Of a stretch of DNA of 41,156 nucleotides, positions 1 to 41,156 are shown piece by piece. Every line of letters starts with the position of its first letter. Position 1 is the stretch's first letter. The translations under genes and the position numbers were made by a program. Source of the stretch: Bacteroidaceae bacterium (GTDB taxonomy: Bacteria; Bacteroidota; Bacteroidia; Bacteroidales; Bacteroidaceae); NCBI GenBank assembly GCA_017471185.1, contig JAFUVZ010000004.1, positions 1-41,156 of the forward strand, written 5' to 3'. Under the pieces are notes generated by a model. That model was not told the origin of the DNA, did not search any database, and saw nothing but the letters and a program-made list of their open reading frames with translations.

Positions 1-66
1 AGCTTAGACAGCGATATGCTCGTGGTGTTTTTTGCGACTTTCTCCGACAGAAGCGCAACTGACTGA
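1..66 (+). CDS. 3' end of an unidentified gene (partial)
   Basis: Frame 1 is open from the window edge to a TGA at 64-66 and is followed 23 bases later by a strong plus-strand terminator, so some plus-strand gene ends here. Frame 3 also stays open to a TGA at 60-62, so the frame is not certain; frame 1 gives the less basic, more ordinary tail. The fragment is too short to name a family. Confidence 0.3.
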   Translation, partial: SLDSDMLVVFFATFSDRSATD

Positions 67-89
67 TACCGTTGTGCTTCCTGATTATT

Positions 90-125
90 AGCGACCTTTT
101 CCGACCTTCGGAGAGGTCGCTTTTT
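90..125 (+). terminator. Rho-independent terminator
   Basis: AGCGACCT (90-97) pairs with AGGTCGCT (114-121). Inside it a second stem, TCCGA/TCGGA, closes a three-base loop, and five T follow the hairpin. It points rightwards and would end the transcript of the gene cut by the left edge. Confidence 0.8.
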
Positions 126-180
126 CCGTGCCTTTTTATCCTTCTCAAAGAGACGCAGGAAGTGTCCCTTTTTTTCTGCC

Positions 181-314
181 CTCACTGCTCCAAGAAGTCA
201 ATGTTCAATGTTATGCTTCGCATCAATCTTGTCGCGACTCGGCATAGCCCAAGCAAGCTTTGGCTCTGCTCTCACTGCTCCAAGAAGTCAATGCTCAATG
301 TTCAATGCTCAATT
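181..314. repeat. Interspersed repeat, copy 1, with YTCAATG heptamers
   Basis: The block reads A-B-A. The 30-base segment A (181-210 and again 271-300, one base different) flanks a 60-base core B. Positions 198-306 recur at 1098-1206 with one mismatch (294 versus 1194). The right end is a heptamer array, YTCAATG about four times (287-314). In minus sense the last codons and the TGA of mazG (302-304) lie in this array. On the minus strand the core contains GCGAAGC, a sequence known to form an unusually stable DNA mini-hairpin, and a GTCGCGAC palindrome. Confidence 0.9.
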
Positions 315-1087
315 AATTTCGCCTCCTCCCAGAGTGCATCCATTTCCTCCAGCGTCATATCCTTCAGGTTACGGCCCTGCTTGATGCTATGCTCCTCCAC
401 ATAATTGAAGCGGCGGATGAACTTCTGGTTCGTATGCTCCAGCGCATTGTCGGGATTGATGTGGTGCAGACGGGCAGCATTGATGAGGCTGAACATCACA
501 TCGCCAAACTCAGACTCCGCCTCCTCCTTGCTCAAATTGCCCACAGCCTCCTCAAACTCAGAGATTTCTTCCTTCACCTTCTGCCAAGCTCCCGAAGCAT
601 CCTCCCAGTCGAATCCCACGTTGCGGGCCTTGTCCTGAATTCGGTACGCCTTGATGAGGGTAGGGAGCGAGATGGGTACACCGCTCAACACCGTCTTATT
701 GCCACCATTCTCCTTAATTTTCAGTTGCTCCCAATTTTGCAGCACCTCGCCCACGCTATTCGCCACCGCATCGCCATAGATATGCGGATGACGGTATATC
801 AGCTTGTCGCACAGGCGGTCGCACACATCCTTGATGTCAAACTCACCCTTCTCGTCGCCGAACTTCGCATAGAAGCAGACGTGCATCAGCACATCGCCCA
901 GTTCCTTGCAAATCTCCTGGTTGTCATTCCGCATCAGTGCGTCACACAGTTCGTAAGTCTCCTCAATCGTGTTAGGACGCAGACTCTCATTCGTCTGCTT
1001 CCTGTCCCACGGACATTTCTCTCTCAGCTCGTCAATAATGTCGAGCAGTCGCCCGAAGGCCTCCATCTTTTCTTCTTTCGTATGCAT
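302..1087 (-). CDS. mazG: Nucleoside triphosphate pyrophosphohydrolase MazG
   Basis: MazG hydrolyses (d)NTPs to monophosphates and pyrophosphate in the cytoplasm, a house-cleaning role. The 261-residue product is close to the usual length of about 263. Two MazG domains are visible. The first has the EETYE and ELGDV helices around residues 45-80 after a CPWD motif; the second has EEISEFEE and EFGDVMF around residues 170-205. The ATG at 1087 gives the conserved start MHTKEEKMEAF; a longer reading would only translate the upstream repeat. The last codons (IEH) and the stop come from the heptamer repeat. DUF3810 lies directly upstream on the same strand with that repeat between them. Confidence 0.95.
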   Translation of the reverse strand: MHTKEEKMEAFGRLLDIIDELREKCPWDRKQTNESLRPNTIEETYELCDALMRNDNQEICKELGDVLMHVCFYAKFGDEKGEFDIKDVCDRLCDKLIYRHPHIYGDAVANSVGEVLQNWEQLKIKENGGNKTVLSGVPISLPTLIKAYRIQDKARNVGFDWEDASGAWQKVKEEISEFEEAVGNLSKEEAESEFGDVMFSLINAARLHHINPDNALEHTNQKFIRRFNYVEEHSIKQGRNLKDMTLEEMDALWEEAKLIEH

Positions 1088-1093
1088 AATAAA

Positions 1094-1206
1094 ATGTTCA
1101 ATGTTCAATGTTATGCTTCGCATCAATCTTGTCGCGACTCGGCATAGCCCAAGCAAGCTTTGGCTCTGCTCTCACTGCTCCAAGAAGTCAATGTTCAATG
1201 TTCAAT
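1094..1206. repeat. Interspersed repeat, copy 2
   Basis: Positions 1098-1206 match 198-306 at exactly 900 bases offset, with one difference. This copy fills the gap between the DUF3810 stop and the mazG start and covers the last six codons of DUF3810. YTCAATG heptamers sit at both ends of the block. Confidence 0.92.
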
Positions 1207-2225
1207 TGATAAGCAAGTATCATCCCAATCACCTCCGAATAATTCTTCACGCCGCCCTGCACCCTGTGATATTTCAGGTAAAGGTCATAGAGATAATCCT
1301 GCACCTCACCGATGATATCACTATATTTCTCCTGCCAGTAAGCCCTGTCATTCTCTATCAGCGCCTTGATCTCAGGCCTCAGACTCTCATACAGCTTGAA
1401 ATACTCATCCGAACTCATCAGCCTTCTCGCATTGTTGAACACATGCCCCAGAATCGAGTAATACCCGCTGAAGCGAATGCCCTTGTCGGTAGATTGCGTG
1501 GTGGCCAGATAAGCGTAGAAATTCGCCTCACCCTCCGATGTAATACCTTGCAGATGAGCGTATTCGTGCGCATAAGTGGCCGCATAGCTATGAGGCAGCA
1601 CATCGCCGTTCAGCGTAAACTCGCAGAAGAACGGAGCCATACTGCCCGTTACGCTCACCATCGAAGCCAAAGGCGTGTAGAGCATCGTCTTCACTTGCGG
1701 ATCTACGAGCCGTATGCGGTTGAATCCGTGCAACTTATATGCGTTCATCACATGCGTCTTGACCAGTTCCTCATCCTTCTGCTCCACCACCGTATAATTT
1801 TCGTTCAGCAGTCTCACGTACTTCTTCGCGAAATCTCCGAATACCTGAGCGTCGTAGGCAACAGGTTGGATATGAGCCCGTTGGTAGTAGCTTGGCTGAC
1901 CGTAGTTCAGTCCCCAAGCCCAATAGAACCACACGAACAGCCAAAGCAGATACTCCAGCACGCTTCCCCACGCCTTCAGGAATTTCCTTTTCGGATGAAT
2001 CAGTGCGTAGATAGGGTAGGTGATTACCCAAACGATACTGATAATCACGAATATATCACCGATGGGAAACGGAATCCACGATGAGATGTTGGCGAGCATC
2101 GTGCCGATCAGCGGATAAATATGGTTGGCGTAGAGCGCATTGCCTCCTGGCACCACCATCATCAGGATCGTGGCGAAGAGCAAAACGCCCAACAGTCCTC
2201 TCCGTATATTATTATTCTTTTTCAT
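1188..2225 (-). CDS. DUF3810 membrane protein with HExxH zinc-protease motif
   Basis: This 345-residue protein matches the Bacteroidetes family DUF3810. It has three hydrophobic segments in the first 110 residues and then a soluble region containing HEYAH at about residue 220, followed by a downstream EGEANFYAYL segment. This is a typical gluzincin layout (HExxH plus a later Glu), so a membrane-bound metalloprotease is likely; no substrate is known to me. Two adjacent ATG codons lie at 2228 and 2225; the second is better spaced from an upstream GAGG. The C-terminal residues NIEH and the TGA lie inside the 109-bp repeat, so the native tail has probably been replaced or extended by repeat sequence. 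Confidence 0.85.
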   Translation of the reverse strand: MKKNNNIRRGLLGVLLFATILMMVVPGGNALYANHIYPLIGTMLANISSWIPFPIGDIFVIISIVWVITYPIYALIHPKRKFLKAWGSVLEYLLWLFVWFYWAWGLNYGQPSYYQRAHIQPVAYDAQVFGDFAKKYVRLLNENYTVVEQKDEELVKTHVMNAYKLHGFNRIRLVDPQVKTMLYTPLASMVSVTGSMAPFFCEFTLNGDVLPHSYAATYAHEYAHLQGITSEGEANFYAYLATTQSTDKGIRFSGYYSILGHVFNNARRLMSSDEYFKLYESLRPEIKALIENDRAYWQEKYSDIIGEVQDYLYDLYLKYHRVQGGVKNYSEVIGMILAYQLNIEH

Positions 2226-2333
2226 CATTATCCTCAAAGTTCCAGTATGCCAAATGTCTATTTCGTTTCGCGGTTAACCAACTTGTCATTAGTCAGTAGC
2301 ATATTCATCCACACGATTCCCCTGCTATTCTTA

Positions 2334-3152
2334 TTATATATGGTATTTCTTCGCCAGCGCCTTAAACCGTTTGGTCTGCATGAAACGCTGGAGCCAGGTG
2401 TTGACGCTGTCGAGCAGAACGGGAGCCTTGCGGTTCAAGCCCCAAGCATAGAACTGCGTGAAACCAATGGGAACACTGTAATCGATTTGAGGCAGACTGT
2501 CAGCTGCCATACGTGCAATTCGCTCGTCGCAAACGGCATAGTCAATGTCGCCATAAGCAACCATCGCTAACAGCTGTTCCGGTCCATATTTATCAACCTC
2601 TTCCACGATAATGGTGTCACCTATCTCCATGGAGATGTTTCTGATACGAAGTATGACAGGCGACTCTTTCACGATGTACAGCGTCTTGCCTGCCAGATCT
2701 AACTGGCTTGTCACCAGTCTGAGTGAGTCTTCAGCGTTCTGAGGTTTACGCTGGATAAGTACCTGATGGTTCCTGCCAATTGGAATACTGAAGACCAACG
2801 AATCGTTGCGGTCTGTGGTTACGGGAATGCCGTCGGCTATCAAATCGAATCTTCCTTCTTCAAGACCTTTCAGACGCTCCTTCATACTCATCAGCGGACT
2901 GACAGACACCTCCAGTCCGTGGTCATGGGCGAATGCTTCGATGAGTTCATAATGGAACCCTTCGATGGAATCAGGTCCTTGCATCATACTGATGGAGTTG
3001 AATTCAAGAGTAGTTCGTAAAGTGTCACTCTTCACGATCTCGGCATAGTCTCTGGGAGAAAGGGAAGGAACTCCCTTTTCCTTGATGAACAGCTGGTAAA
3101 TGACTGCAGCAGCGATTACTATAGCGAGATATTTGAGCCAACGTTTAGTCAT
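2334..3152 (-). CDS. Membrane-anchored solute-binding (SBP_bac_3) protein
   Basis: The 272-residue product starts with one hydrophobic helix (residues 7-24), then a periplasmic bilobed-binding-protein fold of the type found in amino-acid binding proteins and at the N-terminus of MltF. Recognisable parts are the LRTTLEFNS first strand, the segment with FDLIADGIPVT near residue 105, and YGDIDYAVCDE near residue 205. The lytic transglycosylase domain of MltF is absent. Its start codon overlaps the porin stop by 8 bases, so translation is probably coupled and both products act in the envelope. The ligand cannot be told from sequence. Confidence 0.8.
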   Translation of the reverse strand: MTKRWLKYLAIVIAAAVIYQLFIKEKGVPSLSPRDYAEIVKSDTLRTTLEFNSISMMQGPDSIEGFHYELIEAFAHDHGLEVSVSPLMSMKERLKGLEEGRFDLIADGIPVTTDRNDSLVFSIPIGRNHQVLIQRKPQNAEDSLRLVTSQLDLAGKTLYIVKESPVILRIRNISMEIGDTIIVEEVDKYGPEQLLAMVAYGDIDYAVCDERIARMAADSLPQIDYSVPIGFTQFYAWGLNRKAPVLLDSVNTWLQRFMQTKRFKALAKKYHI

Positions 3153-5268
3153 AGAAGTTCCAGGAAACGCCGAATTTCAACAGGCGCGGGTTGATAGGGT
3201 TATGGGGAGAATAGAAATACTTCCTGCTTCCCATACCCTCATTCACATGATAGAACATTACGAAGAAGCGGGTACGCTTCAACTGAAAATTGGCATACAC
3301 ATTGATGATGGGATAGTCGCCTACTTTGATCATCTCGCTCTCATTCTGCAAACGATACTGCTGGATGCCTGGCGAATAGGCTGGGGCGTAATACCGGCTG
3401 AAGTAGCGCACGTCAGCTCCTATCTGCACATTCAGCACTTTCTTGGCTATCTTGGTGAGAATATAGAGGTTGTGATACAGTGTCCATGTTGGCAAAGGCA
3501 ACAGGTCGCTGTTAGTCTTCTGCCAGGTTACCTCATTGTCAAGGTGCAGGATGCCTAACTTGAAGTTCTGGCTCAACGTAGCGTTCGCTACCTTGACGGT
3601 ACCGGATGCTTGCTGAGAAATGGAGTTGCCGTCAAAATAGGCGTAGTTCTTGATGGTCTCCAGACCAGCCTTCAGGTTCGTGCGGGTCAGCGGGAAGTCA
3701 AGCTCTCCTTCCAGACGCATACGGAGTTCCTTGTCCATATCTTCATAATCCCACGCATAATGGTTGGAATGATAGTGGCGCATGTAGAACGAAGGCAGTT
3801 GGTTCTTGATGAAGCCATGCGCCTTGAGTCTCACGGTGTCCTTACCCAACTTTACGTTCAGGTCGGCTGTACCGTCAAGCTTGAACTGTCCGGCAGCTAT
3901 GCCGGCTATACCTATCTCACCATTGACATTATAATGCAACAGACGGCCTTCACGTTTGGACAGTTCGCCACCCAGGTAAAGCTCTTGCTCCGTATATTTC
4001 ACATTTTTCGGGTTCTCTAATGTGACGTCCATATTCATCAATGAATAGCGGTTATACTGATGGGATATGTAAGCGGTCAGTCCTGCTTTGGCGTATTTGT
4101 TGAATCCTTCCAAGAGAGATACGCCAAACACGTTTTTGATGCTGAAAGCTACAGTGGAGTCTGCGGTCGCTGAGTTGTTCAATAGAGCTGGAGGCAACGA
4201 GTCGAGGTCAGCAGAGAAAAAGCTGTGGCGTGAGCGTTCAACCTTCACGGTATGGATGAAACTCGTCACTGGAACGAAATCCTCAACATATATGGTATCT
4301 TTAGGCGTTTCCTTCGGAATGGTGTCATTTTCTTCCTGCAAAGCCCTGCGTCTGTTTCTTCTGCCTTGTGGCTGCTCTTCTACTTTATCTACGATTTTCA
4401 TAGACTCGCGTGTGAAGCCCAGACGATAGCGCTGGGTGAGATAGACAGACATGTTGTGGTTTCGGTTAGAGGTGCTCTCTAACCTTACGGGAATGTTGTT
4501 GCTCTCATATTGCTTGCCACCGGCAGCCTTTTCTTCCGGTCGGGTGATATACTCGTCATCCGTGATACCTCCGTTTTCATTTTGCTTGAAATAGAAGTTG
4601 TTATATACGGCATGTATCTGATAATGTTTTCCTAAATAGGAAGCGAAAACAGCTGCATTGAAGTTGGATGTGGCCTGATTGGCATAATAGCCACGTCCGT
4701 ACTGATAATCAAACTTGAACCCGAATGCGAACTGCTTGTTCATGTTCATCGAGAAATAAGCCTTAAAGCGGTCTTCACCAGTAATCTTATCACCATTAGG
4801 CCAATAGGAGAGGTTGGTGTAAGGAATGTTGCTGTTGGTAAAGATCATCTCGTCAGAACGCTTGAAGAAACCCGTCAACGGTTGCAGGAAAATGGTAGGA
4901 GCCGTGTCATACTGACGGTCTGCGAAGACATGAGACAAGCGTGGGGAACCCATGTTGCCCAAGATGCTGTAATGCCCAGTCATGCCCTCTTCCATGTTGA
5001 AGTTCTGGAAGTTGAGCGCTACGGTATCCACCTCCGTCATAATCTGGTTGCCCAGATTCTCGCTAAGACGCCATTGGAATAGCTTGGGAGGCAACGACTC
5101 TATTTCAGTACTGTCATTACGCAAGTTGTTAGGCTGCATGTTGGGATCCACCTGATTGCCAAATGCGTCACGCGTGTTGTTATTGTTATTGTTAAAAGGA
5201 TTCTGCGCCTGCATGTCAAGACAGCAGACGGCGCAAAGCAGGAGATATAGCAAAATAAGTCTCTTCAT
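3145..5268 (-). CDS. Putative outer-membrane porin (Porin_10 family)
   Basis: The 707-residue product begins with a clear signal peptide (MKRLILLYLLLCAVCCLDMQA, cut near residue 21). It continues with an Asn-rich linker and long alternating aromatic and polar strands, ending in an outer-membrane style terminal aromatic (FYD). This fits the Bacteroidetes Porin_10 family. An upstream in-frame start would add 25 residues without leader character, so the ATG at 5268 is chosen. A basic, Gln/Arg-rich acidic loop around residues 295-330 is probably extracellular or periplasmic. It is the middle gene of a three-gene unit: 55-residue membrane peptide, porin, binding protein. Confidence 0.85.
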   Translation of the reverse strand: MKRLILLYLLLCAVCCLDMQAQNPFNNNNNNTRDAFGNQVDPNMQPNNLRNDSTEIESLPPKLFQWRLSENLGNQIMTEVDTVALNFQNFNMEEGMTGHYSILGNMGSPRLSHVFADRQYDTAPTIFLQPLTGFFKRSDEMIFTNSNIPYTNLSYWPNGDKITGEDRFKAYFSMNMNKQFAFGFKFDYQYGRGYYANQATSNFNAAVFASYLGKHYQIHAVYNNFYFKQNENGGITDDEYITRPEEKAAGGKQYESNNIPVRLESTSNRNHNMSVYLTQRYRLGFTRESMKIVDKVEEQPQGRRNRRRALQEENDTIPKETPKDTIYVEDFVPVTSFIHTVKVERSRHSFFSADLDSLPPALLNNSATADSTVAFSIKNVFGVSLLEGFNKYAKAGLTAYISHQYNRYSLMNMDVTLENPKNVKYTEQELYLGGELSKREGRLLHYNVNGEIGIAGIAAGQFKLDGTADLNVKLGKDTVRLKAHGFIKNQLPSFYMRHYHSNHYAWDYEDMDKELRMRLEGELDFPLTRTNLKAGLETIKNYAYFDGNSISQQASGTVKVANATLSQNFKLGILHLDNEVTWQKTNSDLLPLPTWTLYHNLYILTKIAKKVLNVQIGADVRYFSRYYAPAYSPGIQQYRLQNESEMIKVGDYPIINVYANFQLKRTRFFVMFYHVNEGMGSRKYFYSPHNPINPRLLKFGVSWNFYD

Positions 5269-5282
5269 AAAAATGTCAACTC

Positions 5283-5450
5283 TCAACGGTTGGTAAACCG
5301 AATGATAAATTCCATGACTTTCAGAAAGATGGCGGTACCACAAACATAAATGAACGTCCTGTAGTCGGCCACGAAATACAGGATAACGCTTGCTATCGCC
5401 AGCACAATGAAGATCATATTCAGGTAACTTCTAATCTTGTCTAAGTCCAT
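5283..5450 (-). CDS. 55-residue two-helix membrane peptide
   Basis: An open frame from ATG at 5450 to TGA at 5283-5285 encodes 55 residues: a charged start (MDLDKIRSYL), a hydrophobic helix (NMIFIVLAIASVILYFV), a short turn with DYRT, and a second helix ending in a basic tail (RFTNR). It lies 14 bases upstream of the porin start on the same strand and is preceded by a minus-strand TATCTTTG box, so it is the first gene of that unit. I do not recognise a named family. Its position and composition support a real small protein, perhaps linked to porin biogenesis. Confidence 0.72.
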   Translation of the reverse strand: MDLDKIRSYLNMIFIVLAIASVILYFVADYRTFIYVCGTAIFLKVMEFIIRFTNR

Positions 5451-5476
5451 AATTTGTCGTTTTTATAAATTATGTG

Positions 5477-5507
5477 GCAAAGATAAGCATTTATTTCCTA
5501 TCTTTGC
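5477..5507. promoter_or_regulatory. Divergent, mirror-image -7 boxes
   Basis: A minus-strand TATCTTTG lies at 5478-5485 and a plus-strand TATCTTTG at 5499-5506. They form an inverted repeat, GCAAAGATA then 13 bases then TATCTTTGC. They serve the porin unit leftwards and the kinase-MATE-dinB unit rightwards. Confidence 0.65.
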
Positions 5508-5526
5508 ACCGAAATCGCAAGAAAGA

Positions 5527-6411
5527 ATGCTTATGTTGATACAGAATCAAATAAAAAGGGTGGTGGCTGTGCACGATTTGTCATGCATGGGGCGCGTGTC
5601 GCTGATGGCTGTAGTGCCTATACTCTCATCTATGGGACTGGAAGTTTGTCCGCTTCCCACCGCCTTGCTTTCATGCCATACGCAGTATCCTGAGTTCACT
5701 TTTCTGGACTTGACAGATGAAATGAAACGCATTGTGTCCAACTGGAAAAACCAGGGTTTCAGCTTCAATGCCTTTTATACCGGTTATCTGGGTTCTCCTG
5801 AGCAAGTGCAGATTGTGGAAGACCTGATCAGAGATTTCCGCAGGCCTACTGACTTGACCGTAGTTGACCCTGTGCTGGGAGACAATGGCAAACTATATAA
5901 AGGCATGAAGCAGGAAATGGTGGACGAGATGCGTGACCTTATCAAACTGGCAGACGTCATTACACCCAATATGACGGAGATGTTCTTGCTGCTCGACAAA
6001 CCATACAGTCATGATGATGTTGAAGATGAGGAACTGAAGTCGTATCTGAAGGATTTGTCAGACAGAGGACCTGGGATTGTTATCGTAACCAGTGTGCCTG
6101 TTATTGACAATCCGCACCTGACTTCCGTCTATGCGTATAACCGTAACGGAAACCGCTATTGGAAAGTGACTTGTCCTTTCTTGCCGGCTCATTATCCCGG
6201 TACTGGCGATGCCTTTACCAGTGTGATAACGGGTAGCCTGATGCAGGGAGACAGCCTTCCGCTGGCGTTAGACCGTGCCACTCAGTTTACTTTACAGGGT
6301 ATCCGTTCCACTTTCGGTTATGAATACAACAACATGGAGGGCATGATGTTGGAGAAAGTGCTGAACAACCTGAATACTCCTATCCAGGTGTCTTCGTACG
6401 AACTGATCTGA
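5527..6411 (+). CDS. Pyridoxamine/pyridoxal kinase-like protein
   Basis: The 294-residue product belongs to the PdxK/PdxY branch of the ribokinase fold, which phosphorylates B6 vitamers with ATP in the salvage route to PLP. It shows the N-terminal VHDLSCMGRVSL segment, DPVLGDNGKLY near residue 120, ITPNMTE near 150 and the catalytic GTGDAFTS near 230. The ATG at 5527 is used because the -7 box ends at 5506; the longer reading would start upstream of the promoter. A second ATG at 5533 is also possible. It is first in a tight unit with the MATE transporter and dinB, with one base before the MATE start. Confidence 0.85.
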   Translation: MLMLIQNQIKRVVAVHDLSCMGRVSLMAVVPILSSMGLEVCPLPTALLSCHTQYPEFTFLDLTDEMKRIVSNWKNQGFSFNAFYTGYLGSPEQVQIVEDLIRDFRRPTDLTVVDPVLGDNGKLYKGMKQEMVDEMRDLIKLADVITPNMTEMFLLLDKPYSHDDVEDEELKSYLKDLSDRGPGIVIVTSVPVIDNPHLTSVYAYNRNGNRYWKVTCPFLPAHYPGTGDAFTSVITGSLMQGDSLPLALDRATQFTLQGIRSTFGYEYNNMEGMMLEKVLNNLNTPIQVSSYELI

Positions 6412-6412
6412 T

Positions 6413-7768
6413 ATGGCTGCCGTAAAAGAACTTACTTTCGGCAAACCTTTGCCGTTAATCCTTAGTTTCGTCTTCCCCCTCTTGATGGGGAATATGCTAC
6501 AGCAGACCTATTCTCTGGTGGATGCGGCGATTGTCGGCAAGTTTTTGGGAATCAACGCACTGGCATCAGTAGGAGCAAGTTCGTCAGTCATCTTTCTTAT
6601 TCTTGGCTTTTGCAACGGTTGTTGCGGTGGTTTCAGCATACCTGTAGCACAGAAGTTCGGTGCGAGAGACTATCACGTCATGCGCGGTTATGTGATGAAC
6701 AGTCTCAGACTTTCTGCCTATATGTCTGTGACTTTGGCAATCATCACCAGTCTGTTTTGTGCTACCATCCTTCGTATGATGGCTACCCCCGAATCTATCT
6801 TTGAGGGAGCCTACCGTTATCTGCTCATCACTTTTATCGGCATACCTTGTACTTTTTTCTATAATCTGTTATCAGGGATTATTAGGGCCTTGGGCGACAG
6901 TAAGACACCTTTTTGGTTTCTGCTGTTTTCCACTTTGTTGAATATCATGCTTGACCTGCTTTGCATCGTAGTCTTGGGCTGGGGTGTGTCAGGGGCAGCT
7001 ATCGCGACAGTGGTGGCTCAGGGAGTTTCAGCCATTCTGTGCTATGCTTATATGAAACAAAAGTATGAAGTGTTGAAGTCTTCAGAGCAAGAGCGACGGT
7101 TTCAATGGCATCTTTCAAAAAGATTGTTGGTTATAGGAGTCCCTATGGGATTGCAGTTCAGTATCACCGCAATAGGTAGCATTATGCTCCAAAGCGCTAA
7201 CAATGCCTTAGGTACTGCTTGTGTTGCAGCGTTTACTGCTGCCATGCGTATCAAGATGTTCTTCCTTACGCCATTGGAGAGCCTCGGTATGGCAATGGCT
7301 ACGTTTGCTGGTCAGAATTATGGTGCAGGCCGTCCAGAAAGAGTCTGGCAAGGTGTCAAGGCAAGTCTGGGTATCATGCTGGTTTACAGTGCCTGTATGG
7401 CTGTCGTATTATGGGCAGGGGCACGGACTATCGCCCTTTTGTTTGTGGAAGCCAATGAATTGGAGATTCTTGACAAGACAGCACAGTTCCTGCATACCTC
7501 CGTATCTTTCTTTCCTGTATTGGGAACACTGTGTGTGTTACGTTATACTATTCAGGGTGTGGGCTATACGGCGTTCTCTATGTTCTCTGGAGTAATGGAA
7601 ATGATCGCCCGCATCCTTGTGAGTTTGTTCGCTGTGCCTGTGTTCGCCTATACAGCTATCTGTTTTGGCGATCCTATCGCATGGATAGCAGCAGATATCT
7701 TCTTGATTCCAGCTTTCATTTATGTTTATCACCGAATCAAACGCATTAAACTCGTTATTGATGAGTGA
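6413..7768 (+). CDS. MATE-family multidrug/metabolite exporter
   Basis: The 451-residue integral membrane protein has twelve hydrophobic segments in two homologous halves, the MATE pattern of Na+ or H+ driven efflux. The opening GKPLPLILSFVFPLLMGNMLQQ and the repeat-two segment VGVPMGLQFSITAIG-like are family signatures. Its start follows the kinase stop after a single base and its stop overlaps the dinB start by eight bases, so the three genes are translationally linked. Substrate is unknown. Confidence 0.93.
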   Translation: MAAVKELTFGKPLPLILSFVFPLLMGNMLQQTYSLVDAAIVGKFLGINALASVGASSSVIFLILGFCNGCCGGFSIPVAQKFGARDYHVMRGYVMNSLRLSAYMSVTLAIITSLFCATILRMMATPESIFEGAYRYLLITFIGIPCTFFYNLLSGIIRALGDSKTPFWFLLFSTLLNIMLDLLCIVVLGWGVSGAAIATVVAQGVSAILCYAYMKQKYEVLKSSEQERRFQWHLSKRLLVIGVPMGLQFSITAIGSIMLQSANNALGTACVAAFTAAMRIKMFFLTPLESLGMAMATFAGQNYGAGRPERVWQGVKASLGIMLVYSACMAVVLWAGARTIALLFVEANELEILDKTAQFLHTSVSFFPVLGTLCVLRYTIQGVGYTAFSMFSGVMEMIARILVSLFAVPVFAYTAICFGDPIAWIAADIFLIPAFIYVYHRIKRIKLVIDE

Positions 7769-8849
7769 AAGGAAAATCATACATATTGATATGGATGCTT
7801 TCTACGCTTCGGTAGAACAGCGTGATTTTCCTGAACTGCGTGGAAAACCAATCGCTGTGGGTAGCCCTGAGGCGAGAGGGGTAGTGGCGACTGCCAGTTA
7901 TGAGGCTCGGCGTTATGGCGTTCATTCCGCGATGGCATCAGTGAGGGCTAAACGCTTATGTCCTCAGTTAATCTTCGTGAGAGGTAGATATGATGTGTAT
8001 AAATCTGTGTCACAACAGATTCATGAAGTTTTTCATGAATATACCGATTTGATAGAACCTATCTCGTTGGATGAGGCTTTTCTGGATGTGACAGAGAATA
8101 AAAAGGGAATTCCCTTAGCTGTAACCATTGCCAAAGAGATAAAGGCGAAGATTCGTGAACGACTGAACCTGGTGGCATCGGCTGGTGTCTCCTACAACAA
8201 ATTCTTAGCAAAGATAGCGTCAGACTACCGTAAGCCTGACGGACTTTGCACGATTCATCCTACGCAGGCTCTTGCTTTCATCGCCTCCCTGTCTGTTGAG
8301 AAATTCTGGGGTGTGGGGCCAGTCACTGCCAAGCGTATGCACACGCTGGGAATTAACACTGGAGACCAGTTGAGAGCACGACCTAAAGAATGGCTCATGC
8401 GTGAGTTTGGCAAAATGGGTGCGGTATATTACGATTTTGCACGTGGTATTGACAACCGTCCTGTGGAAGCCGTCTGGATACGTAAGTCCATCGGTACAGA
8501 GAGAACTTTAGAGGAAGATATCAGTGAGAAAAATCAGGTGGATGGCGTGCTACATGCAGTGGTCGTAGAATTAGTGGAACGACTTCAACGACATCCTTTC
8601 CGAGGCTTGACGCTTACCCTCAAGGTAAAGTTTTATGACTTTACGCAAATCACGAGAAGTCATACCCAGGAACAACCATTCATGACGCTTGAAGATATAC
8701 TGCCCGTGGCACAACAACTGATGGATGGAGTGGAATATACGGCCAATCCCATCCGTCTGATGGGACTGACCGTGTCTAATTCTATTGATGCCATTCACCA
8801 ACATCACGGCGATGCCTATCAGCTGGAACTGGACTTCAAGGATTGGTAA
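7761..8849 (+). CDS. dinB: DNA polymerase IV (Y-family)
   Basis: This 362-residue translesion polymerase has the catalytic blocks IDMDAFYASVEQ near residue 8 and SLDEAFLDVT near 100 (metal-binding Asp and Asp-Glu). A GVSYNKFLAKIASDYRKPDGL block follows near 140, then helix-hairpin-helix and little-finger regions. It bypasses damaged bases with low fidelity. The ATG at 7761 inside the end of the MATE gene (ATGAGTGA overlap) gives the conserved MSERKIIHIDMD start; the longer frame is only MATE coding sequence. It converges with the SDR gene, with seven bases between stop codons. Confidence 0.97.
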   Translation: MSERKIIHIDMDAFYASVEQRDFPELRGKPIAVGSPEARGVVATASYEARRYGVHSAMASVRAKRLCPQLIFVRGRYDVYKSVSQQIHEVFHEYTDLIEPISLDEAFLDVTENKKGIPLAVTIAKEIKAKIRERLNLVASAGVSYNKFLAKIASDYRKPDGLCTIHPTQALAFIASLSVEKFWGVGPVTAKRMHTLGINTGDQLRARPKEWLMREFGKMGAVYYDFARGIDNRPVEAVWIRKSIGTERTLEEDISEKNQVDGVLHAVVVELVERLQRHPFRGLTLTLKVKFYDFTQITRSHTQEQPFMTLEDILPVAQQLMDGVEYTANPIRLMGLTVSNSIDAIHQHHGDAYQLELDFKDW

Positions 8850-8856
8850 TCTAATA

Positions 8857-9675
8857 TTACATACTGTGAAGATGCTTCATGGCTTCTGCCAGTTTCTTCA
8901 TCGCAAAACGGGGAGCGATGCGGCTCAGTAAATCCATCTGCTTGCAATCCTTGCCGATGATGATTTTCCATTTACCAGCTTCCATACCGCTTACAATGGT
9001 CTCTGCTGCTGCACTCGGAACAGTGACATTGGCATGCTTTAAGTCTTTTTCTTTATAATTTGACACACTCTTGGCTCCTTTGACACCAGAATGTACCTGG
9101 ATGTCTGTTGCCACGGCGCCAGGGAAAACTTCGCTTACCTCAATGTTTGTGTCCATCAACTCAGTCATCAAACCTTCCGTCAGGGCACGTACAGCTGCTT
9201 TAGACGCTCCGTAGAAAGTCTGTCCTGGCACAGGAGCGAAAGCCCCCATACTTGAAACATTCACAATATGGGCCTGTGGGCGAGTCATCAGATGAGGCAA
9301 GAATGATTTCACCATATAGAGTGTTCCGTAGAAATTGATGTTCATCACCCGTTCTATTGTACGATACTCCATTTTGCTTACGGGTACGAAGTCCTGGATG
9401 ATGCCTGCGTTATTGATGATTCCGTCAACAGCACCAAACAGTTTAACACAGTCTTCAGCAGCTTGCTCTACGGCTTCTCGGTTGGTGATGTCAAGTTGCA
9501 TCAGCTTCATGTTTGCTCCATTATCACTTGCCAGTTGTTGAGTCTGTTTCAATCCTTCCAAGTTAATGTCAAGTCCGATCACTTTAGCCCCTTTGTTTAA
9601 AAGATTGAGGGCGATAGCCCTTCCCATACCATTACCTGCTCCGGTAACTACGATTACTTTTCCTGCTACTTTCAT
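8857..9675 (-). CDS. Short-chain dehydrogenase/reductase
   Basis: The 272-residue classical SDR shows the NAD(P)-binding TGAGNGMG at residues 11-18, NNAG near 90, the catalytic Ser in VSSMG near 140 and YGASK near 155. Asp at the end of strand two (GLDIN) suggests NAD(H) preference. The substrate cannot be inferred. It is divergent from an AraC regulator 163 bases away, each with its own -7 box, the usual arrangement of a regulator controlling its neighbour. Confidence 0.9.
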   Translation of the reverse strand: MKVAGKVIVVTGAGNGMGRAIALNLLNKGAKVIGLDINLEGLKQTQQLASDNGANMKLMQLDITNREAVEQAAEDCVKLFGAVDGIINNAGIIQDFVPVSKMEYRTIERVMNINFYGTLYMVKSFLPHLMTRPQAHIVNVSSMGAFAPVPGQTFYGASKAAVRALTEGLMTELMDTNIEVSEVFPGAVATDIQVHSGVKGAKSVSNYKEKDLKHANVTVPSAAAETIVSGMEAGKWKIIIGKDCKQMDLLSRIAPRFAMKKLAEAMKHLHSM

Positions 9676-9718
9676 ATCTTTTTCTTTTTATTATTATTCG
9701 TTGTTTTTATTCACTTTG

Positions 9719-9726
9719 CAAAGGTA
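9719..9726 (-). promoter_or_regulatory. -7 box for the SDR gene
   Basis: TACCTTTG on the minus strand, 44 bases upstream of the SDR start, matches the Bacteroidetes consensus TAnnTTTG. Confidence 0.6.
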
Positions 9727-9803
9727 AGGCGGTTTTTGTCAAGAATCTTGCTTGATTAGGTCTGATTTTTGTTCTAAAGGTTGAATAATGCAAAAATATT
9801 GAT

Positions 9804-9811
9804 TATATTTG
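9804..9811 (+). promoter_or_regulatory. -7 box for the AraC regulator
   Basis: TATATTTG on the plus strand, followed by an AAGGAG ribosome site at 9825-9830, eight bases before the ATG. Such a good Shine-Dalgarno is uncommon in this window. Confidence 0.65.
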
Positions 9812-9838
9812 CAGATAATATATTAAGGAGTAATTAAG

Positions 9839-10714
9839 ATGGCAGGACAGGATCTATATGAGATTTTACGGCAAAGCTTTACGCAGATGCGAAAGGATGC
9901 CATACAGGAGGATTTCGTGCTGAGTGATGACGACATCCACTTTGTGCCTTTTTTCCGTTCGCCCTTCAAATTGCCTGCCACTATCATCACCATCATGCCG
10001 AAAGGACGGATTGAGGGAATGTATGACTTGAAGCCCATAGAGGTGGAGGGTCCCTGCATGGTGTTTATGTTTCCTGACCAGATAGTAGAGCATCATACAA
10101 TACGGGATGATACGGAAACCAAGTTGATCATTATGTCTAACCGGTTTGCGGAAACGATGAAGATGTCGCAATCATACTCCGCATTTTTCCGTTTTCAGCA
10201 GAATCCTGTTTTGAAACTGACAGGAGAGGAGTTGCAGATGGTGACTCATTTCTATCAACTTTTGCAGGATGTGGTGAGGATGGATCATAACGGGGAAAGG
10301 AGCGAGGTGATTAAATATCTGTTTCTGGCGTTGTTTTATGCTATCACCAATTTTAGGGATTTCAATCTTCAAGAGCTTGGTAAGAAGAGTCGGGGAGAGG
10401 AGGTATTTGAGAAATTCTATCGTGAGCTATTGCAGCATCATAGAGAGTCAAGAGAGGTGCAGTATTATGCTGATAAACTTTGTATGGCACCCAAATATAT
10501 GGCGAGGATTATCAAGGAGGTGAGTGGGAAAAGTGCTACCCAATGGATTAACGAATATGTGATATTGGAAGCCAAGACTCTTTTAAAGACAAGGCCTGAT
10601 ATAACACTTGAAGATGTCAGTGACGAACTGGGATTCCCAAATCAGTCGTTTTTCGGCAAGTTCTTTAAACAGCATACTGGGTTTACTCCGAAGGAGTTCA
10701 GGTGTAGGGCGTAG
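9839..10714 (+). CDS. AraC-family transcriptional regulator
   Basis: The 291-residue protein has a cupin-like sensor region in its first 170 residues and two helix-turn-helix units at the end. The segment from VQYYADKLCMAPKYMARIIKEV to LGFPNQSFFGKFFKQHTGFTPKEFR is the classic AraC signature. It probably controls the divergent SDR gene. The last codons (CRA) and the TAG stop fall within a YGTAGGG heptamer array, so the C-terminal end is repeat-derived. Confidence 0.93.
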   Translation: MAGQDLYEILRQSFTQMRKDAIQEDFVLSDDDIHFVPFFRSPFKLPATIITIMPKGRIEGMYDLKPIEVEGPCMVFMFPDQIVEHHTIRDDTETKLIIMSNRFAETMKMSQSYSAFFRFQQNPVLKLTGEELQMVTHFYQLLQDVVRMDHNGERSEVIKYLFLALFYAITNFRDFNLQELGKKSRGEEVFEKFYRELLQHHRESREVQYYADKLCMAPKYMARIIKEVSGKSATQWINEYVILEAKTLLKTRPDITLEDVSDELGFPNQSFFGKFFKQHTGFTPKEFRCRA

Positions 10715-10723
10715 GGTGTAGGG
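10703..10723 (+). repeat. YGTAGGG heptamer array over a stop codon
   Basis: Three consecutive heptamers (TGTAGGG, CGTAGGG, TGTAGGG). The araC-type gene stops at the TAG of the second unit (10712-10714). Confidence 0.85.
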
Positions 10724-10759
10724 ATTGGATTTATGAATGAATATTAAATAAACGGTAAT

Positions 10760-11368
10760 ATGATGAAGAAGATAAATTATGCGTTTGTTCGTGCGATATG
10801 TGCATTATTAGCCGGACTGGTGCTTGTTCTGTTTCCCAATGAGGCGGGCAATTACCTGGTAATAACGGTGGGGGCGTTATTCCTGATACCATCTTTGTTT
10901 ACACTGATAGGCTATTATGTACAACGAAAGGACTATCCGGCTTATTTTCCGATTGACTCGGTGGGTGGCATCCTGTTCGGACTGTTGCTGATGGTGGTAC
11001 CTGGTTTCTTTGCCAACTTCCTGACATTCGTACTGGGTTTCTTCCTGTTGCTGGGAGGCATACAGCAGATTTCTATGCTGATTGCAGCCAGACATTGGTC
11101 GGAGGTGCCATTTTCCTATTTCATTGTACCTTCGTTGGTCTTGTTGGCTGGCATCTATGCTGTGATGAATTCCAATGGTGCTCGTAACACTGCTTTTATT
11201 ATCATTGGCGTGACATTCATATTCTACGCATTGTTCGAATTGGTTAACTGGTTCAAGTTTACCCGTCGTCGGCCTAAGCTGGAGGAATTGCAGGATGTCA
11301 AATCATTCGACAAAGATGATGTGGATATTGAGGACGCACAAATAGTAGAAGATAATGGAACTGAATGA
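10760..11368 (+). CDS. DUF308 (HdeD-like) membrane protein
   Basis: The 202-residue product has six hydrophobic segments in its first 165 residues and a charged, acidic cytoplasmic tail (KLEELQDVKSFDKDDVDIEDAQ). The paired-helix repeat is that of the DUF308/HdeD family, whose E. coli member is linked to acid resistance; function here is not known. Its stop overlaps the helicase start by 14 bases, implying translational coupling. Confidence 0.85.
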   Translation: MMKKINYAFVRAICALLAGLVLVLFPNEAGNYLVITVGALFLIPSLFTLIGYYVQRKDYPAYFPIDSVGGILFGLLLMVVPGFFANFLTFVLGFFLLLGGIQQISMLIAARHWSEVPFSYFIVPSLVLLAGIYAVMNSNGARNTAFIIIGVTFIFYALFELVNWFKFTRRRPKLEELQDVKSFDKDDVDIEDAQIVEDNGTE

Positions 11369-12698
11369 ATTATTGAAAAACCTCAAGATTGAGGAACTGA
11401 ATCCGATGCAGTTGGCTACGCTGGAGGCATACGGAGTAGATAAGAACTTGGTATTGCTTTCTCCTACAGGCTCTGGCAAGACGCTGGCTTTTCTTTTGCC
11501 TTTAGTGCAACGTCTGGAAGCTGGAAACGATGAGGTGCAAGCCGTGATACTGGTGCCTTCACGAGAGCTGGCCTTGCAGATTGAGACTGTTTTCAAGCAA
11601 ATGGGTACGGAGTTTCGTGTGATGAGCTGCTATGGAGGACGTCCGGCTATGGATGAGCACAGAACGATGAATGGCATTCATCCTCAGGTAATAGTGGGTA
11701 CGCCTGGACGAATGAATGACCATCTTCAGAAGCGGAACTTCAATGCTAAGACCGTGAAGACGCTGGTGATTGATGAGTTTGACAAATGCTTAGAGTTCGG
11801 GTTCCAAGACGAGATGTCTGAAGTCATAGGACAATTACCCTCATTGAAGAAACGCGTTTTGCTATCTGCCACCGATGCTGAAGAGATACCTCAGTTTACG
11901 GGAGTGGCTACTACTGAAGAAGGTAAACTGTTGAAGAACAAGGTGATTAAGCTTGATTTTTCACAGTCGGATGATGGATCGCCACGTTTGGCATTACAGA
12001 CTGTGATGTCTCAAGAGAAAGATAAACTGGAAACACTCTACCGATTGCTTTGCCAGTTAGGAACACAAACCTCACTTGTTTTTGTGAACTATCGCGAAAG
12101 TGTGGAAAGGGTGACCGGTTTTCTGCAGGCTAAGAAATTCCCGTGTGATATGTTTCATGGGGGAATGGAGCAGGATGACCGTGAACGGTCATTGTATAAG
12201 TTCCGCAACGGAACGATTCCCGTACTGATTTCAACAGACTTAGCTTCCCGTGGCCTGGATATTCCTGGCATAGATAATGTGATACATTATCATTTGCCTG
12301 TAAATGAGGAGGCTTTTACCCATCGTAACGGACGAACGGCCCGTTGGGATGCTACAGGCCAGGCATATATGATATTAGGTCCGGAAGAGCATCTGCCAGA
12401 ATTTGTAGATTCAGAGACACCGGTTTACGAACTGAAGGAAGAAACGCCCAAACCGCCTAAACAGACTTGGAGCACTATCTATATCGGGAGAGGCAAGAAG
12501 GATAAACTTAATAAAGTGGATGTCGTTGGCTTCCTTTACAAAAAAGGCCGTCTGGATAGAGATGATGTCGGTCAGGTGGATGTCAAAGACCACTATGCTT
12601 TCGTTGCCGTAAAACGGGCTAAGACAAATCAATTGCTAAAACTGGTGGCAGGAGAGAAAATTAAAGGAATGCGTACGATTATTGAAGAAGCAATGTAA
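11355..12698 (+). CDS. DEAD-box family RNA helicase (DEFD variant)
   Basis: The 447-residue helicase has the Q-motif region NPMQ near residue 17, Walker A SPTGSGKT near 36-43, PSRELA, GTPGR, a motif II reading DEFD in place of DEAD, motif III as SAT, RGLD, and motif VI HRNGRTAR. The C-terminus ends in a small RNA-binding-type domain with a GRGKKDKLNKVDVVGFL start, like the DbpA/CsdA tail. It probably remodels rRNA or mRNA. It is coupled to the DUF308 gene, which is unusual company. Confidence 0.92.
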   Translation: MELNELLKNLKIEELNPMQLATLEAYGVDKNLVLLSPTGSGKTLAFLLPLVQRLEAGNDEVQAVILVPSRELALQIETVFKQMGTEFRVMSCYGGRPAMDEHRTMNGIHPQVIVGTPGRMNDHLQKRNFNAKTVKTLVIDEFDKCLEFGFQDEMSEVIGQLPSLKKRVLLSATDAEEIPQFTGVATTEEGKLLKNKVIKLDFSQSDDGSPRLALQTVMSQEKDKLETLYRLLCQLGTQTSLVFVNYRESVERVTGFLQAKKFPCDMFHGGMEQDDRERSLYKFRNGTIPVLISTDLASRGLDIPGIDNVIHYHLPVNEEAFTHRNGRTARWDATGQAYMILGPEEHLPEFVDSETPVYELKEETPKPPKQTWSTIYIGRGKKDKLNKVDVVGFLYKKGRLDRDDVGQVDVKDHYAFVAVKRAKTNQLLKLVAGEKIKGMRTIIEEAM

Positions 12699-12713
12699 AA
12701 ATGTATGCATTTC

Positions 12714-12744
12714 TTGGTTGTGAACAAATAAATTGCTAACTTCG
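12714..12744 (+). promoter_or_regulatory. Promoter upstream of serC
   Basis: TTG at 12714-12716 and TAACTTCG at 12737-12744, 20 bases apart. The -7 box has one mismatch to TAnnTTTG. It lies about 58 bases before the serC ATG. Confidence 0.45.
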
Positions 12745-12801
12745 CACCGCAAATTATAGAAAATAATTACATAATTGTTTAATTTTATAAACAAAATGCT
12801 T

Positions 12802-13869
12802 ATGAAGAAGTATAATTTCAATGCAGGACCGTCTATCCTTCCTCGTGAGGTGATTGAGGCTACTGCCAAACAGATTCTTGATTTCAACGGTTCTGGCCTT
12901 TCTTTGATGGAAATCAGCCATCGTGCGAAAGACTTCCAGCCAGTTGTTGACGAAGCCGTTGCTTTGATTAAAGAGATTCTCGACATACCGGAAGGCTATT
13001 CCGTACTCTTCCTCGGCGGTGGTGCCAGTCTGGAGTTCTGCATGATACCTTATAACTTCTTGGAGAAGAAGGCTGCTTATCTGAACACTGGCGTATGGGC
13101 AAAGAAGGCTCTGAAAGAGGCAAAGGCTTTTGGTGAGGTGGTAGAAGTGGCTTCGTCTGCTGATAAGAACTTTACCTATATCCCAAAGGATTGGACTTGC
13201 CCGTCTGATGTGGACTATCTGCATATCACGACCAACAACACCATTTATGGAACAGAGATCCGTCAGGATCTGGATGTTCCTGTGCCTATGATTGCTGATA
13301 TGTCATCAGATATTTTCAGCCGTCCTATCGATGTGAAGAAATACAAGTGCATCTATGCCGGTGCCCAGAAAAACCTGGCTATGGCCGGTGTGACTCTGGT
13401 GATCGTGAAGGATGATGAACTAGGCAAAGTGAGCCGCCAGATTCCGACGATGCTCGACTATCGTACTCATGTGGCTAAAGGCTCTATGTTTAATACTCCT
13501 CCTGTAGTGCCTATCTATTCTGCTTTAGAGACTTTGCGTTGGATCAAGAAGTCTGGTGGCGTTGAGGAGATGGACCGTCGTGCTAAAGAGCGTGCGGAGA
13601 TGCTGTATGCTGAGATTGACCGTAACAAGCTGTTCCGTGGAACTGTAGTTCCAGAAGACCGTTCACTGATGAACCTCTGCTTCGTGATGGCTGATGAGTA
13701 TAAGGAACTGGAGAAAGAGTTCCTTGACTTCGCTATGGCTCACGGTATGGTAGGCGTGAAAGGGCATCGTGATGTGGGTGGCTTCCGTGCCTCTTGCTAT
13801 AACGCTCAGCCGTTGGAGGGCGTAAAGGCTTTGGTGGCTTGCATGCAGGAGTTTGAAAAATTACATTAA
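12802..13869 (+). CDS. serC: Phosphoserine aminotransferase
   Basis: This PLP enzyme converts 3-phosphohydroxypyruvate and glutamate to phosphoserine and 2-oxoglutarate; it may also serve vitamin B6 synthesis. The start [17 protein letters not shown] at 12802 is the conserved N-terminus; an ATG at 12796 would add two residues. The PLP lysine lies in YAGAQKNLA near residue 195, and LGGGASLEF near 72 binds phosphate. At 355 residues it has the usual length. serA follows after 11 bases, giving two consecutive pathway steps. Confidence 0.97.
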
Positions 13870-13880
13870 ACCTTACCATT

Positions 13881-14798
13881 ATGAAAGTTTTAATCGCTAC
13901 AGAAAAACCGTTTGCCAAAGTGGCCGTTGACGGGATCCGTCAGGAAATAGAAGCTGCAGGTTACGAACTGGCGTTGTTGGAGAAATATACGGAGAAGGCT
14001 CAATTGTTGGATGCAGTGAAAGATGCTGATGCCGTTATCATCCGTAGTGATGTGATTGACAATGAGGTATTCGATGCCGCTAAGCAATTAAAGATTGTGG
14101 TACGTGCCGGTGCCGGATATGACAACGTGGACCTGGCAGCAGCTACCGCTCACCATGTGGTGGTGATGAATACCCCTGGCCAGAATTCTAACGCCGTAGC
14201 TGAACTGGTGTTCGGCCTGCTCATCTATGCAGTACGTAACTTCTACAACGGCAAGGCCGGTACCGAGCTGAAAGGCAAGAAGCTGGGTATTCTCGCTTTC
14301 GGTAATGTAGGTCGTAACGTGGCGCGTATCGCAGCTGGGTTCGGCATGGATATCTATGCTTATGACGCATTCTGCCCGAAAGAGGCTATCGAGGCAGCTG
14401 GTGTTCATGCTGTTGATTCTACAGAGTCATTGTTTGACACTTGCGACATCGTATCGCTCCACATCCCTGCTACGCCAGAGACGAAGAACTCTATCAATTA
14501 TGATTTGGTGAACCGTTTGCCGAAGGGTGGAATCCTGATTAATACTGCCCGTAAGGAGGTGATTGATGAGACTGGACTGATTAAGTTGATGGAAGTGCGT
14601 GAAGACCTGAAGTATATTTCAGATATCGCTCCTGCTTCTGCAGAGGAATTCGCTGCTAAGTTTGCTGGCCGTTATTTCGCTACTCCCAAGAAAATGGGTG
14701 CCCAGACGGCTGAGGCGAATATCAATGCTGGCATAGCAGCCGCTAAGCAGATCGTAGGTTTCTTGCGTGATGGAATCACAAAATTTAAAGTGAATTGA
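13881..14798 (+). CDS. serA: D-3-phosphoglycerate dehydrogenase, short ACT-less type
   Basis: It oxidises 3-phosphoglycerate with NAD, the first step of serine synthesis. The 305 residues comprise only the substrate and nucleotide domains (FGNVGRNVA near residue 145, SLHIP near 200, NTAR near 220). The regulatory ACT domain of longer forms is missing, so serine feedback of the classic kind is unlikely. Where most family members have catalytic His (PHIG), this one reads PKKMG with Lys271. I recall a Lys-type subgroup shared by Bacteroides and Entamoeba. The gene ends in a TTGA overlap with yigZ. Confidence 0.95.
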   Translation: MKVLIATEKPFAKVAVDGIRQEIEAAGYELALLEKYTEKAQLLDAVKDADAVIIRSDVIDNEVFDAAKQLKIVVRAGAGYDNVDLAAATAHHVVVMNTPGQNSNAVAELVFGLLIYAVRNFYNGKAGTELKGKKLGILAFGNVGRNVARIAAGFGMDIYAYDAFCPKEAIEAAGVHAVDSTESLFDTCDIVSLHIPATPETKNSINYDLVNRLPKGGILINTARKEVIDETGLIKLMEVREDLKYISDIAPASAEEFAAKFAGRYFATPKKMGAQTAEANINAGIAAAKQIVGFLRDGITKFKVN

Positions 14799-15394
14799 GC
14801 GATACTTATAAGACCATATCAAGGCTTGCAGAAGGAACTTGCTCCGAGAAAAGGAGTAAGTTCCTTGCCTTTGCTATACCAGTGAGGACACTCGATGAAG
14901 TTAAGGAACAGCTGAAGATATACGAGAAGAAATATTACGATGCCCGTCATGTATGCTATGCTTATATGTTAGGTGCTGAACGTACTGATTTCCGTGCCAA
15001 TGACAACGGAGAACCCAGTGGAACGGCAGGTAGGCCAATCTTGGGACAGATCAACTCTTTTGGATTGACGGATATCTTGGTTGTGGTAGTGCGTTACTTC
15101 GGGGGCATCAAGTTGGGTACCAGCGGATTGATTGTGGCATATAAGGCAGCTGCTCAGGAAGCGCTCAATGCGGCTGAAGTTGTCGAGAAGACGGTAGATG
15201 CCGAAATTACTTTCCTTTTTGAATATCCTTTCATGAATGACGTGATGCGTATCGTGAAAGAAGAAAGTCCTGAGATTGTTTCCCAGGACTTTGATAATGA
15301 TTGTCGGATGACCTTGCGCATCCGCAAGAGTCAGTTTGACAGGCTCAGGGAACGCTTATGTAAAGTCGATTCCCTTCGCCTTATAGATGATTGA
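14795..15394 (+). CDS. YigZ/IMPACT family protein with a TTG start
   Basis: The 199-residue protein carries the IMPACT domain: KFLAFAIPV, the segment HVCYAYMLG, DNGEPSGTAGRPIL and YFGGIKLGTSGL. A ferredoxin-like C-terminal half follows. YigZ proteins are conserved but their role is unsettled; eukaryotic IMPACT binds Gcn1. The only in-frame start giving the usual N-terminus (SDTYKTI) is TTG at 14795, which overlaps the serA stop as TTGA, the counterpart of an ATGA coupling site. Its stop abuts the gcvP stop with no base between. Confidence 0.88.
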   Translation: MSDTYKTISRLAEGTCSEKRSKFLAFAIPVRTLDEVKEQLKIYEKKYYDARHVCYAYMLGAERTDFRANDNGEPSGTAGRPILGQINSFGLTDILVVVVRYFGGIKLGTSGLIVAYKAAAQEALNAAEVVEKTVDAEITFLFEYPFMNDVMRIVKEESPEIVSQDFDNDCRMTLRIRKSQFDRLRERLCKVDSLRLIDD

Positions 15395-18247
15395 TCAGTC
15401 TTCAAACGACTGATATCTTGTGGCAAGCAGTTTCCTGTCCCCCAGGGTGTCATTCACTCTTGCCACGTTAATCCAAAACTTATTCTCTTTCACGCTTTCA
15501 ATAGGATAAGCTGCTTTCTCGCGGCTGTAGCTATGGTTCCACTCAGTTGCTACAACCTCATATTCAGGATGCGGAGCGTTAACCAACACGTTATCAGTCT
15601 TATCAGCTACACCATTTCTCACTTCCTCAATCTCCTGCCAGATGGTCTGCATCACTTCCACAAAGTTGTCGAGTTCTGACAGACTTTCACTTTCTGTAGG
15701 CTCCACCATCAGCGTTCCGTGAACAGGGAATGAAAGGGTAGGAGCATGATAACCATAATCCATCAGTCGTTTGGCAATGTCAGCTTCACTTACGCCCACT
15801 TCCTCATGTAGTTTCCTGCAATCCAGGATCATCTCATGCCCAACGAAACCGTTGGCACCTCTATATACGATGCCGTAGGTGTCTTCCAGACAAGCAGCCA
15901 GATAGTTAGCGTTCAAAATAGCAATCTTAGTAGCACGCGTCAGGCCTTCAGCTCCCATCATGCGGATATAGCCGTATGCGATAGGAAGGATACCTGCGCT
16001 ACCGAATGGAGCTGCTGAAACCTCATTTGCTGAATTACCGAACAACGGATGTCCTGGCAGGAATGGAACAAGATGTTTCTTGACGCAAACAGGACCAACG
16101 CCAGGCCCACCGCCTCCGTGAGGAGAAGAGAAGGTCTTGTGCAGGTTCAAGTGGCACACGTCGGCTCCAATGGTACCAGGGTTGGTGATGCCTACCTGAG
16201 CGTTCATATTGGCGCCATCCATATAAACCTGTGCGCCACAATCATGGATAATCTTGCAAATCTCCTTGATTTCAACCTCAAAGATACCATGGGTAGATGG
16301 ATAGGTAATCATGAGAGCTGCCAACACCTCTTTGTGAGCTTCTGCTTTCTCACGCAAGTCGTTCAAGTCCACATTACCCTTCTCGTCACAAGCAACGGTT
16401 ACAGGAGTGAAACCTGCTTGTACGGCAGACGCAGGGTTTGTACCATGCGCAGATGCCGGAATCAGAACGATGTTACGCTGAGTCTGTCCAATGTTCTCCA
16501 GGTAAGCACGAATGATACGCAAGCCTGTATATTCACCAGCAGCACCAGAGTTAGGCTGTAAGGTTACTCCATCAAAGCCAGTGATGGTTTCCAATTCCTC
16601 GCAGAGGTTATCTATCAGCTTGCGATAACCGGCAGCCTGGTCTGCAGGCACAAGCGGATGGATATTGGCGAATTCAGGACGGCTTAATGGCAGCATCTCT
16701 GAAGCCGGGTTCATCTTCATGGTGCAAGATCCTAATGAAATCATAGAGTGGGTGAGGGAGATGTCCTTGCGGTCCAGCCGCTTGATATAACGCATCATCT
16801 CCATCTCAGTATGGTACTTTTGGAAGACCTCGTGAGTGAGGTAAGGAGTCGTGCGAGCGAACACCTTATTAGTAATGGAGGAAACTGGAACATCGTCAAT
16901 CGTCTCCGTCTCATGCTGGGCAGCTGTAGCGAAGATACGCAACAGTTCGTTGACAGCAGGGATGTCAGTGGTCTCATCAATGCTCAAGCCCACATGTCCG
17001 TTGCTGAAGTAATGCAGGTTCACCTGATGCTGCAAAGCCACCGCTTTCAGTTGCTCTGTAGTCACATTCTTCGGGAGCGCCAGGTGCAAGGTATCGAAAT
17101 ACTGCTCGTTAAACTGCTTGTAACCGTAAGTCGTCAGTTTCTGTTCCAGCAATACTGCGATGCTATGGATACGCTCGGCGATGGTTCTGATGCCTTCCTG
17201 TCCGTGATATACGGCATAGAAACCTGCCATACTTGCCAACAGAGCCTGAGAGGTACAGATATTTGAGGTTGCTTTCTCACGCTTGATATGCTGCTCACGA
17301 GTCTGCAAAGCCATGCGGAAGCACAGTTTGCCATATTTGTCTTTTGACAGACCAATGATTCGGCCCGGCATCTGACGCTTGAATTCATCACGTGTAGCGA
17401 AGAATGCGGCAGAAGGACCACCGTAATACATTGGTGTACCCAGACGCTGGGAGCTACCGAACACGATGTCTGCTCCCCATTCACCCGGAGGTGTCAGCAA
17501 GGCAAGACTCAGGATGTCAGCAGCGACGGCCACCTTGCAGTCAGCAGCATGAGCTTTCTCCACGAAAGCGCGGTAGTCCTCTACATTACCGTCAGCGTTA
17601 GGATACTGAATCACGCAAGCGAAAGTCTGAGGCGTCAGCTCAGCCGTCTTATAGCTGCCAGTCTTCAGAACGATACCTTGTGGCACGGCACGAGTCTTCA
17701 TCACTGCCAGAGTCTGAGGGAAGATGCTCTCATCCACGAACACCACGTTGGCACCCGCTTTCTGCTGGGCGCGAGAACGGAGATTATACATCATTGTTAC
17801 AGCTTCTGCAGCTGCCGTAGCTTCATCCAGCAATGAGCAGTTGGCCAGTGGCATGCCCGTGAGGTCAGTGATGGCCGTCTGGAAGTTCATCAATGCCTCC
17901 AGTCTGCCCTGTGAAACCTCAGATTGATAAGGTGTATAAGAGGTGTACCAAACGGGATTCTCGAACACGTTTCTCAAGATGACAGCTGGAGTGATGGTGT
18001 TATACCATCCCATGCCGATGTAGGTGGTATAGAGCTTGTTCATAGCAGCCAGACTGGCGATATGCTGCGCAAACTCATACTCAGTCATAGCTTTTGGCAG
18101 GTTCAATGGCTCTTGCAGACGGATGTTGGCAGGAATGGTCTTGTCAATCAGTTCGTCCAGGCTCTTGACGCCTATCTTTTCTAACATCTTCTGCTCGTCA
18201 GCTTCACTGATGCCGACGTGGCGGTTTACCAATAGGTCTGTTTTCAT
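15395..18247 (-). CDS. gcvP: Glycine dehydrogenase (decarboxylating), P-protein
   Basis: The P-protein decarboxylates glycine with PLP and passes the aminomethyl group to lipoyl-H protein. The 950-residue product is the fused two-subunit form. The N-terminal HVGISE, the middle SLGSCTMKMNP and the PLP-lysine site HKTFSSPHGGGGPG near residue 700 are all intact. The other cleavage genes (gcvT, gcvH) are not in the window. lipB, which makes the octanoyl precursor of the lipoyl group of H protein, is nearby. It follows the MBL hydrolase by 49 bases in a minus-strand series. Confidence 0.98.
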   Translation of the reverse strand: MKTDLLVNRHVGISEADEQKMLEKIGVKSLDELIDKTIPANIRLQEPLNLPKAMTEYEFAQHIASLAAMNKLYTTYIGMGWYNTITPAVILRNVFENPVWYTSYTPYQSEVSQGRLEALMNFQTAITDLTGMPLANCSLLDEATAAAEAVTMMYNLRSRAQQKAGANVVFVDESIFPQTLAVMKTRAVPQGIVLKTGSYKTAELTPQTFACVIQYPNADGNVEDYRAFVEKAHAADCKVAVAADILSLALLTPPGEWGADIVFGSSQRLGTPMYYGGPSAAFFATRDEFKRQMPGRIIGLSKDKYGKLCFRMALQTREQHIKREKATSNICTSQALLASMAGFYAVYHGQEGIRTIAERIHSIAVLLEQKLTTYGYKQFNEQYFDTLHLALPKNVTTEQLKAVALQHQVNLHYFSNGHVGLSIDETTDIPAVNELLRIFATAAQHETETIDDVPVSSITNKVFARTTPYLTHEVFQKYHTEMEMMRYIKRLDRKDISLTHSMISLGSCTMKMNPASEMLPLSRPEFANIHPLVPADQAAGYRKLIDNLCEELETITGFDGVTLQPNSGAAGEYTGLRIIRAYLENIGQTQRNIVLIPASAHGTNPASAVQAGFTPVTVACDEKGNVDLNDLREKAEAHKEVLAALMITYPSTHGIFEVEIKEICKIIHDCGAQVYMDGANMNAQVGITNPGTIGADVCHLNLHKTFSSPHGGGGPGVGPVCVKKHLVPFLPGHPLFGNSANEVSAAPFGSAGILPIAYGYIRMMGAEGLTRATKIAILNANYLAACLEDTYGIVYRGANGFVGHEMILDCRKLHEEVGVSEADIAKRLMDYGYHAPTLSFPVHGTLMVEPTESESLSELDNFVEVMQTIWQEIEEVRNGVADKTDNVLVNAPHPEYEVVATEWNHSYSREKAAYPIESVKENKFWINVARVNDTLGDRKLLATRYQSFED

Positions 18248-18296
18248 ATTAAGTTTTTAGTTGATAATATTCTTTAAGGTCCATAGCTCGCAGCTG

Positions 18297-18938
18297 TTAT
18301 ATCCTGAAGAAAGGATTCTCTTTCTTCTCTGTGCCAATGGTGGTAGGTGCTCCATGTCCCGGATATACCACCGTATCGTCTGGCAATACGAATAACTTTG
18401 CACAAATTCCTTCAATCAAGGTATCGAAGTTGCCCCCGGCAAGGTCTGCTCTTCCAATGCTTCCTTGGAAAAGCACGTCGCCGGAGAACAGACATCCTTC
18501 AGCTGCATTGTAGAATACGATACCACCTGGAGAATGTCCGGGTACATGAATCACTTCCAGACAAGTGTTACCAAAAGTCACGAAAGTGCCATCGTGCAGA
18601 TGCGTGGCTGGTGGTTCAGGTTCACTTTCTAACTTCATGCCGAACATGCGGCTCTGCTTGGGAGCCAGTTCCACCCAGTAAAGGTCAGCTTCATTCGCTT
18701 CGCTTTTCACACCGAATGTACGTTCACAGAAAGGATTGCCACAAATGTGGTCGATGTGCAGGTGCGTGTTTAACAGGTGCTTCACAGTCAATCCGTTATT
18801 TGCGATAAAGTCCTTGAGTGCTATCTTCTCTTCCTCGTAATAGCATCCTGGGTCGATGATGGCGGCTTCATTCGTCTCATCCCACAGAACATAGCAGTTA
18901 ACGGGGAACATGTTAAATTCAAATCTCTTGATTTTCAT
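18297..18938 (-). CDS. MBL-fold hydrolase, glyoxalase II-like
   Basis: The 213-residue protein shows the metallo-beta-lactamase metal motifs: THLHIDH near residue 58, PGHSPGG near 131, SGD near 151, GRAD, and PGHG near 195. This is the compact form often annotated as hydroxyacylglutathione hydrolase-like. It lacks the long C-terminal domain of true glyoxalase II, so a general thioesterase role is as likely. Its ATG overlaps the rsmG stop as ATGA. Confidence 0.9.
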   Translation of the reverse strand: MKIKRFEFNMFPVNCYVLWDETNEAAIIDPGCYYEEEKIALKDFIANNGLTVKHLLNTHLHIDHICGNPFCERTFGVKSEANEADLYWVELAPKQSRMFGMKLESEPEPPATHLHDGTFVTFGNTCLEVIHVPGHSPGGIVFYNAAEGCLFSGDVLFQGSIGRADLAGGNFDTLIEGICAKLFVLPDDTVVYPGHGAPTTIGTEKKENPFFRI

Positions 18939-19555
18939 ATTGCGGTAAAAACTACTTTCTTTGTTTCAAAATAAGGTTCCTCGAAATAATCAGACAAATC
19001 CCAGAAGATGCTCCTGTCCTTCAGGTGAATGGCCTCATGCTCCAGTTCGCCACCCTTGAGACAGATCAGTCCGTTAGGCAAAGCGTTCTGTTGCTTGTGG
19101 CTGATGTTTTTCCTCACCAGTCTTACCAGGTCCTCCAACGGCATCACGGCACGGCTCACCACATAGTCGAACTTGCCTTTTTCCTCCTCGGCACGTTCAT
19201 GCGCGGAAGTGACGTTCTGCAGACCAATGCTTTTCGCTACTTCCGTAGCTACGCGCACTTTCTTCCCGATACTGTCAATAAGGTGGAATTTCACCTCGGG
19301 GAAAAGAATAGCCAGGGGAATACCCGGGAATCCTCCACCTGTGCCCAGATCCATGACAGAGGTGCCTTCAACGAGTTTTAACACCTTCGCAATGCCAAGG
19401 GAGTGAAGCACATGATGCTCATACAGGTTACCTATATCCTTACGGGAAATCACGTTGATCTTAGCGTTCCAGTCTTCATACAGAGGTCCCAACGCCTCAA
19501 ACTGCCTCTCTTGCGTTTCCGTCAGGTCATTGAAATATTTCTTAATAATATCCAT
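18935..19555 (-). CDS. rsmG: 16S rRNA (guanine527-N7)-methyltransferase
   Basis: RsmG methylates G527 of 16S rRNA using SAM. The 206-residue product shows NVISRKDIGNLYEHHVLHSL, the SAM-binding VMDLGTGGGFPGIPLA and the SRA segment (DYVVSRAV). The ATG at 19555 gives the expected MDIIKKYFNDL start. An in-frame ATG at 19603 would add 16 residues made only of translated ATGGARA heptamers (MENGKWK-type). The GGAGA within that array may act as the ribosome site. Confidence 0.95.
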   Translation of the reverse strand: MDIIKKYFNDLTETQERQFEALGPLYEDWNAKINVISRKDIGNLYEHHVLHSLGIAKVLKLVEGTSVMDLGTGGGFPGIPLAILFPEVKFHLIDSIGKKVRVATEVAKSIGLQNVTSAHERAEEEKGKFDYVVSRAVMPLEDLVRLVRKNISHKQQNALPNGLICLKGGELEHEAIHLKDRSIFWDLSDYFEEPYFETKKVVFTAI

Positions 19556-19612
19556 TCTCCATTCTCCATTTCCATTCTCCATTTTCCATTTTCCATTCTC
19601 CATTTTCCATTC
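19556..19612 (-). repeat. ATGGARA heptamer array
   Basis: On the minus strand about eight units of ATGGAAA or ATGGAGA, one of them six bases long, run between the DUF3298 stop (two bases away) and the rsmG ATG, which is itself the last partial unit. The array holds ATG codons in more than one frame and repeated GGAGA. Confidence 0.9.
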
Positions 19613-20473
19613 TCACTTCCCTCTTAGTTCCTTCACGATCATATACTCTGTATTCAGGATAGGATCCAGCTGTTCAAAAGTAAGGTCAATTTCCACAGGA
19701 CCGATTACATAAGGAGCTATTTCATAGATGTTATACAAGAAACTGATGCCACCAGGTGTAAGCTTGAAGTTCTCAGTGGGAATGATGTCGGATGTAGTGC
19801 CATACCCCAGTTCCTCCAGTTCTTCTTTCGTAGATGCTCCCACATCTTCCATCAGTTTCGCAACCAACATTTCTGTCAGTTCCTCGTCATACTCGCCTAC
19901 GAGCAAGTCGTTCAGTTCTATCTCCTTCAAGGTGCGCAGGTCAATGCTCTTGAAATAAGTGAAATACACCGGATGAGCCCCGCCTGTGAACTCCTCCATA
20001 TAAAAACGATAAGTCAGCAAGTGTTTGTCATAATACTCCACCTTGGTCTCCGTCTCACGCTGGTAAGAATACCAGAACTTCTCAGGGGCAGAGCCTTCCT
20101 CCGCTGCTTCTTCCTGATACATTGGCTCAAGGTCGTTACGGTATGTGGAGAAATAATTGTCGGTGAATTGTCTGACAGCTGCTTCCGGTTGCAGGGAAGC
20201 ATAACTCTCGCCAAACACGAAAGCCTGAAGCGCATGGTTGATACTGTCTTTCATCTTCTCGTCACTCGATTCCGACACAAAAGAGAAATCAGTCTTCACT
20301 TCAGCGTGAGGTTTGGTCTTGTCGTCAAACAGATGCCTGCTTTCCTCAAGTATTATATTGTCAAACTTTAAGTCGCCAACAAGCACCCTTTCCTGTTTAC
20401 ATCCTCCCATGCAGAAGACAAAGGCAAGCATAATGCCTGATATGATGGCAAATTGTAATCTTGTTCTTTTCAT
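19613..20473 (-). CDS. DUF3298-domain lipoprotein
   Basis: The 286-residue product starts with a lipoprotein signal peptide; the lipobox MGGC puts the lipidated Cys near residue 25. An N-terminal DUF4163-like part is followed by the DUF3298 domain of RsiV-type proteins, ending in FKLTPGGISFLYNIYEIAPY and then a beta strand. DUF3298 in RsiV binds lysozyme; whether this free-standing lipoprotein does so is unknown. It heads the minus-strand group with rsmG, the MBL gene and gcvP. Confidence 0.85.
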   Translation of the reverse strand: MKRTRLQFAIISGIMLAFVFCMGGCKQERVLVGDLKFDNIILEESRHLFDDKTKPHAEVKTDFSFVSESSDEKMKDSINHALQAFVFGESYASLQPEAAVRQFTDNYFSTYRNDLEPMYQEEAAEEGSAPEKFWYSYQRETETKVEYYDKHLLTYRFYMEEFTGGAHPVYFTYFKSIDLRTLKEIELNDLLVGEYDEELTEMLVAKLMEDVGASTKEELEELGYGTTSDIIPTENFKLTPGGISFLYNIYEIAPYVIGPVEIDLTFEQLDPILNTEYMIVKELRGK

Positions 20474-20502
20474 ATTCTAAACGGATATGTAGTTTCAGTT
20501 AG

Positions 20503-20532
20503 CGAAGTTACGAATAAATTTTCTTATCTTTG
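20503..20532. promoter_or_regulatory. Divergent -7 boxes for the DUF3298 group and lipB
   Basis: Minus-strand TAACTTCG at 20503-20510 (one mismatch) and plus-strand TATCTTTG at 20525-20532, 14 bases apart. The lipB ATG is 24 bases after the plus-strand box. Confidence 0.55.
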
Positions 20533-20555
20533 CAGAGAAATGTGAAAAAAAGAGC

Positions 20556-21263
20556 ATGGAAAATCATCTGATTGTTGAAGACTGGGGACTGATAGTTTAT
20601 GCTGAGGCATGGCAAAGGCAGGAAGAGCTTTTCAACCAACGCTTGGTTAGTAAAGCCGGACAAGATGCTGATGCTTTAGACCATATCATACTCTGTGAGC
20701 ACCCACACGTTTATACGTTGGGACGGAGTGGGAAAGCGGCTAACATGCTGATGACCGACGAACAGCTCAAACGCATAGGAGCCTCCTATTATCATATAGA
20801 CAGGGGTGGAGACATCACCTATCATGGACCTGGACAACTGGTATGTTATCCGATTCTAGATTTGGAACGTTATCATTTGGGGCTCAAGGAGTACATCTGG
20901 TTGATTGAGGAATCGGTGATTCGGGTATGCGCTTCCTACGGCATTGAGACCGGAAGGCTGGAGAAAGCCACGGGTGTTTGGCTTGACGCTCATGGCCCCA
21001 AGGCCCGTAAAATCTGTGCCATCGGCGTGAGGAGTAGCCGGTATGTCACCATGCATGGCCTGGCATTGAACGTGAATACTGACCTACGCTACTTCGGTTA
21101 CATCAATCCGTGCGGATTTATAGATAAAGGTGTCACCTCATTGGCCAAGGAACTGGGATGTGAGGTGCCTATGGAAGAGGTGAAGAAACTTCTTTCAGGA
21201 CAGATTGTTAGTTTGTTAAATAATAATTATAAGATATGCAGATTAAGTCAGCTGAATTCGTGA
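20556..21263 (+). CDS. lipB: Lipoyl(octanoyl) transferase
   Basis: LipB moves octanoyl from acyl carrier protein to lipoyl domains. The 235-residue product has [10 protein letters not shown] near residue 49, [12 protein letters not shown] near 86, [16 protein letters not shown] near 148 with the catalytic Lys just before it, and the catalytic Cys in NPCGF near 185. The 3' end overlaps engB by 28 bases. Confidence 0.96.
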
Positions 21264-21841
21264 TTAGCAATACAGATGTGAACAAATGTCCGAAGGCAGG
21301 ATTGCCAGAATATGCCTTCATCGGACGTAGTAATGTGGGCAAGTCGAGCCTGATTAATATGTTGACCAACAACAAGAAGCTTGCCATGACCTCTTCTACT
21401 CCGGGCAAGACCTTGCTGATCAATCATTTCCTGATTAATAAGCAGTGGTATCTGGTGGATCTGCCAGGCTATGGTTATGCCAATCGTAGCAAGAAGGGGG
21501 TGAGTGGCATCCAGAAAGTCATCGGTTCCTACCTGGAGCAACGTATGGAGATGACCTGTCTGTTTGTGTTGATAGACAGTCGATTGGCTCCCCAGAAGAT
21601 AGACATGGACTTCATGAACTGGTTGGGAGAGAATGAGATTCCATTCGCCATCGTCTTTACCAAAGCTGATAAGCAGTCGAAGCTCAGGACAGACACCAAT
21701 GTGGCCACTTATTTGGAAACGTTGAAGGAACATTGGGAAGAACTGCCTCCTTATTTTATAACTTCCTCTTTGAAAGCGACGGGAAGAGACGAACTTTTGG
21801 ACTATATAGAGGGAATAAATCGTTCACTAAAAGAAAAATAA
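21236..21841 (+). CDS. engB: Ribosome-biogenesis GTPase EngB (YihA/YsxC)
   Basis: The 201-residue GTPase acts in 50S subunit assembly. Motifs are G1 GRSNVGKSS near residue 30, G2 TSSTPGKT, G3 DLPGYGYA near 75, G4 TKAD near 140 and an SS-containing G5 near 174. The ATG at 21236 lies within the lipB end and gives the conserved start; the overlap implies coupled translation. Confidence 0.97.
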
Positions 21842-21895
21842 ACGAATAATTGACACTTTTTTGCGAAATATGTGCAATGTATTGACATTTTTTGT

Positions 21896-21903
21896 TAACT
21901 TTG
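21896..21903 (+). promoter_or_regulatory. -7 box for spt
   Basis: TAACTTTG, 51 bases before the spt ATG. A start site about seven bases further on would fall at the foot of the hairpin at 21907. Confidence 0.6.
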
Positions 21904-21906
21904 CAG

Positions 21907-21935
21907 CCTGCTTACATAAAAGCAGGTAATTTTTT
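21907..21935 (+). terminator. Hairpin with T tract in the spt leader
   Basis: CCTGCTT (21907-21913) pairs perfectly with AAGCAGG (21920-21926) around a six-base loop, followed by TAATTTTTT. It has terminator shape for the lipB-engB transcript, but it also overlaps the expected spt start site and so would be the 5' end of the spt mRNA. Confidence 0.6.
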
Positions 21936-21954
21936 AAAAAACGAATATTAAACA

Positions 21955-23142
21955 ATGAGTTTATTATCAGAGAAGTTGGGAAAATACCAGGAGCCTCAGT
22001 ATTATAAGGCCAGAGGTATCTATCCATATTTCAGAGAGATTGACAGCCATCAGGGTACTGAAGTCATGATGAGCGGTAAGAAAGTCCTCATGTTTGGTTC
22101 TAATGCCTATACAGGCTTGACTTATGATCAGAGAATCATTGATGCTTCTATTGAGGCAACTAAAAAATATGGTACCGGTTGTGCTGGTTCGCGCTTGCTA
22201 AACGGTACACTCGACCTTCACGTTCAGCTTGAGAAAGAATTGGCTGCATTTGTCGGCAAGGAAGAGGCGTTGTGTTTCTCTACAGGCTTTACGGTAAACG
22301 AGGGCGTGATTCCTCAGCTCGTAGGTCGTGGCGACTATATAATCTGTGATGACAGAGACCATGCCTCTATCGTTGACGGTCGCCGCCTTTCTTTCGCAAC
22401 TCAGTTGAAATATAAGCATAACGATATGGATGCTCTTGAAAAAGAGCTGAAGAAATGTGAGCCTAACGCCATCAAACTCATTGTGGTGGATGGCGTGTTT
22501 TCTATGGAGGGCGATCTGGCCAACCTGCCAGAGATTATCCGTCTGAAGAAGAAATATAACGCTTGCGTTTATGTTGATGAGGCTCATGGTATCGGTGTGT
22601 TCGGCAAGCAGGGCCGTGGCGTTTGCGATTATTTCGGCGTGACAGATGATGTTGACTTGATTATGGGTACTTTCAGCAAGTCGCTTGCTTCTCTCGGAGG
22701 TTTCGTGGCTGGTGAGTCTGCCGTTATCAATGCCTTGCGTCATAGCGCACGTTCCTATATCTTCCAGGCAAGTAGCACTCCAGCAGCCACAGCTGCTACC
22801 ATCGAGGCGCTTCATATCATCCAGAATGAGCCAGAGCGTCAAGAGAAGTTGTGGGAGATTACTAACTATGCATTGAAGTCATTCCGTGAGGCGGGCTTTG
22901 AGATTGGCGATACCCAGTCTCCAATCATTCCGCTTTATGTACGTGATACCTATAAGACGTTTGCTGTTACCAAACTGGCGTTTGATGAGGGCATCTTCAT
23001 CAATCCTGTGATTCCACCGGCATGTGCTCCTCAGGACACATTGGTGCGTGTCGCTTTAATGGCTACCCATACCAAGGATCAGATCGATTTTGCTGTGGAA
23101 CATTTGGCTAAATGTTTCCGTGAATTGGACATTATTCGGTAA
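21955..23142 (+). CDS. spt: Serine palmitoyltransferase (alpha-oxoamine synthase)
   Basis: The 395-residue PLP enzyme belongs to the alpha-oxoamine synthase family. Motifs are GSNAYTGLT near residue 50, GTGCAGSRLLNGT near 75, the cofactor Asp and His in VDEAHGIGVFG near 205, and the PLP lysine in GTFSKSLASLGG near 243. Close relatives in Bacteroides condense serine with palmitoyl-CoA to start sphingolipid synthesis. The family also contains glycine C-acetyltransferase, so that remains the alternative. It is monocistronic, bounded by a promoter hairpin and a downstream terminator. Confidence 0.87.
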   Translation: MSLLSEKLGKYQEPQYYKARGIYPYFREIDSHQGTEVMMSGKKVLMFGSNAYTGLTYDQRIIDASIEATKKYGTGCAGSRLLNGTLDLHVQLEKELAAFVGKEEALCFSTGFTVNEGVIPQLVGRGDYIICDDRDHASIVDGRRLSFATQLKYKHNDMDALEKELKKCEPNAIKLIVVDGVFSMEGDLANLPEIIRLKKKYNACVYVDEAHGIGVFGKQGRGVCDYFGVTDDVDLIMGTFSKSLASLGGFVAGESAVINALRHSARSYIFQASSTPAATAATIEALHIIQNEPERQEKLWEITNYALKSFREAGFEIGDTQSPIIPLYVRDTYKTFAVTKLAFDEGIFINPVIPPACAPQDTLVRVALMATHTKDQIDFAVEHLAKCFRELDIIR

Positions 23143-23177
23143 AAAACGTTGAAAAAGAACAAAAATTTCTTATAATA

Positions 23178-23209
23178 TTTGCTCTTTATAATTTTTGTTT
23201 GTATATTTG
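23178..23209 (+). promoter_or_regulatory. Orphan promoter in the spt-phosphoesterase gap
   Basis: TTTG at 23178-23181, a 20-base spacer and TATATTTG at 23202-23209 form the best full Bacteroidetes promoter in the window. No plus-strand gene follows it. Confidence 0.65.
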
Positions 23210-23214
23210 TGGCG

Positions 23215-23319
23215 AATATAACAGGCAAAACAAATAAATTTAATCTCTCTGTAAGTTTTTGAATTAGATGTTGTAGTGATGGGGAGGGGGAATGTGAATT
23301 TCTCCTCCTCAGTTTTTTT
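23215..23319 (+). ncRNA. Candidate small RNA of about 105 nt
   Basis: The segment runs from the start site predicted by the orphan promoter to the end of a T-tailed hairpin. The only ATG frames inside are two codons long or read through the terminator. I recognise no known RNA family in it. The hairpin could instead simply end spt or the opposing phosphoesterase transcript. Confidence 0.4.
23284..23319 (+). terminator. GC-rich hairpin with seven T
   Basis: GAGGGGGA (23284-23291) pairs with TCCTCCTC (23303-23310), one G-T pair included, followed by AG and seven T (23313-23319). It lies 25 bases short of the converging phosphoesterase stop. Confidence 0.65.
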
Positions 23320-23343
23320 GTCTTTACTGAAAACAGGCATTCA

Positions 23344-24699
23344 CTATTCTCTGCCCCTGCTAATCGTCAGCCTTTCCTGTATTTGCCATGTAAGCAGGTT
23401 GTGGATGATTATCTGTAAATTACCATTTTCAACCTTGCCTTCTATTACGGTGGGGAAACGGTCGGGTGCCTCCTGGCGGTTGTCACCACTTCCAGCGAAC
23501 CCCATCTCAGGACCACCGCCGATGATTTGTGCCCATGGACGGTCTGGGCTGGGGGCAAAGTATCTGTAACGGTGTTGATGAGCTGTGATGATCAACTGGC
23601 AACCGGCCTGTTCCAACAATGGAGTCCACATCTGTGCACATGTCCTTTGCCACATGGCGAAGTCGGTAGAATATTTTGAATCCTCATCGGCAGGTGCCAC
23701 ATCGCCTGGATTGCTACGGGGATTATCGTCGAATAGCGGAATATGGCAGAACGCCACCAGGTAAGGTGCACTGGCTATTTCTGGCTTCGCCAAGGCATCG
23801 GCCAGCCAAAAAGTCTGTGCCTTACGATATGGACCACTGGTAAACAGGTCGGCGAATTTCGGATTCGTGTCCAGTTTGTCCTCAGCCGTGTCCAGACCTA
23901 TCATTGCGATATCACCCATGCGGATGGCGAAGTTACGCCCCAGGTCCCAGTCGCGTGATAGCCTCTCTTCGGGTTGCCTGTACATCCACACCCTTTCCAG
24001 GTGTCTGTTCGCCATACCTCGTGAATCATGGTTGCCCGGGCAGAACAGATAAGGAATCTGTGAAGCATAGTCCTTCCGCTCAATCTCTGGGGTGAGGAAG
24101 ATGCGTGTCTGTGCCTCGATGGTCTCCTCCACATTGCTGGCATCACCGTTCCAGATGACACACGACGGGTTGAGTTCCGCAATCTTATCAATCGCTCTGC
24201 CAAATGGCTCCCATCTCACGTGTGTATCGTTGATTACGCAGAAATGTGGTTTGCTCAGTTCGCCTGCCGTCTTGAAACGATAGATACGCTCATCCTGCTC
24301 GTTGCCCAGTATCTTCATGCTATATCCACCCTTGTACTCAATGCGGTCTGCACCTATTTTATAATAATAGGTGGTAGATGGCTTCAGGCCTGTCAGTCTT
24401 ACTTGCTGAACGCGGTCAGTAATCTCTGTAGTACGGTAGCCTCCACATTTTACCTTTCGTCCGTCACTCAAATCAGGCTTCTCGCCCACAATCACATAGC
24501 CGTTGGCCAGGTCACTCACAGCGAAAGCCACGCCCATCGATCTGTCGGCATAGTTCTGAAGCATGGGAGCTGAGATAATCAGCTTGCTTTCATACTGGCT
24601 CCCTGTACGTTGTCCGGTTTCATTGGCGTGAGCCATATTGCCTATCCCTGTGGCCATTGCCAGCAGGGAAGATTTCTTGATAAAGTCTCTGCGTTTCAT
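23344..24699 (-). CDS. Exported purple-acid-phosphatase-like metallophosphoesterase
   Basis: The 451-residue protein starts with a twin-arginine-like leader (KRRDFIKK, then a hydrophobic stretch to about residue 25). A fibronectin-like domain follows (LTGLKPSTTYYYKIGAD), then a calcineurin-type phosphoesterase domain. Metal ligands are in NDTH near residue 157, WNGDAS near 182, GNHD near 222, CHIP near 315 and AHQHR near 370. It is likely a periplasmic or surface phosphatase. Export by Tat is inferred from the leader only. The gene has its own minus-strand -7 box. Confidence 0.88.
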   Translation of the reverse strand: MKRRDFIKKSSLLAMATGIGNMAHANETGQRTGSQYESKLIISAPMLQNYADRSMGVAFAVSDLANGYVIVGEKPDLSDGRKVKCGGYRTTEITDRVQQVRLTGLKPSTTYYYKIGADRIEYKGGYSMKILGNEQDERIYRFKTAGELSKPHFCVINDTHVRWEPFGRAIDKIAELNPSCVIWNGDASNVEETIEAQTRIFLTPEIERKDYASQIPYLFCPGNHDSRGMANRHLERVWMYRQPEERLSRDWDLGRNFAIRMGDIAMIGLDTAEDKLDTNPKFADLFTSGPYRKAQTFWLADALAKPEIASAPYLVAFCHIPLFDDNPRSNPGDVAPADEDSKYSTDFAMWQRTCAQMWTPLLEQAGCQLIITAHQHRYRYFAPSPDRPWAQIIGGGPEMGFAGSGDNRQEAPDRFPTVIEGKVENGNLQIIIHNLLTWQIQERLTISRGRE

Positions 24700-24721
24700 G
24701 GTGTCAAATTTAAGTAATATG

Positions 24722-24729
24722 CAAATGTA
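24722..24729 (-). promoter_or_regulatory. -7 box for the phosphoesterase
   Basis: TACATTTG on the minus strand, 23 bases upstream of the start codon. Confidence 0.55.
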
Positions 24730-24783
24730 ACACTTTTTTTGAAAAAAAAGCCGATAATGCTTGCACGAATAAAAAAATAAGCT

Positions 24784-24791
24784 TACCTTTG
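24784..24791 (+). promoter_or_regulatory. -7 box for tRNA-Pro
   Basis: TACCTTTG, ending 27 bases before the mature tRNA 5' end. Confidence 0.6.
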
Positions 24792-24818
24792 CATCGCTTT
24801 TAAGAAAAAGAAAGCATT

Positions 24819-24893
24819 CGGGGTGTAGCGCAGTCCGGTTAGCGCACCTGCTTTGGGAGCAGGGGGTCCCAAGTTCGAATCTTGGTACCCCGA
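24819..24893 (+). tRNA. tRNA-Pro(TGG)
   Basis: The acceptor strand CGGGGTG pairs with TACCCCG, one G-T pair included. The D arm carries AGCGC and GGTTAGCGC. The anticodon stem CCTGC/GCAGG surrounds a TTTGGGA loop with anticodon TGG, and the T arm reads GTTCGAATC. The discriminator is A24893 and CCA is not encoded. It reads CCA and, by wobble, other proline codons. Confidence 0.96.
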
Positions 24894-24930
24894 CAAGAAA
24901 TGGATTAAGGTTGATAAATAAAAAGGAAAG

Positions 24931-24967
24931 GCAGTTGCGTATGATTCAAACGTGACTGCTTTTTTTT
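24931..24967 (+). terminator. Terminator between tRNA-Pro and glpD
   Basis: GCAGT (24931-24935) pairs with ACTGC (24955-24959), with weaker GCGT/ACGT pairing above it, then eight T (24960-24967). It lies only 24 bases before the glpD ATG. Confidence 0.65.
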
Positions 24968-24991
24968 GTGAGGATAATTTAACTTAATGCT

Positions 24992-26551
24992 ATGAAACGT
25001 GAGGAGCAGATAGAAAGGCTGAGGGAATCGCAAAATATATGGGATTTCGTTGTGATTGGAGGAGGAGCCACTGGGCTGGGATGTGCCGTGGATGCCGCTT
25101 CGAGAGGCTATAACGTGGTTTTGCTCGAACAGGATGACTTTGCCAAATGCACGTCAAGCCGAAGCACGAAGCTGGTGCATGGAGGTGTCCGTTACTTGCA
25201 AAGGGGTGATGTGATGCTGGTGTTGGAAGCCTTGCGTGAGCGGGGCCGTATGAAGGCCAATGCCCCTCATCTGGTGAAAGACCAGGCGTTTGTGATAGCC
25301 AACTACACTTATTGGGATAATTTCCTCTATTTCTGCGGACTCACTTTCTATGATATGCTCTCATTCGGTTTCGGCTACGGACGTTCTAAGTTCATCCGTA
25401 AGGCCAGCGTATTGAAGCGTTTGCCTGCCATCCGTAAGGAAGGACTGAAAGGTGGTATCGTCTATCATGACGGCCAGTTTGACGATTCCCGTATGGCAGT
25501 CAATCTGGCTCAGACTTGCATAGAGCAGGGGGGCGTGGTGGTGAATCATATCAAGGCTACTGAGATACTGCACGATGAGCGTGGTAAGGTATGTGGCGTG
25601 ATAGCTGTTGATCAAGAGACACACGAGTCGTTTACCCTGAAGGCCAAATCGGTCATCAATGCCGCAGGTATCTTCGTTGATGAGGTGATGACGCTCGATA
25701 AGCCAGGTCATAAGCCGATGGTGAAGCCCAGTCAGGGTGTGCACCTTGTGCTCGACATGAAGTTCCTGCAAGGCAATGACGCATTGATGGTGCCTAAGAC
25801 CAGTGACGGCAGGGTGCTCTTTGCGGTTCCTTGGCATGGCAGGGTGGTGGTAGGCACAACCGATGTGCTTCGTGACCATCCTGAGAGTGAGCCACGTGCA
25901 TTAGATGAAGAGATCAATTTCATCTTGCAGACGGCTGGACTTTATATGCGGCCAGCTCCGACGCGTAAGGACATCATCACAGTGTATGCTGGTCAGAGAC
26001 CTCTGGCTGCACCTAAGAACGAAGGTAGGAAAGCCCATGAAATTTCTCGTAGCCATAAGATTATTGTTTCAGCTAACGGTTTGATAACCATAACAGGTGG
26101 AAAGTGGACCAGCTATCGATTGATGGCTGAGGATACCATTGACAAGGCCATTGCCATGCACCTCGTTGAGGCTCGCAAATGCGTTACCAAGCATCTGAAG
26201 ATTCATGGCTGGAGACCGAATCCTGACCTGACCAACCATTGCTATGTATATGGTAGTGATGAGCCTGCCCTGCATGAACTGGAGAGTACTGACGCTGAAT
26301 TCCAGAAGAAGATTTCGCCTAAGTATGATTATACTGTGGGTGAGGTTGTTTGGGCTGTGCGTCATGAGATGGCCCACACGATCGATGATGTGTTGGCTCG
26401 CCGTGTGCGTCTGCTCTATATCGATGCCCGTGAGGCGTTGAGGGTGGCGCCTGAGGTGGCCCAGGTCATTGCCAGAGAGCGTAATCTCCCTCAGTCGTGG
26501 GTAGATAGCCAGGTGCTGGAGTTTGACTCCATCGCCAGGAATTTTTATTAA
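24992..26551 (+). CDS. glpD: Glycerol-3-phosphate dehydrogenase, FAD/quinone type
   Basis: This membrane-associated flavoprotein oxidises glycerol-3-phosphate to dihydroxyacetone phosphate and feeds electrons to quinone. The 519-residue product has the FAD motif VIGGGATGLG near residue 22, SSRSTKLVHGGVRYL near 54, AAGIFVDEV near 225, a GTTD segment near 290 and the second flavin-binding TGGKWTSYRLMAEDT near 365. The C-terminal all-helical DAO_C domain is complete. The TonB receptor follows after 21 bases, so the two may be co-transcribed. Confidence 0.96.
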   Translation: MKREEQIERLRESQNIWDFVVIGGGATGLGCAVDAASRGYNVVLLEQDDFAKCTSSRSTKLVHGGVRYLQRGDVMLVLEALRERGRMKANAPHLVKDQAFVIANYTYWDNFLYFCGLTFYDMLSFGFGYGRSKFIRKASVLKRLPAIRKEGLKGGIVYHDGQFDDSRMAVNLAQTCIEQGGVVVNHIKATEILHDERGKVCGVIAVDQETHESFTLKAKSVINAAGIFVDEVMTLDKPGHKPMVKPSQGVHLVLDMKFLQGNDALMVPKTSDGRVLFAVPWHGRVVVGTTDVLRDHPESEPRALDEEINFILQTAGLYMRPAPTRKDIITVYAGQRPLAAPKNEGRKAHEISRSHKIIVSANGLITITGGKWTSYRLMAEDTIDKAIAMHLVEARKCVTKHLKIHGWRPNPDLTNHCYVYGSDEPALHELESTDAEFQKKISPKYDYTVGEVVWAVRHEMAHTIDDVLARRVRLLYIDAREALRVAPEVAQVIARERNLPQSWVDSQVLEFDSIARNFY

Positions 26552-26572
26552 TTAATTATTAACTAACAAACG

Positions 26573-28630
26573 ATGAAAAAAAAGATTTTTCAGACAGGCA
26601 GGAAGGCTGTGCGTTTTCGCCAGTTCCAGAACAGCCCGTATGCTGTGTTCCGCAGCCTGAAGGTCGAGGTAACCATCGGAGTGCTGTCAGTGGCTACACT
26701 GACCTTCGCTACTCCCGATACTGCATCTGCACAGGTTACCTTATCGCCTCAGACTCAGGAGAAGCTGTATGAGCTGGAGGAAGTGGAAGTGACCAGTAGC
26801 CGTGCCCCGCTGACGCTCGGACAATCGGCGCGTCTGGTAACTGTGCTGGATCGTGAGGCGATTGCCGCCACTCCTGCGCAAAGTGTAAACGACCTTCTTA
26901 AACTCGCTGCTGGCGTGGATGTCCGCCAACGAGGACCCATCGGGGCACAGACTGACATCAGTGTGCGTGGTGGCACGAACGAACAAATCACCATTCTTCT
27001 CAACGGCATCAATATCAATGATCCGCAGACCGGACACAATGCCGCTGATTTCCCAGTTGACATTTCAGAGATTGAACGCATCGAGGTGCTTGAAGGACCT
27101 GCCGGGCGTGTGTATGGTACCTCCTCTCTGGTGGGTGCTATCAACATTGTCACCCGTAAGGAAACCCGTACCAGTGCCGACGTGCACCTGGAAGCAGGCT
27201 CTTTCGGCTATGTTTCTGGAGGTGGTAGGGCAAATGTGGTGAGCGGCAGCTTTAACAACCAGCTCTCGGCATCCTATACCCGTAGTGATGGCTATAGCCG
27301 CAACCAGGCAGGCTCGCTGAACAGTGATTTCAAGACCTTGAAGCTGTTCTATCAAGGCCATTATGACAGTGATGATGTCAATATCAGCTGGCATGCAGGC
27401 CTGAGTAACAAGGACTATGGCTCAAACACTTTCTATAGCGCCAAGTTCGATGACCAGTTCGAACACACCCTGAAGTTCTTCACGGCCGTACAGGCTGAGA
27501 CCAAGGGCTTCTTCCATTTCAAGCCGTCAATCTACTGGAACCGTAGTCACGACCGCTTCGAACTGATTCGTGGCAGCGAGGCTAAGGTGCCTTTCAACTA
27601 TCATCGCACTGATGTCTTTGGCGTCAATCTTAACAGCTATGTGGATTGGGCTTTGGGTAAGACCGCTTTTGGCGCGGAGTTCCGTAATGAAGACCTCATC
27701 AGTGGCAACCTGGGAGAACCGCTGAACAAGCCGCTTGATATTCATGGCACCGACCGTCAATATACCTTGGGCTTGAACCGTAGTAACCTGAGTTTCCACC
27801 TGGAACACAATATATTACTGAGGAATTTCACCCTCAGTGCAGGTGTTATTGCCGTGAAGAACACTTGGAATGAGATGCCTTTCAAACTCTATCCGGGCGT
27901 GGATGTCAGCTGGCAGTTCGCTAAAAACTTCAAGGCTTACGCCTCATTCAACACCTCCTTGCGTATGCCTTCGTTCACAGAACTCTATTACTCCGTAGGT
28001 GGCCATAAGGCCGACAAATACCTCAAGCCAGAGGAGATGCAGGCCTACGAGGTGGGTGTGAAATACCTTTCCGGAGGCGTGAGGGGAACACTGAGCGTAT
28101 ATCATCATCATGGTAAGAACATGATCGACTGGATTCGTGATACCCGTCAGGGCGATGAGGCCGTGTGGGAGTCGGTGAACCATACCAAGGTGAATGCCAC
28201 GGGTATAGAGGCAAGCCTTTACTTCGACTTCCTCACGCTGTTGCCTGCCCAGCGTTTCCTGCAGAACGTGAACGTGGCTTATAGCTACATCGACCAGGAC
28301 AAAGACTTGGAGAGCTACATGCAGTCACAGTATGCGCTGGAGTACCTCAAGCACAAATTGACTGCACAAGGCAATTTCAACCTTGTCAGTCGTCTGTTCC
28401 TCAACCTTTCTTACAGGTATCAGGAGCGCAAGGGTAACTATCAGTTGCTCAGTGGCGAAGTGAAGCCTTACGGGTCCTACTCAGTACTCGATGCCCGTCT
28501 GTCATGGAATGCTGACAGGTATAAGCTCTATGTAGAGGCCAACAACATTTTCGACAAGACCTACTATGACTATGGCAATGTGCCGCAACCAGGTTTCTGG
28601 TTTATGGCAGGAGCCTCATACAAGTTCTGA
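26573..28630 (+). CDS. TonB-dependent outer-membrane receptor, BtuB-like
   Basis: The 685-residue receptor has a plug domain (LEEVEVTSSRAP from about residue 67, then SVRGGTNEQITILLNGI and the end segment VLEGPAGRVYGTSSLVGAINIVTRK near 175-200). A 22-strand barrel follows, ending in the aromatic SYKF. The leader is unusually long: a basic, aromatic segment with NSPYAVFRSL precedes the hydrophobic core, and cleavage is near residue 53. It resembles BtuB/cobalamin and siderophore receptors, but no cobalamin riboswitch or partner transporter is present. The ligand is unknown; linkage to glpD is the only context. Confidence 0.93.
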   Translation: MKKKIFQTGRKAVRFRQFQNSPYAVFRSLKVEVTIGVLSVATLTFATPDTASAQVTLSPQTQEKLYELEEVEVTSSRAPLTLGQSARLVTVLDREAIAATPAQSVNDLLKLAAGVDVRQRGPIGAQTDISVRGGTNEQITILLNGININDPQTGHNAADFPVDISEIERIEVLEGPAGRVYGTSSLVGAINIVTRKETRTSADVHLEAGSFGYVSGGGRANVVSGSFNNQLSASYTRSDGYSRNQAGSLNSDFKTLKLFYQGHYDSDDVNISWHAGLSNKDYGSNTFYSAKFDDQFEHTLKFFTAVQAETKGFFHFKPSIYWNRSHDRFELIRGSEAKVPFNYHRTDVFGVNLNSYVDWALGKTAFGAEFRNEDLISGNLGEPLNKPLDIHGTDRQYTLGLNRSNLSFHLEHNILLRNFTLSAGVIAVKNTWNEMPFKLYPGVDVSWQFAKNFKAYASFNTSLRMPSFTELYYSVGGHKADKYLKPEEMQAYEVGVKYLSGGVRGTLSVYHHHGKNMIDWIRDTRQGDEAVWESVNHTKVNATGIEASLYFDFLTLLPAQRFLQNVNVAYSYIDQDKDLESYMQSQYALEYLKHKLTAQGNFNLVSRLFLNLSYRYQERKGNYQLLSGEVKPYGSYSVLDARLSWNADRYKLYVEANNIFDKTYYDYGNVPQPGFWFMAGASYKF

Positions 28631-28645
28631 TAATCAAATAATTCG

Positions 28646-28673
28646 GGGATGTCTATAAAGACATCCCATTTTT
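28646..28673 (+). terminator. Terminator of the glpD-receptor unit
   Basis: GGGATGTC (28646-28653) pairs perfectly with GACATCCC (28660-28667) around a TATAAA loop, then A and five T. Confidence 0.88.
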
Positions 28674-28895
28674 CTTTTAGGCAATAATATAGTAGTTAGC
28701 TCATTTTCTGTAAGTAATGAGGCAAGATGCGTAAAGCCGGTAATATTGGAATATGCTGGCGAATCTGTTTCAATGAACTACAATGCCAAAGAACGCTTAT
28801 GCAGGACAAAAATCAGGGACATCAATTTCTGGCGAAATGAAAATCTCATGGAGAACCTTGTCGCAAAACGCATCAAAACTTTCAGGACAGCATAA
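28674..28895 (+). pseudogene. Possible decayed gene fragment
   Basis: One frame is open through most of this gap and reads a basic, helix-like tail (MNYNAKERLCRTKIRDI from ATG 28773, ending in KRIKTFRTA before TAA). It has no start codon of its own upstream and no promoter box. I do not recognise the family. It could be the remnant of a mobile-element gene or chance. Confidence 0.25.
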
Positions 28896-28906
28896 ACGGT
28901 CTCGGG

Positions 28907-28992
28907 TCAGATGCCGATTTTGAACACCCTGGCGTTAGCCCCCAGCGTCAGGGCGAGGGCAGCTGAAATGTGGGTAAACCTACCAAAATTAT
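28907..28992 (-). repeat. Inverted repeat and alternate-frame tail after the symporter
   Basis: CCCTGGCG (28927-28934) pairs with CGTCAGGG (28946-28953), one G-T pair, without a T tract. On the minus strand the segment is open in a second frame and reads ALALTLGANARVFKIGI before TGA at 28907. It looks like an interspersed element that abuts and perhaps rewrites the symporter C-terminus; this is inference. Confidence 0.35.
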
Positions 28993-30189
28993 TTAAATCT
29001 CCGATTTCAGGTCTTTGTCTGTCATTGCGCAGACACAGGAGTCAGACCAAACGTTCTCTGCCGTCTCCACCATATCTATCACCGTATAGATGGGCAGGAT
29101 GATACCCATGATGCCTACGGGAGCCCCGATGCCCGACATCAGTGAGAGTGTCAGAAAATAGCAACCCATAGGTACGCCGGCGTTGCCGATGGCAGAGATA
29201 ACGGCAATTACGGTCCATAAGGCGATAGTGACTGGCGTGATGTCCATGCCTCCGTTCTGCATCACAAACAATGAAGTGACCAGGATGAAAGCAGCACATC
29301 CGTTCATATTGACGGTGGTGCAGATAGGCAGTACGAAACGGGCTATGCGTTGCTTCACGCCCAATCGCTTTTCTGCTGTCTCCATCGTTACGGGCAGGGT
29401 AGCCGCACTGCTCTTGGTGAAGAGTGCCATCAGTACGGCAGGCATCATCTTGCCTAATACACGGATGGGGTTCAATCCCCTCGCCAATAGGAACAGGGGC
29501 AATATGATGAAGAACTGCAAGGCGTTTCCTCCCAGAATCACCAGTACGTATTTGCCTAAAGAATCTGCGATTACTCCGCCTGAAACCTGGGCGGCAAGCT
29601 GAGCCGAAAACGCCACGATGCCCAAAGGCAATGTCCATATCAGCCATCGAATCAGCAGGAACAACAATTCCTGCAATCCCAATATGCCCTTGATGACCGT
29701 CGCCTTGTTATCAGTGTCTGGTAGTTTCGAGAGCCCGATGCCAACTGCAAAGGCTATCAGCAGGAGCGAGAGCACGTTACCCTCTAAGAATGGCCTGATG
29801 ATATTGTTGGGAATTACGCCTAATATATGAGAATAGACAGATTGTTGAGGTGCCATCTCTACCACTTCCGTTCCTTGGCTGATGGCTTCCGCAGGCAAGT
29901 TGCCAGGGGCTATCACGACATAGAGCAATGCGCCCACGATAGCCGCCGATAGGGTGGTGAGCAGGGTGTAAGTGACGGTTCTGCCGAATATCTTGCCTGA
30001 ACCTTGCGAACCGAAGGTGGCGAAGGTAGATACTACAGCCAATACGATGGTCGGCACAGCTAACAGTTGGAAAAGCCTCGTATAGACCATTGCCACGAAA
30101 TTCATCAGGCCATCCAGCCAGGCTATGCCAAGCCATCCCAGCACCACGCCCACAATCAGGGCACCTATCCATAACAGCATTTTCTTCAT
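28993..30189 (-). CDS. Dicarboxylate/amino acid:cation symporter (DAACS family)
   Basis: The 398-residue membrane protein shows the DAACS pattern. Early helices contain YTRLFQLLAVPTIVLAVVST, a serine-rich hairpin tip reads KSSAATLPVT near residue 262, and the TM7-type motif appears as VNMNGCAAF near 295 in place of the common NMDGT. The second hairpin reads GNAGVPMG near 335. It couples Na+ or H+ to uptake of an anionic or neutral amino acid. The changed NMDGT motif suggests atypical cation or substrate handling. The last residues (AMTDKDLKSEI) are unlike the usual tail and adjoin a possible interspersed element. Confidence 0.88.
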   Translation of the reverse strand: MKKMLLWIGALIVGVVLGWLGIAWLDGLMNFVAMVYTRLFQLLAVPTIVLAVVSTFATFGSQGSGKIFGRTVTYTLLTTLSAAIVGALLYVVIAPGNLPAEAISQGTEVVEMAPQQSVYSHILGVIPNNIIRPFLEGNVLSLLLIAFAVGIGLSKLPDTDNKATVIKGILGLQELLFLLIRWLIWTLPLGIVAFSAQLAAQVSGGVIADSLGKYVLVILGGNALQFFIILPLFLLARGLNPIRVLGKMMPAVLMALFTKSSAATLPVTMETAEKRLGVKQRIARFVLPICTTVNMNGCAAFILVTSLFVMQNGGMDITPVTIALWTVIAVISAIGNAGVPMGCYFLTLSLMSGIGAPVGIMGIILPIYTVIDMVETAENVWSDSCVCAMTDKDLKSEI

Positions 30190-30209
30190 ATCCTACCGTT
30201 TCTTTTCTG

Positions 30210-30217
30210 CAAAAATA
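30210..30217 (-). promoter_or_regulatory. -7 box for the symporter
   Basis: TATTTTTG on the minus strand, 20 bases upstream of the start codon. Confidence 0.45.
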
Positions 30218-30250
30218 ATGTTTTTATCATTATTTGATGACAAAAATGAT

Positions 30251-30258
30251 TACATTTG
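30251..30258 (+). promoter_or_regulatory. -7 box for the small lipoprotein
   Basis: TACATTTG, 28 bases before the ATG at 30287; divergent from the symporter promoter. Confidence 0.55.
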
Positions 30259-30286
30259 CAAAATATCAAACAGAAATAAATACAAA

Positions 30287-30433
30287 ATGAAGAAACGATT
30301 GTTATTTGTAGCGGCTTTAGGTGTGATGACGCTTATAGGCTGCAATCAGACAGGCTCTCCTAAGGATGAGGCCTCAGAGAAAGCAGAGATGGTGATTGAC
30401 GCAGCTACCGAAGATGCTTTTGCAGTCCGTTGA
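30287..30433 (+). CDS. Short lipoprotein, probably truncated
   Basis: The 48-residue frame starts with a good lipoprotein leader (MKKRLLFVAALGVMTLIGC, lipobox LIGC) and a Ser/Lys/Glu-rich linker, then stops abruptly at AFAVR. A promoter box precedes it. The 3' part overlaps the end of an opposing alkD fragment, so both genes seem to have lost their ends at one junction. A genuine tiny lipoprotein is the alternative. Confidence 0.5.
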   Translation: MKKRLLFVAALGVMTLIGCNQTGSPKDEASEKAEMVIDAATEDAFAVR

Positions 30434-30637
30434 AATCACATTCCTTTTCATATGATTCCACAATCCTTTCCAAGCCATCTTTACAACTTCTCTCGTCTGC
30501 GGCACCTTCATCCCCAGAAAATCATCACCTTCGCCATATTCCCCTTCTCCTGTCTTGAAAAATCCCAATAACACTTCTCGCTGCTTCTCATCCCGCAACG
30601 ACTCCATATAAGAAATTATCTCCTCTGCCGTCTTCAT
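30405..30637 (-). pseudogene. 5' fragment of a DNA alkylation repair (AlkD-like) gene
   Basis: From ATG 30637 the first 59 residues match the start of AlkD-like HEAT-repeat glycosylases: EEIISYMESLRDEKQREVLL, FFKTGEGEYGEGDDFLGMKV and PQTREVVKMAW. Intact relatives are about 230 residues. After roughly 30461 the frame runs into unrelated sequence. A neighbouring frame continues as GLERIVESYEKECDFNGL and ends at TAG 30405-30407. The catalytic and DNA-binding repeats are gone, so no function is expected. Confidence 0.75.
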
Positions 30638-30741
30638 ATTCTGTCGAATTATACTGCTTAAAGTTAATAAATAAAAACATAATAACTTTTCTTAAGCTGC
30701 AAAAAGCAAGAGAAAACAAACAATAATATAAATATTCTTCT

Positions 30742-30749
30742 TACCTTTA
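30742..30749 (+). promoter_or_regulatory. Weak -7 box for the acid phosphatase
   Basis: TACCTTTA, one mismatch from TAnnTTTG, 26 bases before the ATG. Confidence 0.4.
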
Positions 30750-30775
30750 CAGCAATTATTAATAATGTATCAACC

Positions 30776-32041
30776 ATGAAAAGACATTTGACTACCTTAC
30801 TTCTGGCGTTTTTCGCCATAATGTCCTGGGCACAAAGCAATGCCGTTCTCGACCAGCTCCAGGCAGATCCGAAAAAAGCTTACGGTAACGACTATCCTTA
30901 TTCTATGGAGACAAGCCAGCTTACCAAAGCTCCCAAAGGCTACAAGCCATTCTACATCAGCCATTATGCCCGCCATGGGTCAAGATATTACTGGAGCGAC
31001 CAGCTCTACAAAGATCTTGACACATTGCTGACAGTTGCTCACCAAAAGCATCAACTTACACAAGAAGGCGAAATGTTTTATGGCAAGTTTATGGCTGCCA
31101 AAAGCGAGCTAATGACAGGTATCAGCGAACTTACCCAACTGGGATGGGAACAGCATCAATTCATCGCACGTACCATGTACAACAATTTCCCTGAAGTATT
31201 CAAGAAAGGGGGCAACGTACTGGCTATATCGTCACTTTCAGGGCGCTGTGTTATAAGTATGTCTGCTTTCTGTCAAGAGTTGGTGCAATGCAATCCATCT
31301 ATTGAAATCCGTGAACAATCATCTCGTTTTACACTCGATGGTGTAGTGCCTACCGATGGGCAAAATCCAGTGAAGCATAATTTCCCAAGACCAGACAAGC
31401 CACGCTATGAGAGTAATCGCGACAAGTTCCAGAGCGACAACTCTTTACCTGAAAAGATTGTACCACGTGTTTTCACCAGTACAGAAGGTTTGCCAGGCAA
31501 TGTCAACCGCATAGCAGGCAACCTTATTAATCTCTACACTTCACTGCCCAGCATCAACCACGAGGGCATGATGGGCAATATCATTACAGACCAAGAGATT
31601 GTTGACCGTTGGGAAGCATCCAACTTGGGCTCATATTCATGGGTATTCTCAGGTCAGTACAACATGATTCCTATCCTTGAAGACATCTTGAAGAAAGCAG
31701 ATGCCGTAATCAACGGAAGCAGTAACCGCATTTCAGACTTACGCTTTGGACATGACACCTGCATCGGTCCGCTGACCGTACTGATGGGCATCAATGGAGC
31801 AGACATCGATCCAGAAGATCCATACGAAGTGAAGAATATCTATCAGAATTGGGAAACATGCAAGGCTTCCAACATCCAACTGGTATTCTATCGAGGCAAG
31901 AAGAGCAGTGATGAAATTTTAGTGAAGTGCCTGTTGAATGGAGATGAGGCAAAGTTGCCTGTACCAACAGACATGTTCCCCTATTATAAGTGGAGTGATT
32001 TCCGCCAATTCTATCAGAACAGGATTGACAGTGTTAAATAG
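30776..32041 (+). CDS. Secreted histidine acid phosphatase (phytase/MINPP-like)
   Basis: The 421-residue product has a signal peptide (cut after about residue 19, SWAQ). It carries the histidine-phosphatase catalytic motif RHGSR at residues 66-70 and the distal acid pair HD at 326-327 (FGHDTC). This branch removes phosphate from phytate, sugar phosphates or similar monoesters through a phospho-histidine intermediate outside the cytoplasm. The phosphate-rich substrate fits the neighbouring secreted hydrolases and the exported phosphoesterase near 24 kb. Confidence 0.87.
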   Translation: MKRHLTTLLLAFFAIMSWAQSNAVLDQLQADPKKAYGNDYPYSMETSQLTKAPKGYKPFYISHYARHGSRYYWSDQLYKDLDTLLTVAHQKHQLTQEGEMFYGKFMAAKSELMTGISELTQLGWEQHQFIARTMYNNFPEVFKKGGNVLAISSLSGRCVISMSAFCQELVQCNPSIEIREQSSRFTLDGVVPTDGQNPVKHNFPRPDKPRYESNRDKFQSDNSLPEKIVPRVFTSTEGLPGNVNRIAGNLINLYTSLPSINHEGMMGNIITDQEIVDRWEASNLGSYSWVFSGQYNMIPILEDILKKADAVINGSSNRISDLRFGHDTCIGPLTVLMGINGADIDPEDPYEVKNIYQNWETCKASNIQLVFYRGKKSSDEILVKCLLNGDEAKLPVPTDMFPYYKWSDFRQFYQNRIDSVK

Positions 32042-32064
32042 TAGATTCTTCACTTATTAAGTTA

Positions 32065-32110
32065 AATGCTCTCACCTTAGTCAGTTTGGCTAACGGTGAG
32101 AGCATTCTTT
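32065..32110 (+). terminator. Strong terminator between converging genes
   Basis: AATGCTCTCACC (32065-32076) pairs perfectly with GGTGAGAGCATT (32095-32106), with further TTAG/CTAA pairing inside, then CTTTTATT. It reaches the stop region of the opposing esterase. Confidence 0.9.
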
Positions 32111-32958
32111 TATTCTTCAAGGAGCCATCTTTCCAACTCGGCTTTCCATTCGCGTGCGTAATGAAACCACGGACCTTCGCACCATCCGTGACCACCTGTA
32201 GGATAAATATGCAACACTGATGGAATGCGGTTCTGTTGTAACACTCGAAAATATTGAATGCTTTCTTCAAACGACACGATAGGGTCGTCGGCACTGCAAG
32301 CTATAAAAGCACGAGGAGTGTTAGGCTTGACATTTTTGAGTATAGTGTATTTGTCTATCATTTCCTGAGTGGCATTAGCTCCATGCATCTCATTGTTCAT
32401 ATAGCTATTAGGAATGGTGGAGGGATAGAGCAGAATCTGGAAATCAGGTCTATTTTCTGGGCCCGTAAACTGAACAGCAGCTTCACAAGCCAGGTTACCA
32501 CCAGCAGAGCACCCCATGACACCCACCTTGTTTGGATTCACCTTCCAGTCGTAGGTATGCTGACGCATGATCTTGATTGCCTCCTGCACATCACTCAAAG
32601 AGGTCTCAAAATGTCCGTTGGGCATACGATATTTCAGCACAGCCAGCGTCACGCCTATGTAGTTGAACCAAGGTGCCAACGCAGTGCCTTCTTTTTCTAT
32701 CTCCAAATAGACATATCCGCCACCAGGACAAGCGATGATGACAGTACCATTAGGTCTAAATGCAGGGTAAACCCACAACTCAGGCTTAGAAACATTGTTG
32801 ACACTCCTTGGGTCTGGGTGCCCTTCCTCGCCAGTAAGATGGTTGTCGTTGGGTGCTCCATTAGGCCAGAGAGGAATGACCACAGGTTCTCCCCTCTGCG
32901 CTAAAGCCATGCCCGACACCACCATCAAGGCGCATATCAGTGAGATAATCTTTTCCAT
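32110..32958 (-). CDS. Secreted alpha/beta-hydrolase (acetyl-esterase type)
   Basis: The 282-residue product has a signal peptide (cut near residue 21, ALAQ), an oxyanion region CPGGGYVYL near 80 and the nucleophile elbow GCSAGG near 150. An Asp in SADDPIVSFE and a final His in GGHGWC complete the catalytic triad. It resembles the carbohydrate-esterase-like hydrolases that deacetylate xylan or other glycans; the exact substrate is inferred. ATG 32958 is chosen because the upstream in-frame codon is TTG. It follows the larger esterase by 24 bases in one unit. Confidence 0.88.
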   Translation of the reverse strand: MEKIISLICALMVVSGMALAQRGEPVVIPLWPNGAPNDNHLTGEEGHPDPRSVNNVSKPELWVYPAFRPNGTVIIACPGGGYVYLEIEKEGTALAPWFNYIGVTLAVLKYRMPNGHFETSLSDVQEAIKIMRQHTYDWKVNPNKVGVMGCSAGGNLACEAAVQFTGPENRPDFQILLYPSTIPNSYMNNEMHGANATQEMIDKYTILKNVKPNTPRAFIACSADDPIVSFEESIQYFRVLQQNRIPSVLHIYPTGGHGWCEGPWFHYAREWKAELERWLLEE

Positions 32959-32982
32959 ATTCAATAAGTTTTGTCAAATTCT

Positions 32983-34683
32983 TTATTCTGTATAATTCAG
33001 CTTCTTGGTTTCCATGTCACGAGAGAAGTGGCGGAAGAAGTCCCAAATCAGGCGAGCTGCAGGCTTGAAGTTCCAATGGCCATAGTTATTGATAGCGATA
33101 AGACGGATCATCGGCTTATTGTCTTTATACAGCTGACCAAACTCCATCGTGATGTCTTCGCTCTTGCCCGTATGAATCTGACGGCGGTCTTGCAACTTGA
33201 ATCCGAAGGTTGGATCCACATTGAAATCCAAATCACCTGTCACCTCCATATCATTAATCGTCTGATAGATGCGCCAAACATTCAAATAAGGGTTTCCTTG
33301 CCAGTTGTCAGGACGCAAGTAACGTATCACATCATCATGGGTACCAGCCACAGAGCAATAGCCCACTTCCACATAGCCACGCTTCTGAATGGCCTCATTC
33401 ATCAAAGGCTCACTGCCATAGCCATAATAACCAAGTCCGTTGCCAGAGAAGATGCCACCAGAATGGCCAGCTACGGCAGCAAAGAGATGCGATTTACGCA
33501 CGCCCAGCATATTGCTGGTCATGGCCCCAGCAGACAAACCCTCACAATAGATACGTGAAGCATCAATCTGCGGATATTTCTCTTTGAGTACACTGATAAC
33601 AGCCTCAATGCCATCCAATCCCATAGCGATGAAACCATTGCTGCCCTGCCACTCCATCTCTACTACCATGAAGCCCTCTTCAGCTGCCAGTTCCACAAAT
33701 CCAGCCGTCTCACTTTGTGTGCGAGGATCGTTCCCATGACCATGCAGGATCACGACTAATGGCACAGTACCCTTAGCTGCATTTTGAACCTGCTTTGGCA
33801 GATACTCATACCACAGATATTTATTAGGGTTCTCTACCCCACCTGCCGCATTGGTATCCACTACAGGATGTTGTACTACATTGCGCTGGATGCCCATTTT
33901 ATCGAACATCGGGTATGAAACAAGTTCGAAAGTCTTCACACCTTCCGGGTTATCAATACCACGGCTCATATAGAACGTGCGATAGAGGTTGTTGTAACGA
34001 TAGTTGGCACTCAACACCTTATCCCAAGCATCAGCCAACAACATAGCTTCAGAAGCGTTAGCATCAGCATTCACTACCACTTGCTGCAAAGGATCCTTAG
34101 GAGCGGCATCACTGGTTTTCTGATAAGGTTTGGCCACTTTTGCTGCATTCTTGCCACCGACATAAGTGGGGACAGGCAGTGCGCAGACCTTACCAGGAGC
34201 ACCACCAATAGAAACGATGCCAGCTATGGCACCCGTCAAGTCAGAAGCAGCCAAATGCTGATTGACGAAAGTAGCACCATTGCCAATGCCCACCACCTTA
34301 ATGTTAGTGGCAGGGCCACCTCTAACTATCAGTTCACGGAAAGCCTGTACGTCAGAAGCCTGCCACTTGTCGCCTACAGGATTCACCACACTAATTCTGC
34401 CACCGTTTTCAGCAGCCATTTCTATTACCTTCAGTTCCTTTGCCAACGCTAAAGCAGATACATTATCCAGCTTCTGATCAGGGAAGATATAAAAAGCAGG
34501 GCCAAATCCGGCGCGTGACTCTATATTCCTCTCCATAGGCAGATTATACTGCAAGGCGGAAGTACCCTCTATTGCAGAAAACTCATTCAGCGGGCCTTGG
34601 GGCCTCATCATGGGTTGCGCACAGGCTCCCATCCATAAGAGAGCCAGCGTTGCTACCATCATATATCGTTTTATTTCTTTCAT
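32983..34683 (-). CDS. Secreted PHB-depolymerase/feruloyl-esterase-like hydrolase
   Basis: The 566-residue product begins with a lipoprotein-like or secretory leader (WMGACAQ near residue 20). An N-terminal alpha/beta domain of about 270 residues is followed by a catalytic esterase domain: LHGHGNDPRTQ near 318, the nucleophile in GLSAGAM near 384, and a late His in GHWNF. The GxSxGxM form is typical of poly(3-hydroxybutyrate) depolymerases and CE1-type esterases. The first domain also shows GIGNGAT, possibly a degenerate hydrolase copy. It is first in the unit with the smaller esterase. Confidence 0.82.
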   Translation of the reverse strand: MKEIKRYMMVATLALLWMGACAQPMMRPQGPLNEFSAIEGTSALQYNLPMERNIESRAGFGPAFYIFPDQKLDNVSALALAKELKVIEMAAENGGRISVVNPVGDKWQASDVQAFRELIVRGGPATNIKVVGIGNGATFVNQHLAASDLTGAIAGIVSIGGAPGKVCALPVPTYVGGKNAAKVAKPYQKTSDAAPKDPLQQVVVNADANASEAMLLADAWDKVLSANYRYNNLYRTFYMSRGIDNPEGVKTFELVSYPMFDKMGIQRNVVQHPVVDTNAAGGVENPNKYLWYEYLPKQVQNAAKGTVPLVVILHGHGNDPRTQSETAGFVELAAEEGFMVVEMEWQGSNGFIAMGLDGIEAVISVLKEKYPQIDASRIYCEGLSAGAMTSNMLGVRKSHLFAAVAGHSGGIFSGNGLGYYGYGSEPLMNEAIQKRGYVEVGYCSVAGTHDDVIRYLRPDNWQGNPYLNVWRIYQTINDMEVTGDLDFNVDPTFGFKLQDRRQIHTGKSEDITMEFGQLYKDNKPMIRLIAINNYGHWNFKPAARLIWDFFRHFSRDMETKKLNYTE

Positions 34684-34736
34684 CGTTTTATTATTTAATG
34701 CAATGTCTGCAACCGAAACCGATTGCTGACAAAAAA

Positions 34737-35675
34737 CTAACCGTTATAATTTACCTGACTGTTTGCCTGAATGATTTCACCCACTCTCACATTAGGATTA
34801 CGATACCTTGATTTACGGTTTGGCTCCTCTGGCTCTGGTGGTGTAGGTATGATGGAAATAGCTTTAGTAGGGCAGTTGTGTACACATGCCAGGCAGTTCT
34901 CACAATCTCCTTCTGCCACACTCTTTCCGTTAACAATTTTCCAAGAACCATGAGGACACACAGAGTTACAGATGCCACAACCAATACAATCGTCTGTTGA
35001 AAAGACAATCTTCTCAGACCTTGTAAAAGTGGGTTTTACCCTGTCACGTCCAGAAAATCTGTAATAGCCTTCACAAAACATTTTCTCTTGTTCAGAGACA
35101 GGACGGATGTAGTTTTCACGACTATTGACAGAAGCCTTTATTGCTGCCAAATTTTCAGGAATCTGCTTGTCTTCAGCTTTTTGTAATTCCATGTCATAGT
35201 ATGGCAGGTACGTATCCACCATCTTGATGGTATTGATGTAATTCATCTCAAGCCCTTTGTCCTTTGCCATTTGGGCAACATATTCAGGGAATATGGTAGA
35301 GTTGGCTCCGTATGTGCCGACACAGAAAAGATAGTCAGCCTTGAAGGTGGAACGGGCAAAAAACTCCTGCACGATGGTAGGTGGGATAAAGCAGTAGATA
35401 GGACAAACGATACCTATTTCCTCGGCTTCATAAACAGGATGCTCATTGTGAATTTCCTGCGGAATACTCATAAGGGTACCTTCCGCACCACTCAGCTCTT
35501 TAGCGATATACAGACTGTTACCTGTGGCAGAGAAGAAGAAAATCAAGCGTTTATATTTCTCTTGAGGTTCTTCTGCCTTTACCTTAGTACCTGTGCAAGA
35601 TGACAATACCGTACCTGCACACATAGCACCCAACATTCTAAGGGCGTTCCTTCTTGAAATTTTGTGTTTCTCCAT
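34737..35675 (-). CDS. Exported EFR1-type flavodoxin-ferredoxin fusion
   Basis: The 312-residue protein joins a flavodoxin-like domain (FFFSATGNSLYIAKEL near residue 47) to a two-cluster 4Fe-4S ferredoxin domain. Both Cys sets are complete, CIGCGICNSVCP near 232 and CENCLACVHNCP near 260. The family name EFR1 refers to this fusion. Its leader carries a twin-arginine pair (SRRNAL) and a lipobox-like SSC near residue 27, which is unusual for the family because most members are cytoplasmic. This implies a folded, cofactor-loaded electron carrier outside the membrane. The partner is unknown. Confidence 0.87.
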   Translation of the reverse strand: MEKHKISRRNALRMLGAMCAGTVLSSCTGTKVKAEEPQEKYKRLIFFFSATGNSLYIAKELSGAEGTLMSIPQEIHNEHPVYEAEEIGIVCPIYCFIPPTIVQEFFARSTFKADYLFCVGTYGANSTIFPEYVAQMAKDKGLEMNYINTIKMVDTYLPYYDMELQKAEDKQIPENLAAIKASVNSRENYIRPVSEQEKMFCEGYYRFSGRDRVKPTFTRSEKIVFSTDDCIGCGICNSVCPHGSWKIVNGKSVAEGDCENCLACVHNCPTKAISIIPTPPEPEEPNRKSRYRNPNVRVGEIIQANSQVNYNG

Positions 35676-35885
35676 TTTTCCTTAATTATGACAATTATTT
35701 TTTGCAAAAGTAGGAATTAAACTTCACAAAAACATTACCTTTGTAACGGATTAAACTACCTGAAACTCCCTCATTATAACAAGAAACAGTCTATTTAAGG
35801 TTTTTTAATCCTAATAGCATACTTATTCTGTAATACATTAATATGTTATGGAGATACTTAATAGCATTTGCTATGCAATAAAACT
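35676..35885. other. 210-bp intergenic region left of the defence-like island
   Basis: A minus-strand TACTTTTG box (35705-35712) serves the EFR1 gene. A plus-strand TACCTTTG (35736-35743) has no gene after it and may be chance. The rest is AT-rich and holds no open frame that I support. Confidence 0.5.
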
Positions 35886-36230
35886 TTATAATGTCGCAGA
35901 AATCTTTCTAATTTCCTTCAATCGTTTTAAGAACGACTTGTCACGCTTTGCAGAAAGCAGATTGTACTTCATTTGTAATGAAAGCAAGGGAGCCGCATCA
36001 ATACCCAAGGCCTTCTCAATGAGCAATGCCATTTCTGCACTTAGAGCACGCTTACCATTCAGCATTTCGTTCAGTTGGCTGGCAGGAACTCCAATTTCTT
36101 TAGCCAGACAACGTTGACTGATGCCTCGAAAATCCAACTCGTCCTTAATCACTTCACCAGGATGAGTCAGGTAAAACGGCTCCAGATTGTTGGCCACCAT
36201 CCTTTCGTCTATTTCTTCTTTATGTACCAT
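35886..36230 (-). CDS. higA: HigA-type antitoxin
   Basis: The 114-residue protein has the HigA signature THPGEVIKDEL near residue 22 and an XRE helix-turn-helix (ISQRCLAKEIGVPASQLNEMLNGKR) at residues 37-61. HigA binds and neutralises the HigB toxin and represses the operon. It is second in the unit, seven bases after the toxin stop, the inverted order typical of higBA. Confidence 0.93.
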   Translation of the reverse strand: MVHKEEIDERMVANNLEPFYLTHPGEVIKDELDFRGISQRCLAKEIGVPASQLNEMLNGKRALSAEMALLIEKALGIDAAPLLSLQMKYNLLSAKRDKSFLKRLKEIRKISATL

Positions 36231-36237
36231 AATGTCT

Positions 36238-36555
36238 TTACTTATAATGATTCGACAACTCTGTAATACTCACGACCTCAGCAATTGGCTTTTCGTCTTG
36301 AATAATCTTACGAAACTCAATCCTGTGTTGATCGTTAATTCTAACAGAAGATAAGCCCTCTTTGTCACCATGCAGTTTTTCGTAGTGCAATCCGCCATAT
36401 TTAGTAAGTCCCATTACATTTTCTTGTTCAATCATCAGGTCAATAACACGAGTGTATTTCCTGACTATTTGAGGTTGGAAGCGATGTTTCTTATCATTGG
36501 CTTCGCCCTTTACATAGAACTCCTTGAGGTATTCTTGTTCAAATAATACTATCAT
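36238..36555 (-). CDS. higB: HigB-type RelE-fold toxin
   Basis: The 105-residue protein matches the RelE/HigB fold: VRKYTRVIDLMIEQENVMG, the KYGGLHYEKLHGDKEG loop, and the core strands LSSVRINDQHRIEFRK. HigB cleaves mRNA on the translating ribosome. The toxin precedes the antitoxin. The start ATG is 14 bases downstream of the promoter -7 box, so the leader is very short. Confidence 0.93.
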   Translation of the reverse strand: MIVLFEQEYLKEFYVKGEANDKKHRFQPQIVRKYTRVIDLMIEQENVMGLTKYGGLHYEKLHGDKEGLSSVRINDQHRIEFRKIIQDEKPIAEVVSITELSNHYK

Positions 36556-36569
36556 TTCATTTTATGGAG

Positions 36570-36601
36570 CAAAGGTAAAACAATAATTGTGTATTCACAA
36601 A
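36570..36601 (-). promoter_or_regulatory. Promoter of higBA
   Basis: Read on the minus strand: TTTG at 36601-36598, a 20-base spacer and TACCTTTG at 36577-36570. This is a complete consensus promoter. Confidence 0.72.
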
Positions 36602-36609
36602 TTTGTGAA
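36594..36609. promoter_or_regulatory. Candidate HigA operator
   Basis: TTCACAAATTTGTGAA is a perfect 16-base palindrome that covers the -33 element of the higBA promoter. HigA-family antitoxins repress by binding such sites, so autoregulation is the likely role. Confidence 0.65.
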
Positions 36610-36821
36610 CGTTTTTTTTCTTTCATTTCAACTATATAATTTGGATCAGCAACGCATCTCCGTTGCAAATGACCAGCTTTAAGAAAAAGTATGGACTTTG
36701 TTTCTCTTATGTATTTGCCATTAATTGCTCTAATAATTAGCATTTTTTGTACGTTACTGACCGAATGCTCAATTAAATTGAGTAACTTTGTGTCCATAAT
36801 TGGAAACTGGGAGCAAGCAAA
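36610..36821. other. 212-bp region between higBA and the MmeI-like gene
   Basis: There is no supported gene. It contains GCAACG/CGTTGC with a six-base loop (36647-36664) and a CTAATAATTAG palindrome (36730-36740) followed by a T tract at 36743-36748. The MmeI-like promoter lies at its right end. Confidence 0.5.
36768..36790 (+). promoter_or_regulatory. -7 box with adjoining palindrome, MmeI-like gene
   Basis: TAACTTTG (36783-36790) is directly preceded by the 15-base palindrome CTCAATTAAATTGAG (36768-36782). No -33 TTTG lies at the usual distance. The palindrome may bind a regulator of the restriction-modification gene. Confidence 0.5.
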
Positions 36822-39749
36822 ATGAAGACAGAGAAACAAATGGCTATGGCTGCTGCTGAATTTGCAGAGCGATGGAAAGGCAGAGGATATGAGAGGGGCG
36901 AGTCGCAACCCTTTTGGATTGACTTTCTCTCAAATGTCTTTGGCATTGAAACGCCATCGGATGGCTTTATCACTTTTGAAGACCATCGAATGGTGGATGC
37001 CTCCAACTTTATAGATGGTCGTATTCGTTCCACTAAAGTTCTGATAGAGCAGAAATCTTTGGGTAAGGATTTGAGAAAAGGTATCCTTCAAAGCGATGGT
37101 TCAATGCTTAATCCATTTCAGCAAGCCCGTCGTTATGTGGTCAGTCTGCCGGTGTCAGAGCATCCACGTTGGATTGTCACTTGCAACTTTTCTGAGTTTT
37201 TGGTCTATGATATGGAACAGCCCAATGGTGAGCCTGAACAGATATTGCTTGAAAACTTAGGGAAAGAGTATTATCGTCTAATGTTTCTTGTTGACAACAA
37301 GAAAGAACATTTGTCAAAGGAAATGCAAGTGTCTATGCAGGCAGGCGTAATTGTTGGTAAGATTTATGAGGCTTTGCTGAAACAATATGATGACAACTCG
37401 CCCGAAGCATTGCGTTGGTTGAATATCCTTTGTGTCCGTATCGTGTTCTGTCTTTATGCCGAGGATGCAGGTGTGTTTACACACGACCAGTTTCACGATT
37501 ACCTTGTGCGCTATGAAGCTGAGGATTTGCGGAGGGCTTTGCGTGACCTCTTCGATGTGCTAAACACACCAATGGAGAAACGTAGTAAGTATCTGAAAGA
37601 CGATTTGAAATCCTTTCCATATACCAACGGAGGATTATTTGATGAACAGATAGAGATTCCACAATTTACAGAGGAGTTAAAACAGACTTTACTACAGAAC
37701 GCCAGCCTTGACTTCGACTGGAGCGAAATATCACCGACCATCTTTGGCGCTGTTTTTGAGAGTACATTAAATCCTGAGACCCGTCGCAGTGGCGGTATGC
37801 ACTATACCAGTATAGCTAATATCCATAAGGTCATTGATCCACTTTTTTTAAATGACTTGCGTCGTGAACTGGACGAGATACTGGAAGAGAAGATTGAACG
37901 ACAACGGCAAAAGAGACTCAATGAATACCAAACCCGTTTGGCCTCTCTTACTTTCTTAGACCCAGCTTGCGGCTCTGGAAACTTCCTTACAGAGACTTAC
38001 CTTTCACTCCGTCGTCTGGAGAACGAGTGCATCCGAGAACGTTATCATGGTCAGGCTTTCCTCGGCTTTGAGGAAGTGAATCCTATCAAGGTGAGCATTC
38101 AGCAGTTCTACGGCATAGAGATTAATGACTTTGCAGTAACCGTCGCAACGACCGCCCTTTGGATTTCAGAAGCGCAGATGCTTCGTGAGACCGAGAAGAT
38201 TATCAGACGCGATTTAGATTTTTTACCGTTGAAGTCGTATCATAATATCCGTGAAGGCAATGCTTTACGGATGGATTGGGACATTATAGAAATTCCTTCG
38301 GACATTCCTACTATTCATGCCAATAATGTACACTTGATTGTTGAGCCAGAACCGTTGATAGCCAGTGAGCCTGTCGTAGAATATGACGAAGTTAATGTCG
38401 TGGCCAAACATTTTGATGGGGAGACTAAACCAAACAAACAACGTTATCAAGTTCACTATGACTATATAATAGGTAATCCACCGTTCGTAGGAGCCCGGCA
38501 AATGGATGAATACCAAAAGCAAGATGTGATTTGTATATTTGGTGTTAGATGGAAGAACGTTGGAAATCTTGATTATGTATGCTGTTGGTATAGAAGAGCT
38601 TGGCAGTTGGTGAAGCTTACTGATGCCAAAGCTGCATTCGTATCAACAAATAGTATATGTCAAGGTGAGCAAGTAGCAAACCTATGGCAGCCATTGATGG
38701 AAGATGGACTCCATATAGATTTTGCCTATCGTACTTTCCGTTGGGATAGCGAGGCTTCTCTTAAGGCTCATGTGCATTGTGTTATTGTAGGTTTCAGTCA
38801 CAAAGGTGAAGAACCAAAAGAACTCTTGCTTTTCGATAACGACAAGGTGACAAAGGCCAGTCATATCAATGCCTATCTTATGGATGCACATGATGTGTTT
38901 ATTGGTGGTAGGCAAACACCGATTTGTGACGTACCACGGATAGGGATTGGCAATTTACCTATTGATGGAGGTAATTATCTATTTACGAAAGAACAAAAGG
39001 AGGACTTTATAAAAATTGAGCCTAAGACTGCTCAATTATTCAGACCTTGGTATGGCTCAGAAGAGTTTATCCATCGGAGACCTCGCTATTGTTTGTGGCT
39101 TGGAAATTGTTCACCTACTGAATTGCGACAGATGCCACATTGCTTAAAACGGATTGAAGCTGTACGTGAAATGAGATTAGCAAGTAATCGTGCAGGAACG
39201 CGTAAATTGGCAGACTGTCCAACTCGTTTTAGTACTGAGAATATGCCAGAAACAAGTTTTATTATTGTCCCGAAAGTATCCTCAGAAAGACGCCGATATG
39301 TGCCAATGGGCTTTATGTCTCCAGATGTTTTGGCTAGTGATCTTGTTTTTATTATCCCTAATGCAACACTATACCATTTTGGCATACTAGAAAGCAATGT
39401 GCATATGGCATGGATGCGTGCTGTGTGTGGTCGTCTGAAGAGCGATTACCGCTATTCTAAAGATGTTGTCTATAACAACTTTCCATGGCCAGAGCCCACG
39501 GAAGATCAGAAGTCGAAGATAGAGCAGACGGCTCAGGCCATTCTTGATGCGCGTGCCAGCTATCCAGACTCCTCGCTGGCTGACCTTTATGATGAACTGA
39601 CAATGCCTGTTGAGCTTCGCAAAGCCCATCAAAATAACGACCGTGCCGTAATGCAAGCCTATGGTTTCCCTGTAAATTCCACATTTACGGAAAGTCAGTG
39701 TGTGGCAGAGTTGTTTAAGTTGTATAGAGAAATGCTGAAACTAACATAA
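36822..39749 (+). CDS. MmeI-like single-chain type IIL restriction-modification enzyme
   Basis: The 975-residue protein has the MmeI layout: an N-terminal nuclease domain, helical spacer, N6-adenine methyltransferase, target-recognition region and C-terminal helical domain. The nuclease motif is visible as Asp65, then EQK at about 76-78 (D-x10-ExK). The methyltransferase has motif I DPACGSGNF near 379 and motif IV NPPF near 552. MmeI itself is about 919 residues; this one is slightly longer. Such enzymes cut about 20 bases from the site and protect the host by modifying one strand. Cofactor and nuclease residues look intact, so an active enzyme is expected. The recognition sequence cannot be read here. 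Codon use is AT-richer than the housekeeping genes. Confidence 0.9.
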   Translation: MKTEKQMAMAAAEFAERWKGRGYERGESQPFWIDFLSNVFGIETPSDGFITFEDHRMVDASNFIDGRIRSTKVLIEQKSLGKDLRKGILQSDGSMLNPFQQARRYVVSLPVSEHPRWIVTCNFSEFLVYDMEQPNGEPEQILLENLGKEYYRLMFLVDNKKEHLSKEMQVSMQAGVIVGKIYEALLKQYDDNSPEALRWLNILCVRIVFCLYAEDAGVFTHDQFHDYLVRYEAEDLRRALRDLFDVLNTPMEKRSKYLKDDLKSFPYTNGGLFDEQIEIPQFTEELKQTLLQNASLDFDWSEISPTIFGAVFESTLNPETRRSGGMHYTSIANIHKVIDPLFLNDLRRELDEILEEKIERQRQKRLNEYQTRLASLTFLDPACGSGNFLTETYLSLRRLENECIRERYHGQAFLGFEEVNPIKVSIQQFYGIEINDFAVTVATTALWISEAQMLRETEKIIRRDLDFLPLKSYHNIREGNALRMDWDIIEIPSDIPTIHANNVHLIVEPEPLIASEPVVEYDEVNVVAKHFDGETKPNKQRYQVHYDYIIGNPPFVGARQMDEYQKQDVICIFGVRWKNVGNLDYVCCWYRRAWQLVKLTDAKAAFVSTNSICQGEQVANLWQPLMEDGLHIDFAYRTFRWDSEASLKAHVHCVIVGFSHKGEEPKELLLFDNDKVTKASHINAYLMDAHDVFIGGRQTPICDVPRIGIGNLPIDGGNYLFTKEQKEDFIKIEPKTAQLFRPWYGSEEFIHRRPRYCLWLGNCSPTELRQMPHCLKRIEAVREMRLASNRAGTRKLADCPTRFSTENMPETSFIIVPKVSSERRRYVPMGFMSPDVLASDLVFIIPNATLYHFGILESNVHMAWMRAVCGRLKSDYRYSKDVVYNNFPWPEPTEDQKSKIEQTAQAILDARASYPDSSLADLYDELTMPVELRKAHQNNDRAVMQAYGFPVNSTFTESQCVAELFKLYREMLKLT

Positions 39750-39750
39750 T

Positions 39751-40989
39751 ATGGAAAATTGTAATGAATTTCAAGCGAAACTTTCTTTTATAGATGAAGA
39801 GAACATCGAGTTCAAAACTGTCGATAGTCTTGAAGATTTAAAGATTGTTGTTGCTACATGTAGAAATAGTAATGAAAAGAAACTATCCAAATACAATTTT
39901 TCGAATTTGGAAGAAATAAGTTGTATATGTTTTGATGGTGTGACCTTGGAAGATGTTGTGTTTAGCCGATTTTGCCCCTGTCGCAATAAACGACCTCTTT
40001 TGTTCCAACTATCATTTAAGGGTGCAATACTAAATCGGGTATCTTTTGCACATGCAGACCTTCAACAATGCAATTTTGATTCTGCCAGGATTGACTATGT
40101 GGATTTCTTCTTTAGCAGAATCAAATATAGCCGTTTTAGACAGTCGGTAGCTCATTATGTGGATTTCCGTTATTCGCAAATAAACAATTGTACATTGGGA
40201 GAAATGGACGTAACCATGGGGGATTTCTATTTCTGTAATTTCCTTGGCAGTACTAATTTTATAAAAAGCAAGTTTACTAATTGTAGTTTTACCAATGCTA
40301 TATTTGAACATGCATGTATCCGAATGGACAACATTGAAGGTGGTATAATTCAAGAACACAGTGCTGCTTATCATGGCGATTTTCTTTACAAAGAAGAATT
40401 GCATTGGAACAGATATAATCCGTGCTTTTCATTTAGTTCTATGAATCCTCATTCCAGAGATAGTATAATTAAAAGCGATGCGTTTATTGCTTCAGAATCA
40501 ATGAATTTTTACAAACAGATGAGCGGTATTTATGCTGGCAAGGGACTGAATCGTGATTCTAATCAAGCATACAAAAAGAAGGTTTTAGAGGAGCGTAAGT
40601 ACTGCAAAAAGAAACTTATTGTACTAAAACAAGAGGGGTACAGCAATTGTGATGGTGAAAGTATATGGCACTATCGTTCCAAATACTATAAGACTTTTCT
40701 TACCCAGGCAATGGGATACGGGTATAAATGGTGGACTCCATGTGTGTGGTTCTTTGCTCTTGTTATTGTATTTTGGATTATTTTCCAACTTGTTGATGGC
40801 ATTGCATGTATTGATACACCTGATTGGTTACAGCATCTTGGCTATAGCTTTAATAATGCTTTAAGCCCATTTGAAGACTATTATAGAGTTGTCAATATCT
40901 TTATATCTTCCTTACAATCTACTTTAGGAATATTGTTAGTGGGATTTTTAGGATTTGTGATTGCTAATAAAATTCGTAATGATTCATAG
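39751..40989 (+). CDS. Pentapeptide-repeat protein with two C-terminal membrane helices
   Basis: The 412-residue protein starts one base after the MmeI-like stop, so it is co-translated. Residues about 45-195 form degenerate pentapeptide repeats with a Phe/Leu every five positions (FKGAILNRVSFAHADLQQCNF, DYVDFFFSRIKYSRF, NFIKSKFTNCSFTNAIF). A charged helical linker with KKKVLEERKYCKKKL near 275-290 follows. Then come two hydrophobic helices, WWTPCVWFFALVIVFWIIF near 322 and STLGILLVGFLGFVIANKI near 390, with a pore-loop-sized stretch (YSFNNALSPF) between. This resembles pentapeptide-repeat proteins fused to a two-helix channel domain, but no GYG-type filter is present. Function is unknown; a membrane effector is inferred. 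Confidence 0.8.
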   Translation: MENCNEFQAKLSFIDEENIEFKTVDSLEDLKIVVATCRNSNEKKLSKYNFSNLEEISCICFDGVTLEDVVFSRFCPCRNKRPLLFQLSFKGAILNRVSFAHADLQQCNFDSARIDYVDFFFSRIKYSRFRQSVAHYVDFRYSQINNCTLGEMDVTMGDFYFCNFLGSTNFIKSKFTNCSFTNAIFEHACIRMDNIEGGIIQEHSAAYHGDFLYKEELHWNRYNPCFSFSSMNPHSRDSIIKSDAFIASESMNFYKQMSGIYAGKGLNRDSNQAYKKKVLEERKYCKKKLIVLKQEGYSNCDGESIWHYRSKYYKTFLTQAMGYGYKWWTPCVWFFALVIVFWIIFQLVDGIACIDTPDWLQHLGYSFNNALSPFEDYYRVVNIFISSLQSTLGILLVGFLGFVIANKIRNDS

Positions 40990-41118
40990 AGATTGTTAAG
41001 GAATGCGGAATAGTTTCCTGACTTCGGCGGTTTTAACATTTCCGAGGGTGTATCCTGTCTGAAACACCGATAAACAGGGTATTCCTCTTGGTGACTTGGG
41101 TGACTCAGGAAAATTCTG

Positions 41119-41126
41119 TAACTTTG
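41119..41126 (+). promoter_or_regulatory. -7 box for the last gene
   Basis: TAACTTTG ends only four bases before the ATG at 41131, so the mRNA would be leaderless or nearly so. Confidence 0.5.
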
Positions 41127-41130
41127 CGTC

Positions 41131-41156
41131 ATGTTCCCACGTAAGAAGAGAAACAG
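41131..41156 (+). CDS. Start of a probable transposase gene (partial)
   Basis: Nine residues are visible (MFPRKKRNR, then cut by the window edge). The basic start and leaderless promoter position fit an IS transposase. Too short for a firm call. Confidence 0.4.

Follow-up and report, generated by a model that had tools for sequence, protein, structure and literature searches.

The window analysed here, 41,156 nucleotides in length, is the entire contig (C39) of a Bacteroidaceae genome rated 80% complete, and it carries, close to its right-hand end, two genes on the plus strand whose open reading frames (ORFs) are separated by a single base. The first encodes a 975-residue restriction-modification enzyme of the MmeI type and the second a 412-residue membrane protein with pentapeptide repeats (Table 1). 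From the sequence, a spacing of one base suggests a transcript common to both genes. The original prediction for this locus was that the two genes form a new defence pair, and its description of the genes is borne out in most respects. The ORF coordinates, with their one-base gap, place the 412-residue gene directly behind the restriction-modification gene, and the latter is an intact-looking single-chain enzyme: all five MmeI Pfam domains exceed their cut-offs and the PADLOC model REase_MTase_IIG (type IIG) matches along its length with 1162.8 bits. The motifs DPACGSGNF and NPPF are present, as is a D...EQK stretch near the N-terminus. With close relatives in the same bacterial family, at up to 85% identity, this protein looks like an ordinary MmeI-type (type IIL/IIG) enzyme. 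Just left of its gene, on the minus strand, lies a HigB-like toxin gene with an HTH gene behind it, in the toxin-first order (35886-36555).

Table 1 Features of the acquired block and of the pentapeptide-repeat protein, in window coordinates
Feature	Position	Strand	Evidence and remarks
Left part of the block	35868..36821	.	No homology to four genus relatives beyond about 35868; HigB-like and HTH genes on the minus strand
MmeI-type restriction-modification enzyme, 975 aa, apparently intact	36822..39749	+	Pfam, PADLOC, relatives; neighbour of the pentapeptide gene
Pentapeptide-repeat two-helix membrane protein, 412 aa	39751..40989	+	ORF, Pfam, hydropathy, AlphaFold2 model
Pentapeptide beta-helix, about residues 44-180	39880..40290	+	Model strands 44-176 (short, repeating), block pLDDT 85-98; Pfam
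Helical linker, about residues 236-320	40456..40710	+	Model, homologue alignment; conserved G-x3-D-x-N-x2-Y (residues 265-274)
First membrane helix, residues 328-348	40732..40794	+	Hydropathy, model
Segment resembling a pore helix, with the filter position (about residues 359-387); no K+ filter motif	40825..40911	+	hhalign against the filter-bearing segment of Ion_trans_2 proteins; low pLDDT
Second membrane helix	40912..40986	+	Conserved end G-x4-G-x2-G-F-x3-N-x2-R-N, first G nearly invariant; model
Repeated element end, taken as insertion sequence, cut by contig end	41016..41156	+	Begins about 26 bases past the stop of the pentapeptide gene; repeats in own genome

The degenerate pentapeptide repeats read by eye in the 412-residue protein are confirmed by two Pfam models above their cut-offs (Pentapeptide, PF00805, 44.1 bits against 20.2; Pentapeptide_3, PF13576, 38 against 27) and by the pattern of beta-strands in the AlphaFold2 model of the full protein (mean pLDDT 75.4, pTM 0.68); a third model, Pentapeptide_4, remains under its cut-off (30.6 against 38). 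Since the model is a beta-helix and its top structural matches are pentapeptide proteins, the assignment to the pentapeptide-repeat proteins is secure on both counts. Beyond the beta-helix, the model proceeds through a helical linker to the first membrane helix, a short helix (residues 359-369) and helices reaching residue 411, and hydropathy peaks in the 19-residue windows starting at residues 330 and 387. The two terminal membrane helices of the original prediction are thus correct in number, but they are not placed one at each end: both fall within the last 90 residues, with the short helix of the model between them. Block pLDDT is 63-72 for the first membrane helix and 37-57 over the pore segment and second helix, which make up the remainder of the membrane part. 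All 12 of the 12 aligned members have one to four acidic residues between the two helices, which would suit a path for cations. A structure search with the C-terminal part alone gave mostly helical bundles and no channel among the matches listed, which is not evidence of absence.

The two genes belong to a block that is absent at this site in four relatives from the same genus. Some match to positions 33000-36800 is present in 43 of 119 genomes of the genus, and in four of them (L139-L142) a long run of the left-hand genes is present; homology breaks off between about 35543 and 35868 in each. The next gene after the break encodes an AraC-type regulator, as identified by Pfam in L139 and by eye in L140 and L141, though not clearly in L142, and the best match of the L139 protein in the window's own assembly, about 80% complete, has 30% identity. 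On the other side of the block, the repeated element has three further matches in the own genome (100, 99 and 91% identity), with copies on contigs C45 and C31, and one copy adjoins an ORF resembling a transposase by eye; on these sequence features it is probably the end of an insertion sequence. Composition also shifts across the region, mean GC3 being 0.52 (SD 0.055, 29 genes) against 0.40 for the MmeI-type gene and 0.30 for the pentapeptide gene. Because of its absence at the site in the four relatives, this GC3 shift and the repeated-element end, the block was probably acquired, replacing the AraC-type gene of the genus relatives, and the genes within it may have come from different sources. 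Part of the HigB-HTH stretch is also present elsewhere in the genus, away from the flanking genes (for instance in G1128, at 79%). Co-location through an insertion sequence was considered as well: the element lies 3' of the pentapeptide gene and not between the two genes.

The homologues found of the pentapeptide protein are few and all from one order. When 301 genomes of the bacterial family were searched, seven matched, and in five of these (the own genome, G242, G085, G200 and G227) the match spans the repeat and the membrane part; in G269 and G245 it is restricted to a portion of the repeat, and these two were excluded from the count. Twelve loci, all from Bacteroidales, came out of a scan of genome contigs; four of them are the family genomes G242, G085, G200 and G227. 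A C-terminal profile lacking the repeat (A3), searched in 393 genomes of the order, recovered the own genome and, as additional strong members, G918, G969 and G792; this brings the homologous loci besides the window to 15. The order of parts recurs in homologues. In seven homologue pairs, none including the window gene, dN is much smaller than dS (0.057 and 0.445, respectively, in the closest pair), with dS saturated in several; the homologues are thus constrained genes. A broader profile (A2), run over the phylum, matches 139 of 395 genomes, and the matches listed outside the own genome all end at or before profile position 168 of 344. Since this is in or near the repeat, A2 was not used for the neighbourhood counts.

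The one-base spacing on the same strand is what one would expect if the pentapeptide protein were a dedicated effector of the MmeI-like enzyme, firing upon failed restriction, but the pairing does not recur. At none of the 15 other homologous loci is there an MmeI gene within the flank examined (up to 10 kb; 429 bases on one side of L047), and none of 29 other MmeI loci (L010-L038) has the pentapeptide gene within a flank of roughly 1.5 kb, so that the window enzyme differs in its follower from the MmeI loci examined. For 17 of these 29 loci a longer flank was rechecked, still with no pentapeptide gene; less than 1 kb follows the MmeI gene at three of the 17 (L094, L101, L105), and L101 ends with a 120-residue ORF regarded as mechanical. 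The 17 are drawn from 18 other MmeI rows of nearly full length (G017:C25 was left out), and the short flank applies to the 12 further loci (L027-L038). The ORFs at the homologous, MmeI and genus-relative loci are mechanical throughout and not gene calls. An MmeI match is found in 51 of the 301 family genomes (17%) and, among the five with a spanning homologue, in the own genome only; against such a background, its absence from the other four is weak evidence when taken alone. The GC3 values of the two genes also differ. A dedicated MmeI pair, for which a recurrent neighbourhood was sought within the flanks examined, was accordingly rejected, and the pentapeptide protein is very unlikely to be an effector of this enzyme. 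Because its relatives sit elsewhere, it probably acts alone rather than as one member of a pair.

What follows MmeI genes at other loci bears on the arrangement in the window. At five of the 17 rechecked loci the MmeI gene is closely followed, after 6-12 bases, by a gene on the same strand, assigned by Pfam to DUF3841, AAA_21 (with DUF3841 next), WYL, GmrSD_N and histidine phosphatase, respectively. The AAA, WYL and GmrSD_N followers match PADLOC models, and the two DUF3841 proteins behind MmeI genes match none. It is plausible that the 3' side of MmeI genes is a variable slot which at times holds defence-like genes; the pentapeptide gene is probably a passenger in this slot, and its pairing with the enzyme accidental. 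Counted more widely, such followers could reveal whether accessory defence genes gather at MmeI genes. The follower loci of note are L093, L095, L100 and L103 (DUF3841, AAA_21 with DUF3841, WYL and GmrSD_N).

The original prediction also proposed testing whether homologues neighbour MmeI-like or other defence genes beyond chance, and neither comparison gave support: to the MmeI count of zero in 15 is added a PADLOC comparison with no sign of defence-gene enrichment. At an E-value threshold of 1e-15, the 73 ORFs lying up to 3 kb from homologues match seven families with one member each (best mad3, 1.1e-56, and BrxH, 8e-26), and the 71 ORFs lying more than 4 kb away likewise match seven (best PDC-S43, 1e-41), the window and the genes 3-4 kb away being left out of both counts. 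Homologues were found instead beside unrelated housekeeping genes, the outcome that the original prediction had named as refuting it; many of these genes were named by eye, such as those for RuvB, dihydrodipicolinate reductase and methionyl-tRNA synthetase at L042 and for HydF or HydG at L046, L048 and L049. Pfam identifies an ABC transporter at L043, an M13 peptidase and a Schlafen AlbA_2 protein at L040, an MFS transporter at L039 and a macrodomain protein at L041. In this last locus (9381-9956, 9953-11317) the homologue starts at or just after the end of the macrodomain gene, a possible case of tight coupling.

The membrane part of the protein points to a possible kinship with two-helix K+ channels. 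The selectivity filter of K+ channels has a motif of the T-x-G-Y/F-G type. A regular expression for this motif finds no instance in the window protein and ten homologues, and the Pfam family Ion_trans_2 (PF07885) gives no hit to the window protein or to any of the scanned homologues. Among the weak matches of A3 are L085 (4.2e-5), L087 (3.4e-4) and L086 (9.4e-4), these E-values being per genome in a search of 393 genomes. L085 and L087 pass the Ion_trans_2 cut-off, as does L077, which was retrieved not with A3 but in the repeat search (A2). Compared by hhalign with L085, L087 and L077 jointly, the family aligns with a probability of 92.5 and an E-value of 4.9e-7; both membrane helices are paired, and the filter segment of L085 is set against ALSPFED in the window protein. 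This E-value is too good, because two of the three references (L085 and L087) had been found with the family's own profile. Taken singly, L085 reaches a probability of 78.0, L087 88.8, in an alignment spanning the linker and first helix only, and L077 19.1. Six single membrane proteins used as controls remain at 0.1-0.6, and a two-protein control set gives 0.2 against the family and 0.4 against the reference set. The L087 match would not be significant alone, since 393 genomes were searched, whereas L077, which is independent of A3, is still above the controls (19.1 against 0.1-0.6). L086 was discarded as a channel relative: with an hhalign value of 0.3 and no Ion_trans_2 match, it is probably false.

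These comparisons suggest, as far as sequence profiles can, that the C-terminal half is kin to the Ion_trans_2 two-helix K+-channel proteins, with the filter motif absent. Pentapeptide proteins with an Ion_trans_2 domain such as L077 share the order of parts, with the repeat first and the two-helix pore domain last, in addition to the alignable membrane part; L085 and L087 differ in having an Ion_trans_2 match but no Pfam pentapeptide match. All three keep filter-like motifs (SYGSGD in L077, TIGFGD in L085 and TVGYGD in L087), whereas the window family has none. The atypical membrane protein of the original prediction, with a pore-like stretch lacking a K+ filter, is therefore upheld as to the missing filter; its kinship to channels is supported in part, by the profile comparison and a predicted fold resembling HalA (see below). 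Another family of the phylum includes a long pentapeptide protein with a two-helix end (L070, 139-1689), which scores 37.5 by hhalign against the window family; Ion_trans_2 does not match it, and no K+ filter is apparent in it by eye.

Structurally, the repeat is matched best by pentapeptide proteins that include Qnr and MfpA, which bind gyrase by imitating DNA. The beta-helix might likewise mimic DNA and bind the restriction enzyme or gyrase, as an inhibitor or scaffold, with the helices as an anchor. However, the matches to Qnr and MfpA reflect the repeat fold, and scores to the models of these proteins are far under the cut-offs. A mere anchor would require neither a conserved segment between the helices nor a kinship to channels, and the homologues without an MmeI enzyme speak against an inhibitor and a scaffold of that enzyme alike. 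This explanation is very unlikely.

A further comparison was made with HalA, which is the channel-forming effector of the anti-phage system Hailong, through the NCBIfam model NF051894 (curated cut-off 250 bits) and the PDB structure 9nyi. Judging from the predicted model, the two proteins may be alike in a repeat-type N-terminal part, a helical middle and a C-terminal end that can be aligned. In the search with the predicted fold, 9nyi ranks 33 of 50 with an rmsd of 7.1, much of the match being the repeat fold, and among the matches listed it is the sole structure aligned beyond model residue 333. They differ in sequence, where a match is confined to the repeat part (HalA model positions 43-139) and occurs in homologues only. 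With NF051894, the best of ten homologues scored singly has 33.8 bits against the cut-off of 250, the window protein has no match at E 1, and 48 of 100 relatives match with none over the cut-off. Profile A2 matches 9nyi in the repeat part (E 0.015), and the C-terminal profile A3, searched against the PDB, does not reach 9nyi at E 10. Membership in HalA by sequence was thus rejected, the NCBIfam scans remaining under the curated cut-off and the PDB profile searches matching the repeat only. No HalB-like nucleotidyltransferase was seen in the window to the left of the gene, the right side being cut by the contig end.

A predicted likeness of fold to HalA, possibly over the whole length, raises the question of an autonomous guard, that is, a stand-alone anti-phage effector that would kill or stall the cell on the loss or appearance of a cytosolic ligand, and that was gathered with defence genes behind the MmeI gene. 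A block joining the MmeI gene with a HigB-like pair, and absent at the site in four genus relatives, would be in keeping with this explanation, as would the followers at five of 17 MmeI loci, three of them with PADLOC-model matches. Against it stand the absence of any HalB-like gene in a crude motif scan of the ORFs at the 15 homologous loci, PADLOC matches that are no more frequent near homologues than farther off, and the viral, plasmid and phage collections, in which no relative was confirmed (viral contigs gave 59 pattern matches, none confirmed). Carriage of the family by phages or plasmids was rejected on the same searches. Autonomous defence is the main rival to the reading that we favour, though an unlikely one. 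A more specific version would be a second class of HalA-like guard, independent of HalB, in which the pentapeptide crown, with DNA or a nucleotide as its ligand, keeps a filterless pore shut until phage attack releases it, the position beside MmeI providing a fail-safe when restriction is overcome; we regard this version as very improbable.

We consider it reasonably probable that the window protein is a membrane protein of the two-helix K+-channel kind, in which the filter is replaced by a non-canonical loop and a pentapeptide beta-helix forms a cytosolic cap, and that it represents a rare single-gene Bacteroidales family independent of the MmeI-like enzyme. Such a protein would probably be a tetramer. 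Its beta-helix and linker would most likely act as a crown to which some cytosolic ligand or protein binds, and the crown would open or shut a cation pore of low selectivity, in a manner resembling HalA. On the best reading, these pentapeptide-capped, filterless channel-like proteins are a rare, patchy and solitary family within the Bacteroidales. As the setting of the family is solitary and scattered, a general membrane or stress role is more likely than a defence system of two genes.

Most of the many pentapeptide-repeat proteins have no known function, and their repeat joined to a filterless channel-like domain provides a testable case of whether such a repeat gates a pore, and with which ligand. 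Among the papers listed in literature searches, no title or abstract opening concerns an MmeI/pentapeptide pair or filterless pentapeptide channels. Despite the probably accidental pairing with MmeI, the likeness to HalA makes the family a lead in searches for defence channels. Five other pentapeptide-matching proteins (L056, L057, L061, L068 and L073) have C-terminal parts that are TIR-like by eye, and are possible defence proteins.
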